Shown here: piece by piece, positions 1 through 64,000 of the stretch
How the letters are laid out: each line of letters begins with the position of its first letter
Numbering within the stretch: the first letter of the stretch is position 1
From: Halopiger goleimassiliensis
GTDB taxonomy: Archaea > Halobacteriota > Halobacteria > Halobacteriales > Natrialbaceae
Assembly: GCF_000455345.1 (NCBI RefSeq)
Contig: NZ_HG315690.1
Span: 881,742 to 945,741 of the forward strand
DNA length: 64,000 nt
Direction: 5' to 3'
Translations under genes and position numbers: made by a program
Notes under the pieces: model-generated
What the model was told of the DNA's origin: nothing
Databases searched by the model: none
What the model saw: only the letters and a program-made list of their open reading frames with translations

Positions 1-382
1 GGTGCGGAGCCACTAGGCGATCGGCCGGATCAGTCTCGACGACGAGGTGTCGAAGTATTCACCCCAATAGAGACAGGAAGAATAAGTGAGAATCATAGTT
101 CGTTGGAGAGGTTTTCCCTTCCGAAGACGCCCTGTCCGTTTCGGGTGAAGTTCGCTCGTCCCGTTCGTTTCCAAACGTCCCCGAATACGGCCGGTACAGT
201 AGGAATCACGCAGGTAATGGGTAATGATTGATGGGGTCGACATCGATCCACACGCAGAAACGAATCTTAGTAATAAATACCACTATGTATATCTATACAT
301 TATCAGTTCTGTTTGGTTATCCATCAGTAAGTATACTCTGGACAACACTATGTGGGAGAAGTCGAATACGTCCAGATAGCAA
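1..382. other. Gene-free stretch, AT-rich at its right end
   Basis: No open frame here has the acidic, GC-rich codon pattern of the neighbouring genes. The part from about 240 to 350 is markedly AT-rich compared with its surroundings and probably holds the promoter of the phosphodiesterase gene that starts at 383. I cannot point to one convincing TATA box. The gene to the left of the window is not visible. Confidence 0.5.
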
Positions 383-1252
383 ATGCGCGAACAGAACGGG
401 CGCGGTACCCACCGGACGGACCGAACGAGGGGAATCGACTCGGCGTCGGATTCGCGGACCCGGTCGGTCGATCGGCTCTCACGACGGTCGACGCTGATGC
501 ACCTATCCGCTGCCGTCGGCCTCAGCACCGGATTCAGCGGCTGTCTCGGACGAACGGTCGCCAGGGAAACGGAACTGCCGATCCAGGCCCATCGCTGCTT
601 CGGCAGCGTCTATCCCGAGAACACCGTTCGCGCGGCGGTTCTCGCGGCCGAAGTGGCCGATCAGATCGAGTTCGACGTCCGACGCTGTGGCTCGGGCGAA
701 ATCGTCGTCTTCCACGACGAGCGGGTCGATAGACTGACCGACGAAACCGGCCCCGTCTCGGAGTTCGACGCCCAGGAACTACGGAGGCTACACGTCGCCG
801 ACAGCGACGAGCGGATTCCACTGCTCTCCGAGATGCTCGAGGCGATCCCCGGGGAGTGTACGGCCAATATCGAACTCAAGGAACCCGGCCTCGCGGCCGA
901 TGCGATTCGGAAGGGGCGGGCCGCCGATCCGGATATCGTGATCTCCTCGCTCGAGCCCGACCTGCTCCGGGAAGCCGAGAACGCTCCCGGGCGGGACGAC
1001 GTCGAGACCGCGCTCGTCGGCGTCGGCACGGTCGGCGACAGCTACGCCGAGGGGATCGCGACGGCGGCCGCGATCGGCTGTGATCGGGTCCACCTGTCGG
1101 CCGAACTCGTCGCGAACACCGACGCGGTATCGCTCGCCCACCGTGAGGGGCTGTGGGTCAACAGCGCGACGCTCCGAACCTCGCGGGGGGTGGATCGAAT
1201 GCGACAGACGCCGGTCGACGGTCTGAGCGGCGATCGACCCGACATCTTCTGA
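383..1252 (+). CDS. Glycerophosphodiester phosphodiesterase, Tat lipoprotein
   Basis: Likely hydrolyses glycerophosphodiesters outside the membrane to sn-glycerol-3-phosphate and an alcohol, supplying the Ugp transporter encoded next door. Seen: twin arginines at residues 34-35 (SRRSTLM), a hydrophobic stretch and a lipobox ending at Cys54, so it is probably exported folded and lipid-anchored. The GDPD core follows: AHR at 69-71, PENT at 78-81, an acidic IEFDV at 95-99, HD at 111-112, and a later NIELK. Length 289 aa suits the family plus a signal. Odd: the Gly of the usual HRG motif is Cys72, and the TKDG-like segment is replaced by CGSGE. The gene converges on the lipoprotein gene ending at 1295. 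Start ATG at 383 keeps the whole Tat region; later starts would break it. Confidence 0.85.
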   Translation: MREQNGRGTHRTDRTRGIDSASDSRTRSVDRLSRRSTLMHLSAAVGLSTGFSGCLGRTVARETELPIQAHRCFGSVYPENTVRAAVLAAEVADQIEFDVRRCGSGEIVVFHDERVDRLTDETGPVSEFDAQELRRLHVADSDERIPLLSEMLEAIPGECTANIELKEPGLAADAIRKGRAADPDIVISSLEPDLLREAENAPGRDDVETALVGVGTVGDSYAEGIATAAAIGCDRVHLSAELVANTDAVSLAHREGLWVNSATLRTSRGVDRMRQTPVDGLSGDRPDIF

Positions 1253-1294
1253 CCACGGAGGTGAGCGGCCTCGAGCGCGGCGACGTCGAACCGC

Positions 1295-2713
1295 TCACGC
1301 CCGGTCCAGATCGAGCGTCCAGGAGCCGGCTTTCGCCCAGCCGTCCTGCTGACGGATCCGGAGCCGGTTGATGGTCGCGTCCTCGCTTCGTATCGTGTCG
1401 ACCTCGGTCCAGGAGCGACCGTGGGATCGCGAGACGAACCCGGAGACGGTGTCCTCCGTGATCGACCAGCCGAACTTGATCCAGCCCCTCCGGCGCTCGA
1501 TCCCGGTCTCGTGCCACTCGGTGCCGTCGTACCAGCAGTAGCGGTCCCCGTCAGCGGTCGCCGCCTCGTTGCGCCCGATGGCGAACTCGTCGTTCGTATT
1601 AGTGACGACGCCGAGGGAGATCTCCGCGCTGGCGCTGCCGCTGTCGAAGAACCAGACGTCGATCCAGCCGACCTTCCGCTCGCCGCTGCCGCGGGTCAGT
1701 TCCATCGTCTCGACGCCCGAGGTGTCGAGTACGATCGCGCCGTTGCCGCCGATCGAGCCGTCGGAGGCGTCCCACCGGCTGAACGAGGCGTTGCGGTGGA
1801 CCCCGTACCGCTCCGTGCCGCGGTAGATGGTGCCGAGCCCGCCGCGGTCGACGAGGTACCAGACGCCCCGCTCCTGATCGTAGACGAGTTGCTCGAGGAC
1901 GTCGCCGTCCGCGAACTCGTAGGCCCACTCGACGTCGTGGGCGACGAGTTCGTGGCCGTCGGCGAGGCGATCGGCGTACGGGAGTCTGGATTTGACGATC
2001 CAGGCGTGGGTGGTCGTGTACAGCCAGCTGTCGTGCCAGGCCATCGTCTGGGGATTCGTCCAGAGGCCGTTTCGAAGTTCGCGGTCGACGTTTCCGGCCG
2101 TCGTGCCGTCCTCGAGCGTGTCCTCGAGGTCGACGAGCCAGGCCCTGTCGCCGCGCCACTCGTTGAACAGGAGTTTCCGGGTGCCGTCGGTCGTCGGCAC
2201 GATCGTTCGCCAGGTGCCGGTCACCGGGTCCGCCTGGTCGAACTCGTCGACGAGTTCCAACTCCTCCCAGTCGACGACGTACGTTTTCATCGTCGAGGAG
2301 TCGGACACCCAGAGGTTCCCGTCGACCCAGGCCATGGTGTTGGTGTGGTCGATCCGCAGGTCGTCGAACGTGAACTCGCGTCCGGTGGGCGTTCCGTCGG
2401 TTTCGTACTCCCGGATCGTCGCCGGCCCGTCGCGCTCGCCGGTGTAGAGGTTGCCGTCGTGGTACGCGAGGCCTTCCGGCGTGTAGTCGCCGTCGATCTC
2501 GACGAGCGGTTCGAAGTCGATACCGAGACCGTCGGGACCGATCCGAACGGTCGACCTCGCGTCGTCGGTGGGGGGTGCGTGCATCGATGTGGACTCCGAT
2601 CGCCGTTCGGTGGGTTCGGCGTTCGCGTCCGTGAAACAGCCGGCGAGAGCCGCTCCCAGAACGGCGGTACTGCCGCGAAGAACGCGTCGTCTCGTCGCAG
2701 GTCGGTCCGTCAT
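1295..2713 (-). CDS. Tat lipoprotein of unknown function, propeller-like
   Basis: A 472-aa secreted lipoprotein. Seen: RRRVLRG twin-arginine motif at residues 8-14, hydrophobic stretch, lipobox LAGC with the Cys near residue 25, then a Ser/Thr/Glu-rich linker. The mature part has repeated W/Y-G-N-L strand patterns (EGLAYHDGNLYTGE, MAWVDGNLWVSD, MAWHDSWLYTT) that suggest a beta-propeller. A C-terminal section rich in W, G and V (VSGFVSRSHGRSWTEV) looks like a jelly-roll of the laminin-G/concanavalin type. The start codon follows the stop of the ABC ATPase gene with no gap, so the two are co-transcribed and probably coupled. The context suggests a surface role in capturing or cleaving a glycerophosphate-containing ligand, but this is inference. 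No catalytic motif was recognised. Confidence 0.75.
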   Translation of the reverse strand: MTDRPATRRRVLRGSTAVLGAALAGCFTDANAEPTERRSESTSMHAPPTDDARSTVRIGPDGLGIDFEPLVEIDGDYTPEGLAYHDGNLYTGERDGPATIREYETDGTPTGREFTFDDLRIDHTNTMAWVDGNLWVSDSSTMKTYVVDWEELELVDEFDQADPVTGTWRTIVPTTDGTRKLLFNEWRGDRAWLVDLEDTLEDGTTAGNVDRELRNGLWTNPQTMAWHDSWLYTTTHAWIVKSRLPYADRLADGHELVAHDVEWAYEFADGDVLEQLVYDQERGVWYLVDRGGLGTIYRGTERYGVHRNASFSRWDASDGSIGGNGAIVLDTSGVETMELTRGSGERKVGWIDVWFFDSGSASAEISLGVVTNTNDEFAIGRNEAATADGDRYCWYDGTEWHETGIERRRGWIKFGWSITEDTVSGFVSRSHGRSWTEVDTIRSEDATINRLRIRQQDGWAKAGSWTLDLDRA

Positions 2714-3874
2714 CTATGGTTGCGGTCGAACGGGGTCGCTCGAGGCCGTCTCCGGCTCCGACGCGGCGGGATCCGAGTGGTAGAGCGCCTCACCGGTCTC
2801 CGGATCGTAGAGGTGGATGCGCTCCCGGTCGACGGTCAGCGACACGCGGTCGTCCGGTTCGATCGACCGCCGCGGGTCGGTCAGGAACCGGAGTTGCTGC
2901 GAACCCGTGGTTCCGTAAACGAGCAGCGAGTCGCCGAGCGACTCGTGCATCGTGACCGTAACCTCGAGCGGGGCGTCCGCTCCCGGGTCGTCGTCCGCGA
3001 GCGAGAGGTCCTCGGGTCGGATTCCGACGTCGACCGGTCTCGAGTCCGCCGGCGACGGGGGCTCCGGATCGCCCGGGAGGTCGATCTCGTCGTCGTCGAC
3101 GAGCAGGCGGCTGCGCCCGCCGGCGGTCGAGAGCGACGCCCGGAACACGTTCATGCGCGGGCTTCCGATGAACTCCGCGACGAACCGGTTCTCCGGGTAG
3201 TCGTAGACCTGCTGGGGATCGTCGATCTGCTGGATGCGACCGTCGTTGAGAACGGCGATCCGGTCGCCGAGCGTCATCGCTTCCGTCTGATCGTGGGTGA
3301 CGTAGACGGTGGTGACCCCCAGTTCGCGGTGGAGGTCGAGCAACTCGGTCCGCATCTGATCCCGGAGTTTCGCGTCGAGGTTCGACAGCGGTTCGTCGAG
3401 CAGGAACACCTCCGGATCCCGGAGGAGCGCCCGCCCCATCGCGACGCGTTGCTTCTCGCCCCCGGAGAGTTCCGCCGGTTTGCGATCGAGGAGGTCCGCG
3501 ATGCCCAGCATCTCCGCGACCTCCCGCACGCGGGCGTCGAGTTCCTCGCCCTCGAGGTCGGAACCGCTCGAGCCGAGGCCGAAGGTCATGTTGCGGCGCG
3601 CGGTCATGTGTGGATACAGCGCGTAGTTCTGAAACACCATCGCGACGTCCCGGTCCGCCGGGTCGAGGTCGGTGACGTCCTCGTCGTCGAGGACGACCGA
3701 TCCCGCCGTGGCCGACTCCAGTCCGGCGATCGTCCGCAACAGCGTGCTCTTCCCGCAACCGCTCGGGCCGACCAGGACGACGAACTCGCCGTTCTCGACG
3801 TCCAGCTCGACGCCGTCGATGGCCGTTACGTCGTCGAACCGCTTCGTCACGTTCCGCAGTGAGATGCTACTCAT
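2714..3874 (-). CDS. ugpC: ABC transporter ATPase, UgpC/MalK type
   Basis: ATP-hydrolysing subunit that powers import, acting at the cytoplasmic membrane with the two permeases encoded at 5505-7295. Seen: Walker A GPSGCGKST at residues 36-44, Q-loop Q82, signature LSGGE at 136-140, Walker B FLLDE at 157-161, H-loop H194, then a C-terminal MalK-like regulatory/TOBE region from about 240 to 370. The 386-aa length is typical of the carbohydrate (CUT1) ATPases. The UgpC assignment rests on the UgpB-like binding protein and the adjacent phosphodiesterase; a sugar substrate cannot be excluded from this subunit alone. It is transcribed away from the binding-protein gene and heads an operon with the downstream Tat lipoprotein. 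The 184-nt gap at 3875-4058 must hold both promoters. Confidence 0.9.
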   Translation of the reverse strand: MSSISLRNVTKRFDDVTAIDGVELDVENGEFVVLVGPSGCGKSTLLRTIAGLESATAGSVVLDDEDVTDLDPADRDVAMVFQNYALYPHMTARRNMTFGLGSSGSDLEGEELDARVREVAEMLGIADLLDRKPAELSGGEKQRVAMGRALLRDPEVFLLDEPLSNLDAKLRDQMRTELLDLHRELGVTTVYVTHDQTEAMTLGDRIAVLNDGRIQQIDDPQQVYDYPENRFVAEFIGSPRMNVFRASLSTAGGRSRLLVDDDEIDLPGDPEPPSPADSRPVDVGIRPEDLSLADDDPGADAPLEVTVTMHESLGDSLLVYGTTGSQQLRFLTDPRRSIEPDDRVSLTVDRERIHLYDPETGEALYHSDPAASEPETASSDPVRPQP

Positions 3875-4012
3875 GGTGGATCGAGCCTCGGAATGCTGGC
3901 GAAATCACAGTTGAGGGGAGGCCAACGCAGATGGATAAAATTTTCGTACGGTTTGGGATGTGTTTTTCATTGGCATACGGATCAGACACGACGAACTAGT
4001 ACCGACATTGAA

Positions 4013-4027
4013 AAATCATATAAAGAT
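4013..4027 (+). promoter_or_regulatory. TATA box of the ugpB operon
   Basis: An AT-rich core (aaatcatataaag) lies about 38 nt before the ATG at 4059, in the divergent gap with ugpC. Archaeal transcription usually starts about 27 nt after the centre of the TATA box, which would give a leader of roughly 10-12 nt. Confidence 0.5.
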
Positions 4028-4058
4028 ACTACAGAGCCTGATCGAAATCCGCACTCGC

Positions 4059-5483
4059 ATGTCTCGCAAGGGTACGCGACGCCGGTTTCTGACCGCGGGT
4101 GCAGCGACGGTCGGCGTGGCGATCGCAGGCTGTACGAGCAGCGACGACAACGGAGGCGGAAACGGCAACGGTGGTGGTACCGGTGCCGGCGGTACCGAGG
4201 TCGATCCGGAGGTAGAAGCGGCCGGCGATTACGAGGTCGACGAGGAGGTCGAAATCGACTTCCTCTACTCGATCGGCGGGGAGAAAGGCGAAGTCGTCCA
4301 GGGCATGGTCGAGGACTTCAACCAGCTGAGCGATACGATCACGGTCAACGCGGTTCACGAGGGGGGCTACGGCGACGTCTGGAACGCCACCCTGCAGGGA
4401 ATCCGTGCCGACGATCCGCCGTCGATCGCCCACCTGAACGCCGTACACACCCTCGAGGCGTGGGGGACCGGCGCGACGGTGCCGGTCGAACGCGTCCTCG
4501 GCGACCGGTTCGACGCGAACGACTTCATCGACGCCGCCGGGGACTACTACGTCATCGACGGCGAACTGCAAGGGTTGCCGTTCGCGATGTCGACCGTCGT
4601 CGCCCACTACAACGTCGACGCGTTCGAGGAGGCGGGACTCGAGACGGATCCCGAATCGGTGCCGATGGAGACGTTCGACCAGTACCGGGAGACCGCCCAG
4701 GCGCTCATGGAGAGCGACGCCACGCCTCACGGGGCGACGTGGCCGAACCACACCTGGTTCTACGAGTCGTGGTTCGCCAACCAGGGCCAGGACTTCGTGA
4801 ACAACGACAACGGGCGGGCAGCGCCCGCGACCGAGTCCCACCTCGACAGCGACGCGAGCCACCGGCTGTTCGATTGGATGACGACGATGTACGAGAACGA
4901 CGAGTACCTCCACGCGGAGGGGTGGGGTGACGCCCGCCAGGGGTTCATCAACGAGGAAGCGGCGATCCTCATCGACTCGTCGTCGAACATCGCCGAGATG
5001 AGTTCCGGGGCGGCCGAGGCCGGCTTCGAATCGCGCGTGGGCACCGTTCCGGGTTACGACGACTGGAACGGGCTGGTCATCGGCGGCGGCTCCCTGTTCG
5101 TCCCGACCGGCGTCGAGGGGACGGAACTCGAGGCGACGGCCGAGTTCCTCCTGTGGATGGCCGAACCCGAACAGCAGGCGCACTTCCACTCGAACACGGG
5201 CTACTACCCGACGAGTCACGAGGCGGTCTCGATCCTCGAGGACGACGGCTTCTACGAGGAGAACCCCGGCTTCCATCGCGCCTACCTACAACTCGACCAG
5301 TCCGAGGAGAGCACGGCGACGGCGGGGGCGCTCATGATGAACCACGGCGAGGTGCGCGACGAAGTGACCGACGGCGTAACGCGGATGCTCCAGGGCGATC
5401 CCGTCGACGAGGCCCTCGAGCAGACGAAAGCCGACGTCGACGAGATCATCGCGGCGGCGGCCGAGGACGACCCGCGGGCCTGA
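4059..5483 (+). CDS. ugpB: Glycerol-3-phosphate type solute-binding lipoprotein
   Basis: Extracellular receptor of the ABC importer, 474 aa. I start at ATG 4059, not at an in-frame ATG 99 nt upstream, because this puts a clean Tat signal (GTRRRFLTAG) and lipobox AGC at the N-terminus and places the TATA box correctly. After the Cys comes a Gly/Asn-rich linker of about 25 residues, then a family 1 periplasmic-binding fold. The segment HSNTGYYPTS near the C-terminus resembles the substrate-contacting region of UgpB proteins, and this is the main reason for the G3P call. It is followed 21 nt later by the first permease gene. The acidic surface is typical of halophile proteins. Confidence 0.85.
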   Translation: MSRKGTRRRFLTAGAATVGVAIAGCTSSDDNGGGNGNGGGTGAGGTEVDPEVEAAGDYEVDEEVEIDFLYSIGGEKGEVVQGMVEDFNQLSDTITVNAVHEGGYGDVWNATLQGIRADDPPSIAHLNAVHTLEAWGTGATVPVERVLGDRFDANDFIDAAGDYYVIDGELQGLPFAMSTVVAHYNVDAFEEAGLETDPESVPMETFDQYRETAQALMESDATPHGATWPNHTWFYESWFANQGQDFVNNDNGRAAPATESHLDSDASHRLFDWMTTMYENDEYLHAEGWGDARQGFINEEAAILIDSSSNIAEMSSGAAEAGFESRVGTVPGYDDWNGLVIGGGSLFVPTGVEGTELEATAEFLLWMAEPEQQAHFHSNTGYYPTSHEAVSILEDDGFYEENPGFHRAYLQLDQSEESTATAGALMMNHGEVRDEVTDGVTRMLQGDPVDEALEQTKADVDEIIAAAAEDDPRA

Positions 5484-5504
5484 TTCGGGCGGAGAGTCAC
5501 ACCA

Positions 5505-6407
5505 ATGTCCGAAACCGATTCTCGGCTGCGAATCTTCGATAGTACCTGGCAAGCGCTGCTGTTGCTGTTGCCGACGCTGTCGTTCCTGCTGGCCTTCCTC
5601 TACTGGCCGTTCGCGGAGACGATCTGGCTGAGCCTCCACGAGACGACGCTCATCGGCGAGGAGGTCTGGGTCGGCCTGGAACACTACGTCGACCTGGCGA
5701 CCTCCGCGGACTACCGCTGGAGCGTGTTCGTCACGGTCGCGTTCGCGGCGCTGACGGTGTCGATCTCGATGCTGATCGCGCTGGTGATCTCGTTTCTCAT
5801 CTACGAGGTCGACCGCTGGAGCGGTGCCTATCTCGTCGCCGCGATCTGGCCGTACGCGCTCCCGCTGTCGGTCGCGGCGGTGATCCTCGAGTTGATCGTC
5901 CACCCCGAACTCGGCATCGTGACCTACGCGATCCAGGAGACGCTCGGCCTCGAGTTCAACTGGTACCTCGACGGCCGACTCGCCTTCCTCGTGATCACGC
6001 TCGCCGCCATCTGGCAGGGGCTTGGCTACAGCATCATCTTCATCACCGCCGCGCTGGGACAGCTCCCGTACACCATCACCGAAGCCGCGGAACTGGACGG
6101 CGTGAGCAAGTTCGACCGCCTGTTCCGGATCTACGTGCCGCTCATCTCGCCGACGCTCGTGTTCCTGCTCGTCGTTCGGAGCGTGAGCGGCTTCTTCGGC
6201 GGGTTCGCGCTCGTCGACCTGATGACCGACGGCGGCCCCGGCGACGCGACGAACATCCTGATCTACAACCTCTACATCGACGCCTTCGAGTACAGCGAGT
6301 TCGGCTACGCCGCGGCACAGTCCGTGATCCTGTTCGGCTTCGTCGCCATCCTGATGGTGATCCAGCTGCGCGTCTCCGAGAAGTACGCCTACTACGGAGG
6401 TGCCTGA
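5505..6407 (+). CDS. ugpA: ABC transporter permease, UgpA type
   Basis: One of the two membrane channel subunits of the importer. Its 300 residues show about six hydrophobic helices. The cytoplasmic EAA loop (ITEAAELDGVSKFDRLF, starting near residue 191) docks to the ATPase. The N-terminus (WQALLLLLPTLSFLLAFLYWPF) is typical of MalF/UgpA proteins without a large extracytoplasmic insert. The gene sits between the binding protein and the second permease, with 3 nt before the latter, so the three form an operon. Confidence 0.9.
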   Translation: MSETDSRLRIFDSTWQALLLLLPTLSFLLAFLYWPFAETIWLSLHETTLIGEEVWVGLEHYVDLATSADYRWSVFVTVAFAALTVSISMLIALVISFLIYEVDRWSGAYLVAAIWPYALPLSVAAVILELIVHPELGIVTYAIQETLGLEFNWYLDGRLAFLVITLAAIWQGLGYSIIFITAALGQLPYTITEAAELDGVSKFDRLFRIYVPLISPTLVFLLVVRSVSGFFGGFALVDLMTDGGPGDATNILIYNLYIDAFEYSEFGYAAAQSVILFGFVAILMVIQLRVSEKYAYYGGA

Positions 6408-6410
6408 ACC

Positions 6411-7295
6411 GTGTCGACGATTGGCGGCCGGTTCCGGACGCGCCTTCGGAACGCCCTGGAGCGGGGCAGATCCGTCGGCGTCGACCTCGAGCAGTTCGGC
6501 ATCCACGCCGTGCTGGTGGGGATCATCGTCGTGTTGACGATCCCGATCGGGCTGGCGTTTCTCTTCAGCACCCAGACCGCCGTCGAGGTCTACGAGATCC
6601 TGCACCTCGCGCCCGGCGGATCGCTGCTCGAGAACTACCTGACCGTCTGGACCGAGTACAACTTCGGCACGTACATGCGGAACTCGCTGGTCATGACGGT
6701 CGTGATCATCGCGGGGAAGCTGTCGTTCTCGTTGCTCGCGGCGACGGCGCTCGTCTACTACGACGTCCCGTATCAGCGGTACGTCTTCTACGTCATCCTG
6801 TTCACGCTGATGCTTCCGATCCCGGTTCGGATCGTGCCGCTCTACCAGCTGCTCGTCGACGTCGGCTGGGCGAACACCTTCGCCGGGTTGACCGCGCCGT
6901 ACATCGCGAGCGCGACGGCGGTCTTCCTGTTCCGACAGCGGTTCAGGTCGATCCCGGCGTCGGTCGTCGAGACGGCGAAACTGGACGGCGTCGGCCCGAT
7001 CCGCTTCCTGGTGTACGTCCTCGTCCCGATGTCGAAGGGGATGATCGCCGGGGTCACCGTCATCATGTTCATCAGCATGTGGAACAAGTACCTCTGGCCG
7101 CTCGTCGTGATCAACGACCAGGGGAGCCAGGTCGTCCAGGTCGGCCTCCGATACATCCAGGGGGCCGCCGCCGGCGGCCTGACGCAGTGGAACCTCGTGA
7201 TGGCCGGCGCGATGATGGCGTTGCTGCCGCCGCTTGTCGTCCTGATCGTCTTCCGGAACACTCTCCTCAATACGTTCGGCGTCCAGCGGGAGTAA
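6411..7295 (+). CDS. ugpE: ABC transporter permease, UgpE type
   Basis: Second membrane subunit of the importer, 294 aa. It begins with GTG at 6411, 3 nt after the ugpA stop. About six membrane helices are visible. The EAA-like loop reads VETAKLDGVGPIRFLVY, with Thr in place of the second Ala, which is common in MalG/UgpE proteins. The first 30 residues are a basic/acidic cytoplasmic tail before the first helix. It closes the operon; the gap of about 115 nt that follows separates it from a convergent gene. Confidence 0.9.
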   Translation: MSTIGGRFRTRLRNALERGRSVGVDLEQFGIHAVLVGIIVVLTIPIGLAFLFSTQTAVEVYEILHLAPGGSLLENYLTVWTEYNFGTYMRNSLVMTVVIIAGKLSFSLLAATALVYYDVPYQRYVFYVILFTLMLPIPVRIVPLYQLLVDVGWANTFAGLTAPYIASATAVFLFRQRFRSIPASVVETAKLDGVGPIRFLVYVLVPMSKGMIAGVTVIMFISMWNKYLWPLVVINDQGSQVVQVGLRYIQGAAAGGLTQWNLVMAGAMMALLPPLVVLIVFRNTLLNTFGVQRE

Positions 7296-7410
7296 CGCCC
7301 CCCTGACCGCCTGCTATCGCTCTTCGATCTACCGACTGGTTCTTAGCAGACATCGTTCGGTTCCGGACCGACTTTCACGGGAACCGCCGCCACGGCCGAC
7401 CCCGGACCGC

Positions 7411-7968
7411 TTACGCCCGCGACGGGGACCCACTGTCGACGCTCGAGACCAGCGGGTAGAACGTACCGAGGAGGAAGCCGTAGACGAGAAGCCCGAGCAG
7501 CAGCAGTTGGTCGACGTACGGGAACGGGAGCGTACCGATGCGGAGGGCGTCGAACCAGAGCGGCATTACGACGGCGACGGTGACGATCCAGAGCACCCCG
7601 CCGTAACAGGCCCCGATCAGGGCACCTGTTCGTGGGTCGGCCGTGAGGTTCCGGTACGGGTTCCACGGCCCCTCGACGGCGATTCCGTACAGGAGGGCGA
7701 AGCCGACGCTGTGGAGCAGGTGGACGATCCAGCCGTCGATCGCTCTCGTCGCCCCGTACAGTTCGGCGAACGTCGGCATGAAGACGGCCGTCGGAAGCAT
7801 CGCCCCGAACACCACGCCCGCGATGACGCCCGACGTCGACGCCGAGAGGAGGTCGTCGACGGCCGGCAAGCCGAAGCCGACGTGCTCGAGTCGCGATCGT
7901 TCGGCGTCCTCGTCCCGCGGCGTCGATACGCCGGACTCACGCCCGAAGAGACGCTCTCTCAGTCCCAT
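7411..7968 (-). CDS. Haloarchaeal membrane protein of unknown function
   Basis: A 185-aa protein with a charged N-terminal tail of about 40 residues and then four predicted membrane helices: near residues 45-65, 80-100, 118-142 and 150-172. I recognise no enzymatic motif. The pattern (small-residue-rich helices, GALIGACYGGVLW) is common to uncharacterised haloarchaeal integral membrane proteins. The ATG at 7968 is preceded by a roughly 240-nt gap shared with the zinc-finger gene upstream on the same strand. Confidence 0.7.
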   Translation of the reverse strand: MGLRERLFGRESGVSTPRDEDAERSRLEHVGFGLPAVDDLLSASTSGVIAGVVFGAMLPTAVFMPTFAELYGATRAIDGWIVHLLHSVGFALLYGIAVEGPWNPYRNLTADPRTGALIGACYGGVLWIVTVAVVMPLWFDALRIGTLPFPYVDQLLLLGLLVYGFLLGTFYPLVSSVDSGSPSRA

Positions 7969-8210
7969 ACGACGTGTGGGACGTTCCGACGACTAATAGT
8001 TTCGCACTCGAGCGGTACTTCAGGGAAACTGATACGATACGGAGGCGAACGGACGGGGGGTGCCGCCTACAGTTACAAACATACGGGTGTAAACGGTTGG
8101 GGGCACTACATATCGCTATTGAGGCCGCCGTGCGGAACCGAGAGTGGCGTTCGTCGGACCGAATCGCACGCGAAAAACGACGACGGCGACCGCACCGCTG
8201 GAGGTCGGAG

Positions 8211-8489
8211 CTATTCAGTTTCTCGGAGCGTCTGTTGCTCGAGGAGTACGCTTCCGATGGCCTGCTTCGGATGCGCGGCGAGCAGGTGGGAGAAAACCGT
8301 GTCCCGGGCCTCGTGGGTGAATCCACAGAGCGGGCAAGCGTATTCGTCCGGTTCGCCGTCATCCGTTTCCTCCTCGAGGGGATGGTGTAGCCTCCCGGTT
8401 TCGTCGGACGCTCGGCCGTTTCCCGAGGCCTCTTCGTTCGTCTCGACGTCCGCTCCCGTCGCCGGAACCGATGCGGAATCAGGTGCCAT
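8211..8489 (-). CDS. Small C2H2 zinc-finger protein
   Basis: A 92-residue acidic protein. Its second half holds one classical C2H2 finger: C52, C55, H68 and H73, spaced CPLCGF-x12-H-x4-H. The first 45 residues are low-complexity and acidic. Single-finger proteins of this size are widespread in haloarchaea and some influence motility or biofilm formation; whether this one does is unknown. It is transcribed divergently from the metallophosphoesterase gene to the right, across a region full of dyads. Confidence 0.75.
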   Translation of the reverse strand: MAPDSASVPATGADVETNEEASGNGRASDETGRLHHPLEEETDDGEPDEYACPLCGFTHEARDTVFSHLLAAHPKQAIGSVLLEQQTLRETE

Positions 8490-8554
8490 TCGAGTACGAC
8501 CTCACCGACGCGATACAAGAGGATTACTAGGAGCGGTCCCGGGCGTCGGTGATC

Positions 8555-8564
8555 GCTACGTAGC
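8555..8564. promoter_or_regulatory. 10-bp perfect palindrome GCTACGTAGC
   Basis: A perfect palindrome in the divergent gap between the zinc-finger gene (start 8489) and the metallophosphoesterase operon. Part of it (CGCTACGT) recurs directly at about 8624-8631. It could be an operator half of a repeated binding site. There is no direct evidence of function. Confidence 0.35.
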
Positions 8565-8575
8565 AGTACTGACCG

Positions 8576-8601
8576 ATCTACACGGCGGTGGGCGTGTAGA
8601 T
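8576..8601. promoter_or_regulatory. 9-bp perfect inverted repeat, 8-nt loop
   Basis: The arms ATCTACACG (8576-8584) and CGTGTAGAT (8593-8601) flank GCGGTGGG. A shorter dyad GGCGG/CCGCC follows within 25 nt. Both lie 50-75 nt upstream of the TATA box at 8649. This could be an operator, or a hairpin in a leader transcript of the divergent zinc-finger gene. Confidence 0.4.
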
Positions 8602-8648
8602 AGCCGTGGCGGCCGCGAACCGCCGCTACGTTGGGATCGGTAGCGACA

Positions 8649-8656
8649 ATATAAAC
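8649..8656 (+). promoter_or_regulatory. TATA box before the phosphoesterase operon
   Basis: The sequence atataaac lies about 36 nt before an ATG at 8688 and 130 nt before the ATG of the phosphoesterase at 8783. The spacing fits transcription starting just before 8688. Confidence 0.45.
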
Positions 8657-8687
8657 GGTATTTAGGTCCAGGATCGTGAAGCCGTCT

Positions 8688-8786
8688 ATGCGCCACCGAA
8701 CCGACCGAAACGGCGTGCTTCGTCGGACGATCCTCGAGTTCGCTCGCGATCGCGGTCACTGCGCAGGCGGGGGGACGACCGCATGA
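8688..8786 (+). CDS. Possible 32-aa peptide coupled to the phosphoesterase
   Basis: A 33-codon open frame (32 aa plus stop) begins with ATG 11-12 nt after the expected transcription start of the TATA box at 8649. Its TGA overlaps the ATG of the metallophosphoesterase (ATGA at 8783-8786). The peptide is basic and contains VLRRTILEFARD, which resembles one amphipathic helix, then ends in a Gly/Thr stretch. ATGA overlaps are the usual sign of translational coupling in this genome. It may be a real micro-protein or a leader frame that passes ribosomes to the next gene. I know of no family match. Confidence 0.4.
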   Translation: MRHRTDRNGVLRRTILEFARDRGHCAGGGTTA

Positions 8787-9766
8787 CGGGGCCGCCGAGC
8801 GACCTTGGTGACGTCGGTGAACGCGTCCTCCTGGCGCGACTGGAAGAACCGCGCGCCGCGACGACGACCCGGCTCGCCGTCGTCGGCGACCCGCACGTCG
8901 CAACCCGTTCCGAGGGCACGTATCGCGTCTTTCACCGGACCGAACAACGGTTACGGACCGCTATCGCTGACGTCAACGAACGCGACGTCGACCTCGTGTT
9001 GTTCCCCGGCGACCTCACGAAGGACGGCGAACCCTGGAACTACGACCGGGTCGACGTCCTGCTCGAGGAACTCGAGCAGCCCTACGTCGCTACGCCGGGG
9101 AACCACGACCTCCAGAAGACCCACGACGAGCACCGGTGTCCGTCCACGACGGCGTTCGCGGATCGATACGCACCGGAACCGTTCCCGTTTCACCGATCGA
9201 TCGGCGACGTCGACCTCTTCGTCCTGAACAGCGCCGCAGGGCCGGAGGGACCGTACGCCGACACACACCGCGGTAGCGTCTCGGAACGGCAACTCGCGTG
9301 GCTCGACGAGCGACTCGAAGAAGCGGAGACGGCCATCGTCGCCTGCCACCACAACCCGATGCCGATCGTCAGCGACCCTCTGTGTCGAATGGAGCCCTGG
9401 AACGTGTTCACGCTACAGAATCGAGAGCGGGTCCACGCCGTGCTGGCAGACCACGACGTCTCACTGGTCGTGTCGGGACACCACCACCTCCCGGCCGTGG
9501 TACAGCGATCCGGCCTCACCCAGCTCATCGCGCCGGCGGCGTCCCTCTATCCACAGGCCTACTGCCTGCTCGAGATCGACGAGCGCGGAACGAACGTCTG
9601 GCTGGTCTCGCACGCGACCGCGTCGGGCAGGGAAGAGGCGTACCAACTGGCCGCCGAGGGGCCGGCCTACCAGCGAACGCTGCTCGGACTCGTCGAGGAC
9701 GCGCTCTGTGACTTGCCGCTGTACTACGAACCACCACGGATCCGCGGCACGCCGTTGACGGACTGA
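8783..9766 (+). CDS. Calcineurin-like metallophosphoesterase
   Basis: A predicted metal-dependent phosphodiesterase or phosphatase of 327 aa. The five motifs of the fold are visible: D36-x-H38 (GDPH), GDL at 76-78, GNHD at 106-109, CHHNP in the middle and SGHHH further on. The overall look is close to the cyclic-nucleotide phosphodiesterase/Icc branch, but the substrate cannot be read from sequence. No signal peptide, so it is cytoplasmic. It lies between a phosphate-ester importer and polyphosphate kinase, which suggests a role in phosphorus metabolism. The preceding 32-codon frame overlaps its start. Confidence 0.85.
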   Translation: MTGPPSDLGDVGERVLLARLEEPRAATTTRLAVVGDPHVATRSEGTYRVFHRTEQRLRTAIADVNERDVDLVLFPGDLTKDGEPWNYDRVDVLLEELEQPYVATPGNHDLQKTHDEHRCPSTTAFADRYAPEPFPFHRSIGDVDLFVLNSAAGPEGPYADTHRGSVSERQLAWLDERLEEAETAIVACHHNPMPIVSDPLCRMEPWNVFTLQNRERVHAVLADHDVSLVVSGHHHLPAVVQRSGLTQLIAPAASLYPQAYCLLEIDERGTNVWLVSHATASGREEAYQLAAEGPAYQRTLLGLVEDALCDLPLYYEPPRIRGTPLTD

Positions 9767-9808
9767 CCGAGTACGTCGGTCGACCCAACGCGTATCGACG
9801 CCACCGGT

Positions 9809-12238
9809 TCAGTGCCAGTGCCACGTGCCCTCGCGGGCCGCCTCCATAAACGTCCGGTGGGCGTCGACGGCCGAGTCCGCCCCGTCCTCGAGGCCACGGG
9901 CGCGCTCGTATTGGCCGTCGGATCGCATGATCCAGCGGTTTTCGGTATCGGCGAGCAGCGTCTCGAGAACGTCGTCGAGTTTCCCCTGGAGTCGGGGGTC
10001 GTCGATGGGGGTGACGGCCTCGACGCGGTTGTCGAGGTTTCGGGACATCCAGTCCGCGGAACCAATGTAGTAGCGCTCGTCGCCGCCCGCGCGGAAGTAG
10101 AAGATCCGGGAGTGCTCGAGGAACCGACCGACGATGCTGTGGACGTCGATCCGGTCGCTGATCCCCTCGATGTTCGGGCGGAGGCGACAGATGTCCCGGA
10201 CGACGAGGTCGATGTCGACGCCGGCCATCGACGCCTCGTAGAGCTCCCGGACCAGTTCGGGATCCTCGAGCCGGTTCATCTTGGCGATAATCCGGGCGTC
10301 CTCCCCGTTTCGAGCCCGTCGGACCTCCGCACGGATCAGCTCGACGAGCCGCTGGCGCATGTTCCCCGGAGCGATCAGAAGTCGGCGGTACTCGCGGTGC
10401 ATCGAGTGGCCGGTGAAGTAGTTGAACAGCCTGACGAGGTCCTGCCCGACGTCACGGTCGGCGGTGAGCAGGCCGAGGTCCTCGTATCGCTTCGCGGTTT
10501 CGGAGTGGTAGTTTCCGGTACCGACGTGGGAGTAGAGGCGAACGCCGTCGTCTTCCCGGCGGACGACCAGCGAGGTCTTCGTGTGGGTCTTGTAACCGAT
10601 CGTGCCGTACGCGACGTGGATCCCCTCCTCCTCGAGTTTCTTGGCCCACTCGAGGTTGTTCTTCTCGTCGAAGCGCGCCTTGAGTTCGACCATGACGGCG
10701 ACCTGCTTGCCGTTCCGGGCGGCCTCGAGCAGGCTCTCGATGACCTGCGAGTCGCTCGCGGTCCGGTAGATCGCGGCCTTGATCGCCAGCACGTCCGGAT
10801 CGTTCGCGGCCTCCTCCAGGAAACGCTGGACGGTCCCCTCGAAGGAGTGATACGGGTGGTGGACCAGGACGTCCCGTTCGCGAATCACCTCGAAGACGCT
10901 ACGGCCATCGTCGGGACCACCGAGTCGCGGGTGCGGCTGGGGCGTCCACTCGGGTAACCGCAGGTCGTCCCGATCGAGGTCGGTCAACTCGCTGAAATCC
11001 CGGTAATCGAGCGGGCCGTCGAGGTGGAACACCTCCCGATCGTCGAGGTCGAGTTCCCGCGTGAGGATCTCGAGGATCGTCTCGTGGGCGTCGCGTTCGA
11101 TCTCGAGTCGCACCGCGGTCGCGAACCGCCGCTCCTCGATGACCTCCTCGATCATCTCGATCAGGTCCTCGGCGACGTCCTCGTTGCGCCGGACTTCGGC
11201 GTTGCGAGTCACGCGGAACAGGGCGGTATCGACGATTTCGACGTCGGGAAACAGCAGATCGAGGTTCGCCCGGGCGACGTCCTCGAGGGGGACGAATCGG
11301 GTCTCCCCCTCGTCGCCGACCGGGACGAACCGGACCTGGTTCCGCGGGATCTTCACGCGCGAGAACGTGAGGTCGGCGTCGGGTCGTTCCCTGGTGAGAA
11401 CGGCCAGCGAGAGGCTCTGGTTCGAGATGAACGGGAACGGATGGGCCGGATCGAACGTCAGCGGGGTCAGCGTGGGCAACACCGAACTCTCGAAGTACTC
11501 CCGGAGCCTGCGTTTCTCGGCCGCCGAGAGGGCTTCGTAGTCGTGGACGTGGATGCCCGCGTCCGCCAGCGCGGGACGAATCTCCTCGCGATAACACCGG
11601 CTCTGTCGCTCGAACAGGCCGCGGGCCTCCTCGAGTACTGCCTCCCACTGTTCAGTCGGCGTTCGCCCGTCGGGAGTCTCCTCCGTGACGCCGGCGGCGA
11701 TCTGTTGTTTCAGCCCGCCGACGCGCTTGCGAAAGAACTCGTCGAGGTTCGTCGTGAAGATGGCGAGGAACTTCACGCGCTCGAGCAGCGGCTTCGACTC
11801 GTCGAGCGCCTCGTGGAGGACCCGTCGCTGGAACGCCAGTTCGCTGAGTTCGCGGTTGAGATAGTACTGCGGGTCCGAGAGGTCGACGTCGTCGGGATCG
11901 AGGGTCCCGGCCGGGTCCGAATTCGCGTCCGCGTCGCTCGACTCTCCGTCGTCGGAATCCACGTCCAGGGAGTCTCCGCTCTCCGCAGCGGCCGTCTCGT
12001 CACCGATCGTGGCGGCGTGATCGCCCGAGTCGGCGTAGCTAGACGAGAACGCGAACTCCGTCCCGTCCTCCGCCGTCGGCGAGTCGTCCCCGTCCGTACC
12101 GGCGGTTTCCCCGGCGCTCGGTTCGCGTGATTCCGACTCCGCGTCGGAACCTCGTGTGGGATCCGCTTCGGGACTCGTTTCGTCGTCGGGACCCTCGTCA
12201 AGTTCCGACGTAGGTCCGTTCGTGTGATCGTCACCCAT
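9809..12238 (-). CDS. ppk1: Polyphosphate kinase 1
   Basis: Polymerises the gamma-phosphate of ATP into polyphosphate, reversibly. The 809-residue protein has an acidic, low-complexity extension of about 120 residues before the PPK N-domain, which begins near YYLNRELSELAFQRRVL. TTNLDEFFRKRV is a conserved head-domain motif. The two catalytic-domain histidines expected of PPK1 are H552, in KTHTK, the presumed phosphohistidine, and H709, in EHSRIFYF. Bacterial enzymes are about 690-720 aa, so the extension explains the extra length. Just upstream on the same strand, 13 nt away, is a PrpA-like phosphatase gene, so the two are probably one transcript. Confidence 0.95.
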   Translation of the reverse strand: MGDDHTNGPTSELDEGPDDETSPEADPTRGSDAESESREPSAGETAGTDGDDSPTAEDGTEFAFSSSYADSGDHAATIGDETAAAESGDSLDVDSDDGESSDADANSDPAGTLDPDDVDLSDPQYYLNRELSELAFQRRVLHEALDESKPLLERVKFLAIFTTNLDEFFRKRVGGLKQQIAAGVTEETPDGRTPTEQWEAVLEEARGLFERQSRCYREEIRPALADAGIHVHDYEALSAAEKRRLREYFESSVLPTLTPLTFDPAHPFPFISNQSLSLAVLTRERPDADLTFSRVKIPRNQVRFVPVGDEGETRFVPLEDVARANLDLLFPDVEIVDTALFRVTRNAEVRRNEDVAEDLIEMIEEVIEERRFATAVRLEIERDAHETILEILTRELDLDDREVFHLDGPLDYRDFSELTDLDRDDLRLPEWTPQPHPRLGGPDDGRSVFEVIRERDVLVHHPYHSFEGTVQRFLEEAANDPDVLAIKAAIYRTASDSQVIESLLEAARNGKQVAVMVELKARFDEKNNLEWAKKLEEEGIHVAYGTIGYKTHTKTSLVVRREDDGVRLYSHVGTGNYHSETAKRYEDLGLLTADRDVGQDLVRLFNYFTGHSMHREYRRLLIAPGNMRQRLVELIRAEVRRARNGEDARIIAKMNRLEDPELVRELYEASMAGVDIDLVVRDICRLRPNIEGISDRIDVHSIVGRFLEHSRIFYFRAGGDERYYIGSADWMSRNLDNRVEAVTPIDDPRLQGKLDDVLETLLADTENRWIMRSDGQYERARGLEDGADSAVDAHRTFMEAAREGTWHWH

Positions 12239-12251
12239 CCTCTCACCTCAG

Positions 12252-12944
12252 CTACCGTTTCTCGACGTCGACGAACTTCGCGTCCGGCCGGTTCTGATAG
12301 CCATCTGCGGAGACGCTCACGAACCGCTCGCGGCGCAGGTCGTACGCTGTCAGCGCACCCCCGTAGACGCAGCCGGTGTCGAGTCCGATCACCCACTCCC
12401 GTTCGAGGGGTTCCTCGAGGACGGTATGGCCGAAAAACACCCGCGGTGGCCCCTCGTACGCATCGAACCAGAACGGCCCGTCGTAACCGTCCCCGTCGGG
12501 CGAGCGCATCGTCAGCACGTCGCCATCCGAGTGCGTCCCGAGCGGGCGGGACGGATCGACGCCGCCGTGGACGACGAGCCCGTCCTCCCAGGCGATGGCG
12601 GTCGGTAACGACGTCAGGAACTCACGGTCGGCCTCGTCCAGCTCCGGAAGCGATGCCTCTCCATCGAGCAGTTTCTGTTCGTTGTTCCCGCGAACGGACA
12701 GCAACTGCGGGGACGTTCGGATGCGCTCGAGGACCGCGGCGCTCTCCGGACCCTTCCGCACCAGGTCCCCGACGAACACGGCGAGGTCGTCCTCGCCCAG
12801 TTCGAGCGTCGATAGTAAGGTATCAAGTGCCTCGTAACAGCCGTGGACGTCGCCGACGACGTAGACGTCCTCGTAGCGCTCGAGGTCGATCACGCGCCGG
12901 GAAAACGACGGCCCCTCGTTCGTCCGGGAAGCGGTGTGTATCAC
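12252..12944 (-). CDS. PrpA/ApaH-like metallophosphoesterase
   Basis: A protein-phosphatase/diadenosine-tetraphosphatase type esterase of about 230 aa. Motifs seen: GDVHGC, GDLVRKGP, RGNNE, HGG and a late FFGHT, matching the PPP/ApaH order. Substrate unknown: phosphoproteins or dinucleoside polyphosphates are both possible. The frame runs up to a TTG at 12995, but that start would overlap the TATA box (12979-12990). I therefore prefer GTG at 12944, just after the expected transcription start; GTG at 12893 is a further alternative. Followed by ppk1, which supports a role in nucleotide/phosphate turnover. Confidence 0.8.
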   Translation of the reverse strand: MIHTASRTNEGPSFSRRVIDLERYEDVYVVGDVHGCYEALDTLLSTLELGEDDLAVFVGDLVRKGPESAAVLERIRTSPQLLSVRGNNEQKLLDGEASLPELDEADREFLTSLPTAIAWEDGLVVHGGVDPSRPLGTHSDGDVLTMRSPDGDGYDGPFWFDAYEGPPRVFFGHTVLEEPLEREWVIGLDTGCVYGGALTAYDLRRERFVSVSADGYQNRPDAKFVDVEKR

Positions 12945-12978
12945 GCGTATCCGAGACGAGGAGCACGGCGTGATAATT

Positions 12979-12990
12979 CCTTTATATGTT
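12979..12990 (-). promoter_or_regulatory. TATA box of the PrpA-ppk1 operon
   Basis: On the minus strand the sequence reads aacatataaagg. Its centre is about 40 nt from the proposed GTG start at 12944, giving a leader of about 14 nt. Confidence 0.55.
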
Positions 12991-12995
12991 CTCAA

Positions 12996-13017
12996 CGTAC
13001 CGATACGTACTGGTACG
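12996..13017. promoter_or_regulatory. 6-bp inverted repeat abutting the PrpA promoter
   Basis: The arms CGTACC (12996-13001) and GGTACG (13012-13017) are separated by GATACGTACT, which itself contains ACGT. The dyad starts 6 nt upstream of the TATA box, overlapping where TFB would bind, so it is a candidate operator for the PrpA-ppk1 operon. Confidence 0.4.
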
Positions 13018-13710
13018 TAGGAAACGATGGAGAGTCGACCAAATCGAACCGAACCCGTGAGAGGGACAGCAGTCCGTCACCTGGCTCACTACCGGACGCT
13101 TTTTCTGCCAACCACGTATCTGAATAGTAATAAAAGGTACTAAGTGGCAGATATCATACTACTATATCGACGGACAGTGCTTCGCGGATCGAGGTTCGAG
13201 GGTAGTGGCAACTAATTAGCCACAGACACCCATCAAACGATCGAATGTCCGCGCTTTTGGTCCTACCCCCGATAGGGAACTCCGGGAAGTAAACCCGTAT
13301 ACCCCACAACACGATTTACGCGTTTCAGTGCGGAAGAGACGTTTATTACGCCCTTTCTCTGCCACACCGGTTACCGATCCCTCTCTGGGGCTAACCGATC
13401 GAGTACGCAGAGTACAACCATCATTTCTATTTTGGATATTGTATTTCATTCTGATGGTTATTGTATCTGGCCCAGTGCATCTACTCGAGCGATAGCGTTC
13501 CTATCGGAACGCCGAACGAGTAGCTGGCATCCTCGAGCGAGTTCGAATCCGAAACGTGGCCATCGCGAACCTGTTAGCACCCCATCACTACTGGCCACGG
13601 CTGGGCCGACATCCGAAGACAGCGCACCGAACTCGGGGACAGAGCGGGTATTTTCTCGGTCAGAAAAACCGGATCGCTTTTCATACCGATGCCGGAACGA
13701 TGAGGTACAA

Positions 13711-14058
13711 GTGAGTGAGGATATCGACCTGTCGACGGTCCTCTCGGTCCTCGACGACGAGTACGCCCGTGAGATCCTCACCCATACGAGCGTCGAACCC
13801 ATGTCTGCCAGTACCCTGAGTGAACGATGTGACGCATCCCTGCCGACGATCTACCGCCGACTCGATCGGCTCGAGGAGTGTCGACTCGTAACCGAAGAGA
13901 CGGAACTCGCCCCCGACGGGAACCACTACAGCGTCTACAGCGCCAATCTCGAGAAACTCGAGTTGACGCTCGAGGACGGTGGGTTCGATCTCGAACTCAC
14001 CTACCACGAGGAGGACGTCGCCGACAAGTTCACGCGCATGTGGGAGGGATTGCGATGA
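13711..14058 (+). CDS. ArsR-like winged-helix regulator
   Basis: A 115-aa protein with a winged-helix domain. The recognition region contains MSASTLSERC and LPTIYRRLDRL (residues 31-60), followed by a wing with EETELAPDGNHYSVY. Such proteins are common haloarchaeal transcription regulators. The start is GTG 13711; a TATA-like ttttcata at 13678-13685 is the right distance for a leaderless message. The frame upstream of 13711 is open but not protein-like. Its stop overlaps the ATG of a small membrane protein (ATGA at 14055), so the two act as a pair; the regulator may respond to or control that protein. Confidence 0.8.
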   Translation: MSEDIDLSTVLSVLDDEYAREILTHTSVEPMSASTLSERCDASLPTIYRRLDRLEECRLVTEETELAPDGNHYSVYSANLEKLELTLEDGGFDLELTYHEEDVADKFTRMWEGLR

Positions 14059-14366
14059 GCCAGGACGTCGTTCGCGTCGACGAGGCCACCCTGTTCGAAC
14101 TGCTGACCGTCGCGAGCCTCTTTCTCGTCGCCCTGTTCGGGACGGTCATCGCCTACCAGGCCTTCAGGGGGTACCGGCGGAACGACGCGACGTCGATGTT
14201 CTACCTCGCCGTCGGGCTGCTGTTGTTGACCCTGTTTCCGTTTCTCATCAACGTCGTCGTCAACACGGTCACCGACACCGATCGGATCGTCACTGTCTTC
14301 CTCGAGAACGTGAGTCGGCTCGCGGGACTGCTAGCGATTACGTACTCGCTGTACGGACGTCACTAA
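14055..14366 (+). CDS. Small membrane protein paired with the HTH gene
   Basis: A 103-aa protein with three predicted membrane helices: near residues 15-37, 45-70 and 80-98. I recognise it as the partner type often encoded directly after small ArsR-like regulators in haloarchaea (the DUF7521-like group, from memory). No known biochemical role. The start overlaps the upstream stop by 4 nt, which fixes the start codon. Confidence 0.7.
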   Translation: MSQDVVRVDEATLFELLTVASLFLVALFGTVIAYQAFRGYRRNDATSMFYLAVGLLLLTLFPFLINVVVNTVTDTDRIVTVFLENVSRLAGLLAITYSLYGRH

Positions 14367-14817
14367 TACTGGCAGACGCGACGGATTCTACGGGACGCTC
14401 GTCACCGGGCAGGAACAGTCTCTCGTCGGATACTGGCAACGAGCAGACTGACTACCAGCACGAACCGGCGTACACGCCGGGCCGAAGCGAAAATGGAACG
14501 GGGTGTTGGGGAACCGTTCCTGGGGTGGGGTGGGGCGGAATCGGCCGACGTGTCATCTCCCAGACGAGAGCGATGGGGCGAGAGAGGGCGGGCGTCAGCC
14601 GATCCGGGTGATCGGGCAGAGGGGGGACCATTCAGGTGGGTTAGATCGGACCTTTTCTCGTCCCCCACGTACGGCTACCGGGGGAGACGTATTAGTGGTG
14701 GGCGGGCGTTTTCTGGGTCGGAAAATCCACCCCGACGACGGGCCAGGAATGCAATATCGCCCGGTAACAGCCGTCCGTTTCGGGCGGTTTCTTCATTCCC
14801 AGCGCCGAAGGTCGCGT
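14367..14817. other. 451-nt intergenic region with one small hairpin
   Basis: No convincing gene. A perfect 6-bp hairpin, CCGGCG-TACA-CGCCGG, lies at 14465-14480, about 100 nt after the stop of the membrane-protein gene, and may help end that transcript. The remainder is G-rich without clear structure. The promoter of the Usp gene must lie near its right end. Confidence 0.4.
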
Positions 14818-15201
14818 ATGCACTACCTCGCCGGCACCGACTCCGTTCACACGACGGCGTCGATCTGTGACTACCTCGAGGATCGGGCGACGGCCGACGA
14901 CACCGTCACGGTCATCGCGACGGTCCCGCCCGACGAGTCGAACGCCCGCCGCGACGGACGGGAAGCCCTGAACGTCGCGCCGATCAGGCTCCAGGCCGTG
15001 GGCGAGGTCGAGACCGACCTCCGGGACGGCGATCCTGCGACCGTGTTACTCGAGGCCGCGGCCGAGTTGGACGTCGACGAACTCGTCGTCGGCGTCCACG
15101 GCGGTGCCCCGGATGCCGGCCCCGGAGTTGGAACGACTACGGCGACCGTTCTCGGCGAGGCCGAGCGGCCGGTCGTCGTCGTTCCCCACCCCGAACGGTG
15201 A
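14818..15201 (+). CDS. Universal stress protein (UspA family)
   Basis: A 127-aa single-domain Usp protein. The features seen are an N-terminal beta strand (HYLAGTD), a middle segment DPATVLLEAAAELDVDELVVGVHG typical of the Usp helix-strand pair, and a C-terminal strand RPVVVVPHP. The nucleotide-binding G-2x-G-9x-G(S/T) motif is weak, so it may be of the non-ATP-binding type. It stands alone with a gap on its left and a convergent MATE gene on its right. Start at ATG 14818; the open frame upstream is not acidic or conserved-looking. Confidence 0.75.
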   Translation: MHYLAGTDSVHTTASICDYLEDRATADDTVTVIATVPPDESNARRDGREALNVAPIRLQAVGEVETDLRDGDPATVLLEAAAELDVDELVVGVHGGAPDAGPGVGTTTATVLGEAERPVVVVPHPER

Positions 15202-15289
15202 CGGTCCCTCGTGCGATTCACTGCAAATCAGCTTCGGCGCACCCACCGCCCGGGTCGTGGGTGCACCAGTATCGGTACAGCAATCCGTA

Positions 15290-16804
15290 TCAATCGTCGC
15301 TCGGGGTCGTTTCGGGCCGGTACCCTCGGCTGATGACCTTCCACCGACCCGTCGAGAACCGGTAGTAGTTGATCGCCGCGGGTGCGGCGGTCTCGGCGAA
15401 AAACGAGAGATAGAGTCCCCAGAGGCCGATCGCAGGGATCGACAGTTCCGGAGTCGTCACACCGAGGACGGGCAGCGTTTCGAGCGACGGAATCGTGAGT
15501 CCGACGGCACCCAGATAGGCGAGCGGGATAGCGAACCCGATCATCCCGAGCAACTGGCCGTAGAACGGCCACCGCGTGTCGCCGCTGGCCTCGAGCGCGC
15601 CCGCGACGGCCGTCGAGACACCCCGGAGCAACACGGCGACGCAGGCCGCGTGGACCAGCGCGACGGCCGTCGGCACCGCGAGTTCGGCGGGATCGTCCGC
15701 GAACAGCAGCACGATCTGTTCGGCGAAGACGGCGACGAGCGCCGCAGCGACGAGGTAGGTGGCGATGGAGAAGCGAACGATCTCCCGACCGTACACCTCC
15801 GCCGTCCGCTCGTCGCCCGTTCCGAGTTCCTGGCCCACCAGGCTGGAGGCGGCCAGCCCGAACCCCCACCCCGGCGTGTTCATCAGTCCGTAGATGCGAC
15901 GGGTGATGACGTACGCGGCGACGGTGTCCTGGCCGAAGACGTCGACGATGGCCAGCAGCGGGAACTCGGCGACGGTCCAGACCAGTCGCGTCCCGAGAAC
16001 GGGCAGGCCGATCGTCGTCAGGTCCCAGATCGTCTCCGGATGGACGTAGCTCCCGAACGGATCCACGCTCGTGGGGAAGGTCGCCATCCCCGGGAGTCGG
16101 CCCGCGGCCAACCCCAGTGCGAACGTCCCCGTCACGACGACGTTCGAGAGAACGGTTCCCAGCGCCGCCCCGACCACGCCGAGGTCGAGGACGAAGATCA
16201 GGACGGCGTTGAGCACGATGTTCGCGACGGCTCCGCCCGCCCGAACGACCATCGGCGTCCAGGCGTCGTCCATCCCGACGAACGTCCGGCTCCCGATCAG
16301 GTTGAGGCCGGCGAACGGGACGCCGAGACCGACGATTTGGAGATACCGTGCACCCAGACCGACCGCCTCCGGATCGTTGCTGACCAGCGAGATGAGTTGC
16401 TCCGGATAGAACCAGAACGCCGCCGTAATGGGCAGGGTCAACGCGACCACGAGCAGCACACTCGAGCGGATCGCCTGGCCCAACTCGTCGTAGGCCTCTG
16501 CGCCGAAGCGCTGTGAGACGAGCGCGATGGTCCCCCCGGCGACGCCGCCGCCGGCGGTAAACGCCAGTCCCCAGTACGGCGATGCAAAGCCCACGCCGGC
16601 GATCGCCGCCGGTCCGACGGCGACGCCGACCATCGCCACGTCGACCGCGCTCTTCGACATGCGCGCGAGGCCGGTGACGATTCGCGGCCACGCCAGATCC
16701 GCCGTCCGTCGCGCTCGCTCGGCATCGATCAGGCCGAATTTCGCGAGCGCCAGCCCGATCCAGAGGATGGTCGCCCGGACCGGATTCGGAAAGCGTCGAA
16801 ACAC
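15290..16804 (-). CDS. MATE family efflux transporter
   Basis: A predicted Na+- or H+-coupled exporter of about 504 aa with roughly twelve membrane helices, acting in the cytoplasmic membrane. Family signs are the early SKSAVDVAMVGVAVGPAAIAG helix with its conserved acidic residue, the duplicated architecture, and GWGFGLAASSLVGQELGTGD in the second half. Substrate unknown. The open frame extends to GTG 16927, but those extra 41 residues are basic and unlike haloarchaeal protein, so I prefer GTG at 16804, which starts VFRRFPNPVRATIL. No partner genes are adjacent. Confidence 0.85.
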   Translation of the reverse strand: MFRRFPNPVRATILWIGLALAKFGLIDAERARRTADLAWPRIVTGLARMSKSAVDVAMVGVAVGPAAIAGVGFASPYWGLAFTAGGGVAGGTIALVSQRFGAEAYDELGQAIRSSVLLVVALTLPITAAFWFYPEQLISLVSNDPEAVGLGARYLQIVGLGVPFAGLNLIGSRTFVGMDDAWTPMVVRAGGAVANIVLNAVLIFVLDLGVVGAALGTVLSNVVVTGTFALGLAAGRLPGMATFPTSVDPFGSYVHPETIWDLTTIGLPVLGTRLVWTVAEFPLLAIVDVFGQDTVAAYVITRRIYGLMNTPGWGFGLAASSLVGQELGTGDERTAEVYGREIVRFSIATYLVAAALVAVFAEQIVLLFADDPAELAVPTAVALVHAACVAVLLRGVSTAVAGALEASGDTRWPFYGQLLGMIGFAIPLAYLGAVGLTIPSLETLPVLGVTTPELSIPAIGLWGLYLSFFAETAAPAAINYYRFSTGRWKVISRGYRPETTPSDD

Positions 16805-17457
16805 GCGAGACGCTCCCCACTTGCCAACTGTCGTAAAAGTAGCTTCTCGAGGCGGCAGTGGAATCCGGTTTCGTTTCGAAATGGGGTCGGACGACCGAGT
16901 TCCCGGTACTCGGCATCGTTTCCTCACGGTTGTTCAACACGACCGAACGAAGAAGACTGGAACTGCGATGACGACACTGCTGTGCTTCCGTCGCTGTCGT
17001 CAGACTCACTGTTTGGGAGATAGTATCCAGGTAATGACATAGATATTAGAATTTCATAAATGAGGAAGAAGGGTATCAGACCTATCCAGGTCGTCCCGAT
17101 AGACGGGCCAGTTTAGGTCGGATCGTCCGTAGTAATACATTCGATCAACCGCCTCAGATTCGGAGAGCGGACATCAGCAAACACGCGAGGAGACTGGCCG
17201 GTAGCATCAGCCTCTCGTCGAAGGAACTTCCTCTGGTAGTGTTATAATACTGTTTAATTACAAAAACCATAGTCATTTTGGTAGTAATCGAGACGGAACG
17301 TCGATCGCTGGAAACGAGTAGAACCACCAACGGCCACGTTCCACAGTGGTACGGAGCGGACGCCGGTATCCGACAGATCGTTACGATCGTATGGCTGTAA
17401 ATAGCTCGTTGGAAGCACGCGAGAGGGCGTAGCCAATCTGTTCGACCTATCTGAACA
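16805..17457. other. 653-nt gene-free, partly AT-rich region
   Basis: It lies between the MATE gene and the IclR gene, both on the minus strand. AT-rich islands occur at about 17035-17065 and 17235-17285. Frames open here lack acidic bias. A 9-nt direct repeat (tatccaggt) occurs near 17026 and 17083. The MATE promoter should lie within the left 150 nt. I see no RNA gene. Confidence 0.45.
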
Positions 17458-18231
17458 CTATGCGAACAACAGGTTGACTTCGATCGTGTTCGTCGCGGAG
17501 AGCAACTGGTTCTGCAACTCCTCCACTTCCCACTCGTTCTCGAGGCGCTGCTGCGGGCCGGAGATCGCCACCGCACCGTAGACCGTGCCGTCGTTGTCGA
17601 GAATCGGCGCGCCGACGGCACTTACGCCGGGGAGGTACTCGCCGTGGTTGTAGGCGACGCCCTCCTCACGCACCTGCTCGAGTTCGGTCTCGAGCGTCTC
17701 GCGATCGGTGATCGTCTCGTCGGTGAACGCCGGCAATCCCCAGTCGTCGACGATTCGGTCGACTTTCGACTCGTCGAAGTGGGCGAGCATCGCCTTTCCG
17801 CCGGCCGAACAGTGGAGGTACGTCGGCGTTCCGACGTCGATGTCGGACGTGACCGAGCGCTCGCCGTCGTGAGCGCGGACGATCGTTCCGAGTCCGTGCT
17901 GCTCCGTCGAACAGAAGGCGCGTTCACCGGTGCGTTCGGCGAGCTCCGCCACGGCCGATTCGGACGACTCGTACAGCGGTTCGGCCCGTTTGACCGACTC
18001 GCCGAAGGAGAGAAACCGGAGGCTCAGTCGGTACTCCTCTTCCTCCTGGACGACGTAGCCCTTGGAGTACAGCGTCTGGAGGTGCGCGTGAACGGTGCTC
18101 TTCGCGAGGTCGGTCCGGTCCGCCAGCGCCGTCACCCCGGCACCGCCGGTTTGCCAGAGCGCCTCCACGATGTCGAGAGCCTTCACCACGGCGTCGATCC
18201 GATCGACCTCGTCCCGTGCGTCTGCGTCCAT
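17458..18231 (-). CDS. IclR family transcriptional regulator
   Basis: A 257-aa regulator with an N-terminal winged-helix (residues about 12-65, with VTALADRTDLAKSTVHAHLQTL as the recognition region) and a C-terminal IclR ligand-binding domain (YLHCSAGGKAMLAHF, YNHGEYLPGVSAVGAPI). Such regulators sense small carboxylic or aromatic metabolites. It is divergent from an acyl-CoA dehydrogenase gene with a 156-nt shared promoter region, so control of that gene and probably of the nearby acyl-CoA genes is likely. The ATG at 18231 is 26 nt from a TATA-like cattag on the minus strand, which suits a leaderless message. Confidence 0.9.
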   Translation of the reverse strand: MDADARDEVDRIDAVVKALDIVEALWQTGGAGVTALADRTDLAKSTVHAHLQTLYSKGYVVQEEEEYRLSLRFLSFGESVKRAEPLYESSESAVAELAERTGERAFCSTEQHGLGTIVRAHDGERSVTSDIDVGTPTYLHCSAGGKAMLAHFDESKVDRIVDDWGLPAFTDETITDRETLETELEQVREEGVAYNHGEYLPGVSAVGAPILDNDGTVYGAVAISGPQQRLENEWEVEELQNQLLSATNTIEVNLLFA

Positions 18232-18333
18232 ACGTGTGCATTCTCGAAGGACCCCTAATGTGTTCTGTTCTGTTGAACGGATGCCGGGTTCGTTCGAAGT
18301 GGGACGGTCCCGTCGACCCCCGGGATTGCGTTC

Positions 18334-18341
18334 GTTGCAAC
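18334..18341. promoter_or_regulatory. GTTGCAAC palindrome before the dehydrogenase promoter
   Basis: A perfect 8-bp palindrome about 15 nt upstream of the TATA box at 18356-18366, in the IclR/dehydrogenase divergent region. It is a candidate IclR site. A related CGTTG/CAACG dyad lies upstream of the second acyl-CoA dehydrogenase at 27981-27996. Confidence 0.3.
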
Positions 18342-18355
18342 CGTGAGACACGACA

Positions 18356-18366
18356 ACAATTAAATA
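18356..18366 (+). promoter_or_regulatory. TATA box of the acyl-CoA dehydrogenase gene
   Basis: The sequence acaattaaata is centred about 27 nt before the ATG at 18388, exactly the spacing for a leaderless haloarchaeal transcript. Confidence 0.6.
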
Positions 18367-18387
18367 GGCAGTTCTGTCATATGGGCT

Positions 18388-19584
18388 ATGGACTTCAGCG
18401 AGCCGTCGGAAGCCGTCCAGATCAAGCGAGCGATCGACGAGTTCATCGAGCGGGAAGTCGCCCCCCTCGAGTCGGAGTACGACGAGTTCCTCGGCCCGGA
18501 TTACGAGAAACATATCGTCGACGAGAACCACCGACAGGTCCCCGAGTACCGCGAGGTGATCGAGCAGATCAGAAAGAAGTCCGTCGAGGCGGGCTTCTAC
18601 GGGATGACGATGCCGGAGGAGGTCGGCGGCGGCGACGTCGACATCCTCACGCGCGCCATCGTCGGCGAACACCTGTCGAACCGACCCCCGGGGTTCCACC
18701 GGGCCATCTTCGGCGGCGCGGGCGGGCCCACACCGATCCTGCTCGACTGTGACGAGGCTCAACGCGAGGAGTACCTCGATCCGCTGATGGACGGCGAGAT
18801 CACGACGTGTTTCGCGCTCACGGAGCCGGGTCACGGCAGCGACGCGCATCACATGGATACGCGGGCCGAACGGGACGGTGACGAGTGGGTTATCAACGGA
18901 CAGAAGTGCTACATCACGAACGGTCCCTACGCCGACTTCGCGATGGTGTTCGCCCGAACGAGCGGCGACGACGGGGATCTCCACGGGATCACCTGCTTCC
19001 TCGTGGACGCCGACAACCCCGGCTACGAGGTCGGAACGATCCACCGGGCGATGGGGATGACGCCGGGTACGCACTCGGAACTCCGGTTCGACGACTGTCG
19101 CGTCTCCGAGGACCAGGTGCTCGGGGAGGTCGACCAGGGGTTCCAGTCGGCGATGAGTTGGATCGGCGGCGGTCGGATTAACATCGCCGCAGGCTCCGTC
19201 GGTGCGGCGCAGTACCTGCTCGACATATCCGTCGAGTACGCCCGCGACCGGGAGACCTTCGGGAAACCGATCGGCCACCGTCAGGGCGTTTCCTTCCAGC
19301 TCGCCGAACTCGCGACGGACATCGAACAGGTCCGCCAGCTCTACCGCTACGCCGCCTGGAAGATGGACAACGGCGAACGGGCCCGCAAGGAGGAGTCGAT
19401 GGCCAAACTGCGGGGTGCGAAACTCGCGAACAAAGCGGCCGACGTCGCGATGCAGGTCCACGGCGGCGCTGGCTACATGAAGGATCTGCCGATCGAGCGC
19501 CACTACCGCAACGCCCGCGTCTATCGCATCTTCGAGGGAACCGACGAGATCCAGAAACGCACCATCGCCCGCGAACTGATCTGA
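18388..19584 (+). CDS. Acyl-CoA dehydrogenase
   Basis: FAD enzyme that introduces the alpha-beta double bond into an acyl-CoA, first step of beta-oxidation. It is 398 aa, the usual length. Seen: CFALTEPGHGSDA (flavin-side signature), WVINGQKCYITNG, the C-terminal helix RDRETFGKPI, and the catalytic glutamate E383 in RIFEGTDEIQ, the position used by short- and medium-chain enzymes. Chain-length preference cannot be read from the sequence. It is divergent from the IclR gene and lies next to a convergent D-hydroxyacid dehydrogenase gene. Confidence 0.92.
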   Translation: MDFSEPSEAVQIKRAIDEFIEREVAPLESEYDEFLGPDYEKHIVDENHRQVPEYREVIEQIRKKSVEAGFYGMTMPEEVGGGDVDILTRAIVGEHLSNRPPGFHRAIFGGAGGPTPILLDCDEAQREEYLDPLMDGEITTCFALTEPGHGSDAHHMDTRAERDGDEWVINGQKCYITNGPYADFAMVFARTSGDDGDLHGITCFLVDADNPGYEVGTIHRAMGMTPGTHSELRFDDCRVSEDQVLGEVDQGFQSAMSWIGGGRINIAAGSVGAAQYLLDISVEYARDRETFGKPIGHRQGVSFQLAELATDIEQVRQLYRYAAWKMDNGERARKEESMAKLRGAKLANKAADVAMQVHGGAGYMKDLPIERHYRNARVYRIFEGTDEIQKRTIARELI

Positions 19585-19610
19585 AACCCCGGCTCGAACC
19601 GATTCCGCGA

Positions 19611-20549
19611 TCAGACGACGCGATTCTCGAGCGGCTCACCCGAGACGAACCGCTCGTAGTTCGCGACGAACAGGTCCGCACAGCGCTCCCAGTAGTGGGG
19701 CGTCGACCCCGCCATGTGGGGCGTCACAAGCACGTCGTCGCGGTCCCACAGCGGCGACGACTCGGGGAGCGGCTCCTCGTCGAAGACGTCCAGCGCGGCC
19801 CCGGCCAACTCGTCCGCCTCGAGCGCATCGACGAGCGCGCTCTGGTCGACGACCTCGCCCCTGGCAACGTTGACGAGTACGGCGTCGTCGGGCAGCGTGG
19901 CGAGCGCGACGTCGTCGATCAGGCCACGCGTCTGGTCGGTCAGCGGACAGGCGAGCACGAGGTAGTCGCTCTCTGCGAGGACCCTCGGCAGATCGTCGGG
20001 CCCGTAGACGGCCTCGAGCGCGTCGGGTGCGTCGCTCGGGTCGCGCTTGACCCCGAGAACGCGGGCGTCGAAGGGGCGACAGTACCGGGCGACCTGCGAA
20101 CCGATGGCACCGACGCCAACGATGCCGACGGTTCGATCGCCGAGTTCGCCGCCCCCGTAGCGGTCCCACTCGCGACGCCGTTGCTGAGTGACCGCCCGGT
20201 CGAACCCGCGTTCGAAGTACAGCAGGTAGCCGAGCACCTGCTGACCGATCGGTTCGGCGTGGATGCCCGAGGCGTTCGTCAGTGCGACGTCGTGGTCGGC
20301 GAACGCGTCGTGGTCGTACGAGTCCGTCCCGGCGCTCACCGCCTGGACCCACTCCAGGTTCGGGGCCCGCTCGAGGACGTCCACGGACAGCCGCTGTGTG
20401 ATGACGACTTCGGCGTCGTCGAGATGGGCCTCAAAGGTTTCCTCGTCTTCGACGTGCTCGAGGTCCAGATCGGAACGTCGCTCTCGAATCTCGTCGGTCA
20501 GGGCCGATCCCCCCTCGCCGGCTACGAACGGAGAGACGAAGACGGTCAT
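19611..20549 (-). CDS. D-2-hydroxyacid dehydrogenase
   Basis: NAD(P)-dependent oxidoreductase of the D-isomer 2-hydroxyacid family, 312 aa, reducing a 2-keto acid. Seen: a Rossmann glycine motif in TVGIVGVGAIGSQVAR, the catalytic Arg in VNVARGEVVDQ, a following Glu in FDEEPLPESSPLW, and the catalytic His in VTPHMAGSTP. This set resembles the glyoxylate/hydroxypyruvate reductase branch, but the substrate is open. Start at ATG 20549; a GTG two codons earlier is possible. Convergent with the acyl-CoA dehydrogenase, it may process a 2-oxo acid in the same catabolic island. Confidence 0.88.
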   Translation of the reverse strand: MTVFVSPFVAGEGGSALTDEIRERRSDLDLEHVEDEETFEAHLDDAEVVITQRLSVDVLERAPNLEWVQAVSAGTDSYDHDAFADHDVALTNASGIHAEPIGQQVLGYLLYFERGFDRAVTQQRRREWDRYGGGELGDRTVGIVGVGAIGSQVARYCRPFDARVLGVKRDPSDAPDALEAVYGPDDLPRVLAESDYLVLACPLTDQTRGLIDDVALATLPDDAVLVNVARGEVVDQSALVDALEADELAGAALDVFDEEPLPESSPLWDRDDVLVTPHMAGSTPHYWERCADLFVANYERFVSGEPLENRVV

Positions 20550-20868
20550 GCCCACTGCACCCCACCGATCGGCTGTAGACGGCGACGCTCGTTCGCGGTC
20601 GGTTCACGGTACTGGAGACGACGGCAGTTCATGACGCGTCGTAACACGAACGGCTACAAGGAACCTGCGACAGCGGTCGATCCAGGGTGCGTCTCAAGCC
20701 GGACCCTCACGACGGAGGACCGTTCCGGGATCCGTACACTTTTGGGCATTTCCGAACAACGCCGTCGTGTATGAACGGATCGCTCGGTCTGGCTGAACGA
20801 CACGGTGGGCACCGGAGGCCGGGGACTCGACTCGAGCGATCCACGGCGACGCGGAGCGTGACCGGACC

Positions 20869-22161
20869 GTGACTGCGGCGGAGACGTTCTCGGATGCGGA
20901 GGTTCGGACCGTTTCGCTGGCGGTCATCGCGGGAATCTTCTTCGGCGGCGTCGCGACCGGCGTCGCGTTTCCGACGCTGCCCTTGCTGGACGAGGAGTTG
21001 CTCATCGGTGCGGTCATGCTGAGTCTGATCCTCTCGGCCAACCGGATCGCGCGGCTGGTGATGAACACGCCCGCAGGAACGATCATCGACCGGTACGGTG
21101 CGCGAACGCCGATGATCGTCGGCCTGTACACGCAGGCGCTGGCTCCGTTCGGCTACATCGTGGGCTTACTGGCACCGTCGTACGTCTTCGGAACGGTCCC
21201 GGTTCTGGGAGCGGTGTCGCTCCCGGGCGTCGTCTTCGTCCTCGCACGGCTGTTCTGGGGTATCGGAAGCGCGTTCGTCTTCCTCGGCGCGTTCGCGACG
21301 GTGACGTACGTGACGACGAGTGAGAACCGGGGCCGGTGGGTCGGCTACATGCGCGGCGGCCAGTCGCTGGGCTTTCCGACGGGGCTGGTCGTCGGGGGCG
21401 TGATGATGGACGTCGCCTCGATGCAGGCGGCGTTTTTCGTCGCCGGCGTCCTCGCGCTGATCGCGGGCACCGTCGCGACGCTCGTGTTGCCCGAGGTCCA
21501 CTCCGGAACGGAGTCGGAGACGGCACGACTGCGCGACGTGCCGGGCCTGGTATGGGGCCGTCCGACAGTGCTTTTGATCGGGTTCGGTAACTTCACGGTC
21601 CAGTTCCTCTGGGGTGGCATCATCCTCTCGACGCTGGCCCGCTACGCGAACGTCTACGGGCTGGAACTGTCGTTGCTCGGAGCGGCCGGCGTCAGCGGCG
21701 TCGTGATGGGCGTCGGCGTGATCACGTCCGGGGTGACGACGGTCGTGACGGGCCGAATCTCCGACGTGATCTCCGACCGGTCGCTGTTGACGGTTCCGGC
21801 GTTCGGATCGATGGCCGCCGGGTTCCTGATCGTCGCCTACGTCCCGGTGATCGAGGCGTTACTCCTGGCGATCGTTCTCATCGGTGCCGGGATGGGTGCC
21901 GCCGCACCCGCCCTGATGGCCATTCTCGGCGACGTCACCCCCGGCGACGAACTCGGCCGAATGGGTAGCGTCTACAACGTGATGGGCGACGTCGGGTTGA
22001 GTCTCGGCCCGCTCGTCGCGATTCCCGCCGTCGACATCTGGTTGGGCTACCAGTGGACCTACGTCCTCTGTGCCGCGCTCGTGTTCTCCTGTCTCACGCT
22101 CGTTTCCGTCCCGCTCGTCCGTAACCCGGACGTCTCGAGGGACGCGATCCGGGCCGATTGA
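20869..22161 (+). CDS. MFS transporter
   Basis: A 430-aa major facilitator with twelve predicted helices in the usual two bundles. The loop between helices 2 and 3 reads NTPAGTIIDRYGARTPMI, matching the MFS motif with its D-R-x-G-R core. The loop between helices 8 and 9 has TGRISDVISDRS. The substrate is not recognisable; the context of acyl-CoA genes suggests an organic acid. Starts with GTG 20869. Confidence 0.85.
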   Translation: MTAAETFSDAEVRTVSLAVIAGIFFGGVATGVAFPTLPLLDEELLIGAVMLSLILSANRIARLVMNTPAGTIIDRYGARTPMIVGLYTQALAPFGYIVGLLAPSYVFGTVPVLGAVSLPGVVFVLARLFWGIGSAFVFLGAFATVTYVTTSENRGRWVGYMRGGQSLGFPTGLVVGGVMMDVASMQAAFFVAGVLALIAGTVATLVLPEVHSGTESETARLRDVPGLVWGRPTVLLIGFGNFTVQFLWGGIILSTLARYANVYGLELSLLGAAGVSGVVMGVGVITSGVTTVVTGRISDVISDRSLLTVPAFGSMAAGFLIVAYVPVIEALLLAIVLIGAGMGAAAPALMAILGDVTPGDELGRMGSVYNVMGDVGLSLGPLVAIPAVDIWLGYQWTYVLCAALVFSCLTLVSVPLVRNPDVSRDAIRAD

Positions 22162-22232
22162 AACGGACGACGGACCCCATCGCCGGCAACTCGCGGACGG
22201 AGAGACGATCGTGACGAGCCTCGAGTGCAGGC

Positions 22233-22505
22233 TTAGCCGGGTAACTCGCCGGCCTCCTGCAGGCCCTCGACGATGTCGTCGGCGATCGCTTCGGGGCTAT
22301 CGTACGGGAACCGTTCGGTGGGATCGCCCTCGCTCGCGCTCTGGATCTGCATGATCGACATCGAGAAATCGCCCGATTCGAACGTCGTCGCCGGACCGTT
22401 CGGCAGCGCCGGCAGGAGTTCCATCGGGTTCTCGACGGGGTAGTCCGCGCCCTCGAAGGCGTCGACCAACTGTTCGTGGATTTCGTCCGGATCGGCGTCG
22501 GACAT
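22233..22505 (-). CDS. MTH865-like family protein
   Basis: A 90-aa acidic protein matching the MTH865-like family of archaeal EF-hand-like small proteins. Seen: DYPVENPMELLPALPNGP, which is the family core, then ESGDFSMSI and a C-terminal helix DSPEAIADDIVEGLQEAG. Function is unknown in the family. The gene stands alone between the MFS gene and the MaoC gene. Confidence 0.8.
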   Translation of the reverse strand: MSDADPDEIHEQLVDAFEGADYPVENPMELLPALPNGPATTFESGDFSMSIMQIQSASEGDPTERFPYDSPEAIADDIVEGLQEAGELPG

Positions 22506-22580
22506 AGTTCGACGATACGACGACCCGCCACATAATCGTTGGTCGAACGATACACCGATTCGGCGCTTCCCACCCGGTGG

Positions 22581-23573
22581 TTACTCCTCGAGGGTCGCGC
22601 TCGCGGTACCGGAAAGCAGCGTCTCGCCGCGGTCAGCCCGGGCCTCGAGTTCGACCTCGACCGTCCCATCACCGACGTCGACGACCTCGCCGGTCGCGAT
22701 CACCGTATCGCCGGGGAAGACCCGCGACTGGAAGCGGACGCCGAAGGAGTCGACGGCGTCGATACCGAACCAGTCGGTGACGACACGGGAGGTGACGCCG
22801 GCGGTGAACATCCCCTGGCCGAAGACGCTGGGGTTGCCCGCTTCCCGGGCGTAGGGTTCGTCGTAGTGGATCGGGTTGAAGTCGCCGCTCGCGCCGGCGT
22901 ACTTGACGAAGTGCTTTCGCTCTACGTCGTCCACCACGACCGTCGGCCCCGAGTCGCCGACTGCGAGGTCCTCGAGCGAGCGAACGGGGTCGACCGAGTC
23001 TGGGTCGGCCACTGCGGTTTCGCTTCCTTCCTCGTCGTCGGCGTCGGTCTCCACGTCGTCCGTACTATCCTCATCGTCGACGGCACCCTCGGTTTCGATC
23101 GCCGTCGCCCGGGCGGTGAGGACGAGGTCGCCGTCCCGATCGCGGTACTCGGTCTCGAAGACGGCGAAGGTCATCGTTCCCGCGCGGCCACCCTCGCGCT
23201 GGAAGACGTCCGCGAGGGTCGTCTCGCCGGTCACCACGTCGCCGACGTACAGCGGCCGTTCGTACTCGTAGGCCTGTTCGCCGTGGAGGACGTACTCCTG
23301 GCGAAAGCCAAGGTCGAAGCCGTAGCCGTCGTCCTCGGTCGCACTATATCGGGGAAACCGACTCACGCGCGTGTAGGTCAGCGGCGCGGGAATCCGGTCG
23401 TGACCTGCCTCGCGAGCGGCGTCGGGGTCGGAGTAAATCGGGTTCGGATCCGTGATCGCCCGGGCGAACTCCGCGACCTTTCCGCGTTCGATCCGGAAAT
23501 CCTCGACGGTCACCCGCGACTCCCCGACCAGTCCCTCGAGTTCCGACAGGGGTTTAGTCGGCACGGCGGTCAC
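22581..23573 (-). CDS. MaoC-type double hot-dog enoyl-CoA hydratase
   Basis: Likely hydrates or dehydrates acyl-CoAs ((R)-specific enoyl-CoA hydratase type), 330 aa. Two hot-dog domains are visible. The first, residues about 8-155, has TDPNPIYSDPDAA, where the catalytic His is Tyr. The second, residues about 200-325, has SGDFNPIHYDEPYA with the intact D-x4-H pair of hydratase 2. Between them is an acidic insert of about 35 residues (a DDE-rich halophilic linker). Loss of the site in the N-half is normal for this family. Starts GTG 23573. Together with the dehydrogenases and the thiolase it completes most of a beta-oxidation-like path. Confidence 0.85.
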   Translation of the reverse strand: MTAVPTKPLSELEGLVGESRVTVEDFRIERGKVAEFARAITDPNPIYSDPDAAREAGHDRIPAPLTYTRVSRFPRYSATEDDGYGFDLGFRQEYVLHGEQAYEYERPLYVGDVVTGETTLADVFQREGGRAGTMTFAVFETEYRDRDGDLVLTARATAIETEGAVDDEDSTDDVETDADDEEGSETAVADPDSVDPVRSLEDLAVGDSGPTVVVDDVERKHFVKYAGASGDFNPIHYDEPYAREAGNPSVFGQGMFTAGVTSRVVTDWFGIDAVDSFGVRFQSRVFPGDTVIATGEVVDVGDGTVEVELEARADRGETLLSGTASATLEE

Positions 23574-23798
23574 CTCCCGCGGGAAGACCGTCTGCGAGTC
23601 GCTTCACGATAGATCCCCGGGGTCCGGGTGAGCATCGCTCCGGCGTTCCTGTCTCGACTGTCATTTCCCGACTCGTTCGAAGACCTAACCCATAACTGTG
23701 TTCCTCGAAAACGCTAGCTGGAATCGACGGAGTGGCTACGGCGACGCCCTCGACTCCGGGACGGAACGGCTATCCGGTTCGCCGCCGTAGGCCGGCGT

Positions 23799-24968
23799 AT
23801 GAACGACGCAGTCATCGTCGACGCTGTTCGAACACCGTTCGGCAAGCGAGACGGCTCCTTCCGTGATACCCATCCGCAGGACCTGGCCGCGAAACCGCTC
23901 GAGGCCCTCGAGGAGCGAAACGGCTTCGGTCCGGAGACGGTCGAGGACGTGATCTACGGCTGCGTGACCCCGATCGACGAACAGGGACTCAATATCGGCC
24001 GCATCGCGCCGATGGTTGCCGGATGGGGCGACGGCGTTCCCGGCGTCCAGCTCAATCGGATGTGTGGCTCCGGCCAGCAGGCGGTCAACTTCGCGGCGAC
24101 GAACGTCATGGCCGGCCAGCACGACGTCCTCGTCGCCGGCGGCGTCGAGCACATGACCCGCGTGCCGATGGGATCGGACGGGGCCGACGGCGTCGACGGC
24201 GACGGCGCGGTCACGGACACCTACTTCGAGCACTTCGACGAGTTGACCCACCAGGGCGAAGGGGCCGAACGCATCGCCGAGAACTACGGCTTCACGCGCC
24301 GGGAACTCGACGAACTCGCCGTCGACTCCCAGCGCCGGTGGGCCGAGGCCTGGGAGGACGGCCGGTACGACGACCAGATCGTCCCCGTCGAAACGGAACT
24401 CGATGGTGACGGTCTCACCATCGAGCAGGACGAACACCCCCGCCCCGACACCGACCTCGAGACGCTCTCGACCCTGCCGCTGTCGTTCCGCGAGGAGGGC
24501 GAGGGCGTCCACCACCCCGGCAACGCCTCGGGCATCGTCGACGGCTCAGCGGCCCTCCTGATCGCCAGCGAGGAAGCCGCCGCGGCACACGGCTGGGAAC
24601 CGATGGCCCGGATCGTCGCGACCGAGGTCGTCGGCGTCGACCCCGTGACGATGCTCACCGGCCCGATTCCGGCCACCGAGCGCGTGCTGGAGAAGACCGA
24701 CCTCGAACTCGAGGATATCGACCGCTTCGAGGTCAACGAGGCGTTCGCCTCGGTCGTCGCGGCCTGGCTCGAGGAGACCGGCGTCTCCTGGGAACGGGTC
24801 AACGTCAACGGCGGGGCGATCGCTCACGGCCACCCGCTGGGCGCGACCGGCGCAGCACTGCTGACGAAACTGGCCCACGAACTCGAGCGAACCGGGAAGA
24901 ACCGGGCGCTCTCGACCATGTGTATCGGATTCGGGCAGGGGATCGCGACGATCATCGAACGCGTGTAA
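23799..24968 (+). CDS. Thiolase (acetyl-CoA acyltransferase)
   Basis: Cleaves a 3-ketoacyl-CoA with CoA, or condenses acetyl-CoA units, 389 aa. Seen: the nucleophile C89 in RMCGSGQQAV, where Gln replaces the more common Leu; the H of GNASGIVDG; GGAIAHGHPLGATG with the catalytic His; and C375 in TMCIGFGQG. The AHGHPLG form is usual in degradative thiolases. ATG at 23799. It is divergent from the MaoC gene with a 225-nt gap. Confidence 0.92.
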   Translation: MNDAVIVDAVRTPFGKRDGSFRDTHPQDLAAKPLEALEERNGFGPETVEDVIYGCVTPIDEQGLNIGRIAPMVAGWGDGVPGVQLNRMCGSGQQAVNFAATNVMAGQHDVLVAGGVEHMTRVPMGSDGADGVDGDGAVTDTYFEHFDELTHQGEGAERIAENYGFTRRELDELAVDSQRRWAEAWEDGRYDDQIVPVETELDGDGLTIEQDEHPRPDTDLETLSTLPLSFREEGEGVHHPGNASGIVDGSAALLIASEEAAAAHGWEPMARIVATEVVGVDPVTMLTGPIPATERVLEKTDLELEDIDRFEVNEAFASVVAAWLEETGVSWERVNVNGGAIAHGHPLGATGAALLTKLAHELERTGKNRALSTMCIGFGQGIATIIERV

Positions 24969-25078
24969 CCGCTCTCCCGAACGCCGATTCCAGTGTAAAC
25001 CCACCCTATCAACCGAGTATTGCACTGATTATCCGCGATCCCGACCAGTCTCCGGCCGAACACGTGTCATTCACTGAA

Positions 25079-25092
25079 CAATAATTAATTGG
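25079..25092 (+). promoter_or_regulatory. TATA box of the secreted hydrolase gene
   Basis: The sequence caataattaattgg is centred about 32 nt before the ATG at 25118. It contains the palindrome AATTAATT. The spacing fits a transcript starting within a few bases of the start codon. Confidence 0.5.
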
Positions 25093-25117
25093 CGGGGACC
25101 GCTACGTCGGTCCGTCG

Positions 25118-26635
25118 ATGTCAGACGATCCCATCCAAGACGACAGTCGGTGGAGTCGCAGTCGCCGCACGGTGCTGCGCAGTCTCGGTGTCGCGTCGGC
25201 CGTCGGGGTCGTGGGTACCCCGACGGTGCTCGCGGGCGGGGACGACCACGAGATCCCCGAAACGGTGCCGACGCCCCACGTGAGCAGGCTCTCGGGCGGG
25301 CACGCAACCGGGCAGCCACAGACGTCGGCGGTTCACGACGTCTCCGAGTACGGCTACGTCGAGGAGGAGTTTATGGTCGCCGGCGAGGCGCGGCCGACGA
25401 CCCATCCGCCAGTATTCTTCGAGGAGGAAGCCCCGGCCCTCCCCGAAGAGCACGCCTCCTACGCGACCCGAATCCTCGTCTATCGGCCCGCCGATCCCGA
25501 GGCGTTCAACGGCGACGTCGTCGTCAACTGGGCCAACGTCTCGACCCAGCGCGACGCGCCGGTGACGTGGGTCAACGCCTACGACTACCTGATGCGCGAG
25601 GGGTACGCCGTCGTGGTCGCCTCCGTGCAGAAGGTCGGGGTCGACGACTCGGCCGAGGGACTGGATCTGGTCTCCTGGGACCCCGCGCGGTACGGCGACC
25701 TCCACCACCCGGGCGACGAGTACGCGTTCGACATCTTCTCGCAGCTAGTCAAGGCGCTCCGGGCCAGTCCGGACGTCGACCCCATGGGCGGCCTCGAGAC
25801 GGAGTACGTCTACGCGACCGGGGAGTCGCAGTCTGCCGGCTTCCTCCACCCCTACATCACGGACGTCCAGCCGGTCCACGGGATGGTCGACGGGTTCATG
25901 CCGACGGCCGCGGTGGGGTCGTCGGAGATCGTCGACGCTCCAGTGCCGGTCCTGTGGCTCAACAGCGAGGACGAAGCCCCCTGGCTCGATCCGGAAACCG
26001 GACGGGAGATTCCAAACACCAAGTCGTTCGTCCTCTGGGAGGTCGCCGGGGCCTCGCACGTCAACTTCTGGCTGTCGGCCTGGTACGACGTGATGAACGC
26101 CCGCGACTTCGACGAGGAACCGGACTGGTTCGCGAGCGACGACCCCGAGTGGGACCCCGGCTACGCGGGCCAGTACGGCCAGCTCGAGGACGCCGTCTAC
26201 GGCGTCTGCGGGACGAACTACACGCCCTCGCGGTACGCCTACGCCGCCGGCGTCGAGCGGTTGCGCAACTGGGTCCGCCACGGCGAGAAGCCCCCCGAAC
26301 CGCCGCGGATCGAACACGACGGCGACGACGTCGCCAGCGACGAGTACGGCAACGCCTTGGGCGGCGTTCGCTACCCGCCGATCGACGTCCCCGTGGCCAC
26401 CTACCACGCGCGCGACGAGGTCTGCGGCGGTGCCGAGGGCGAATCCGAACTGCTCGGCGCGACCGTCCGCTTCGACGACGCGGCGATCCGGGAGCTGTAC
26501 GGCTCCGTCGACCGGTACGTCGCCCTGATGCGCGAGGCGGCCGACGAGGCGGTCGAGCAGGGCTACCTGCTCGAGCCTGAACGCGAGGAGCTGCTGGCTC
26601 GAGCGCGGACGATCGACGGCCTCCCGCGGAACTGA
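25118..26635 (+). CDS. Tat-exported alpha/beta-hydrolase domain protein
   Basis: A 505-aa protein with a Tat signal (SRRTVLRSLGV at residues 15-25) and a likely cleavage after VLAGG, with no lipobox, so it is secreted or cell-wall associated. The body resembles the large alpha/beta-hydrolase domain family (PF20091-like, from memory). A nucleophile elbow TGESQSAG with Ser near residue 236 and a later GASHVNFW that may carry the catalytic His support this. The substrate is probably an ester. It may release acids that feed the nearby acyl-CoA genes; that is inference. It converges on the second acyl-CoA dehydrogenase. Confidence 0.75.
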   Translation: MSDDPIQDDSRWSRSRRTVLRSLGVASAVGVVGTPTVLAGGDDHEIPETVPTPHVSRLSGGHATGQPQTSAVHDVSEYGYVEEEFMVAGEARPTTHPPVFFEEEAPALPEEHASYATRILVYRPADPEAFNGDVVVNWANVSTQRDAPVTWVNAYDYLMREGYAVVVASVQKVGVDDSAEGLDLVSWDPARYGDLHHPGDEYAFDIFSQLVKALRASPDVDPMGGLETEYVYATGESQSAGFLHPYITDVQPVHGMVDGFMPTAAVGSSEIVDAPVPVLWLNSEDEAPWLDPETGREIPNTKSFVLWEVAGASHVNFWLSAWYDVMNARDFDEEPDWFASDDPEWDPGYAGQYGQLEDAVYGVCGTNYTPSRYAYAAGVERLRNWVRHGEKPPEPPRIEHDGDDVASDEYGNALGGVRYPPIDVPVATYHARDEVCGGAEGESELLGATVRFDDAAIRELYGSVDRYVALMREAADEAVEQGYLLEPEREELLARARTIDGLPRN

Positions 26636-26674
26636 TTCGCCTCCCTCCGGGTAGGTCCAGCGGAGAGCGGCGGG

Positions 26675-27925
26675 CTAGTCGTCGAGTTCGTCGATCCGCA
26701 GGTCCTCGTCGAATCGCAGTGCGTTCTCGACCTCGGACGTGTCGACGTCCTCGAACGCCCAGCGCGCGATGGTCCGCCGGTGGACCTCGTCGGCACCGTC
26801 GACGATCCGGAACGCACGGACGTTCTCGTAGAAGTACGCGATCGGCAGGTCCTTTCCGATGCCGTTGCCGCCGCAGCACTGTAAGGCGAGGTCGATCGCC
26901 TCGTTGGTGACGTTCGCCGTGTACATCTTCGCCATCGCGACCTCGATGCGGGCGTCGCTGCGGTCGAGTTCGCGCGCGGCGTGGCGGACCATACAGCGGG
27001 CCGCGTGCAACCGCGTCTCGGCGTCGGCGATGCGGTGGCGCAGCGCCTGCTTCTCCTCCAAGCTGGTGCCGAAAGCCTCCCGTTCCTGGAGGTAGGCCTT
27101 CGCGATCTCGAGCGAGCGCTGGGCCATCCCGGAGTAGCGCATGCAGTGGGTGAGCCGTCCGCCGCCGAGTCGCATCTGGGCGATCCGGAAGCCCTCGCCT
27201 TCCTCGCCGACGGTGTTCTCGACGGGGACGCGGACGTTATCGAACTTCACCTCGGCGTGGCCGCCCGTGCGCTCGGTGATGCCGTGCCCGCCCAGGTGAG
27301 GGACGTTTCGGACGACCTCGACGCCGTCGGCGTCCGCCGGCACGAGAATGATCGAGGTCCCTTCGTAGGGGTGAGCGTCGAGGTCGGTCCGGGCCATCAC
27401 GAGGTAGAAATCGGCCTCGAGACCGTCGGAGGTCCACCACTTGTGGGCGTTGACGACCCACTCGTCGCCGTCCTTGACGGCCGTGCTCTGGAGCATCTTC
27501 GGGTCCGAGCCGCCACCCTGCATCGGTTCGGTCATCGCGAACGCCGACTGGAGTTCGCCCTGGACGAGCGGGCGGAGGTACTCCTCTTTTTGCTCCTCGG
27601 TCCCGACCATCTCGAGGGTGTGCATGTTACCCTCTTGTGGTGCGTTCGCACGGATGGCGACAGCGCCGGTCAGCGTTCGACCGACCTGTTCGAACGACGG
27701 AAGCATGTCACTGAAATCGAGTCCCTGCCCGCCGTACTCCTCGGGGACCTGGGGTGCGAACAGGTCGCGCTCCTTGGCCTGTTCCCACCAGTCTTCGATC
27801 TCGTCCATCGGGATAGGCTCGCCCGTCGCCATGGCCTCGCGTTCGCGCGGGATCACGACTTCCTCCATGAAGTCTGCTACCCGTCCCGCGACCGCCTTCG
27901 CTTTCTCGGAGTCGTGGTACTCCAT
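26675..27925 (-). CDS. Acyl-CoA dehydrogenase, ACAD10/11-like
   Basis: A 416-aa FAD acyl-CoA dehydrogenase. Seen: AFAMTEPMQGGGSD, WVVNAHKWWTSDG (the KWW motif is characteristic of the ACAD10/11 branch), REAFGTSLEEKQALRHRIAD, CCGGNGIGKDLPIAYFY and IVDGADEVHRRTIA. At the place where short-chain enzymes carry a catalytic Glu, this branch and this protein have Asp in VDGADEVH. The frame is open to ATG 27949, but the extra MLYVYGLD looks artificial, so I start at ATG 27925. On the far side of the island from the IclR gene; a dyad resembling that before the first dehydrogenase lies upstream. Confidence 0.88.
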   Translation of the reverse strand: MEYHDSEKAKAVAGRVADFMEEVVIPREREAMATGEPIPMDEIEDWWEQAKERDLFAPQVPEEYGGQGLDFSDMLPSFEQVGRTLTGAVAIRANAPQEGNMHTLEMVGTEEQKEEYLRPLVQGELQSAFAMTEPMQGGGSDPKMLQSTAVKDGDEWVVNAHKWWTSDGLEADFYLVMARTDLDAHPYEGTSIILVPADADGVEVVRNVPHLGGHGITERTGGHAEVKFDNVRVPVENTVGEEGEGFRIAQMRLGGGRLTHCMRYSGMAQRSLEIAKAYLQEREAFGTSLEEKQALRHRIADAETRLHAARCMVRHAARELDRSDARIEVAMAKMYTANVTNEAIDLALQCCGGNGIGKDLPIAYFYENVRAFRIVDGADEVHRRTIARWAFEDVDTSEVENALRFDEDLRIDELDD

Positions 27926-28474
27926 ATCGAGGCCATATACGTACAACATTGTAAATGTGCAACAACCCGATCAACTACATCGTTGTGAAAGCAACGACGA
28001 CGTCACACCAGCCAGGGTAGGGATTTCCGCTCGAGTCCCGGAAGCCTCCCAACGGATCGTTGGCAAGTTGCTGGACGCCGGCCCCGTAAACGAACTGTAG
28101 TAGATCCTGTAGAAACGTACGAATCCAGCCACAAAATCCATCATACCTAATTATTTATATACCAGACTCGAATGCCTCGTATTACCGTGGTCGATACCGG
28201 GAATTGTGGAAAGTCGCCCACGAGCGGTGACTGATTCGGCTGTCGTCTTCGGTTCCGTCACGTGGTTTCGTCGGTTCGAGTTTCTCAGGATCCTTCTGAA
28301 CACGCGTTTCTCCGGTCCGACGCTAGTCCCTTCGGCTATATCACCAAACACATCATACTACTGACTATCAGGTTGAGATGATACGATTGCGAGTCTAGAG
28401 GAACGGCGAGTCACGAGACGCGAAATCGGTCTCGCTTCGAGACGTTTACCATTGGTCGGCCCTAGATACCGGCA
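27926..28474. other. 549-nt divergent intergenic region
   Basis: Holds the promoters of the minus-strand dehydrogenase and plus-strand pyrD. AT-rich islands lie at 27945-27960 and 28140-28165 (attatttatatacc). The pyrD ATG at 28475 has no clear TATA at the leaderless distance. No frame here has haloarchaeal bias. Confidence 0.45.
27981..27996. promoter_or_regulatory. CGTTG-TGAAAG-CAACG inverted repeat
   Basis: A perfect 5-bp dyad about 55-70 nt upstream of the ACAD10/11-like start, near its promoter. It shares GTTG/CAAC half-sites with the palindrome in the IclR intergenic region, so it is a candidate second IclR site. The motif is short and could be chance. Confidence 0.3.
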
Positions 28475-29545
28475 ATGACGCTGTACTCGCGGGTGCGACC
28501 CCTGGCGTTCACGTTGCCCGCCGAGACGGCCCACGAACTGGGCAAGCGAACGCTCCGGGCCGCGCAGTCGACCTGGCCCACGCGGCAGGCGCTTCGGGCG
28601 GCCTACCGGTACGAGCATCCCGCCCTCGAGGTCGATCTGTTCGGGACCCGGTTCCCGAATCCGGTCGGGGTCGCGGCCGGATTCGACAAGAACGCCGAGG
28701 TGACCCACGCGCTCGAGGCGCTGGGATTCGGGTTCGTCGAGATCGGGACGGTGACGCCCTATCCGCAGGCGGGTAACGAACGACCCCGACTGTTCCGACT
28801 TCGGGAGGACGAGGGAATGATCAACCGGATGGGGTTCAACGGCCACGGGATGGAGTCGGTCAAAGAACGCCTCGAGGCCGACGGCACCCCCCGCATCCCG
28901 CTGGGGGTCAACGTCGGCAAGATGAACGCCTCGAACGAGCGCGAGGCCGTCGAGGACTACCGGCGCGTCTTCGTCCGACTGGCACCCTTTGCGGACTACG
29001 TCGTTGTCAACGTCTCCTGTCCGAACACGCCCGACGAGTTCGACGAGGCCTCGCCCGAGCACCTGCGGACGATCTTCGAGACGCTCGAGGCGGAAAACGA
29101 GTGGGACGTCCCCATTCTGGTGAAGATCGGCCCCGACGAACCCGAAGAGGCCGTGCTGGACCTCGTCGACATCGTCCAGGAGTTCGGCCTGGACGGGATC
29201 GTCGCGACCAACACCTCTACGTCCCGCGAGGGCCTCGAGTCACCCAATCGCGAGGAGTGGGGCGGACTCAGCGGGAAGCCGATCGCGGATCGCTCGACCG
29301 ACGTGATCCGAACGATCGCGGCGTACACCGACGGCGAACTGCCGATCGTCGGCGTCGGCGGCGTGGACTCGGCCGAGAGCGCCTACGCGAAGATCCGCGC
29401 GGGGGCCTCGCTCGTGCAACTCTACACCGGGTTCGTCTACCAGGGTCCCACGACGGCAAAGCGGATCAATCGCGGGTTAGTCGCGCTGCTCGAGCGCGAC
29501 GGCTTCGACTCGATCGAAGCGGCCGTCGGTGCCGACCTCGAGTAA
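28475..29545 (+). CDS. pyrD: Dihydroorotate dehydrogenase, quinone type
   Basis: Oxidises dihydroorotate to orotate in pyrimidine synthesis, passing electrons to the quinone pool at the inner face of the membrane. 356 aa. The N-terminal helical segment (residues 1-45, RPLAFTLPAETAHELGKRTLRAA) is the membrane-association domain of class 2 enzymes. Seen also: AAGFDKNAE at 67-75, GFVEIGTVTPYPQAGN, MGFNGHG near 119-125, and N179-V-S-C182-P-N-T. Odd: Cys182 stands where class 2 enzymes use Ser and class 1 enzymes use Cys, so the active-site base looks class 1 on a class 2 scaffold. Converges on dihydroorotase. Confidence 0.93.
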   Translation: MTLYSRVRPLAFTLPAETAHELGKRTLRAAQSTWPTRQALRAAYRYEHPALEVDLFGTRFPNPVGVAAGFDKNAEVTHALEALGFGFVEIGTVTPYPQAGNERPRLFRLREDEGMINRMGFNGHGMESVKERLEADGTPRIPLGVNVGKMNASNEREAVEDYRRVFVRLAPFADYVVVNVSCPNTPDEFDEASPEHLRTIFETLEAENEWDVPILVKIGPDEPEEAVLDLVDIVQEFGLDGIVATNTSTSREGLESPNREEWGGLSGKPIADRSTDVIRTIAAYTDGELPIVGVGGVDSAESAYAKIRAGASLVQLYTGFVYQGPTTAKRINRGLVALLERDGFDSIEAAVGADLE

Positions 29546-29666
29546 CTCCGGGGTCGTTCTCCCGATCCGTGGTAACTCGTCGGCCGAAGCGACGGCACTC
29601 GACCCATCGAGACGGCGGCTGCGAGGACGTCGTGCAATCGGGCGTTCGTCTCGCGTCCCGTCGGGT

Positions 29667-31034
29667 TCAGTCGACGTCGACCCGGGTCCCGTACCCCGGA
29701 TCGCCGACGACGGTTCCGTCCTCGTAGACGACCTCGCCGCGGACGACGGTCGCGACCGCCTTCCCGACGAACGATTCACCTTCGAACGGCGTCACGCAGT
29801 TCTTGGAGTGCAGGCCGTCGCTCCCCTCGAGCGTCCACTCCCGGTCGGGATCGACGATAGTGAAGTCGGCGTCGGTCCCGACCTGTAGCGATCCCTTCCG
29901 GGGATACATTCCCCAGACCTGTGCCGGCCGGGTCGAGTGCCGACGGACCCACCCTTCGAGCGAGAGGCGGTCCTCGTCGACGAACGTGAGCATCGCGGGC
30001 ACCTCCGTCTCGAGGCCGACGAAGCCCGAAATAGCGTCCCACGTGTTGCCGAAGGGATCGTCGACTTTCTTCTCCTGGGGGGTGTGGGGCGCGTGATCCG
30101 TCGCGATGCAGTCGATCGCCTCGCCGTCGATGCCGACCTCCCAGAGCTTCTCGCGCTCGGCGGCGTCGCGGATCGGCGGCTGGATGCGGGCGGGATTGCC
30201 CGTCTCGCGCATCACCTCCTCGGTGAACCAGAGGTAGTGGGGCGTCGTCTCGGCGGTGACGTCGACGCCGCGTTCCTTCCCGCGGGCGACGGCCTCGGCG
30301 GCCGATCCGGACGACACGTGGAACATGTGGACCTTCGCACCGGTCTCCTCGGCGAAGGTGATCATCCGCTCGACGGCCTCCTGCTCCGCGATGACGGGCC
30401 GGGAGTGGGAGTGGTCGATCGGGTCGTTCCGGCCTTCGGCCTGGAACTGCTCCGTGTAGTGGTCGATGATCTCGCCGTTCTCCTCGTGGAATCCCAGTCG
30501 CTTGCCGGTCTCCCGAATGCGCTCCATCGCCTCGAGGATCTCGCCGTCGTTCGGCGGCGGCACGTCGCCGACCGTCGAGCCGAGGAAGATCTTGAACCCG
30601 AGCGCGCCCGCCTCGTCGATCTCGGGGATCAACTCGAGGTTCTCGCTCGTGACGACGGCATAGCTCTGGAAGTCGACGTGGGCCGACGCCTCCCCGCGTT
30701 CGAACTTCAACTCGAGGTGTTCGGGCCGGTCGATGACAGGATCCGTGTTCGGCATCCCGACGACGGTCGTGACGCCGCCGGCAGCGGCCGCCCGGGTCGC
30801 GGACTCCCAGTCTTCCTTGTACTCGAGGCCGGGTTCCCGGTTGTGGATGTGACAGTCGACGATCCCCGGCACGAGGACGCTGCCGTCGGCGTCGAAGACG
30901 CGGTCGGCATCGGGGAGGTGGTCGGGGCGGCCGACGGCGGCGATCCGGCCGTCCTCGACGGCCACGCCCGCGTCGGGCACGCGGCCGGCGGCCGTGACGA
31001 CGGTACAGTTTCGGACGACGAGGTCCACGGTCAT
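29667..31034 (-). CDS. pyrC: Dihydroorotase family amidohydrolase
   Basis: Zinc amidohydrolase of 455 aa. As dihydroorotase it would close carbamoyl-aspartate to dihydroorotate, one step before PyrD. Seen: metal ligands H62-x-H64 in DCHIHNREPG, then LEYKED; carbamylated-lysine candidate K148 in GFKIFLG; HSHSRP and KVHMFHVSSG histidines; and the late Asp in IATDHAPHTPQEKK. The REPG-EYK and TDHAPHT motifs favour dihydroorotase; the length and FKIFLG segment are also close to allantoinase/AllB, so that remains an alternative. A TATA box (gcatatagct, 31059-31068) lies about 27-30 nt before the start, so the message is leaderless. Confidence 0.8.
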   Translation of the reverse strand: MTVDLVVRNCTVVTAAGRVPDAGVAVEDGRIAAVGRPDHLPDADRVFDADGSVLVPGIVDCHIHNREPGLEYKEDWESATRAAAAGGVTTVVGMPNTDPVIDRPEHLELKFERGEASAHVDFQSYAVVTSENLELIPEIDEAGALGFKIFLGSTVGDVPPPNDGEILEAMERIRETGKRLGFHEENGEIIDHYTEQFQAEGRNDPIDHSHSRPVIAEQEAVERMITFAEETGAKVHMFHVSSGSAAEAVARGKERGVDVTAETTPHYLWFTEEVMRETGNPARIQPPIRDAAEREKLWEVGIDGEAIDCIATDHAPHTPQEKKVDDPFGNTWDAISGFVGLETEVPAMLTFVDEDRLSLEGWVRRHSTRPAQVWGMYPRKGSLQVGTDADFTIVDPDREWTLEGSDGLHSKNCVTPFEGESFVGKAVATVVRGEVVYEDGTVVGDPGYGTRVDVD

Positions 31035-31524
31035 TGTGCGAGGCTTGTAAAGGGGCGTGCATATAGCTTCTGCTGGGTGCCCATCGGGCGGTCCGGCGGC
31101 GCTCCCGGCACGGATCGACCCCGTCGAACCCCCCGTATCGACGATCGAGTAACGCCACGTTACGTCCGCTCAGATACGAATACCGGTGGCTCGACCGTCG
31201 TCCGTCCGAGTCCGCTGTGAGACGCCGAGCGACTGGACTCGAGCAGCGCTCACCGTCGCGTCGTCGTTCCGGTTAGTATCGGAACAGTGGAGGAGCAACC
31301 ACACGCAGCCCGACACGGAAAACCGGAGAGTCGCAGTCGGCCGGGACGCGTCCGCCACGATTCGCTGCCGATAACTGTCGGTCATCGTTCCGCGAGTACA
31401 GACGTATTTCGCCTCGGCCGCCCACTTGGAACGGCCGATTTCGCTACTCCGAGACGTTCTCATTGCCGATCAGGTTCGTGTACGTGGGAGATAACTAACG
31501 GAATCGGCTGCCTTATCGAAGACT
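31035..31524. other. 490-nt divergent intergenic region
   Basis: Apart from the dihydroorotase TATA box at 31059-31068, I see no structure. No frame has the acidic bias of neighbouring genes. The right end must carry the promoter of the membrane-protein gene at 31525. Confidence 0.4.
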
Positions 31525-31929
31525 ATGATCGAAACCGCCAGTCTCGGTGCCGTTCCCCTACAGATGGACGGGGTCGGGATCGACAGCCTCATCGTCTTCG
31601 GTGTCAGCCTGCTGATCGGCGCGCTCGGGATCTATCTGGGCGCGAAGGTCATCGTCGACGCCGAGGATTACACGTACGCGATCATCACGGCGCTGATCGG
31701 TGCCGTCGTCTGGGCAGTGGTCGGCTTCTTCTTCGGCTGGGTGCCGCTGTTGGGTCCGCTGCTGGTCTTCGTCGCCTACCTGGCCGTGATCAACGCCCGC
31801 TACCCGGGCGGCTGGGTCGACGCGGCAGCGATCACGCTGATCGCCTGGATTTCGGTGCTGGCCGTCCTCTACGTGCTGGCGTTCATCGGCGTCACCGGGT
31901 TCGACGCCATCGGCGTCCCGGGCATCTGA
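31525..31929 (+). CDS. Haloarchaeal four-helix membrane protein
   Basis: A 134-aa integral membrane protein of unknown function. Predicted helices are near residues 20-42, 50-72, 74-92 and 98-125, linked by very short loops. The charged pieces AKVIVDAEDYTYA and NARYPGGWVDAAA are likely at the membrane surfaces. Similar proteins are common in Halobacteria, but no role is known to me. The gene stands alone. Confidence 0.7.
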   Translation: MIETASLGAVPLQMDGVGIDSLIVFGVSLLIGALGIYLGAKVIVDAEDYTYAIITALIGAVVWAVVGFFFGWVPLLGPLLVFVAYLAVINARYPGGWVDAAAITLIAWISVLAVLYVLAFIGVTGFDAIGVPGI

Positions 31930-32324
31930 CGCCTCGAGGCGTCCGTCCCAGCTGTTCGGCCACCGACAATGCGGCCGTCCCGGAGCAACCCGGACAGAAC
32001 CCGCTACAGTCGAGGGGAACGTTCGGCCGGGTGTATCCGATTCGAATCTCCGCTCTCGGCGACGAGTTCGATCGCGTGGACCGATGACTGCAGTTTCAGC
32101 CCCAACCATCTCACCTCGATCCGTCGAACGAATCTACTGTCATCGACGTAACCGTCTCGGCCACGAGTCGTCCTGCGGTCGAGCGACAGCTACAGGATGC
32201 CAATATGATCGATAGTCGAACACTGTCGAGATGAAATAACAACGCATGATCCATAAAAAACACTTTGTGGGACGGCCACGACAGTATCGCACCGAGTGAC
32301 CGAGTAGAGACCGAATAAGATGCT
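31930..32324. other. 395-nt intergenic region with AT-rich promoter
   Basis: The stretch 32230-32265 (gaaataacaacg, ccataaaaaacac) is the AT-rich part and may contain the promoter of the HTH gene at 32325, which would then have a leader of about 40 nt. Nothing else recognised. Confidence 0.4.
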
Positions 32325-32807
32325 ATGAACGTTCAGGTTCTGGACCCGATGCACGACGTTACCGATTCGATATGGAACGTAGTAAATACCTTTCTTCCGA
32401 TAGATCTGATGCCGTCGGACGGGTCCCTCGTCCCGTCACAACTCGGCGGTCCTCACATGGCTGCCTTCGCCGGTATCGTCGCCCTCGCCGTCCTCGGCGG
32501 CGCACTCGTCGCCCGCAATCGGCTCGGGCGACGCCACTCGTTTGCCGGCGACCACGAGTCCAATCGAGAGGAGTTCGTCACCGACCGGGAGCGGGTCCGG
32601 CAGTTGATCCGGGAGAACGGCGGCCGAATGAAGCAGTCACAGATCGTCGACTCCGTCGACTGGTCGAAGGCGAAGGTGAGTCGGTTGCTCGCCGAACTCG
32701 AGGAGGACGGCCAGGTCACGAAACTCCGGCTCGGGCGTGAGAACCTGGTCTGTCTCCCGGGCCACGAACCGACGGCCTCGAAGTCTCCCGAGCAGCCAAA
32801 CGAGTGA
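32325..32807 (+). CDS. Membrane-anchored winged-helix regulator
   Basis: A 160-aa protein with an N-terminal extracytoplasmic piece of about 40 residues, one membrane helix (residues about 45-62, AAFAGIVALAVLGGALVA), a charged linker, and a C-terminal winged helix with GGRMKQSQIVDSVDWSKAKV as the recognition region (residues about 98-118) and a wing LRLGRENLVCLP. A membrane-tethered regulator of this shape (DUF7343-like, MarR-related) could couple an outside signal to transcription without release. It converges on the next regulator gene with 9 nt between them. Confidence 0.8.
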   Translation: MNVQVLDPMHDVTDSIWNVVNTFLPIDLMPSDGSLVPSQLGGPHMAAFAGIVALAVLGGALVARNRLGRRHSFAGDHESNREEFVTDRERVRQLIRENGGRMKQSQIVDSVDWSKAKVSRLLAELEEDGQVTKLRLGRENLVCLPGHEPTASKSPEQPNE

Positions 32808-32816
32808 CGGCAGCGC

Positions 32817-33320
32817 TCAGGTCAACAGCTGGTAGAGGCTACTCGCCGCGACCAGCAACAACACGAGAACGCTCCAGAGCTGTGGATCGATACTCGAGAG
32901 CACCGGGAGGTCCAGCCCCGCGAGCGCGATGACGACGAGTGCGAGCAAACAGAGTCCGAAGTGAAGCTGCAACACCGTCGACCGATCCTGGCCGTGGCCG
33001 TCGATGTAGGTGAGGACGTCGTCGAAGTTGGGACCGGGCGTGATCGTCTTCGCGTCCGAGTCGTACTCGATCACTGCGTCTTCCTCGAGTTGCGGGAGGT
33101 GGGTCTGCTGGAGGGAGACGTAGACGCTCTTGTAGAGGTTGTTCGGCACCGGCGTCGTATCGGACTCCGTCGACGCGATCTCGGTGGCGACGTCGGAGAC
33201 GTCGACCTGCCCCGATTCCTCCGCGAGTAACTGGACGATGGCCCGGCGTCGATCGTTGCCGAGGATGTGAAAGACCTCGCTTTCCTCCAACGAATCGGAG
33301 CGGCTCGTCTGCACGGACAT
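32817..33320 (-). CDS. DUF7344-like HTH protein with two membrane helices
   Basis: 167 aa. N-terminal winged-helix of the DUF7344 type (residues about 15-105: FHILGNDRRRAIVQLLAEE, then VYVSLQQTHLPQLEEDAVIEYDSD) followed by two C-terminal membrane helices (about 118-138 and 146-165). The DUF number is from memory. Probably a membrane-bound transcription regulator. A second gene of the same architecture lies at 36704-37234. ATG at 33320; convergent with the tethered HTH gene on its left. Confidence 0.8.
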   Translation of the reverse strand: MSVQTSRSDSLEESEVFHILGNDRRRAIVQLLAEESGQVDVSDVATEIASTESDTTPVPNNLYKSVYVSLQQTHLPQLEEDAVIEYDSDAKTITPGPNFDDVLTYIDGHGQDRSTVLQLHFGLCLLALVVIALAGLDLPVLSSIDPQLWSVLVLLLVAASSLYQLLT

Positions 33321-33466
33321 CTATCAATAGGAGACCCCGTACTCGGCAGGCCGTCCGTCGTCGCTCATCTTGTCTCTCCACTTCATCGACCACCGACTTT
33401 AACCTCCGGTAATCGTTCCGGCATTTCCGCAATCGAAAATAAAGGGCCGATACGGTCTCGAGGACG

Positions 33467-33667
33467 CTACCGGCGTCGGTCGCCCGGCAGGTGGCCGCCG
33501 GACTGCATCTCCCGGTAGGTCGTACACGACGGACAGCCGTGAACGACGTCGCCGTTGTCCCCGAAGACGCGGGCGAACTGCTGGGTGACGTGGGTGCCGC
33601 AGTTTCGACAGCGTGGGCCTGCCGTCGACGATTCCATCGGTCGCCAGTCTTCCTGTGGTGATCTCAT
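33467..33667 (-). CDS. Small zinc-ribbon protein, DUF7563-like
   Basis: A 66-aa protein with two CxxC knuckles: CRNCG and CPSC, about 25 residues apart, with FARVFGDNG between them. This is the pattern of small haloarchaeal zinc-ribbon proteins (DUF7563-like, from memory). An in-frame ATG at 33637 would give a 56-aa protein closer to the usual family length; I cannot decide between the two. Function unknown. Confidence 0.65.
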   Translation of the reverse strand: MRSPQEDWRPMESSTAGPRCRNCGTHVTQQFARVFGDNGDVVHGCPSCTTYREMQSGGHLPGDRRR

Positions 33668-34266
33668 GGGTTACGTGTGACGTACGCGGACGGTATCGAA
33701 GCGGTTCTTCGTTCGAAGCGCTGCGTTCGGTTCCCTCGGCGGCCGCCGTTCGAACGATCGACTACCCTCCGCACCGACGGCAGGTGGCGGTCGTCGAACC
33801 GGTACGCGCCCGAGCATCACTACAACCGAGGGGAGTAGACCCGAATAAAGGACAGCGACCGTTCACCGGACGGTGATCCGCCGCGGACGGAAATATCCGG
33901 TTTCCGGTCGATTCCCGTCCGTAGACCGGTCTTCTCGTCGATTCGTCGAGTCGCGGATCGGCGGATTTCAACGCGAGTTCAGACGGATTAGGCCGGTTTC
34001 GTCGTCGAAAGCGACCACTGCGGCCGATCGGGACTGGAGAAACGAGAGCTTTCGCGGAGGTAAGTCCAAATTATTCGCAGGAAGGGGATTCTTTCGCTCG
34101 ATAAGGTCCATCGTTATAAAATACCGATATCGCTTACCGATCGTCGTGTTGGAACGTAATGCTGGTAGCAACGATCCCGGTTCGCGACACTGCGGCCGAC
34201 AGCGAATCGTCTCCACTCCGGCGAGCGACCGATCGACTCTCGAACCGACAGTCGGGTGACTACTGA
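33668..34266. other. 599-nt divergent intergenic region
   Basis: No gene recognised. A dyad TCACCG-GA-CGGTGA lies at 33863-33876. A distant repeat pair CGAAAGC/GCTTTCG spans about 34006-34056. The AT-rich patch 34100-34135 (cgttataaaataccgatat) looks like a promoter but is 130-160 nt from the HTH gene at 34267, implying a longer leader or a small transcript. Confidence 0.4.
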
Positions 34267-34599
34267 ATGTCAACGAAAGCAAGTAACACGCAAACGGAAC
34301 CGACAGTCGACGCCGCGGCCCAACTCGACGTCCTCGGCGACGAGTGCGCACGAACCATCCTCGTCGCGACGAGCGAGGGACCCAAGACGGCGAAGGAACT
34401 GACCAGTCGTACCGATAGCTCGTCGGCGACGGTGTACCGACGGATCAACAACCTCCTCGAGGCGAACCTCATCGCCGAGTGCGTCCGATTCGACGAGGAC
34501 GGTTCACACACGACCGCGTACGAGGCGACTATCGAGGAACTCTGCGTCCGGATCGGCGTGGACGGCATCTCCGTCACGCGCCCCAGTCCACCGGAGTGA
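34267..34599 (+). CDS. ArsR-like winged-helix regulator
   Basis: 110 aa. Winged helix with QLDVLGDECARTILVATSEG, KTAKELTSRTDSSSATVYRRI as the recognition region (residues about 39-59) and a wing FDEDGSHTTAY. It closely matches in layout the regulator at 13711, but its next gene is not the small membrane partner. Start ATG 34267, directly after an in-frame stop. Cytoplasmic; target unknown. Confidence 0.8.
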   Translation: MSTKASNTQTEPTVDAAAQLDVLGDECARTILVATSEGPKTAKELTSRTDSSSATVYRRINNLLEANLIAECVRFDEDGSHTTAYEATIEELCVRIGVDGISVTRPSPPE

Positions 34600-34750
34600 G
34601 TGTCACCGGCCCTCGAGTCGAACGTCTCCGACGGTGACCCCCTACGGAGGCCGGGCCGGCACTGCGATCGGCGTGATCGCGAGGCCCAATCCACTTTTAC
34701 GTGCCGTGAACGGCTGGCTACCGGCCTGTACGAGACGGATAACAAATATT

Positions 34751-34764
34751 CGTTCAGTAGAACG
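34751..34764. promoter_or_regulatory. CGTTC-AGTA-GAACG dyad before the PadR gene
   Basis: A perfect 5-bp inverted repeat with a 4-nt spacer, placed between a TATA-like acaaatatt (34742-34750) and the ATG at 34782. PadR proteins often repress their own gene, and this position would block initiation, so it is a candidate auto-operator. The sequence differs from the ATGT-N8-ACAT consensus of known PadR sites. Confidence 0.35.
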
Positions 34765-34781
34765 GTCACCGTGATTGAACG

Positions 34782-35057
34782 ATGCACGACCTGACCGGCT
34801 TCCAGCGAGACTTGCTGTACGTGATCGCGGGCGCTGATCGGCCATCGGGCCAATCCGTCAAAGACGAGGTGGAGAAATACTACAGCTCCGAGATCAATCA
34901 CGGACGACTCTATCCGAATCTCGATACGCTGGTCAACAAGGAACTGGTCGAAAAAGGCCAACTCGATAGACGAACCAATTATTACGCGATTACCGAGGCC
35001 GGTCGGGAACGGATCCACGAGCGTCGCGAGTGGGAAGAGCAGTACGTCGATTTTTGA
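34782..35057 (+). CDS. PadR family transcriptional regulator
   Basis: 91 aa, the minimal PadR winged-helix. Seen: LTGFQRDLLYVIAGADRPSG, SEINHGRLYPNLDTLVNKELVEKG (the conserved Y-P-L segment of the wing helix) and RTNYYAITEAGRERI. PadR regulators usually repress small detoxification or stress genes. ATG 34782. The nearest downstream gene, DUF1616 at 35389, is 331 nt away behind a hairpin, so it is probably a separate unit. Confidence 0.88.
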   Translation: MHDLTGFQRDLLYVIAGADRPSGQSVKDEVEKYYSSEINHGRLYPNLDTLVNKELVEKGQLDRRTNYYAITEAGRERIHERREWEEQYVDF

Positions 35058-35247
35058 ACTCGCTTCGGAAGGGCGTCGTCATCGAGAGCTACAGCGACGG
35101 CCCTGCCGATCACGCGGTTTCTGCGAGTGGTGTGGCCTCGGGCACGATTCCGACTCCGATCTCGACGGCGGGTCGATCGACGACCGATCGCCGTCCGAGT
35201 GTCCGGCTGCCGTCTCGAGGAATCTATCGCGTGCCTGACCGGACAAG

Positions 35248-35272
35248 CGGCGAGCGAACCCATCGCTCGCCG
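35248..35272. terminator. 10-bp GC-rich perfect hairpin, 5-nt loop
   Basis: The arms CGGCGAGCGA (35248-35257) and TCGCTCGCCG (35263-35272) flank ACCCA. It is very stable. No T-run follows, which is not required in haloarchaea but weakens the terminator reading. It could end the PadR transcript or act as an operator or RNA element for DUF1616. Confidence 0.4.
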
Positions 35273-35274
35273 AA

Positions 35275-35297
35275 CCGGAACATAACCCGGACATAAC
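35275..35297 (+). repeat. Tandem direct repeat CCGGAACATAAC/CCGGACATAAC
   Basis: Two adjacent copies, 12 and 11 nt long, differing by one A. They directly follow the hairpin and lie about 92-114 nt upstream of the DUF1616 start, probably at or near its promoter. A repeated protein-binding site is the simplest explanation. Confidence 0.4.
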
Positions 35298-35350
35298 AAA
35301 GCAACGGACCGGAAAAGACGCGGCCGATAATGGTCATCGGATCGAAAACG

Positions 35351-35378
35351 GGGAGCGCGGCGACCGATCGACGCTCCC
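35351..35378 (+). promoter_or_regulatory. 7-bp hairpin just before the DUF1616 ribosome site
   Basis: The arms GGGAGCG (35351-35357) and CGCTCCC (35372-35378) are perfect with a 14-nt loop. They end 1 nt before a GGTGA ribosome-binding sequence (35380-35384) and 10 nt before the ATG at 35389. If transcribed, it could modulate access to the ribosome site. Confidence 0.4.
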
Positions 35379-35388
35379 GGGTGAGACG

Positions 35389-36396
35389 ATGAGTTTCAGT
35401 ACCCGCCGGTGGACGCGACTCGGGGTCGGCTACGTCAGACAGTATCCGTTCGACCTCGCCGTCGTCTCCGTCGCGGCGGTCGGTGCCTACGCGATCGTCG
35501 GCGGCCAGCCCGAGGGGACGCCGCTGCGCCTGTTCGGGACCGTCCTCCTCGCGTTGTTTCTGCCGGGATACGCCTTCGTCTCGGTGCTCTTCCCGGCGAT
35601 CGAACGCCGCAGTCCCGACGCCGCGTCGAACGGCCTCGACTCCACCCCCGGGGGGATCGCGGTCGTCGAACGGTTTGGCCTGGCGTTTGTCCTCTCGATC
35701 GCCATCGTCCCGATGGTCGTCCTCACGTTGGCCGTGACCGACTGGGGGCTCGGGACCGAACCCATCGCGGTCTCGCTGACTGCGATTACCGTCGTACTCG
35801 CACAGCTGGGCGTGGTTCGGCGACTCCGAACCCCGGCCGGGAAGCGGTTCACCGTTTCGCCCATCGCCGCGATCGACCGCTTTCGCCGGGCGGAAAACTC
35901 CCTCGCGACGGTGTCGTCGATCCTGCTCGTGGGTGCAATCGTCGTCGCGTCCGGTGCCTTGCTACTCGGCATGTTCGCACCGGCGTCGGCGGGTGGGTTC
36001 ACCGAACTCGGCCTCTACAGCGAGGACGAGGACGGCGACCTCGTCCCCGGCGCGATCCCGGACGAGGTCGAACCCGGCGAGTCGGTACCGGTCACGATCG
36101 CGATCGAGAACGAAGAAGGAGAACGAATGGAGTACACGGCCGTCGTCCAACAGGGGCTCCTCGAGGACGGCGAGGTCGTCGAGCGGACGACGCTCGAGGA
36201 ACTGAGCGCGACGGTCGCGGACGGGGATACGGCGAGGACGCAGCACCAGGTGACGCCGACCGTCGAAGACGGCGAGAGCGTCCGCGTAAACGTGTTGCTG
36301 TACTACGGGGACGCCCCGGACGACCCAGCGCCGGGCACCGCCGTCGAAGACGCACACTTCTGGACGACGGTCACCGAGGACACCGACGACGGCTGA
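35389..36396 (+). CDS. DUF1616 domain membrane protein
   Basis: 335 aa. N-terminal half has four predicted membrane helices (near residues 22-38, 42-65, 88-116 and 122-138) with FGTVLLALFLPGYAFVSVLFP, the DUF1616 signature. A further helix lies near 180-200. The C-terminal part, residues about 205-335, is an exposed acidic beta-rich domain with VEPGESVPVTIAIENEEGE, typical of CARDB/NEW-like extracellular modules. Function unknown; members often sit in cell-surface and polysaccharide regions, as here. A GGTGA ribosome site precedes the ATG. Confidence 0.85.
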   Translation: MSFSTRRWTRLGVGYVRQYPFDLAVVSVAAVGAYAIVGGQPEGTPLRLFGTVLLALFLPGYAFVSVLFPAIERRSPDAASNGLDSTPGGIAVVERFGLAFVLSIAIVPMVVLTLAVTDWGLGTEPIAVSLTAITVVLAQLGVVRRLRTPAGKRFTVSPIAAIDRFRRAENSLATVSSILLVGAIVVASGALLLGMFAPASAGGFTELGLYSEDEDGDLVPGAIPDEVEPGESVPVTIAIENEEGERMEYTAVVQQGLLEDGEVVERTTLEELSATVADGDTARTQHQVTPTVEDGESVRVNVLLYYGDAPDDPAPGTAVEDAHFWTTVTEDTDDG

Positions 36397-36703
36397 TCGC
36401 GGCCCTCTTGGAGCCGAGCAGCGTACCGCGGCGATTCGCGTCTCGGACTCGAGCCGAGACGCGCCCGCTGTGGCCGTTTCGATCCCACCCGTAGGTGATC
36501 GTCGGCCGTCGTAGCTGTGCGTTGTTCGATCGGTCCTGAAGGCCTCAGAGAGCCTGTCGAACGCCGTCTTCGACGAGTTACACGCCGAGTACCCGTCCCG
36601 CGAAGAGGGAGGGAGCCGACTCACCCGAGAGAACGTCCTCCCTGACAGGGTACTACCAGCGACACGTTGCCGCAGTGCGGAGAAACAGCCCGTGACGAAC
36701 CGA
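36397..36703. other. 307-nt convergent region with a strong hairpin
   Basis: Lies between the convergent DUF1616 and DUF7344-like genes. Apart from the hairpin at 36437-36463 nothing is recognised. Confidence 0.45.
36437..36463. terminator. 10-bp perfect hairpin after DUF1616
   Basis: The arms CGCGTCTCGG (36437-36446) and CCGAGACGCG (36454-36463) flank ACTCGAG. It begins 41 nt after the DUF1616 stop, a natural place for a transcription end, and it could serve the convergent gene as well. There is no clear T-run. Confidence 0.45.
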
Positions 36704-37234
36704 CTAGTGGCTCGCACGACCGATCGGAAGGCCGAGGTCGGAGCGTCGAGAGACGAACTGGACGAGCGATATCGCGAGCACGACGAGACACAGCGCGAGG
36801 ACGACGATGGGGACAACGGCGCTCGAGATCGGCGCGATCCAGGTCGCCGCGACGATGGCCGCCCCGAGGACGGTCACTCCGAAGTACGCGAGGTGCCACC
36901 GACGGCTGCCCTCGAGGTGGCGATCCAGGTAGGGTTCGAAGACCTCCTCGCTGGGGAGGAGTTCGATCGTGTGGGCGTCGGGGTCCCAGTCGACGATGCC
37001 GTGCTCCTCGAGCATTGGCAGGTGGGTCTGGTAGAGGGAGATGTACACGCGCCGCCGTTGCGTGCGGGTGACGTCGTCGGGGTCGGTGTCGTTCTCCCAG
37101 GCTGCGACCTGCTCGACGAGCGAGGACAGCTCGCAGTGACCTCCCTGCTGTTTGAGGTACTGGACGGTTCGTCGACGCCGTGCGTTACTGAACACGTCGA
37201 ACAGTTCGGCCTGAGTGAGTTCGTGGTCAGACAT
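36704..37234 (-). CDS. DUF7344-like HTH protein with two membrane helices
   Basis: 176 aa. N-terminal winged helix (FDVFSNARRRRTVQYLKQQ, ELSSLVEQVAAWEND, RVYISLYQTHLPMLEEHG; residues about 10-95) and two C-terminal helices (about 117-137 and 139-160), then a short basic tail. Same layout as the gene at 32817 and probably its paralogue. Likely a membrane-bound regulator. It is divergent from the polysaccharide operon across 525 nt, and may control it; this is inference from position only. Confidence 0.82.
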   Translation of the reverse strand: MSDHELTQAELFDVFSNARRRRTVQYLKQQGGHCELSSLVEQVAAWENDTDPDDVTRTQRRRVYISLYQTHLPMLEEHGIVDWDPDAHTIELLPSEEVFEPYLDRHLEGSRRWHLAYFGVTVLGAAIVAATWIAPISSAVVPIVVLALCLVVLAISLVQFVSRRSDLGLPIGRASH

Positions 37235-37759
37235 GGATGCCCTCGTGGTCCCGATCCTGGTCTCGGTCGGGGGTGGACGGATACCTCACACCACGTGTGC
37301 CAGTTCCGCACCCTTTACTATCGCAGGGCTACCCTGTCGAAAGCGAATTATACCCGTTAGCAGCCGTGACTGACGCGATATGCGACGTTTCAACGATCGA
37401 ATGCTGTTCGAACGGACGGCCCGATGTTGGGGTCGATTGCCCCCGACGGACGATCGGTCGGGCGCGTGGAACGGCTGTAGTTCGTCGCTACGAGGGCTCA
37501 GGCCCGGGATAACAAAACCTCGGTATCGGCTGTATCAGGACGATTCCCACCCGGGTATCGAGTAACCGATGATACAACCACATCGACGACACGACGTTCT
37601 CACGCCGTCGGACGACGCGATACGGATCGCACGCGGCGGATCGTCGCCTGCGACGACCAGTGCGACGCGAACGGGTGTGTACGGGTCGTCGTCCGGCCCT
37701 GTCGCGCGACGGTCGGAGCGATCGAGACGTCACGCCGACACGAACGGAGGTGGCCGTGC
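37235..37759. other. 525-nt region before the polysaccharide operon
   Basis: No protein-like frame. No AT-rich TATA box stands out at the usual distance from 37760, so the operon may have a leader. Its right end has a strong ribosome-binding site (GGAGGTGG, 37746-37753), which also suggests a leadered message. Confidence 0.4.
37746..37753 (+). promoter_or_regulatory. Shine-Dalgarno site of the polysaccharide operon
   Basis: GGAGGTGG ends 6 nt before the ATG at 37760 and matches the 3' end of archaeal 16S rRNA well. Most genes in this window lack such a site, so this one decides the start and implies a leadered transcript. Confidence 0.6.
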
Positions 37760-38338
37760 ATGACCCAGTCCGCTCTCGGTGACGGCTGTGCGATCGACGA
37801 CGGCGCGACGATCGGCTACGGAGAGTTCGACGAACCGACCCGCATCGGTCGCGACGCGACGATCAGAGAGGGATCGATCGTCTACGGCGACGTGACCATC
37901 GGCGACGGTCTCGCCACCGGTCACGACGTGTTGATCCGCGAGGGAACGACCATCGGCGACGACGTCCTCGTCGGCACGAAGACGGTCATCGACGGGCAGA
38001 CGACGATCGGCTCGCACGTGAGCCTCCAGACCAACGTCTACGTGCCGACCCGGACGACCATCGAGGACAACGTCTTCGTCGGACCGGGTGCCGTCCTGAC
38101 CAACGACGAGTACCCCGTTCGGACTGACGACGACCTCGAGGGACCGACGATCCGCGAGGGCGCGTCGATCGGCGCGAACGCGACCCTGCTGCCCGGCGTG
38201 ACGATCGGCGAGAACGCCTTCGTCGCCGCCGGCGCGGTCGTCACCGAGGACGTCCCGGCCGACACCCTGGCCGTCGGAGCGCCCGCAACTACCCAGCCGT
38301 TACCGGACCCCCTCGAGGGGCCGAACGATCTGGCATGA
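37760..38338 (+). CDS. Hexapeptide-repeat N-acetyltransferase, WbpD-like
   Basis: 192 aa left-handed beta-helix acyltransferase. Hexapeptide turns run through most of the chain (for example VTIGDGLATGHDVLIREG, TTIGDDVLVGTKTVIDGQ and IGANATLLPGVTIGENAFV). The FVGPGAVLTNDEYP loop and the end AAGAVVTEDVPADTLAVG are typical of WbpD/WlbB-type sugar-nucleotide 3-N-acetyltransferases. It would acetylate the 3-amino group of UDP-GlcNAc(3N)A using acetyl-CoA. The stop overlaps the next start (ATGA at 38335). Confidence 0.85.
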   Translation: MTQSALGDGCAIDDGATIGYGEFDEPTRIGRDATIREGSIVYGDVTIGDGLATGHDVLIREGTTIGDDVLVGTKTVIDGQTTIGSHVSLQTNVYVPTRTTIEDNVFVGPGAVLTNDEYPVRTDDDLEGPTIREGASIGANATLLPGVTIGENAFVAAGAVVTEDVPADTLAVGAPATTQPLPDPLEGPNDLA

Positions 38339-39549
38339 GCGACAGCGAGACCAGCACCGACAGCGGGATGGACGCCCCCGGGACCGAGACGGACGTTGCC
38401 GACGAGCGCGACGATGACGCGACCGAACCGGAGAACGACGACGTCCCGATCGCGGCCCCTGACGTCGGCGCGGCGGCAATAGAGCGCATCGGGTCCGTCC
38501 TCGAGAGCGGAGTCCTCGCCGCCGGAGACGAAGTCGCCGCCTTCGAATCGGCGTTCGCCACCTACTGTGGGGTGAGCCACGCCGTCGCGACGTCCAACGG
38601 GACGACCGCGCTGCACGCCGCCCTCGAGGCGCTCGGCGTCGAGGAGGGCGACGCCGTCGTCACCTCGCCGTTCTCGTTCGTCGCGAGCGCGAACGCGATC
38701 CGGCTGGCCGGCGGCAAACCGGTGTTCGCCGACGTCGACCCGGAGACGTACACGCTCGATCCGGTCGACGTCGAGCGGGTGCTCTCGCGGCGCGACGACG
38801 TGGTGGGACTGCTCCCGGTCCACCTCTACGGCCTGCCCGCCGAGATGCCTGCCCTCACCGATATCGCCGACGAACACGACCTGTTCGTCCTCGAGGACGC
38901 CTGCCAGGCCCACGGCGCGTCCATCGAAGGGCGACGGGTCGGGGCCATCGGTGACGCGGCCTGTTTCTCCTTCTATCCGACGAAGAACATGACGACGGGC
39001 GAGGGCGGGATGGTCACGACCGACCGGGCGGACGTCGCGGATCGGATCGCGAGCTACATCAACCACGGCCGCGCGCCGGACGACGACGGCGGCTACGAAC
39101 ACCGCCGACTCGGCCACAACTACCGGCTGACCAACGTCGCCGCCGCCATCGGCCGGTGCCAACTCGAGCGCCTGCCCGAGTTCGTCGAGGCCCGCCGGGA
39201 GAACGCGGCGGCGTACGACGAGGCGTTCGCCGATCTGCCGGTTCGGACGCCGACAGTACCCGACGGCTACCGGCACGTCTACCACCAGTACACGATCCGG
39301 TACGACGACCGCGACGGACTGGCGCGGGCGCTCGCGGACCGGGGCGTCGATACGGCGGTCTACTACGATCCGCCGATCCACCGCCAGCCCGCGTACGAGA
39401 CGGTCAGCACGGCCGCCGTGGAGCTTCCGCGAGCGGAGCGGGCGGCCGAGACGGTGCTGTCGATTCCGGTCCACCCGGGGCTCTCGGAACGCGACCGACG
39501 GACGGTCGTCGAAGCGGTCCAGTCGTACGTCGATTCAGATCCCACATGA
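38335..39549 (+). CDS. DegT/DnrJ/EryC1 aminotransferase, WbpE-like
   Basis: PLP-dependent sugar aminotransferase, 404 aa with an acidic N-terminal extension of about 40 residues not found in bacterial relatives. Seen: SNGTTALHAALEALG (substrate/PLP phosphate site), LEDACQAHGA with the PLP-ring Asp, and Lys217 in CFSFYPTKNMTTGEGG as the Schiff-base lysine. Would transfer an amino group from glutamate to a 3-keto sugar nucleotide. It lies between the acetyltransferase and the oxidoreductase, overlapping both by 4 nt, so the pathway is translated as a unit. Confidence 0.88.
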   Translation: MSDSETSTDSGMDAPGTETDVADERDDDATEPENDDVPIAAPDVGAAAIERIGSVLESGVLAAGDEVAAFESAFATYCGVSHAVATSNGTTALHAALEALGVEEGDAVVTSPFSFVASANAIRLAGGKPVFADVDPETYTLDPVDVERVLSRRDDVVGLLPVHLYGLPAEMPALTDIADEHDLFVLEDACQAHGASIEGRRVGAIGDAACFSFYPTKNMTTGEGGMVTTDRADVADRIASYINHGRAPDDDGGYEHRRLGHNYRLTNVAAAIGRCQLERLPEFVEARRENAAAYDEAFADLPVRTPTVPDGYRHVYHQYTIRYDDRDGLARALADRGVDTAVYYDPPIHRQPAYETVSTAAVELPRAERAAETVLSIPVHPGLSERDRRTVVEAVQSYVDSDPT

Positions 39550-40544
39550 GTACACCAACACGCGATCAGCCACGGTCGATTCGCGCCGGCGTCGTCGGCG
39601 TGGGTGCGATGGGCGAGAACCACGCGCGCGTCTACAGCGAACTCCCGGCCGTCGACCTGGTCGGCGTCAGCGACCGCGACGCCGCCGTCGCGCGGGAGGT
39701 CGCCGCCGAGTACGGCACCGACGCCCTAGACGTCGAATCGCTGCTCGAGCGGTGTGACGTCGTGACGGTCGCCGTCCCGACGCCCGCCCACTACGAGACC
39801 GTCTCGCGGTGTCTCGAGGCGGGGGTCCACGTCCTGGTCGAGAAGCCGATCACCGAAACCCTCGAGCAGGGTCGACGGCTGGCCGAGCAGGCCGACGAGG
39901 CGGGCCTGGTCCTCCAGGTCGGCCACATCGAACGGTTCAACCCCGCGGTACAGACCGTCGACGACCTGCTCGACGACCTCGAGGTGATCAGCCTCGAGGC
40001 CGAACGGCTCGGCCCGCCGGTCGATCGGACGAACCGGGGGAACGTCGTCTACGACCTGATGGTCCACGACGTCGACATCGTGGACTCGCTGCTGGGCGAT
40101 CGGCCGGACTCGATCACCGCGATGGGGACCGACGACGGCCAGTACGCGACGGCGACGCTCGCCTACGACGACGTGCTCGCCTCGTTGACGGCCAGCCGGG
40201 TCACCCAGAAGAAGGTCCGGAAACTGACCGTCACGGCCCGCGAGTGTCTCGTCGAGGTCGACTACCTCGAGCAGTCCGTGCTGATCCACCGGGATTCCTA
40301 CCCCGAGTACCTGAACGACGACGGAACGCGGCGCTACCGCCACGAGAGCGTCGTCGAACGACCGCGCGTGGACAACGGCGAACCGTTGCGCCACGAACTC
40401 GAGGCGTTCGTCGAGGCGGTCCGCACCGAGTCCGAACCGGAGGTGACGGCCCAGGACGGCATCGAGGCCCTCGAGACGGTCCAGCGGATCGACGCACTGG
40501 TCGACGACCAGCCGGAGCGCGAACGGGAGGTGGAAGCCCGATGA
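39546..40544 (+). CDS. Gfo/Idh/MocA oxidoreductase, WbpB-like
   Basis: NAD(P)-dependent sugar-nucleotide dehydrogenase of 332 aa. Seen: Rossmann motif GVVGVGAMGENHARVY (residues about 15-30), the EKPI motif of the family, GHIERFNPAV, and the C-terminal catalytic half with VVYDLMVHDVDIVDSLLG. In the WbpB role it oxidises C3 of UDP-GlcNAcA to give the 3-keto substrate for the aminotransferase. ATG 39546 overlaps the upstream stop. Some relatives act on unrelated sugars, but the neighbours support this role. Confidence 0.85.
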   Translation: MSTPTRDQPRSIRAGVVGVGAMGENHARVYSELPAVDLVGVSDRDAAVAREVAAEYGTDALDVESLLERCDVVTVAVPTPAHYETVSRCLEAGVHVLVEKPITETLEQGRRLAEQADEAGLVLQVGHIERFNPAVQTVDDLLDDLEVISLEAERLGPPVDRTNRGNVVYDLMVHDVDIVDSLLGDRPDSITAMGTDDGQYATATLAYDDVLASLTASRVTQKKVRKLTVTARECLVEVDYLEQSVLIHRDSYPEYLNDDGTRRYRHESVVERPRVDNGEPLRHELEAFVEAVRTESEPEVTAQDGIEALETVQRIDALVDDQPEREREVEAR

Positions 40545-42121
40545 CGCGGGCCTCGAGCGACGAACGGAATCCGGACGCCGAGAGCCCGAACGACGCGCCC
40601 CCGCTCTACGGGACCGACGCGTCCGAGGAGCGACAGCGCGACCTGCTGACGGGCGGCGAGATACCGGTCGCCGTCTACGGACTCGGTAAGATGGGACTGC
40701 CGCTGGCGGCCGTCTACGCGGAGACGACCGGGAACGTCACCGGCGTCGACGTCGATCCGTCGGTCGTCGAGTCGGTGAACGCGGGCGGGAGCCACGTCGT
40801 CGGCGAACCCGGCCTCGACGACCTCGTCGGCGAACAGGTCGACGCAGGGCGGCTCGAGGCGACCACGGACGGCCCCGAAGCGGCCGAACGCGCCCGCATT
40901 CACGTGATCATCGTCCCGACGTTGCTCGACGAGGACGACGAGCCGGAGCTGGCGACCGTCGAGTCGGTCGCCGACGCCATCGCCGCCGGGCTGGCTCCGG
41001 GCGACCTCGTGATCGCCGAATCGACGCTGCCGCCGGGCACCTGTCGGGACGTCCTCGAGCCCCACCTCGCGGCCGAGTCGGGGCTCGACCCCGAGGCATT
41101 CGGCCTCGCGTTCTGTCCCGAACGGACCTCCTCGGGGACGGCCCTACGGGACATCCGCGGCCAGTACCCGAAGGTCGTCGGCGGGGTCGACGACGAGAGC
41201 ACCCGCGCAGCGGCGGTCGTCTACGACGAACTCTCGAGCAACGAGGTTCACCCGGTCTCGGACGCGACGACCGCCGAGGCCGTCAAGGTGTTCGAGGGCG
41301 TCTACCGCGACGTCAACATCGCGCTCGCGAACGAACTCGGACGGCTCGCGGACGAACTGGACATCTCCGTCCGCGAGGCTATCGAGACGGCCAACGAGCT
41401 GCCGATGTGTCAGCTCCACGACCCCGGCCCGGGCGTCGGCGGCCACTGCATTCCCTTTTACCCGCACTTCCTGCTGTCCGGCGCGGACGAGCCGATGGAC
41501 CTGACCCGTACCGCACGCCGGGTCAACGACGCCATGCCGTCGGTCGTCGTCGACCGCCTCGAGCGGGAACTCGCGGCGGCCGCCCGTTCGGACGGTTACC
41601 CGGACGTCGAACCCGACCTCGCCGACGCGTCGGTGGTCGTCCTGGGACTGACCTACCGCCCGGGCGTCGAGGAGACCCGCGCCTCCCCGGCGCTCGGCGT
41701 CGTCGAGGCGCTCCGCGACGCCGGCACGGCGGTCGCCGGCGTCGATCCGCTCGTCGATCCCGCCGAGTTCGGCGTGCGCGCCGTCGACTGCGACGCGCTG
41801 TCGGTCGAATCGTTCGACGCAGCCGTCCTCGTCACCCCCCACGAGGAGTTCGGGCGGATCGACTGGACCGACCTCGAGCCGATGGTCGTCGTCGACGGTC
41901 GCGACGCGCTGACCGGATACGACGGCTGGCCGGCACACGACGGCGACGCGACGGACCACCGCGTCTACACGCTCGCGGGCTCGGCCACCGGTGCGCCGCC
42001 GGGCGGCAGTCGCGACTCGAGCGACCGGACGGAACCGGAACCACCGCGAGCGACGGACGGTACCGCTTCGGGTAGGACTCCCGGAGACGCCGGGCGGACC
42101 GACGGTGGCAACGATGTATAG
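40541..42121 (+). CDS. UDP-GlcNAc 6-dehydrogenase, WbpA-like
   Basis: 526 aa nucleotide-sugar dehydrogenase that oxidises C6 of UDP-GlcNAc (or UDP-ManNAc) twice, using NAD. Seen: an acidic N-terminal tail of about 38 residues, Rossmann GLGKMG at 47-52, the catalytic Cys303 in GVGGHCIPFYP, EAVKVFEGVYRDVNIA, and LGLTYRPGVEETRASP in the C-terminal domain. Family members are usually about 430 aa; the extra length is the N-terminal tail and a Gly/Asp/Arg-rich C-terminal tail of about 45 residues. WecC-type activity is the alternative. Confidence 0.88.
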   Translation: MTRASSDERNPDAESPNDAPPLYGTDASEERQRDLLTGGEIPVAVYGLGKMGLPLAAVYAETTGNVTGVDVDPSVVESVNAGGSHVVGEPGLDDLVGEQVDAGRLEATTDGPEAAERARIHVIIVPTLLDEDDEPELATVESVADAIAAGLAPGDLVIAESTLPPGTCRDVLEPHLAAESGLDPEAFGLAFCPERTSSGTALRDIRGQYPKVVGGVDDESTRAAAVVYDELSSNEVHPVSDATTAEAVKVFEGVYRDVNIALANELGRLADELDISVREAIETANELPMCQLHDPGPGVGGHCIPFYPHFLLSGADEPMDLTRTARRVNDAMPSVVVDRLERELAAAARSDGYPDVEPDLADASVVVLGLTYRPGVEETRASPALGVVEALRDAGTAVAGVDPLVDPAEFGVRAVDCDALSVESFDAAVLVTPHEEFGRIDWTDLEPMVVVDGRDALTGYDGWPAHDGDATDHRVYTLAGSATGAPPGGSRDSSDRTEPEPPRATDGTASGRTPGDAGRTDGGNDV

Positions 42122-43196
42122 GGGCAAGCGCATCGGGGTGGTCGTGACCGCCTACAACGAGGAGGGGTTCGTCGGGAACGTCATCGAGACCGTTCCCGAG
42201 TTCGTCGACCGGATCTACGCGGTCGACGACGCCTCGAGCGACGAGAGCTGGGCGGAGATCCAGGCGGTCGCCGAACGGATCAACGACGCCGAATCGGAGC
42301 CCGAACTGGCGGTCGCCGACGGCGGCGAAGACGCCCGCCGCGTCGTCCCGATCCGTCACGAGGAGAACAAGGGGTACGGTGGCGCGGTCAAGACGGGCTA
42401 CCGGCGCGCCGTCGCCGACGAGATGGACGTGGTCGCGGTGATGAACGGCGACGGGCAGATGGATCCCGAGATCCTCGATCGGATCGTCGACCCGGTCGCT
42501 ACCGGCGAAGCCGACTACGCGAAGGGCAACCGCCTGCTCCGGCCGGAGGATCGCGAGGGAATGTCGACGTTCCGGTTCGTCGGGAACGCCGTACTCACCG
42601 GGCTCACGAAGTTCGCCTCGGGCTACTGGACGGTCGGCGATCCCCAGAACGGCTACACCGCCATCTCCCGGGAGACGATCGAATCGCTCGACCTCGAGTC
42701 GATCACCGACCGGTACGGCTTCCTGAACCACCTGCTGACTCACCTCAACGTCGAGGACCGCCGCGTCGCTGACGTTTCCATGTCGGCCGTCTACGGCGAC
42801 GAGACCAGCAGTATCCGGTACGTACCCTTCGTTCGGTACGTCTCGGTGTTGTTGCTCAGGAGTTTCCTGTGGCGGCTCAAACGGGAGTACGTCGTCGAGG
42901 GGTTTCGGCCGACCGTCCTGTTCTACGGCACCGGAACCGCGGGGCTGGCTGGCGGTACGGCCGGGACGCTGGCCTCGCTCCGGCGGCGGGTTCGAGGCGA
43001 CGACACCGGCGCGTTCGTCGGGTTGCTCGCGTCGTTCGTCTCGCTCCTGCTCGGCCTCCTCTCGCTCGGACTCGCCATCGCCTTAGACGCCGCCGAGAAC
43101 GACTCGCTCGAGGTGACGCGCTACGAGTACGACGATGCCGACGGCGACGACGGACGCGAACCCACGCGGACCGGGGACGGTCAGTCGATGGAGTAG
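42114..43196 (+). CDS. Family 2 glycosyltransferase with membrane tail
   Basis: 360 aa. GT-A fold at the N-terminus with VVTAYNEEGFVG, the VDDASSDES nucleotide site (residues about 36-44) and MNGDGQMDPE as the metal-binding region. Two hydrophobic helices lie near residues 243-260 and 295-325, then an acidic tail. It resembles dolichyl-phosphate sugar transferases of the GT2 family, so it may charge a lipid carrier. Start at ATG 42114, overlapping the end of the dehydrogenase gene by 8 nt. Its last 16 nt overlap the convergent zinc-ribbon gene. Confidence 0.85.
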   Translation: MYRGKRIGVVVTAYNEEGFVGNVIETVPEFVDRIYAVDDASSDESWAEIQAVAERINDAESEPELAVADGGEDARRVVPIRHEENKGYGGAVKTGYRRAVADEMDVVAVMNGDGQMDPEILDRIVDPVATGEADYAKGNRLLRPEDREGMSTFRFVGNAVLTGLTKFASGYWTVGDPQNGYTAISRETIESLDLESITDRYGFLNHLLTHLNVEDRRVADVSMSAVYGDETSSIRYVPFVRYVSVLLLRSFLWRLKREYVVEGFRPTVLFYGTGTAGLAGGTAGTLASLRRRVRGDDTGAFVGLLASFVSLLLGLLSLGLAIALDAAENDSLEVTRYEYDDADGDDGREPTRTGDGQSME

Positions 43197-43372
43197 ACCG
43201 CGATGTCAGCGGCGTCACAGACCGGGCAGCGGGTCGTCCCGGCCGAGACGTTCGTCCCGCAGTTGCGACACTCTCGAACCACCGTTCGATCGTCTTCCGA
43301 TTCTGATCGCCCCTCGGAGTCGGACGAATCGGCGGGACCCCGCAACCCCGAGAGTAGTTTGGAGAGGGCCAT
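43181..43372 (-). CDS. Small zinc-ribbon protein
   Basis: 63 aa with a helix MALSKLLSGLRG, an acidic/Ser-rich middle and one treble-clef-like knuckle pair CRNCG and CPVCD eleven residues apart. Such small zinc-ribbons are common in haloarchaea; role unknown. I start at ATG 43372 because the open frame further upstream is not acidic. It overlaps the end of the glycosyltransferase gene tail to tail by 16 nt. Confidence 0.65.
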   Translation of the reverse strand: MALSKLLSGLRGPADSSDSEGRSESEDDRTVVRECRNCGTNVSAGTTRCPVCDAADIAVYSID

Positions 43373-43539
43373 CGGTAGATCCCGTATTCCGGGACCCCGG
43401 ATAAGTGTTGGCGGACTAATCGTCACGTAACACGACGTAACCGTCGGTTCCCGTCCGAAACCGTCGGTCACGTTCCACTCGAGTGCCACGCCCGCCGACG
43501 ATTTCCGTCGAACCGAACCGCGACAGGCGCGATCGAGGG

Positions 43540-44658
43540 CTACGGATGCTCGCGACGCGGCGGCGCGTCTTCACGGTGGCGTAACTGACGTCGCGTCGAC
43601 GCCCCGAGTCGATCGACCGCTCCGCGGACCTCGGCGACCGAGACGATGACGTCCGTCAGGTCGACGAGGTCCCCGACGTACTCCCGCCTCCGCTTCTCCC
43701 AGCGGTCGGTCGCCCCCTCGGCGGCCGCCAGGGCGAGCGCGCGGTCGCGGACGCCCTCATAGGCGTCGAACTGTTCGGCCAGGCCGACCCGCTCGAGTTC
43801 GCGGAACTCGCCGTAGACGTGGTCGTCCGACCCCCGGTAGCGAAGCGCCGGCGTGCCGAGCAGGCCGGCCTCGGTCACCATCGTTCCGGTGTCGGCGACC
43901 AGCAGGGCCGCGTCGGCCATCGCGTCGTGCATCAGCGCCGGGTGGAGGTCGTAGGGCCGTGCGGGCAGGTCGGCGAGGTCCAGGTCGTCGCCCTCGTCGG
44001 AGACGAAGACCGTCAGTCGCTCGCTCAACCGCTCGATCAGGTCCCGGCGCTGGGCGAGCGAAAAGCCCTCGAGCCCGGCGTCGTGTAACGCCTCGAGGGC
44101 GTTGAACCGGACGATGGCGTAGGGCTCGTCGGGACCGACCCCGAGGTACTCGCGGACCGCCGGGTCGGGGTCGAAGACGTCGGGGTGGAGGTACGCACAC
44201 TCGACGAACCCGTCGAACGTGTAGTGGTCCGCACCCAGGTCCCGCCGCGTGACCCGCGGCGAGAGGACGGTGTCGGCGAACGGCTGGGAGACGACGTGGT
44301 TGACGTCCGCGGGTTCGTCGTCGAGGACGAGGACGGTCGGCGCGCGCGCGAGCGTTCCAGCGGCGGCGGCGTAGGGACCGCGGCCGAAGACGACGTCGGG
44401 CCGGAACCGGACCGCCGTCGTCGCAATGTGACGGAACTGGTCGGCCACCCCGCCGACGAGACCCACGAGCGACCCTTCCCCGGGATCGTGCTCGCCGTAG
44501 CTCCGGTAGGGGAGGCCGTAGAACTCGAGCAGATCGGTAGTACACTCGTACTCCCGGCCGAGTACGAGCACCTCGTGACCCCGCTCTTCGAGGCGGGAGA
44601 CGGCGTGGCGATACAGGTGGACGTGTGCGGGCGTGTTCGCGAAGACCAGAATCCGCAT
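43540..44658 (-). CDS. DUF354 family GT-B-like protein
   Basis: 372 aa, DUF354 family, related in fold to UDP-GlcNAc 2-epimerases and GT-B glycosyltransferases. Seen: MRILVFANTPAHVHLYRHAV with a nucleotide-site-like start, RFRPDVVFGRGPYAAAAGTLA, VLDDEPAD, and DTGTMVTEAGLLGTPALRYRG, which matches the C-terminal nucleotide-binding part of the epimerase fold. May transfer or epimerise the sugar made by the adjoining operon. Transcribed towards that operon from its own promoter. Confidence 0.8.
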   Translation of the reverse strand: MRILVFANTPAHVHLYRHAVSRLEERGHEVLVLGREYECTTDLLEFYGLPYRSYGEHDPGEGSLVGLVGGVADQFRHIATTAVRFRPDVVFGRGPYAAAAGTLARAPTVLVLDDEPADVNHVVSQPFADTVLSPRVTRRDLGADHYTFDGFVECAYLHPDVFDPDPAVREYLGVGPDEPYAIVRFNALEALHDAGLEGFSLAQRRDLIERLSERLTVFVSDEGDDLDLADLPARPYDLHPALMHDAMADAALLVADTGTMVTEAGLLGTPALRYRGSDDHVYGEFRELERVGLAEQFDAYEGVRDRALALAAAEGATDRWEKRRREYVGDLVDLTDVIVSVAEVRGAVDRLGASTRRQLRHREDAPPRREHP

Positions 44659-44769
44659 CGGCGACGACTACGCCGACGTGACGTTTTGTAATGGGAGGGG
44701 TACACCGGCCGACCGCCGATCGGGGCCGGCGTGAAGCGTGTTCGCCCGACTAGGCCGTCCGTCCTCAAA

Positions 44770-44779
44770 AGACTTAATG
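44770..44779 (+). promoter_or_regulatory. TATA box of tfe
   Basis: The sequence agacttaatg is centred about 29 nt before the ATG at 44804, the leaderless distance. Confidence 0.5.
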
Positions 44780-44803
44780 GCGACATGCCGTTATCGATAG
44801 GTA

Positions 44804-45328
44804 ATGGCTTTTGAGGAGCTGCTCGAGGATCCGGTGATCCAGAAGTACTTACACGAGTTGGTCGGTCCCAAGGGGATGCCCGTCGCGGCCGCGCCGCCGG
44901 ACGGGGAAGTGACCGACGAGGAACTCGCGGAGGAACTGGACCTCGAGTTGAACGACGTGCGGCGGGCGCTGTTTATCCTGTACGAGAACGATCTGGCGAC
45001 CTATCGCCGGCTGCGCGACGAGGACTCGGGGTGGCTGACCTACCTCTGGACGTTCGAGTACGAGAACATCCCGGAGAACCTAGAAGAAGAGATGTACCGC
45101 CTCCACGACGCGCTCGAGGACCGCCGGGAGTACGAACGCAACCACGAGTTCTACCTCTGTGAGATCTGTTCCATCCGGTTCGAGTTCGGCGAAGCCATGG
45201 ACTTCGGCTTCGAGTGTCCCGAGTGTGGTTCGCCGCTTGACTCGATGGACAACGACCGCCTCGTGAACGCGATGGACGAGCGCATCGACGCGCTCGAGGA
45301 CGAACTCAACATCGACGCGGACGCCTGA
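44804..45328 (+). CDS. tfe: Transcription initiation factor TFE subunit alpha
   Basis: Archaeal homologue of TFIIE-alpha, which helps RNA polymerase open promoters. 174 aa. An N-terminal extended winged helix (residues 1-105, with DEELAEELDLELNDVRRALFILYENDLA) is followed by a zinc ribbon with C119, C122, C138 and C141, then a C-terminal helix. The order and length match archaeal TFE. Its last base overlaps the ATG of the DUF2110 gene, a linkage common in haloarchaea. Confidence 0.95.
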   Translation: MAFEELLEDPVIQKYLHELVGPKGMPVAAAPPDGEVTDEELAEELDLELNDVRRALFILYENDLATYRRLRDEDSGWLTYLWTFEYENIPENLEEEMYRLHDALEDRREYERNHEFYLCEICSIRFEFGEAMDFGFECPECGSPLDSMDNDRLVNAMDERIDALEDELNIDADA

Positions 45329-46068
45329 TGGTCGTACTCGCAACCAAATGCTACGTGGAGGGGGACGCTCGGCAACGGGCGACCGACTCGCTGCGGTCGC
45401 TGATCGACAACGAGATCGGCGACCTCGCGGTCGCGTTCGAGCTCTCGATCCGCGAGGACGATTTCCCCGAGGTGACCCTCGAGGGCGAGGACGCCACCGT
45501 CGCCGCGAACGTCCTCCGGGAGGAGTTCGGCGAGATCGCCGACGCGTTCGAGCCCGGCGAGACCTACGTCGGCACCCTCGAGTCCTGGGACGAGGACGGC
45601 TTCGTGCTCGACGCCGGGCGGCCGGTCCGGATCCCGGCCGACGCGCTCGATCTCGGCCCCGGGTCGCCGGTCCAGTTGCGCGAGCGGTTCGGCCTCGTCC
45701 AGCACATGCCGCTGCGGTTCGTCTACGAGGGCGACGCCGAGAGCGAGGACGTGGACGAAGCCGGATCGACCACCGCGAACGCGGCCGAGGGCGAGGGGGT
45801 CGTCGTCGCCGCCGGCCTCGCCGACGAGGACGTCGACAGGCTCTACGAGTGGACCCGCGGCGACGGCCGACTCAACGTCAACAGCGCCACGCGCGCGGAA
45901 GTCCGGGCGACGCTCAACCGCGCGGGCCACGCCCAGGACTACGTCACCGTCGAGCGACTGGGCCTCCTCGAGCAGAGCGTCGTCTGTACCGAAGATACCG
46001 ACCCGCCGGGACTGCTCGCCAGCGTCGGCGACTACCTCCCCGCGGAACTGCGCTGTGTCGTTCCCTGA
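45328..46068 (+). CDS. DUF2110 family protein
   Basis: 246 aa cytoplasmic acidic protein of the archaeal DUF2110 family. Seen: a first domain with VAFELSIREDDFPEVTLEGED, an S1-like/OB-like stretch GETYVGTLESWDEDGFVLDAGRPVRIPAD, and a C-terminal winged-helix-like end (LNVNSATRAEVRATLNRAGHAQDYVTVERLGLLEQ). That arrangement hints at nucleic-acid binding, consistent with pairing to tfe, but no activity is known. The start is fixed by overlap with the tfe stop. Confidence 0.82.
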   Translation: MVVLATKCYVEGDARQRATDSLRSLIDNEIGDLAVAFELSIREDDFPEVTLEGEDATVAANVLREEFGEIADAFEPGETYVGTLESWDEDGFVLDAGRPVRIPADALDLGPGSPVQLRERFGLVQHMPLRFVYEGDAESEDVDEAGSTTANAAEGEGVVVAAGLADEDVDRLYEWTRGDGRLNVNSATRAEVRATLNRAGHAQDYVTVERLGLLEQSVVCTEDTDPPGLLASVGDYLPAELRCVVP

Positions 46069-46069
46069 T

Positions 46070-46840
46070 ATGAATCGCCGGATCCTCCTCGCGACGGTCG
46101 TGGTCGCCCTCCTGGTCGGTTTCGCCGGCTGTTCGGCGTTTTTCGGCGGCATCTCGGACGAGGATCTCGACCGCGAGCAGGAGTACGACGATCTCCGCGA
46201 TAGCGACGCCGACGTCGCCATCGGCATCGAAAGCGGCAGCATGATCAGCGACGGCGAGTTCCGCGCCGTCTACGACCTCAACGACACCGCGGAGCTGTCG
46301 ATGTACCGCTCGAATTTCTACCGCGACGAGGCGCTGGACGTCTACGCCGTCCGCTACTGGTATCCGAACGGGACCGAACTGACCGGCTCCGAACTCGAGG
46401 TCGAACAGGAGGGGACGAGTACCGACATCCGGGTGCCCGACGGCAACGGGACGCTCGCGGTCTCCGGGAGCGCCGGCAGTCGAACGTTCCAGCTCCCGGC
46501 GTACGTCGAGGGGTCCTACGAGGTCACCCTGCCGGAAGCCTACCGGACGTCGAACTTCCTGCTCGGCGACGTCAACCCCGGCGACTACGAGCGCGAGGTC
46601 GTCGACGACCGCGAACGGCTGTGGTGGGACGAACTCGAGGGGACGATCTCGCTTCGGTACTACCAGTCGCGGGACATCCCGCTGTTCCTCGGACTGGTCG
46701 CGATCGTTACCCTCGTCGGCGGTGCGGGGATCGCCTACTACTACCGACAGCTCAAGCAGCTACGGAAACAGCGCGAGGAGATGGGGCTGGACGTCGAGAT
46801 CGAGGACGACGATCGAGGGCCGCCGCCGGGACTCCGGTGA
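46070..46840 (+). CDS. DUF5803-like lipoprotein with C-terminal membrane helix
   Basis: 256 aa. Sec-type lipoprotein signal (RRILLATVVVALLVGFAGC, Cys near residue 23), an exposed beta-rich domain (residues about 40-205), a membrane helix near 212-232 and a charged cytoplasmic end. Matches the haloarchaeal DUF5803 group, from memory. Function unknown. ATG 46070 lies 1 nt after the previous stop, so it belongs to the tfe operon. Confidence 0.78.
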   Translation: MNRRILLATVVVALLVGFAGCSAFFGGISDEDLDREQEYDDLRDSDADVAIGIESGSMISDGEFRAVYDLNDTAELSMYRSNFYRDEALDVYAVRYWYPNGTELTGSELEVEQEGTSTDIRVPDGNGTLAVSGSAGSRTFQLPAYVEGSYEVTLPEAYRTSNFLLGDVNPGDYEREVVDDRERLWWDELEGTISLRYYQSRDIPLFLGLVAIVTLVGGAGIAYYYRQLKQLRKQREEMGLDVEIEDDDRGPPPGLR

Positions 46841-46866
46841 GCGGTCGGACACCAGCCTGCTGTCGG

Positions 46867-47328
46867 TCACGCGTGGATCGCCTGTTCGTCGAGTAACAGC
46901 GCCGGCCCGCTCTCGAGGTCGAGTCGCCCACGGACGATCTGCGCGCTCGGGAGCGTCGATTCCACCTCGTCCGGCCGAACGGTCTCCGTGTCTCCGATGT
47001 CGTCGACCAACCAGCCGAACCGCGCCGTCTCGCCGATCGCGTCGTCGAGGACGAGCAACGCCGCCTCCGCCGGACGCTCGACGGACGCCGACGGTGAGGC
47101 GACGACCCGTGGGAGGTCGACGACGCGAACCGACGTCCCGTCGATCGAGACGGTCCCCGCGTTCCACGGGTCGGCGGCCGCCTCGAGCGAGTCGGGCGAT
47201 TCGACGCCGACCACGGAGTCGACGGACGCGAGGCGAACGCAGTACCGGTCGCCAGCGAGGAAGAAGGTCAGCAGCGACAGCGTCTCGCGGTCGTCGTCGA
47301 CGTTGGACCGGTCGGAGGTGGTCGTCAT
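46867..47328 (-). CDS. cheW: CheW-like chemotaxis coupling protein (divergent)
   Basis: 153 aa single CheW domain. It has the expected start TFFLAGDRYCVRLASVDSVVG and SIDGTSVRVVDLPRVV, but the core is shorter and more divergent than that of the next CheW. CheW proteins link transducers to CheA. It is divergent from the main che operon, with a TATA-like caattatta centred about 30 nt upstream on its strand. It may serve a subset of transducers. Confidence 0.78.
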   Translation of the reverse strand: MTTTSDRSNVDDDRETLSLLTFFLAGDRYCVRLASVDSVVGVESPDSLEAAADPWNAGTVSIDGTSVRVVDLPRVVASPSASVERPAEAALLVLDDAIGETARFGWLVDDIGDTETVRPDEVESTLPSAQIVRGRLDLESGPALLLDEQAIHA

Positions 47329-47632
47329 CTCTTCCTGGAACTCTCGGCACGAGCGCGTAATAATTGTTGTGAGATGGCTTTCGATACGAACGGGACGGCG
47401 CTGTGGCGGCGGTCGGTCCCGAGCGGATCGGCGAAAACTGGCGACCCACTGCGCGCCAGTGGAGTGGTCGATGGCTCGAACGGGCCGAGGAGGGAGGTCG
47501 GTTTCGTTGGCCGCTCAGACCGGGGAACTGAGCGGGTACTCGAGATCGCGTTCGGAACGGGTTCCGTCTCGAACGGTGACAGTCGCGGGAGTCAAGGTTT
47601 TGTCGCTCGAACGAGACGGTGAACCACGAACG
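47329..47632. other. 304-nt divergent promoter region between two cheW genes
   Basis: The left end carries an AT-rich patch (gcgtaataattgttg, 47356-47370), presumably the promoter of the minus-strand cheW. For the plus-strand cheW I see only a weak candidate near 47598-47605. Nothing else recognised. Confidence 0.4.
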
Positions 47633-48328
47633 ATGGCCCCGGACCTACCCGAGAAACTCCTCGGAATCGACATCGACCCGGTTACAGACCGCGAGGATTC
47701 GGCCCGTACGTCCGCCGACGAGGACGCCGAGGACCGCGAGCGGTTCGTCGTCTTCACCGTCGGGGACAACCGTCTGGCCGTTCCCATCGACGACGTCGTC
47801 TCGATCACCGACCTCCCCGACGAGGTGACGGACGTGCCACGGACACCCGACGCCATCGAGGGCGTCACGGACCTCCGGGGCGAGATCACCGCCGTCATCG
47901 ATCCGCGGGTGTACTTCCCGACCGCGGCGGATCGCAACGAGTACGAACAGTTGCTCGTCTTCGACTCCCCCGACGACCAGCAGTCAGCCGCGCTCCGGAT
48001 CGACGACGTGATCTCGGTCGAATCGATTCCCGAAAGCGACGTCCTCAGTGCCGACGACCTCGAGTCGCGACCGGTTTCGGGGGACGCGCTCGAGCACCCT
48101 CTCGTCGAGTCGCTCATCGAGCGCACCCGCCGCCAACGGGGGAGTATCGAACTCGCCGACCGAACGGCACCCGCCGACGGCGAGACACCCGCGGACGGTC
48201 CGGATCCGACCGTCGCTGCGGACGCGGGCGAGCAGCGTGAGGTGCTCGAGGTCGTCCCCGTCATCGAACTCGACGCACTCCTGTCGGCGTCCAGCTATCG
48301 GGTGTCGACGGCCGACGCCGCTACGTGA
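47633..48328 (+). CDS. cheW: CheW chemotaxis coupling protein with acidic insert
   Basis: 231 aa. A CheW domain (residues about 35-225: FVVFTVGDNRLAVPIDDVVSI, IEGVTDLRGEITAVIDPRVYF) carries an acidic insert of about 50 residues near 180-210 before the last strand (VLEVVPVIELDALLSA). I start at ATG 47633; the frame upstream is Ser/Arg-rich and unlike haloarchaeal protein. It is first in the direction of the che genes, with cheY 179 nt downstream from its own promoter. Confidence 0.88.
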   Translation: MAPDLPEKLLGIDIDPVTDREDSARTSADEDAEDRERFVVFTVGDNRLAVPIDDVVSITDLPDEVTDVPRTPDAIEGVTDLRGEITAVIDPRVYFPTAADRNEYEQLLVFDSPDDQQSAALRIDDVISVESIPESDVLSADDLESRPVSGDALEHPLVESLIERTRRQRGSIELADRTAPADGETPADGPDPTVAADAGEQREVLEVVPVIELDALLSASSYRVSTADAAT

Positions 48329-48434
48329 GCGAGCGACGGTCGCGTTTCGCGTATAACAGCGGATTCGAGACTCACGTCGTCGACTCTTCGTCCGATCGAC
48401 CGAGAATCCGGCAGCGCCGGGCGGTGTGTGTAGG

Positions 48435-48450
48435 TTATCACGAATGATAA
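48435..48450. promoter_or_regulatory. TTATCA-CGAA-TGATAA inverted repeat before cheY
   Basis: A perfect 6-bp dyad with a 4-nt spacer that ends about 11 nt upstream of the cheY TATA box. This is where an activator, or a repressor blocking TFB, would bind in an archaeal promoter. Confidence 0.45.
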
Positions 48451-48460
48451 TCGAAAGACA

Positions 48461-48470
48461 GGGTTTATAG
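48461..48470 (+). promoter_or_regulatory. TATA box of the cheY operon
   Basis: The sequence gggtttatag is centred about 40 nt before the ATG at 48507, implying a leader of about 12 nt. Confidence 0.55.
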
Positions 48471-48506
48471 TTGCGCTATCGGTACTTCCGTTCGGTGTAC
48501 CAGTGA

Positions 48507-48869
48507 ATGTCGACAGGGGTTCTCATCGTGGACGACTCTCATTTTATGCGGAATCTGCTTCGGCAAATCCTAGAGCAGGACTACCGCATCGTCGGAGAGG
48601 CCACTAACGGTGCCGAGGCCGTCAAATTATACAAGGAACACGACCCGGACATCGTCATGATGGACATCGTGATGCCGAAGTGTAACGGCATCAAGGCGAC
48701 CGCGGCGATCAAGAAAATCGACCCGGACGCCCACGTCATCATGTGTACCAGCGTCGGTCAGCGTGAGAAGATGAAACTCGCCGTCAAGGCCGGTGCGGAC
48801 GGCTACGTGACGAAGCCGTTCGAAGAACCGAACGTCAAGAAAGCCCTCACGGACGTCGCCGCGGCATGA
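48507..48869 (+). CDS. cheY: CheY chemotaxis response regulator
   Basis: 120 aa single receiver domain. The acidic pocket D9-D10, phosphoacceptor D53 (VMMDIVMP), T81 (MCTSV) and K103 (TKPF) are all present, so it should be phosphorylated by CheA and act on the archaellum motor through CheF. The ATGA overlap with cheB at 48866 couples the two genes. Heads the main che operon. Confidence 0.95.
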   Translation: MSTGVLIVDDSHFMRNLLRQILEQDYRIVGEATNGAEAVKLYKEHDPDIVMMDIVMPKCNGIKATAAIKKIDPDAHVIMCTSVGQREKMKLAVKAGADGYVTKPFEEPNVKKALTDVAAA

Positions 48870-50050
48870 CGACCGTACTCGTTGTCGAGGACTCGCACGC
48901 GGTGCGATCACTCGTCGACGACGCGCTCGAGACGGCAGGCTACGACGTCGTTACGGTCGATCCCGAGGCGGGCCTCGTCGAGGCCGTCTCCCAGGTCGAC
49001 CCCGACGTCGTGATCGTCGACCTCGAGACGTATCCGTCCGATGGGGCAGCGGTGCTCGAACGGCTCATGTCCCGAAACCCGACTCCGACGCTCGTACTCG
49101 CGTCGCCCGACGCCGATCCGGCCGCGTTGGACGCCTTCGCGTACGGTGCCGTCACGGTCGTCCGAACGCCCAGCGACAACGACCGGGCGTCGGTCGCGGC
49201 GTTCGTCGACGACGTTCGCACGGCGGTCGAGGACCTCGACGCCGTCGACGTATCGGCGCTGGCGGTCGCACAGACGACGGCGACCGCCAGATCGATCCGA
49301 ACGGCGTCGGCAGTGGAGACGACTGCCGGCTCGTCCGGCGACGCCGTGAGTGCCGAATCCGCCGTCGCCGGCGTCGAAACCGGAACGGTGCGGCCGACGA
49401 CCGCAGGGGAACCGACGACGGTCGAATCGACGGACGAGCCGATCACGGTCGAGAGAACCCCGTCCGAGCCGCCCACGATCGTCGTCGGGGCGTCGACCGG
49501 CGGCCCGAGCGTCGTGGAAGGGTTGCTCGAGCGGCTGCCGACCGCGCTGTCGGCGCGCGTGTTCGTCGTCCAGCACATGCCCGCGGCGTTTACTCCGCGG
49601 TTCGCCGATCGCCTCGACGCGAGAAGCGAGTACCGTGTGCGCGAAGCCCGAGACGGCGACCCGGTGACCCCTGGAACCGCCGTCGTCGCCCCTGGAGACG
49701 ACCACCTCGGGGTGACCGTCGACGACGACGGCCTCTACGTCCGCCTCGAGGACGGCGATCCGGACCACGGCGTCCGACCGTCGATCGACCACACGATGAG
49801 ACGGGTCGCCGAGCGGTGTCCCGGCCCGCTCTGTGGCGTCGTCCTCTCCGGCATGGGCCGGGACGGTGCCGCGGGCATCGAAGCGATCGACGACGCGGGC
49901 GGACACACGATCGCCCAAGACGAAGCGACCAGTTCGGTCTTCGGTATCCCGTTCCGGGCGATCCGGACCGGCTGCGTCGACGAAATCGTCCCCGCGAGCG
50001 CCCTGGCCGACAGGATTACCGCCGCGATGGCGGGTGAGAACGATGAGTGA
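48866..50050 (+). CDS. cheB: CheB receptor methylesterase/deamidase
   Basis: 394 aa. N-terminal receiver domain with D9 and phosphoacceptor D52 (IVDLE); the conserved Lys is replaced by R100 (VVRTPS). Then a Thr/Ala-rich linker of about 85 residues, longer than in bacteria, and the methylesterase domain with the catalytic triad S210 (GASTGGPS), H237 (VQHMPAAF) and D333 (SGMGRDG). It removes methyl groups from, or deamidates, transducer glutamates. Its stop overlaps the cheA start. Confidence 0.95.
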   Translation: MTTVLVVEDSHAVRSLVDDALETAGYDVVTVDPEAGLVEAVSQVDPDVVIVDLETYPSDGAAVLERLMSRNPTPTLVLASPDADPAALDAFAYGAVTVVRTPSDNDRASVAAFVDDVRTAVEDLDAVDVSALAVAQTTATARSIRTASAVETTAGSSGDAVSAESAVAGVETGTVRPTTAGEPTTVESTDEPITVERTPSEPPTIVVGASTGGPSVVEGLLERLPTALSARVFVVQHMPAAFTPRFADRLDARSEYRVREARDGDPVTPGTAVVAPGDDHLGVTVDDDGLYVRLEDGDPDHGVRPSIDHTMRRVAERCPGPLCGVVLSGMGRDGAAGIEAIDDAGGHTIAQDEATSSVFGIPFRAIRTGCVDEIVPASALADRITAAMAGENDE

Positions 50051-53000
50051 CGGCTGGACCGACTTCGTCGCCGAGACCGAAGAGCGGATCACCGAACTCA
50101 ACAACGAACTGCTCGCGCTCGAGCGCGAGCCCAACGACGAGGAGGCGATGCGACGGGTCTTCCGGATCGCCCACACGCTCAAAGGCAACTGCGGGGCCGC
50201 CGGCTTCGAGGCGGCGAGCGACGTCGCACACGCGATCGAGGACCTCCTCGACGCCGCCCGGGCCGGTCGCCTCGAGTTGACGTCCGACGTGATGGACGTC
50301 GTCTTCGACGCCGTCGACGAACTCGAGACGATGGTCCGGGAGGTCGAGACCGGTGGCGAGATCGAAACCGATCCGACGGAGACGATCCAGCACGTTCGGG
50401 ACGTTCTCGAGCGCGAGACTCGTGCCGGGGCGACGTCGGTCGAGCGACCGACGCCGCAGGAGATCGATCGGGTCCTGTCGTCGGTGTCGCCGCCTGACGA
50501 CGGCAGCCACCGGGGGTTCCTCGTTCGGTTCGCGGTCGTCGAAGAAGACGCCGGCGACCCCTCGAACGGGAGCCTGGTCGTCGACGCCCTGATCGACGCG
50601 TTCGACCTCCTCGGGACCGATCCCGGTCAGAACGCGATCGCCGAAGGGACCTACGGCGGCCGGTTCGACGCCGTCTTCGCCGGCTCGGTCGACGAAACGT
50701 CGATCGCGGCCGCGCTCACGGACGTCGACGAGATCGCCGACTTCGAGATCGTCGACGTCACCGACCGACTCGAGGACACAGCCGACGACGCGCGAGCGAG
50801 CGCCGACGCCCTCGAGGCGGACGACGCCGAGGAGCTCGAAGTGGACGAACTGCTCGACGAGGTCGACGAGTTCGACGACTTGGACGAGAAGGTCAAGGAG
50901 GTCGAAGACGACGACGACCTCGACGTCTTCGACGAGATGGGCGAGGCCGGTTCGTTCGACGACCTCTTCGAGGAGGCGGACGTCGAACCCGAGGTCGAAC
51001 CCGGCGAACCGGACGACGCCGACGCCGACGAGTCGACGGCCGAAACGGAGGCGGAAGAGGAGGTCGACGACGCCAGCGCGGTCTTCGAGGAACTCAAAGA
51101 TGAGGTCGACCCGGTCGGCTTCGACGAACTCCAGGACGAGCTCGACGAACTCGAGTTCGACGAGTACGGCGAGGAAGAGGTCGGCATGGAGGACCTGCTG
51201 GCCGACGTCGACGAACCACTCGACGACGGGAGCGACGTCGCGGACGGCACCGAAGACGCCCTCGAGTCGGAAGCCGACGAGTCGGTCACAGCAGCGGCCG
51301 AAGACGAGCCGCTCGAGGGCGAGGCGGGCGACGAATCCGTCGACGACGGCGACGCGGTAGCTGTCGGTTCGGCGGTCGAGGAAACAGACAGCCCAGCCGA
51401 CGACGCCGCCGTGGACGCTGAAACGGGTGCCGCTGCCGAAAGCGAAAGCGACGCCCGATCGAAGACGGACGACGCGGCGGCGGTCGACCCAGCGGAGTCG
51501 GACGCCGAAGACGAAACCGACTCCGCCGAGGAGAGCGGAACGGTCGTCGACTGGTCGGAGTCGGCCGACGCGGCCGATGCCGCTCCCGACGCAGCACCGA
51601 CAGCGGACGAGCCGCCGGCCGACCAGACCCCGTCCGACGACGCCTCTGTCGAGGCCGACGCGGCGTCGGCCCCCGAGGGAACCGAAGACGGGCCGACGCC
51701 GGCGGAAGCCGATTCCGACGACTCGGTCGAATCCGACGACGCGACCTCGACGGACGACGCCGACGTGGCTGCAGCGGCGTCCGAGGGCGAGCCAACGGAT
51801 ACCGAAGCCGAGACGGATCGCGACGACGCGTTCACGGAGTCGACCGGCGGCGACCGCTCCCACGAGGACGCGTTCGGCGACGAGAGCGACGGGTTCGCGG
51901 TCGAGGATACGTTCGACGCCGACTCGGTCAGCTTCGAGAGCGACCTCGAGTCAGCCGAGGACGAGTTCGTCGACGCGGAGCCCTCTCCCCTCGACGAGTC
52001 GTCGTTCGATCCGACCGACTACGCGGGCGACGAGACGGTCGACGACGCGTTCGCAGTCGACGACGACGTCGAAGAGGCGTGGGCCGATCCCGGACCTGCC
52101 GACGACTCGTTCGGTGCCGACGCGCCCGAGGAGCCGTTCGACGACGATGACGCCGACTTCGAAACGGAGGACGCCTTCGAGTCCGACACCCTCGAGTCCG
52201 ACGCCGGCGACTCGTTCGAGGACGCCTTCGACGACGGGTCGTTCGACGCCACGGACGACACGCTGTCAGGCGACGCCGACCGCGAGTCGACCGAGGAGAC
52301 CGGCTTCGAGTCGGTCGACGATTCGGGCCTCGAGCCCGCCGACGACGCGGACCTCGGTCAGTCCGGTGTAGAATCGACCGACCTCGAGGCGGGAGCCGAG
52401 ACGGACGACGTCGAAGTGGACGAGTCCGAACCGGTCGACGCGGACGTCGCTGGCGTGACCGACGCCCTCGACGATACGCTCGACTCGATCGACTTCGATC
52501 CGGACGCCGACGACTCGTTCGAGGACACTTTCGGTGCCGACGCGTTCGACGATCGCGACGAATCCACTGGGTTCGACGACGCCGACGCATCGTCGGCAGC
52601 CGCCGACGAACCGACGACGGTGATCGAGGAACCCGTCCTCGAGATTCCGGACATCACGGTTCCGGAGCCCGAGGACGACGTCGACGAGGAGGAGGACGAG
52701 GCCGACAGCCAGTCGGTGCGCGTCGACCTCCAGCAGGTCGACGAGTTGCTCAACCTCGTCGAGGGGCTGGTCACCACCCGCGTGCGGCTCCGACACGCCG
52801 TCGAGACCGACCTCGACCGCGCGGAACTCGAGGACGAAGTCGACGAACTGGACGAACTCGTCACCGAACTCCAGGGGACCGTGATGGACGTCCGTCTGGT
52901 GCCGCTCGACTCCGTTACGAGTCGGCTCCCGCGGGTCGTCCGCGACGTCGCGCGCGATCAGGGCAAACAGGTCGATCTCGAGCTCTCCGGTACGGACGTC

Positions 53001-53843
53001 GAGATCGACCGGACGATCCTCGATCGACTCCGCGATCCGTTGATCCACCTGATCCGGAACGCGGTCGACCACGGGATCGAAGCACCCGAGGAGCGAGCCG
53101 AAGCCGAGAAACCGGAAACCGGCCAACTCGAGGTACGCGCGACGCGGAACCGCGACCTGGTGACGATTACGGTCTCCGACGACGGCCGCGGGCTCGATCC
53201 CGACGCGTTGCGGTCCGAGGCCGTCGACGCGGACGTCCTCAGCGAGGACGAGGCGGCCGCGTTGAGCGACGAAGAGGCCGTCGATCTGGTCTTCCACTCC
53301 GGCCTCTCGACCGCCGACGAGGTGACCGACGTCAGCGGCCGCGGCGTCGGGATGGACGTCGTCCAGCGCACCGTCGAAGCGCTCGACGGCTCGATTTCGA
53401 TCGACAGCGAGGTCGGCGAGGGAACGACCGTGACGCTGACGGTGCCGGTCTCGATCGCTATCGACGACGTGCTGTTCCTCGAGAGCGGCGGCCGGGAGTT
53501 CGGCGTCCCGACGGACGCGGTCCAGGACGTCGAACCCGCGGAGCGGATCGAGACCGTCGACGGCGAACCCGTTCTACAGGTCGGCGGGGAGTCCTGCCCC
53601 GTCATCGACCTCGGGGACGCCCTCGAGACGGCGGACACGGTCGTAGACGGCGACGAGAGCATGGTCGTTCGGATTCGCGACGACGTCAGGCCGGTCGCGC
53701 TGCGCTGTGATCGCGTCCGCGGCCAGCAGGAGGTCGTCGTCAAACCGTACGAAGGGTTCATGGCCGACATCCCCGGGCTGAGCGGAGCGACCGTTCGCGG
53801 CCGTGGGGAAGTCGTAAACATTCTCGACGTAACAACACTATGA
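50043..53843 (+). CDS. cheA: CheA histidine kinase with very long acidic linker
   Basis: 1266 aa, roughly twice the usual 650-700. Domains in order: HPt (1-110) with the phosphorylated H44 in RIAHTLKGNC; a P2-like regulator-docking domain (about 138-240, RGFLVRFAVVEEDAG); an Asp/Glu/Ser/Ala linker of about 640 residues (about 245-888) with regularly spaced Phe; dimerisation helices (from QSVRVDLQQVDELLNLVEG, about 889-955); HATPase (about 960-1125) with N-box LIRNAVDHG and G-box DDGRGLD and GRGVGMDV; CheW-like end (1130-1266). All kinase motifs are intact. ATG 50043 overlaps cheB by 8 nt. The linker is the oddity. Confidence 0.95.
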   Translation: MSDGWTDFVAETEERITELNNELLALEREPNDEEAMRRVFRIAHTLKGNCGAAGFEAASDVAHAIEDLLDAARAGRLELTSDVMDVVFDAVDELETMVREVETGGEIETDPTETIQHVRDVLERETRAGATSVERPTPQEIDRVLSSVSPPDDGSHRGFLVRFAVVEEDAGDPSNGSLVVDALIDAFDLLGTDPGQNAIAEGTYGGRFDAVFAGSVDETSIAAALTDVDEIADFEIVDVTDRLEDTADDARASADALEADDAEELEVDELLDEVDEFDDLDEKVKEVEDDDDLDVFDEMGEAGSFDDLFEEADVEPEVEPGEPDDADADESTAETEAEEEVDDASAVFEELKDEVDPVGFDELQDELDELEFDEYGEEEVGMEDLLADVDEPLDDGSDVADGTEDALESEADESVTAAAEDEPLEGEAGDESVDDGDAVAVGSAVEETDSPADDAAVDAETGAAAESESDARSKTDDAAAVDPAESDAEDETDSAEESGTVVDWSESADAADAAPDAAPTADEPPADQTPSDDASVEADAASAPEGTEDGPTPAEADSDDSVESDDATSTDDADVAAAASEGEPTDTEAETDRDDAFTESTGGDRSHEDAFGDESDGFAVEDTFDADSVSFESDLESAEDEFVDAEPSPLDESSFDPTDYAGDETVDDAFAVDDDVEEAWADPGPADDSFGADAPEEPFDDDDADFETEDAFESDTLESDAGDSFEDAFDDGSFDATDDTLSGDADRESTEETGFESVDDSGLEPADDADLGQSGVESTDLEAGAETDDVEVDESEPVDADVAGVTDALDDTLDSIDFDPDADDSFEDTFGADAFDDRDESTGFDDADASSAAADEPTTVIEEPVLEIPDITVPEPEDDVDEEEDEADSQSVRVDLQQVDELLNLVEGLVTTRVRLRHAVETDLDRAELEDEVDELDELVTELQGTVMDVRLVPLDSVTSRLPRVVRDVARDQGKQVDLELSGTDVEIDRTILDRLRDPLIHLIRNAVDHGIEAPEERAEAEKPETGQLEVRATRNRDLVTITVSDDGRGLDPDALRSEAVDADVLSEDEAAALSDEEAVDLVFHSGLSTADEVTDVSGRGVGMDVVQRTVEALDGSISIDSEVGEGTTVTLTVPVSIAIDDVLFLESGGREFGVPTDAVQDVEPAERIETVDGEPVLQVGGESCPVIDLGDALETADTVVDGDESMVVRIRDDVRPVALRCDRVRGQQEVVVKPYEGFMADIPGLSGATVRGRGEVVNILDVTTL

Positions 53844-53875
53844 ACGAACACATCCACCTACGGAGGAACAGATGA
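53840..53875 (+). CDS. 11-codon coupling frame between cheA and cheC
   Basis: A short frame encoding 11 residues starts with an ATG whose ATGA overlaps the cheA stop. It ends with a TGA that overlaps the ATG of cheC (ATGA at 53872-53875). It spans exactly the 28-nt gap and contains the cheC ribosome site GGAGG. Ribosomes finishing CheA could pass through it to CheC. The peptide is probably not functional; the frame may be chance. Confidence 0.3.
   Translation: MNEHIHLRRNR
53862..53866 (+). promoter_or_regulatory. Shine-Dalgarno site of cheC
   Basis: GGAGG lies 5 nt before the ATG at 53872. Together with the overlapping mini-frame it fixes the cheC start. Confidence 0.5.
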
Positions 53876-54477
53876 CGCTGATGGTCGACATTCGGAAGCT
53901 GAGTTTCATCAACGAAATGGCGAAGGTCGGGACGAACGGCGTCGCCGACAACATGAGCAAGCTCACCGGCGAGGACGCCCAGATGGAGGTGACGAAGACC
54001 AACTTCGTCGACGTCGACGACATCCAGGGCCAACTCGAGCCGGGCAAGCGCGTGGGCGTCCGCGTGCGACTGTTGGATCCACCCCACGGGCACATCCTCG
54101 TGTTGTTCCCGGAAGCCAGCGCGAAGAAGATCACGGCGATCATGCTCAACGACGTCGTCGACGACATGTCGAACGTCTCGGGCAAGATGGCCAGAAGCGC
54201 CGTCGAGGAGATGGGGAACATGATGGCCAGCGGGTTCATCGACGGTTGGGCCGACGTGCTCGGCCGGGTCATCGACGTCGCAGCGCCACAGCTCGTCTAC
54301 GCCTCCGGAGAGGACATCGTCACGCGGACTGCCGGCCTCGGCGACGACGATCTGGCGCTGTTTTTCGACTCGGACCTCACCGTCCCGAGTTACCAGATCG
54401 AAGCCGAGATCTACGCGTTCCCGGACCTGGAGGAGTTCGTCGAAATGGTCAACGCCATCGACGTCCAGAGCGCATGA
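53872..54477 (+). CDS. cheC: CheC-type CheY-P phosphatase
   Basis: 201 aa, one CheC unit with its two pseudo-repeats. CheC proteins dephosphorylate CheY-P using Glu and Asn on each long helix. Here the second helix has the intact E113-x-x-N116 (VEEMGNMMASG), while the first has E15-x-x-K18 (INEMAKVGTNG), so only one site should work. It is followed at a 4-nt overlap by a tandem CheC gene. Confidence 0.88.
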   Translation: MTLMVDIRKLSFINEMAKVGTNGVADNMSKLTGEDAQMEVTKTNFVDVDDIQGQLEPGKRVGVRVRLLDPPHGHILVLFPEASAKKITAIMLNDVVDDMSNVSGKMARSAVEEMGNMMASGFIDGWADVLGRVIDVAAPQLVYASGEDIVTRTAGLGDDDLALFFDSDLTVPSYQIEAEIYAFPDLEEFVEMVNAIDVQSA

Positions 54478-55730
54478 AACTCGACGTGAACGTCCTCGGA
54501 ACGTTCTACCGCATGGCCCGCGAGGGAACCGGCCTCGCAGCCGGCAGGCTGACCCACATGACCAACGTGGAGACCCGCGTGGGCGTGACGAAGCTGAACT
54601 TCATGCGGGGACGGGACATCCGCCGGGACCTCGCGGAGTCGACCGACACGGTCGGCGTCCGCGTGAGCCTCAGCGGGGCGATCGACGGCCACTCGATGGT
54701 GGTCTTCGACCGCGAGGACGCCGCCCAGATCGTCGACGAACTGCTCAGCGACGCGTCCATCGACGCCGACGTCGACGAGTTCGATCAGATGTGTCAAAGT
54801 GCCGTTACCGAGGTCGGACAGGTCATGAACAGCGGCTTCATCGACGGCTGGGCCGACGTGCTCGAGGAGATGATCGACGTCTCGACCCCCGAGTTCGTCG
54901 AGGGTGACTCCGCGGCCCCGTTTCTGGACGACCTCGCGGATCCGCCGGCCGACGACGACCTCGCGCTCCTCTTTCAGAGCCGGATCGAAACCGTCGACGC
55001 CGAGATCGAGTTCGATCACTACCTCTTCCCCAAGCGCGAATCGATGGCGCGACTCTTAGAGCGCCTTCGCACCAGTGACGGCATCGAGTACGACAAACTC
55101 GACGGCTTCGATCGGATGGCCGAACGCGGTGCCGAGGAGATCGCCGAAACCGCGACGACGCTGACCGGTATCGATACCAGCGTCGAGATCCGCCGGCTGA
55201 ACTTCGTCTCGCTCGAGGCGATCCCCCAGCAGGTGCCCGACGAACGCCTGGTCGGCGTCGCCTTCGAGTTCGACGGCGTCCCGAGTGGGTTCCTGTTGTT
55301 CCTGTTCGACGAGGAGTCGGCCCACGAGATCGTCGACGCGATGGTCCCCACGTCGGGCGACACGGCCGGGGCCGATGGCTTCGACGAGATGGGCAGAAGT
55401 GCGATCACGGAACTGGGGAACATCATGGCGAGTGGCTTTCTCGACGGCTGGGCGAACGTACTGGATACGACGATCGACCACTCGACGCCGGAGTTCATCC
55501 ACGACATCGGGACGGCGGCCGTCGATCCCGTCGTCGTCCGTCTCGGCGAGAACCAGGAGTACGCGTTCGTCTTCGACACGGTCGTCGTCGCCGACGGACA
55601 GGCCTTCGACTGTGAGGTGTACGCCATCCCCGACGAGGAGGACCTGGAGCGCGCGCTGAACGACCTCGACGTCGATCGGATCGAGGACACCCCCACGACT
55701 GCCGAATTCGGCGAGATCGATCAGCCATGA
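54474..55730 (+). CDS. cheC: Tandem double CheC protein
   Basis: 418 aa made of two CheC units. Unit 1 (residues 1-190) has E113-x-x-Q116 (VTEVGQVMNSG) and a degenerate first helix. Unit 2 (about 200-400) has E313-x-x-N316 (ITELGNIMASG) and also a degenerate first helix. So of four possible phosphatase sites only one is canonical and one carries Gln for Asn. Tandem CheC proteins exist in other haloarchaea, but I do not know their specific role; unit 1 may be a binding or adaptor domain. Overlaps cheD by 4 nt. Confidence 0.85.
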   Translation: MKLDVNVLGTFYRMAREGTGLAAGRLTHMTNVETRVGVTKLNFMRGRDIRRDLAESTDTVGVRVSLSGAIDGHSMVVFDREDAAQIVDELLSDASIDADVDEFDQMCQSAVTEVGQVMNSGFIDGWADVLEEMIDVSTPEFVEGDSAAPFLDDLADPPADDDLALLFQSRIETVDAEIEFDHYLFPKRESMARLLERLRTSDGIEYDKLDGFDRMAERGAEEIAETATTLTGIDTSVEIRRLNFVSLEAIPQQVPDERLVGVAFEFDGVPSGFLLFLFDEESAHEIVDAMVPTSGDTAGADGFDEMGRSAITELGNIMASGFLDGWANVLDTTIDHSTPEFIHDIGTAAVDPVVVRLGENQEYAFVFDTVVVADGQAFDCEVYAIPDEEDLERALNDLDVDRIEDTPTTAEFGEIDQP

Positions 55731-56245
55731 AGACCTACGGGAGCGAACCCGGCGCACCGTCACCGGTCAAAGTCGGCATCTCGGAACTGGCAGTCAGCGA
55801 CGGCGACGAGACGCTCACGTCCTACGGACTGGGCTCCTGTCTCGCCATCGCGTTACACGATCCAGAGGCCGAGATCGGCGGGCTCGCCCACGCCATGCTT
55901 CCAGACGGCGACGCGGCCGAGAACAGCGACCGCAAACCGGGGAAGTACGCCGACACGGCCATCCGTGCGTTGCTCCGGCGGATGGTCGAACAGGGAGCGA
56001 CCTACACGTCGGTCGAAGCGAAACTCGCCGGTGGCAGCGACATGTTCGAGTTCGAGAGTTTCGGCGACGGCGTCGGTCAGCGAAACGTCGCCGCTGCACG
56101 CGCCGAACTCGAGAAACTCGGGGTTCCGATCGTCGCGGAGGACGTCGGCGGCGACCACGGCCGAACCGTGAAGTTTACACCGGAAACGGGAAAACTCGAG
56201 GTGAAGACTGCCGACGACGAAGCCCACGGAGTGAACATACTGTGA
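55727..56245 (+). CDS. cheD: CheD receptor deamidase
   Basis: 172 aa. The cysteine-hydrolase core has C38 in YGLGSCLAIAL and H55 in GGLAHAMLPD, the catalytic pair of CheD. CheD deamidates glutamines in transducers and pairs with CheC, two of which precede it. The N- and C-termini are slightly extended and acidic. The overlapping stop and start with cheR (GTG at 56242) indicate coupling. Confidence 0.93.
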   Translation: MKTYGSEPGAPSPVKVGISELAVSDGDETLTSYGLGSCLAIALHDPEAEIGGLAHAMLPDGDAAENSDRKPGKYADTAIRALLRRMVEQGATYTSVEAKLAGGSDMFEFESFGDGVGQRNVAAARAELEKLGVPIVAEDVGGDHGRTVKFTPETGKLEVKTADDEAHGVNIL

Positions 56246-57042
56246 CAGACGACGCGTTCGACGACATTCTCAGCTTCGTCGAGGACGAACTTTCGTTCGC
56301 GACGAGCCACTACAACGACAGTTATCTCGACCGACGGATCTCCTCGCGGATTCGCCGGACGGGCAGCGACGATTACGACGAGTACTACGAGTTGCTCCGT
56401 TCGGACCCCGACGAGCAGGAGGCGCTGATCGAATCGATGAGCATCAACGTCACCGGCTTCTTCCGCAATCCGGAAGTCTGGGACGGCATCCGGTCCGTCC
56501 TCCGCGAACTCGAGTCGGAGACGGACGAGATCCGCATCTGGAGCGCCGCCTGCGCCGACGGCCGGGAGCCCTACTCGCTGTCGATGCTCGCCCACGACGA
56601 CGACCGGGTCGACGAATCGAACGTCCGAATCCTCGGGACCGACATCAGCCGCCCGGCCCTCGAGACGGCACGGAAGGGCGTCTACGAGGAGTCCCGAACG
56701 GTCGACATCGCCGAGCAGCTCGAGTTTCTGGACAACCACACCCGTTACGTAGACGTCGACGACCGCACCTACCGAATCGCGGACGACGTGAAACGAACCG
56801 TCTCCTTCGAACGCCACGACCTCATCAACGACGACCCCAAGTCCGGGTTCGACCTCGTGGTCTGTCGCAACCTGTTCATCTACATCGACAACGAGTACAA
56901 GTCGCCGATGCTCGAGGTGCTCTCGGAGTCGCTTCGACCCGGCGGCTACCTCGTCATCGGCAAGGCCGAGACGATCCCGCCGAACCTGAAATCCGCCTTC
57001 GAAGTCCAGGACGCCCGCCTGCGGATCTACCAGCGGGAGTAA
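56242..57042 (+). CDS. cheR: CheR transducer methyltransferase
   Basis: 266 aa SAM-dependent methyltransferase that methylates glutamates of transducers, opposing CheB. N-terminal helical domain (residues 1-75) and a SAM fold with IRIWSAACADGREPYSLSML, LGTDIS, FDLVVCRNLFIYI and GGYLVIGKAE. GTG start at 56242 overlaps the cheD stop. Last gene of the che operon; the next gene has its own promoter. Confidence 0.95.
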   Translation: MTDDAFDDILSFVEDELSFATSHYNDSYLDRRISSRIRRTGSDDYDEYYELLRSDPDEQEALIESMSINVTGFFRNPEVWDGIRSVLRELESETDEIRIWSAACADGREPYSLSMLAHDDDRVDESNVRILGTDISRPALETARKGVYEESRTVDIAEQLEFLDNHTRYVDVDDRTYRIADDVKRTVSFERHDLINDDPKSGFDLVVCRNLFIYIDNEYKSPMLEVLSESLRPGGYLVIGKAETIPPNLKSAFEVQDARLRIYQRE

Positions 57043-57077
57043 CCCCCGACTTCGGTCAGTGACGAGCGACCGACCGT

Positions 57078-57087
57078 TACATATGCA
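57078..57087 (+). promoter_or_regulatory. TATA box of the HsdR-N-like gene
   Basis: The sequence ttacatatgc is centred about 28 nt before the ATG at 57110, exactly the leaderless spacing. This favours 57110 over the ATGs upstream and separates the gene from the che operon. Confidence 0.55.
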
Positions 57088-57109
57088 CCACGGCCGAATA
57101 GCGTCACGA

Positions 57110-58459
57110 ATGACCGGCCAGGAGCTTCGTTCGTTCGTCACGCGAACCCAGTCGTTGCTCGAGTCGGCACCGCCGACGTCCGGCCGTGAAACCCACACCT
57201 GGCTCGTCGATCCGTTCCTCGAGACCCTCGGCTGGGACGTCCACGCCGACGACTGTCGCACGAACGCGGTCGTCGACGAGACCGGACTCGAGTACGTCTT
57301 CTCGGTCGACGCCGTCCCCGCCCTGTTCGTCGCGGTCGAACCCGCCGACGAGTCCCTCCAGGAAGCCCGTGCCGCAGAACTGCTGGAAGCTATGGCCTGG
57401 TCCGGCGTCGACCGGGGGATCTACACCAACGGTCGAGACTACGTCTTCCTCGCGGGGACGACCGACGCCGACCGCCTCGCCTGCCGACTGCCCGCACTCC
57501 CGGAGTACGGCGACTCGATCGAGCACTTCTCCCGGACGGCGATCGAACGCCACCTGGAACGCCACTCCCGCGAGTTCGTCGCCCGCCGATTCGCCCTCGA
57601 GCGGTCGGAACTCGTCGAATCGATCGTCGATCACCTGACGGGGCTCGCCGACGAGAACGAGGTCTACGCCGACGAGTTCCGGGCCGCAGCCGAACGGTTC
57701 CTGGATCGACTGATCGTCAGTTTCGCCGACGAGGACGCCGCCTTCGACGCCGAGAGCGGCGACGTCGCGCTCGCGTTCACCGACCCGACGACCGACCGAT
57801 CGCCGACCGGGGATTCCGACGAGTCGACTGGTGCTGGATCGACCTCGAGAAGTCAAACGATCGACTCGAACCCGAAGCGTCGGGGTACGACCGACCGTTC
57901 CGATCCCGTCGATGCTCGGGAAGCGACCTCGAGCACCCGATCAGACGGCGCGAGCGAAGACGGACGAGTCGCCGACGGAACGAGCAACTCCGAGGGCAGT
58001 ACTCGGTCGAGACCGAACGGGGAGAACGGCGAGAGAGCCAGCGACGCCGCCGAGGAGAGCCACGGGACCGACGATGGTACCGACGACGGCCACGGGGACG
58101 GCGATGCCGAGGGAGACGGCGAGTTCGTCGTCCGCTTTTTCAACGAACGTGGTTCGATCGGTGCGATCGGTCACTCGAGTTCGCGGGCCGCGCTCGCCCA
58201 CGCCGCGGAGTACCTGTTCGAGCGGGGCCTCTCCGGGGTTCGCGTTCCCTGGAGTCCCGACGGCGAACCGACCGTGCTCCACGAGGAACCCGTCCGTGAC
58301 GACGGTACGCCCATGGAACGACCACAGCAACTGTCGAGCGGGTACTACCTCGAGACGGGCGGGAGCGTCGCCGATCACGCGCGTCGCGTCCGGGCGATGG
58401 CCGCCCGTGCGAACCTCCGGGTGATGCTGACGGGGTCCTGGGAATCCGCGACGTCCTGA
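57110..58459 (+). CDS. HsdR N-terminal-like domain protein, motif degraded
   Basis: 449 aa. The N-terminal domain (residues about 1-165) looks like the nuclease-fold N-terminus of type I restriction HsdR or a stand-alone relative: WLVDPFLETLGWDV, then YVFSVDAVPALFVAVEPADESL, then WSGVDRGIYTNGRDYVFL. In active enzymes the second segment ends in E-x-K; here it reads V-E-P, so cleavage is unlikely. Next comes an acidic Ser/Thr/Gly linker (about 215-335) and a C-terminal domain of about 110 residues (GEFVVRFFNERGSIGAIG onwards) that I do not recognise. No helicase domain. It sits between the che operon and the convergent pilus operon. Function unknown. Confidence 0.7.
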   Translation: MTGQELRSFVTRTQSLLESAPPTSGRETHTWLVDPFLETLGWDVHADDCRTNAVVDETGLEYVFSVDAVPALFVAVEPADESLQEARAAELLEAMAWSGVDRGIYTNGRDYVFLAGTTDADRLACRLPALPEYGDSIEHFSRTAIERHLERHSREFVARRFALERSELVESIVDHLTGLADENEVYADEFRAAAERFLDRLIVSFADEDAAFDAESGDVALAFTDPTTDRSPTGDSDESTGAGSTSRSQTIDSNPKRRGTTDRSDPVDAREATSSTRSDGASEDGRVADGTSNSEGSTRSRPNGENGERASDAAEESHGTDDGTDDGHGDGDAEGDGEFVVRFFNERGSIGAIGHSSSRAALAHAAEYLFERGLSGVRVPWSPDGEPTVLHEEPVRDDGTPMERPQQLSSGYYLETGGSVADHARRVRAMAARANLRVMLTGSWESATS

Positions 58460-58499
58460 GCCGGTTTCCGTCGGCTCCGGTCGGTTCCTCCCCGGCGGA

Positions 58500-59276
58500 T
58501 CAGAAGTCGACGTCGGCTTCGACGATCGTTATCACCACTCGATCGACGTCCTGACCGTCGGCCCAGCCCTGCTCGTCGAGGTACGTCTCCCACGCCCGTT
58601 CGGCGTGTGGCGAGGAGTCCAGTTCGATCGTGACGTCGTCGACGACGTCGTCGGTGACGACGGTGCGGTTCTCGACCGTCATCTCGAAGCCGACCGACCC
58701 GTCGCTCCGGATGTTCCCTTCCTGACCGTCGATGGCAACCAGCGAAACGATCGCCGTATTATCGCTCGCCGACAGGAGCGGCTGCTCGAGCACGAAACTG
58801 GTGTCGCCGTCGGGCGTTTCGGTCGCGCGAACGACCGCGCCGCCGTCGTAGGCGATCCAGGTCCCGTCGTACTCGTAGTGGAACTCGCCAATATCGACGG
58901 TGTCGTCCCCGAGGTGATCGAACTCGTCGTATCGGTCGACGATCGGTGTCCCGTCGACCGAGACGTTCAACTCGGTGCCGTTCGAACCGATCGTCACTTT
59001 CCCTGCTCGCATCGCGAGTTCGCCTTCCCGTTCCTCGAGGCCGTCGTACCGCGCGAGGTCGTTGAAGTTCTCCGCGAGGGCGTCCATCGCCCGTTCGGCG
59101 TTCTGGAGTTGTTCGTGATCGTGGTACTCCTCCATCGCGTCGAAGGCGGTCACCGAGAGAATCGCAACGGAGCCGAGGATGATCGTGAACGCGAGGATGA
59201 ACCCGATCACTTCCGAGGCCCCGCGTTCGGCGTCCGAGTCGTCAGTTCCGCCGTCAGCGTGTGTCGTTCGGTGCAT
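58500..59276 (-). CDS. Prepilin-like protein (DUF7289 type)
   Basis: 258 aa. A type IV prepilin-like signal RG-AS precedes EVIGFILAFTIILGSVAIL, with cleavage expected after the Gly near residue 19. The remaining part is a beta-rich extracellular head with an acidic surface. DUF number from memory. Last of five such genes in the pilus operon, so likely a minor pilin or tip protein. Confidence 0.78.
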   Translation of the reverse strand: MHRTTHADGGTDDSDAERGASEVIGFILAFTIILGSVAILSVTAFDAMEEYHDHEQLQNAERAMDALAENFNDLARYDGLEEREGELAMRAGKVTIGSNGTELNVSVDGTPIVDRYDEFDHLGDDTVDIGEFHYEYDGTWIAYDGGAVVRATETPDGDTSFVLEQPLLSASDNTAIVSLVAIDGQEGNIRSDGSVGFEMTVENRTVVTDDVVDDVTIELDSSPHAERAWETYLDEQGWADGQDVDRVVITIVEADVDF

Positions 59277-59764
59277 CAGTATGCCCTCTCGAGTCGAATT
59301 TCGTCGTCGTCACCGTCGTAGCTGACCTCGATCCCGCCACCCCTGACCGAACTGTCCGTCTCCAGGTCGGCGTCGGTCTCGAGGGGGACGTAGACGGGGG
59401 CGTCGTCCCGGAGCGTGAGTATCACGCAGTCGCTTCCGTCCTCGAGTAACGGCCCGTCACAGTCGTCACCAGTTCCCAACGACACCGTGTACGCCCTGCT
59501 CCCGATCCGCCGCGGATGATCGGTCGTCACGTTGACCTGGCCGTCGTCCCCGGCCATCCGATCGACGCTCTGGATCTCACCCGCGAGTCGTTCGCCGATC
59601 GTCTCGAGGGACTGGTCGGTCGATCGCTCCGTCTCCCGCTCGAGCATCCCGCCGGCACTGAGCAACAGCCCCGAAATGAGGATCGTCGTAATCCCGATCG
59701 TCAGGGCGTGCGTGACTGTAATCGATACCGCGCGTTCGTCTCGAGGTCCGGGGCGTCGGTTCAT
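59276..59764 (-). CDS. Prepilin-like protein (DUF7266 type)
   Basis: 162 aa. The class III-type signal has RA-VS before ITVTHALTIGITTILISGLLL; cleavage would be after the Ala near residue 12. A coiled segment ERETERSTDQSLETIGERL follows, then a small beta head with two Cys near residues 110-120 that may form a disulfide. One base overlaps the next gene; it belongs to the pilus operon. Confidence 0.78.
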   Translation of the reverse strand: MNRRPGPRDERAVSITVTHALTIGITTILISGLLLSAGGMLERETERSTDQSLETIGERLAGEIQSVDRMAGDDGQVNVTTDHPRRIGSRAYTVSLGTGDDCDGPLLEDGSDCVILTLRDDAPVYVPLETDADLETDSSVRGGGIEVSYDGDDDEIRLERAY

Positions 59765-60615
59765 CGGTTCCCTCCGTAAATCTCGATTTCTCTGTCGGCT
59801 TCCTGGTACGAAACTCGATTCGAATCGTAGGTGACGTCGACGGAGACGGCCCAGATCCCGTCGCCGGAGTTGACGTTGTTCGTATCTTCGGTCGCGACGA
59901 TGTCGTAGCTACCGATGCGGTCGCGGTCGAACCGCACTTCGGTATAGTCCTGCTCCGGATCGATTATCGAGAGATCCGACGACGTACAGTCCGTCTGCGC
60001 ATCGACCGCACCCGATACCAGATCGAAGACGGCTTCCTCGGCCTCGACGGAACAGCGGTCGCCAGCGTCGGTCTCGATCTCGAGGGTGCTTCCGTACGTA
60101 TCGATCGTCACCGTCTCTCCCAGTCCGGTCCCGATCTGGATTTCGCCGTCGTCACTTCCCTCGATCTCGAAGGAGAAGTGGCCGATGTAGGCCCTGTTGT
60201 GGAAGTTTATCCTGTCTTGGTCGGCCGGATCGATATCCGACAGGACGGTGCCCGCCGTTCTGACGACGTCGACGTCCGAGACGTCCGTAACCGCGGACCG
60301 ACCGTTCGCGGTCGTCGTCCTGTACAGGTCGTTGAACCCGTCGCCGTTCTCGATCGCGTCCGCGAGGGCGTTCTCGTCTCCCCCTTCGTGAACGTTCACG
60401 CCGTGGCCCAGTTGCGCGACCCCCTTCTCGAGTTCGACCTCGGCCAGTTCGGCGTGAGAGGCCCCCTGACTGGTCGAACTCGAGGAGATGGTTTCGGTGT
60501 AGAGGACGCCGTTGAAGACGACGACGATCCCGAGGATGATGAACGCGAGCGCGACTGCGCCGACGAGGATCACCTGGCCGCGGCTTCGGTGGTCGGAATT
60601 CGATCGGGTTACCAT
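59761..60615 (-). CDS. Prepilin-like protein (DUF7261 type)
   Basis: 284 aa. Signal RG-QV directly precedes ILVGAVALAFIILGIVVVF (residues about 12-34). The large head (residues about 60-284) is beta-rich and has two Cys in the middle section (DRCSVE and TDCTSS). Overlaps the genes on both sides by a few bases. Probable minor pilin. Confidence 0.78.
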   Translation of the reverse strand: MVTRSNSDHRSRGQVILVGAVALAFIILGIVVVFNGVLYTETISSSSTSQGASHAELAEVELEKGVAQLGHGVNVHEGGDENALADAIENGDGFNDLYRTTTANGRSAVTDVSDVDVVRTAGTVLSDIDPADQDRINFHNRAYIGHFSFEIEGSDDGEIQIGTGLGETVTIDTYGSTLEIETDAGDRCSVEAEEAVFDLVSGAVDAQTDCTSSDLSIIDPEQDYTEVRFDRDRIGSYDIVATEDTNNVNSGDGIWAVSVDVTYDSNRVSYQEADREIEIYGGNR

Positions 60616-61217
60616 ACGATCAGTCGCACCTCCACGACGTTGTAGACGATCTCGCCATCGTTGGCCTGTGGAATTAGCGAGTTGGCGTCAGCTACCTCGT
60701 CGAGCCGATCGTTCCGTTCGGGTTCGACGTACTGGTCGTCGTACAGCGTGACGACGTGGCTCGCGACGACGGCCTCGGACGGCGGGCTCTCGGCCTGCCG
60801 GTGAAGGTCCGTCGACTCGGTCGCCTCCGTCGACGATCCGCTCACGTAGTGTACCTCCACGTTGTAGCTCCGGCCTTCGTCGGCGAAGCTCTGGTTCAAG
60901 ATCGCTCCCAGCGTCGAATGCTCCGCGAACGACTCCTGATCTGTAGGATCGATGTCGGCGAAGCCAGTGCCGGTCGCGTCCCACCGCCGAACGGTTCGGG
61001 ACAGGTCGCCGTCCTGACCGGCGACGACGAGTGCGTCCTGGGCCTCCTGCTGGAGCTGGGCCTGAAGGGTTCGGTCGACCTGTCCGCCCGTCGTCGGCGT
61101 GATAACGACCGCCTGCAGCGCGAACAGCACCGCCATGAGAATGACCATCGCGCCGATGAACCCCTCGAGGGTGTAGGCCTGCCCACGATCGGTCCGCGAT
61201 CGGAGTGTCCCGCTCAT
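60609..61217 (-). CDS. Prepilin-like protein (DUF7288 type)
   Basis: 202 aa. Signal RG-QA precedes YTLEGFIGAMVILMAVLFALQ, with Glu five residues into the mature chain (YTLE), the position that matters for pilin assembly. A helix VDRTLQAQLQQEAQDALVVA and a small head follow. Of the five it is closest to a canonical pilin N-terminus. Confidence 0.8.
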   Translation of the reverse strand: MSGTLRSRTDRGQAYTLEGFIGAMVILMAVLFALQAVVITPTTGGQVDRTLQAQLQQEAQDALVVAGQDGDLSRTVRRWDATGTGFADIDPTDQESFAEHSTLGAILNQSFADEGRSYNVEVHYVSGSSTEATESTDLHRQAESPPSEAVVASHVVTLYDDQYVEPERNDRLDEVADANSLIPQANDGEIVYNVVEVRLIVW

Positions 61218-61221
61218 GGTA

Positions 61222-61758
61222 TCACCACACCCTCACGACGAGTCTGTACGCCGGTTCACCGCCCGGATCGACGTCGCCCTCGAGGGAGACGATCCGTGCG
61301 GCCACCGCGGTCACCTCGCTCCCGTCGTACGATCGGGTACCGGCCGTGAGGTTCTCTCCCCCGGCCGGTGACTCGACCGTCGATCCGTTGAGAGTCTGGA
61401 TCGTCACGTTGACGCGGTCGGTGGTACGAAGGCCGACGAGGTCGGACAGGTGCTGTTCGTCGTCGGCGTACGTCTCCCGGAACGCGGTCACGTTGAGCCG
61501 GTTTGCGGTCCCCTCGGAGAGGTCGTCGACGAGTTCGTCCGCGACCCGGTCCGCTTGGGCGGTCTCCGCGCCGCTGACCGTCGAGTCGAACGGCGTGATA
61601 AGCGACGGGAGAAACAGGAACACAAAGGAGATAGCGAGGATGAAAACGCCGATGCCGATAGCGAAGTCCATGTTCGTCTGTCCGCGACCGTCCGACCGGT
61701 CGAATTCTGTGATCGATCGCCAGCGAACTCCGCCGCGAGTTCGACTCCGACCGTTCAT
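61222..61758 (-). CDS. Prepilin-like protein (DUF7287 type)
   Basis: 178 aa. A basic N-terminal stretch of about 25 residues ends in RG-QT, followed by NMDFAIGIGVFILAISFVFLFL. The head (residues about 60-178) is small and beta-rich. Lies 1 nt after the platform-protein gene, so it is first of the five pilin-like genes to be transcribed. Confidence 0.78.
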   Translation of the reverse strand: MNGRSRTRGGVRWRSITEFDRSDGRGQTNMDFAIGIGVFILAISFVFLFLPSLITPFDSTVSGAETAQADRVADELVDDLSEGTANRLNVTAFRETYADDEQHLSDLVGLRTTDRVNVTIQTLNGSTVESPAGGENLTAGTRSYDGSEVTAVAARIVSLEGDVDPGGEPAYRLVVRVW

Positions 61759-61759
61759 G

Positions 61760-63820
61760 TTAGGCCACCAGCGCCCAGCCGCCGAGCGCGATCGTCGACA
61801 GCACGACGACGTACTTGAGCCCGCTCAGGATGTCCGCGTCCCTGATGTACCCACAGATCAGCCCCGAGAGGATCGCCTGCAGCGTGACCGCGTGGAAGAA
61901 CAGCGTCGACAGCATGTCGACGTTGATGTTCTCGGTCAGGTCGGCGTTACCCAACCCGGCACCGGCCGCGCTCGCATCGACGTCCGTGTCGCCGGTCTCG
62001 AGGCCGGCCATGGTCTCGATGAACTGCGTCTGGAGGATCGCGATCACAGCGAGCACCGTCAGGAACGTCATGATGATGATCACGACCTGCATCCGGGTCC
62101 GGGACTTGCGCTCGCGCTCGATGTCGTCGTGGTTCTCGCTGGCCTGTGCGGCGGTCCGCAAGACGTCGGAGATCTGATTCGACGCCTCCTGGGCCTCGCT
62201 GATCAGCCGCGTCGTCCGGGCCATCCGCGGGATGTGATACTTGTTGTTGAACTCGATGAGCGCCTGCTTCAGGCTGGTCCCGTAGTTGACCTTCGTGTGC
62301 ATAATCTCGAACTCGCGGGCCAGCGTCCCGCTCGTGGTCTCGGCGACGGCCTGGAACGACTCGAGCAGCGTCATCCCGGTCTCGTTCGCGCTCGAGAGCT
62401 TCCGGAGGTCCTCCGAGAGCTGGCTGACGACGGCGTTTCTGTGGCGGACGTTCCACTCCCGGAAGATCGCGAGCGGTACCGCGACGATGTACAGCGGGGC
62501 GTAGACGTATATGAACGTCCCCCAGATGGGGTTGTCTATCATCGCCGACCAGGACGTCGGCGCGGAGCCACGGACCATCGCCGTCGCGACGATGACCAGC
62601 GAGATCGGGACCGTCAGTGCGAGGGTATAGAGCGGGTTATCCCGGAAGAAGATGTGGGGCTGGCGCAGCACTTCGATCGTCTCGTGGGTTCCCTCGCGGT
62701 TCTTGATGCGATCGAAGATGCTGTGCTCGCCGGTGAACTGTTCGACGAGCCCGAGGTCCAACACGCCACTCTCTTTCCCATGCTGGATCCCGTCGTTTCC
62801 CCGTTCGAGTTGCAGGTAGCCGTCCCCCGGTTCGTCGTGTTTGACCGTCGAGACCAGGATCAGAAACCCGATCCCCAGGAGCGGGATGAGCGCGTAGACC
62901 GTCATGTAGAGCATCTGGTCGGTGACGGTCGCGTCGGGGATCATCTGCATGACGACCATGATGATAATCAACAGGAGCGGGAACAGCGAGAGCGTCATGT
63001 ACATCTCGCCGAACAGCTCGAGGGTGTCCAGGGTGAGCTCCTGTTCCTGTTTGGCGGTCCGCATGTGCAGTTCCTTCTTGTCCTCGAGGAAGCTCTCCAT
63101 GTCACCGCCGCTGTTGATGATCGAGAGCATGTCCGTCAGGAACTGCGAGAGCTCGTCGCTCGGCGTCTCGAGCGCCTGTTTGCGGATCGCCGTCCGGTAG
63201 TCGACGTCGAAGTACTCGGTCTCCTTGACGATGCTCTGGAACTCTTTGGAGACCTCGCCGTAGGTGTCGTCGGCCTGGGCCATCGCGTCGATGATCTCGA
63301 GCTGGTTGAGCCCACCGACCGACAGCGCGTACATGAACGAAACGGAGTCGGAGAGCAGCATGTTGATCTCGCGTTTCCGAGCCGACGCACGCGAGTAGGG
63401 GATCGCTACCAGCGAGCCGAAGCCGATGGCGAAACCGATCCCGCCGAAAACGACGCCGATGACGAGTACCAGCGCCGGGACCCGGATCATCTCGAGAATC
63501 TGGAGGACCGTCTCGTTGCTAACCGGGACCCCGATGAGGTGATCGATCTGGATGAATCCGGTCCCGAACAGGGCATAGCCAAGCAGGATCCCGAGCAGCC
63601 ACAACACGAGTCCGCTGATGAATCCGACGCCGAGCGCCCGAGAGAGGTAGAGTTCGACCGTATCGGTCATCCGGGCTTGCGCGAGCTTGGTTTCGACGTC
63701 GTTGACGAACTCGCTGTCCTCGCTGAACAGCCGATCGTACAGCGGGTAAAACAGCTGGCTAACGGAGTCCGAGCCGGTCGCGATGCCACTCGCTGGCGTA
63801 TCGTCGGTCTTGAGACTCAT
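61760..63820 (-). CDS. pilC: Type IV pilus platform protein, PilC/TadC (T2SSF) type
   Basis: 686 aa with two type II secretion F-like halves, each a cytoplasmic helical bundle followed by membrane helices. Half 1 has NMLLSDSVSFMYALSVGGLN and half 2 has VVSQLSEDLRKLSSANETGMTL. Nine or so membrane helices in total. It forms the inner-membrane base on which the secretion ATPase acts to assemble pili. The ATG overlaps the ATPase stop (ATGA), as usual for archaeal pilB-pilC pairs. Confidence 0.92.
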   Translation of the reverse strand: MSLKTDDTPASGIATGSDSVSQLFYPLYDRLFSEDSEFVNDVETKLAQARMTDTVELYLSRALGVGFISGLVLWLLGILLGYALFGTGFIQIDHLIGVPVSNETVLQILEMIRVPALVLVIGVVFGGIGFAIGFGSLVAIPYSRASARKREINMLLSDSVSFMYALSVGGLNQLEIIDAMAQADDTYGEVSKEFQSIVKETEYFDVDYRTAIRKQALETPSDELSQFLTDMLSIINSGGDMESFLEDKKELHMRTAKQEQELTLDTLELFGEMYMTLSLFPLLLIIIMVVMQMIPDATVTDQMLYMTVYALIPLLGIGFLILVSTVKHDEPGDGYLQLERGNDGIQHGKESGVLDLGLVEQFTGEHSIFDRIKNREGTHETIEVLRQPHIFFRDNPLYTLALTVPISLVIVATAMVRGSAPTSWSAMIDNPIWGTFIYVYAPLYIVAVPLAIFREWNVRHRNAVVSQLSEDLRKLSSANETGMTLLESFQAVAETTSGTLAREFEIMHTKVNYGTSLKQALIEFNNKYHIPRMARTTRLISEAQEASNQISDVLRTAAQASENHDDIERERKSRTRMQVVIIIMTFLTVLAVIAILQTQFIETMAGLETGDTDVDASAAGAGLGNADLTENINVDMLSTLFFHAVTLQAILSGLICGYIRDADILSGLKYVVVLSTIALGGWALVA

Positions 63821-64000
63821 GTCTCTCGGTCCTCGGAGTCGTCGTCCGCGTTGCTATCCTCACCGCCGCCGAATATCGAGTCGTCGTCCGGCGACTGATC
63901 CGCTCCCTCGAACAGCGAGCCGTCCTCGTCCGCTGAGCCGGCGTCCTCGTCGGAAAACGGCGACCCGGAGCCGGAGCCGAAGATCGATTCGGCTTCGTCG
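63817..64000 (-). CDS. Secretion ATPase (PilB-like), C-terminal end only
   Basis: Partial: the gene enters from the right edge and only its last 61 codons are in the window. They encode an acidic, Ser/Gly-rich tail with repeats of the form (D/E)SIFG, GSPFSDEDAG and GSLFEGADQ, ending SEDRET. No ATPase motif is visible here; the assignment rests on its coupling to the platform-protein gene and operon order. The tail is presumably an unstructured extension after the ATPase core. Confidence 0.65.
   Translation of the reverse strand, partial: DEAESIFGSGSGSPFSDEDAGSADEDGSLFEGADQSPDDDSIFGGGEDSNADDDSEDRET

Follow-up and report, generated by a model that had tools for sequence, protein, structure and literature searches.

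A predicted nuclease-dead HsdR_N-like protein with a SeqA-like domain between chemotaxis and pilus-like genes in Natrialbaceae

Why would a haloarchaeon keep a protein resembling the nuclease domain of a restriction enzyme between its chemotaxis genes and a pilus-like operon? The question is raised by one gene in a 64,000-nucleotide stretch of Halopiger goleimassiliensis DNA (contig NZ_HG315690.1, positions 881,742 to 945,741; here the window, numbered from its first letter). An earlier note, made from the sequence alone, had described the product as HsdR-N-like without its nuclease lysine and had proposed a repurposed DNA- or nucleotide-binding role. Below, L### labels denote loci or proteins and G### labels denote genomes of the analysis.

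The gene and its neighbourhood

The gene lies among the following features:
48507..56245, plus strand: the che run without cheR, namely a cheY-like gene (from 48507), cheB, cheA, two cheC-type genes and cheD (CheD by Pfam, the others by reading the sequence)
56242..57042, plus strand: cheR, directly upstream of the focal gene (Pfam CheR, 6e-47)
57077..57100, plus strand: promoter-like element TTACAT-N12-CGAATA, -33 to -10 from the ATG (conserved box in upstream regions)
57110..58459, plus strand: focal coding sequence, a putatively nuclease-dead HsdR_N-like and SeqA-like protein of 449 residues (open reading frame and translation, homologs in family genomes)
58500..63820, minus strand: convergent pilus-like operon with DUF7289, DUF7266, DUF7261, DUF7288, DUF7287 and T2SSF (PilC/ArlJ-like), all by Pfam

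The focal reading frame begins with an ATG at 57110, 67 bases past cheR, which is the last gene of the che run. A longer form starting at a GTG at 57059 is possible. The tblastn alignments of most relatives start at the residue coded by the ATG, and the promoter-like box falls between the two candidate starts. The gene is single copy in its own 3.9 Mb genome. Matches were obtained in 116 of 125 family genomes; those in G020, G086, G088, G090, G091 and G092 were rejected as intact nucleases, which leaves 110 genomes, one of them (G054) with a disrupted copy. The late match in G116 looks, by eye, to be unrelated. With homologs in 110 of 125 genomes, this is no chance reading frame. A scan of named genomes with a single protein returned no relatives, its seed peptides falling in part within variable regions, and the same scan with a profile returned 49 loci. 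Collapsing identical proteins gave an alignment of 61 rows, the Natrialbaceae set.

A TTAC[AG]T box starting between -42 and -24 is found in 41 of the 61 upstream regions (31 of them at -32), against 0.4 in shuffles. It is followed by a CGAATA-like block, most commonly at a spacing of 10 among relatives and at 12 in the window. For archaeal promoters, such a box-to-ATG spacing fits a leaderless transcript, so the leaderless promoter that the earlier note had assigned to the gene is consistent with these upstream sequences. The exact window arrangement (spacing 12) occurs once in the genome, at the gene's own site, with two more sites at one mismatch; no regulon is therefore seen. With a spacing of 11, there are 44 sites with up to two mismatches genome-wide against 25 for the reversed pattern, and the spacing 10 pattern has no match within the window. 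A limited search found no promoter motif common to the focal gene and the che/pil genes.

The earlier note had placed the gene between two motility loci. This holds on the che side; the other side is pilus-like by Pfam only, with NCBIfam matches to ArlJ and UpsF far below their cut-offs. By eye, cheA (50043-53843) has a very long insertion, rich in Asp and Glu, that separates its first domain from the kinase core. Among the neighbours read, from about 48.5 to 63.8 kb, there is no methylase, specificity or helicase gene. The protein itself, at 449 residues, has no helicase match. Judged by these neighbours, this locus encodes no restriction system, as the earlier note had argued. A type I restriction-modification system combines an HsdR helicase with HsdM and HsdS, which neither the focal protein nor its neighbours supply.

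Linkage to che and pil genes, on which the earlier note had staked its reading, is conserved. Among 46 named family loci, 42 have cheR upstream in the same orientation (within 350 bp in 36, at 2.0-4.3 kb in six). It was missed at L111 and L113, which have less than 4 kb of upstream sequence, and at L107 and L116, which have 10 kb. The pilin-like DUF7289 gene lies downstream and convergent in 41 of the 46, its near end within 450 bp; the misses are L110, L113 and L117 at contig edges, L090 with 1.7 kb of flank and L116 with 10 kb. Of 40 loci drawn from the 116 matching genomes, a sample that overlaps with this one, 34 have cheR upstream and 37 have the pilus operon downstream. In L066, L067 and L071 the gene stands beside the pilus operon with cheR at least 27 kb away in the same genome; the contig of L068 is too short to place cheR. 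L034 and L152 have a methyl-accepting transducer gene on the other strand between cheR and the focal homolog, and L038 has such a gene too, with no cheR nearby.

Outside the family, cheR is upstream in six of the 12 fetched loci with a dead nuclease (L151-L156), where the window's pilus operon was not found; the other six have no che genes nearby. Loci that carry the C-terminal domain and no dead nuclease have che genes in 0 of 26 cases. Pilin-like proteins adjoin L161 and L162: both tested L161 proteins are DUF7289, and those of L162 were judged by eye. As a side observation, two genes downstream of the divergent homologs L032, L038 and L152 there are large proteins that begin with DUF7289 and contain a von Willebrand A domain. 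The gene in between is glutathione transferase-like (tested in L152).

Co-occurrence was scored in the 125 family genomes at E 0.001 for the focal gene, after reclassification, and E 1e-20 for cheR. Both are present in 109 genomes, cheR only in six, the focal gene only in one, and neither in nine (Fisher P 3e-9, uncorrected for descent). The cheR-only genomes are G017-G021 and G115, five of the six from one genus, and the focal-only genome, G124, is 53% complete. Six of the nine genomes with neither come from one genus, of which three other species have both. The association with DUF7288 is weaker (107/12/3/3 in the same order, P 0.02), and DUF7288 is kept in seven of the nine genomes without cheR and the focal gene. 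After the DUF7288 counts, a reading in which presence follows just the pilus operon was given up. Part of the co-loss with che could come from one deletion of adjacent genes, a reading weakened by L066, L067 and L071, where the gene is far from cheR. In G054 (L205), the focal gene beside cheR is broken into several frames, DUF7288 was not found and cheR stays, possibly a joint decay of the focal gene and the pilus operon.

A predicted PD-(D/E)XK fold and its catalytic residues

The protein divides into three parts, all on the plus strand:
57110..57730: N-domain, residues 1-207, predicted PD-(D/E)XK fold of HsdR_N type, with D-E-K changed to E61-A75-E77 (AlphaFold, VIA, paralog alignment)
57731..58108: acidic, poorly conserved linker, residues 208-333 (alignment of 61 proteins, charge)
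58109..58450: C-domain, residues 334-447, predicted SeqA-like fold (AlphaFold, VIA, profile bridge)

This order, an HsdR_N-like N-domain, a variable acidic linker and a C-domain, agrees with the earlier note and is backed by conservation and by two AlphaFold models. The model of residues 1-222 has a mean pLDDT of 87 from 48 aligned sequences. Its best structural matches are the HsdR fragment 3h1t (VIA Z 12.1, rmsd 3.4, 118 aligned) and DrdV 7lvv (Z 12.1, rmsd 3.4, 133 aligned), so that the predicted fold is like that of the HsdR N-terminal nuclease domain (Pfam HSDR_N and HSDR_N_2) over about 118-133 residues. Below these come mitoribosomal chains (Z 9.4 or less) and then other restriction enzymes, e.g. 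BpuSI 3s1s (Z 8.6). PDB sequence searches gave nothing significant, with 3h1t at E 0.76 for the N-domain profile, and Pfam, NCBIfam and PADLOC gave no convincing match to the window protein. Pfam HSDR_N_2 appears at E up to 1 in three of 40 relatives. In some divergent members, it reaches E 8e-5 to 1e-3 (19.2-23.1 bits, below the cut-off of 25), and it is there that the likeness to HsdR extends to sequence. The focal protein differs from HsdR in having lost D-E-K, in lacking a helicase, methylase or specificity partner and in having no Pfam match of its own.

Alignment with intact paralogs puts E61 at the position of the catalytic Asp, A75 at that of the Glu and E77 at that of the Lys; all three catalytic positions are altered in the window protein. 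Four proteins were trimmed at an inner Met before this alignment to drop N-terminal extensions. The earlier note was right that the nuclease lysine is absent, since none of 76 dead-branch proteins has Lys at the third position. Its reading of E-x-K as V-E-P was off by one: the strand is A75-V76-E77, with Glu changed to Ala and Lys to Glu. Across the Natrialbaceae set, the triad is E-A-E in 43 of 61 proteins and E-A-D in eight. A further 15 dead relatives, of which 12 come from outside the family and three from its edge (L168 and L174, without a nuclease domain, are omitted from the count), keep the Asp in 12 cases, have E, D, Q, A or R at the Glu position and have no Lys. At the third position, 14 of the 15 have V, C, L, A, S or G.

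These states support a window protein that is nuclease-dead by sequence. It is set apart thereby from type IV (methyl-dependent) restriction enzymes, which require intact catalytic residues. We give very little credence to continued nuclease activity that uses E61 and E77 or other displaced residues. It would draw on the retained E61 and on the E or D at the Lys position in most of the Natrialbaceae set (51 of 61 being E-A-E or E-A-D), but the canonical Glu is Ala, and the third position in the other dead relatives has the look of relaxed constraint. An intact nuclease with displaced catalytic residues, which the earlier note had named as evidence against itself, is not evident in these alignments.

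The sister paralogs tell where the branch came from. They have D-E-K in 26 of 26 rows, corresponding to 25 distinct proteins because L183 and L209 are the same gene. A tree was built from 69 rows (28 of the 61 in the Natrialbaceae set, picked to cover genera, plus 15 other dead and 26 intact) with the three catalytic columns removed. One branch, with support 100/100, splits intact from dead proteins, and the Lys state needs one change on this tree. The intact nuclease is presumably the older state. In three plasmid records the intact paralogs are annotated as 'type I restriction enzyme HsdR N-terminal domain-containing protein'. They are 354-413 residues long and share the two-domain order, their C-domain being picked up by the focal profile, and they differ from the focal branch in keeping D-E-K and in lying at loci without che genes. 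Searches of the window's own genome turned up no intact paralog; other genomes, e.g. G107, G011 and G102, hold both forms.

Two further observations concern relatives of these nucleases. Among the six loci read whose C-domain carriers are not dead, two (L171 and L175) seem by eye to have a site-specific recombinase nearby. The bacterial stand-alone HsdR_N proteins L118-L120 have D-E-K by eye and a parallel two-domain layout, with RAMA as the tail of L119 and a weak DUF5655 match in L118 and L120.

The linker and the C-terminal domain

The linker has almost no consensus across the 61 proteins, and residues 216-333 carry a net charge of -15. The C-domain is the best conserved part, with a mean column identity of 66% (40 sequences) against 43% for the N-domain set. 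The earlier note had called it an unrecognised domain of 110 residues; it spans about 114, and its relationship can now be proposed. The AlphaFold model has a pLDDT of 92. Foldseek by itself produced no confident match: its best E was 0.62, and SeqA stood at rank 23. On VIA realignment of 700 Foldseek candidates, four SeqA entries took ranks 1-4: 1lrr and 3fmt (Z 7.6, rmsd 3.2, 99 residues), 3sk7 (Z 7.4, rmsd 2.9, 94) and 1iu3 (Z 7.1, rmsd 3.2, 98). The next chain has Z 4.3 over 51 residues.

Because a Z below 8 can reflect a common arrangement, a sequence link to SeqA was sought. Pfam SeqA scores above its cut-off in three of 246 genomes of the phylum, and PF03925 has no match at E 10 in the window's genome. 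The proteins behind those three matches are the haloarchaeal L192-L194; tested as proteins, they score 27.4, 24.5 and 24.0 bits against a cut-off of 25.5. With hhalign, the C-domain profile of the intact paralogs aligned with four haloarchaeal SeqA proteins plus Escherichia coli SeqA over 83 columns (P 1.3e-4). The score, 31.1, was not reached by any of 300 column shuffles (maximum 22.1), and the reversed control gave 12.9. With the four haloarchaeal proteins only, P was 0.0018; with E. coli SeqA alone, the alignment was not significant, eight of 200 shuffles scoring as high. When the profile included the focal branch, the alignment covered just 29 columns (P 0.0007). The predicted structure and this sequence bridge suggest that the C-domain probably shares the fold of the SeqA C-terminal domain (PF03925), at Z 7.1-7.6 over 94-99 residues. 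It differs from SeqA in having no direct Pfam match, in its changed Asn150/Asn152 positions and in following an HsdR_N-like N-terminus.

Those asparagines belong to what we take to be the methyl-adenine-reading loop of SeqA. The fourth position of the facing loop is Asn in 19 of 26 intact rows, nine of which read T-S-L-N, and in two of 61 rows of the Natrialbaceae set and none of the 15 other dead relatives. In the window protein this loop reads T-G-G-S; 54 of the 61 have T-x-G, and none of the 61 has Asn at the second position. Judged by these residues, methyl-adenine reading by the dead-branch C-domain is doubtful. The net charge of the C-domain is -4 in the window, with means of -10.1 in the dead branch and -7.7 in the intact paralogs; halophile proteins are acidic in general.

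The C-domain is not confined to HsdR_N proteins. Its profile matches 102 of 293 genomes of the order, and stretches were fetched from 29 of the 44 genomes outside the family that have a match. It is found on the TIR protein L174:8292-9401 (Pfam TIR_2, 2.9e-23) and on L168:9029-10258, which is phosphoesterase-like by eye and has no Pfam match. The haloarchaeal proteins L193 and L194 join a weak, below-cut-off T5orf172 (GIY-YIG type) match at the N-terminus to a SeqA-type domain; like the focal protein they pair a nuclease-type with a SeqA-type domain, and they differ from it in nuclease fold. The C-domain thus looks like a reusable recognition module of nuclease- or defence-type effectors.

Possible roles at the che–pilus locus

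A dead nuclease, non-restriction neighbours, a conserved promoter-like box and conserved che/pil linkage together argue for repurposing, as the earlier note had supposed. Of its two options, DNA binding is favoured over nucleotide binding because the C-domain is SeqA-like. Our preferred reading, held tentatively and at somewhat less than an even chance, is a domesticated, non-cutting DNA-binding protein that regulates the taxis/pilus locus. On this account its ancestor was a haloarchaeal stand-alone nuclease that joined an HsdR_N-type PD-(D/E)XK domain to a SeqA-like C-terminus. Every member seen of one branch lacks the catalytic Lys, with Glu and Asp changed to differing degrees; any order of decay read from these states is presumptive. 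In Natrialbaceae and some relatives, the gene has come to be almost always part of the che–(transducer)–pilus locus. There, the SeqA-like domain would contact DNA, the dead nuclease fold would provide oligomerisation or an extra DNA contact, and both domains together would tune expression at the locus. We infer this DNA binding, oligomerisation and regulation, and with them the target genes. Several results weigh against the reading: the net negative charge of the C-domain, the scarcity of the loop Asn in the dead branch, the SeqA matches at Z below 8 and the non-significant alignment with E. coli SeqA alone, the six genomes that have cheR and no focal gene, the six dead loci outside the family away from che genes, and the lack of a common promoter motif in the limited search.

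The protein might instead be an accessory chemotaxis signalling protein that acts through protein–protein contacts, with its two folds, both of DNA-related origin, now serving as scaffolds. A precedent is set by CheF (DUF439) and other archaea-specific Che proteins. They too were once-unknown genes tied to archaeal che regions, and CheF proved to act in chemotaxis signalling by protein contacts (PMC2666748, in part), although it has no Pfam relation to the focal protein. The presence pattern, which follows cheR better than DUF7288, speaks for such a role, as do the three loci in which the gene sits beside the pilus operon with cheR at least 27 kb off. A strongly conserved domain of predicted DNA-binding type speaks against it, as do the lack of a match to known Che families in Pfam and NCBIfam and the six dead relatives outside the family without che genes nearby. 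We consider signalling rather unlikely. A role confined to the convergent pilus operon, as its cytoplasmic factor or its local regulator, with the che link a mere matter of neighbourhood, seems to us distinctly unlikely. Such a role would account for the 41 of 46 named loci in which the near end of DUF7289 is no more than 450 bp downstream, for relatives elsewhere near DUF7289-type proteins (L032, L038, L152, L161) and for G054, where the gene is disrupted, DUF7288 was not found and cheR is retained. Yet seven of nine genomes without cheR and the focal gene retain DUF7288, and ten loci (L032, L033, L169, L170 and L151-L156) have cheR upstream without the pilus operon.

Continued service in defence, for example as a non-cutting decoy, inhibitor or partner of intact paralogs, has only a small probability in our view. 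Descent from a nuclease family, the C-domain on the TIR protein L174 and the genomes that hold both forms would suit it; the near-fixed che–pil location, the lack of an intact paralog among the searches of the window's genome and the lack of a PADLOC match do not. There is also a broader form of the DNA-binding reading. SeqA-type domains may be a haloarchaeal sensor module mounted on several effectors (HsdR_N nuclease, GIY-YIG type, TIR and phosphoesterase-like). One such nuclease would have been domesticated into a non-cutting DNA reader that couples chemotaxis and the expression of pili to the state of the chromosome (its methylation, replication or invasion). This is a long shot; if true, it would mean epigenetic or cell-cycle control of motility in archaea.

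By title and abstract start, the open-access literature held nothing on the focal protein at che loci and nothing on SeqA-type domains in haloarchaeal nucleases, and no paper was found there on SeqA-type readers of GATC/CTAG marks in archaea. Sources bearing on the setting, each in part, include work on archaeal pili by Makarova et al. 2016 (PMC4858521), on PilB3-C3 in Haloferax by Legerme and Pohlschroder 2019 (PMC6491452), and on winged-helix nucleases as 6mA readers, with mention of RAMA fusions (PMC11037411). The locus points to SeqA-like domains in archaea, and GATC and CTAG orphan methylases are reported in haloarchaea (PMC6471742, in part). It documents well how a nuclease of restriction type can be disarmed and yet retained among core behavioural genes; intact sisters, and relatives in which the nuclease is partly decayed, are at hand for comparison. 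Among possible missing regulators or accessory proteins of haloarchaeal taxis and pili, the gene product is a concrete candidate.
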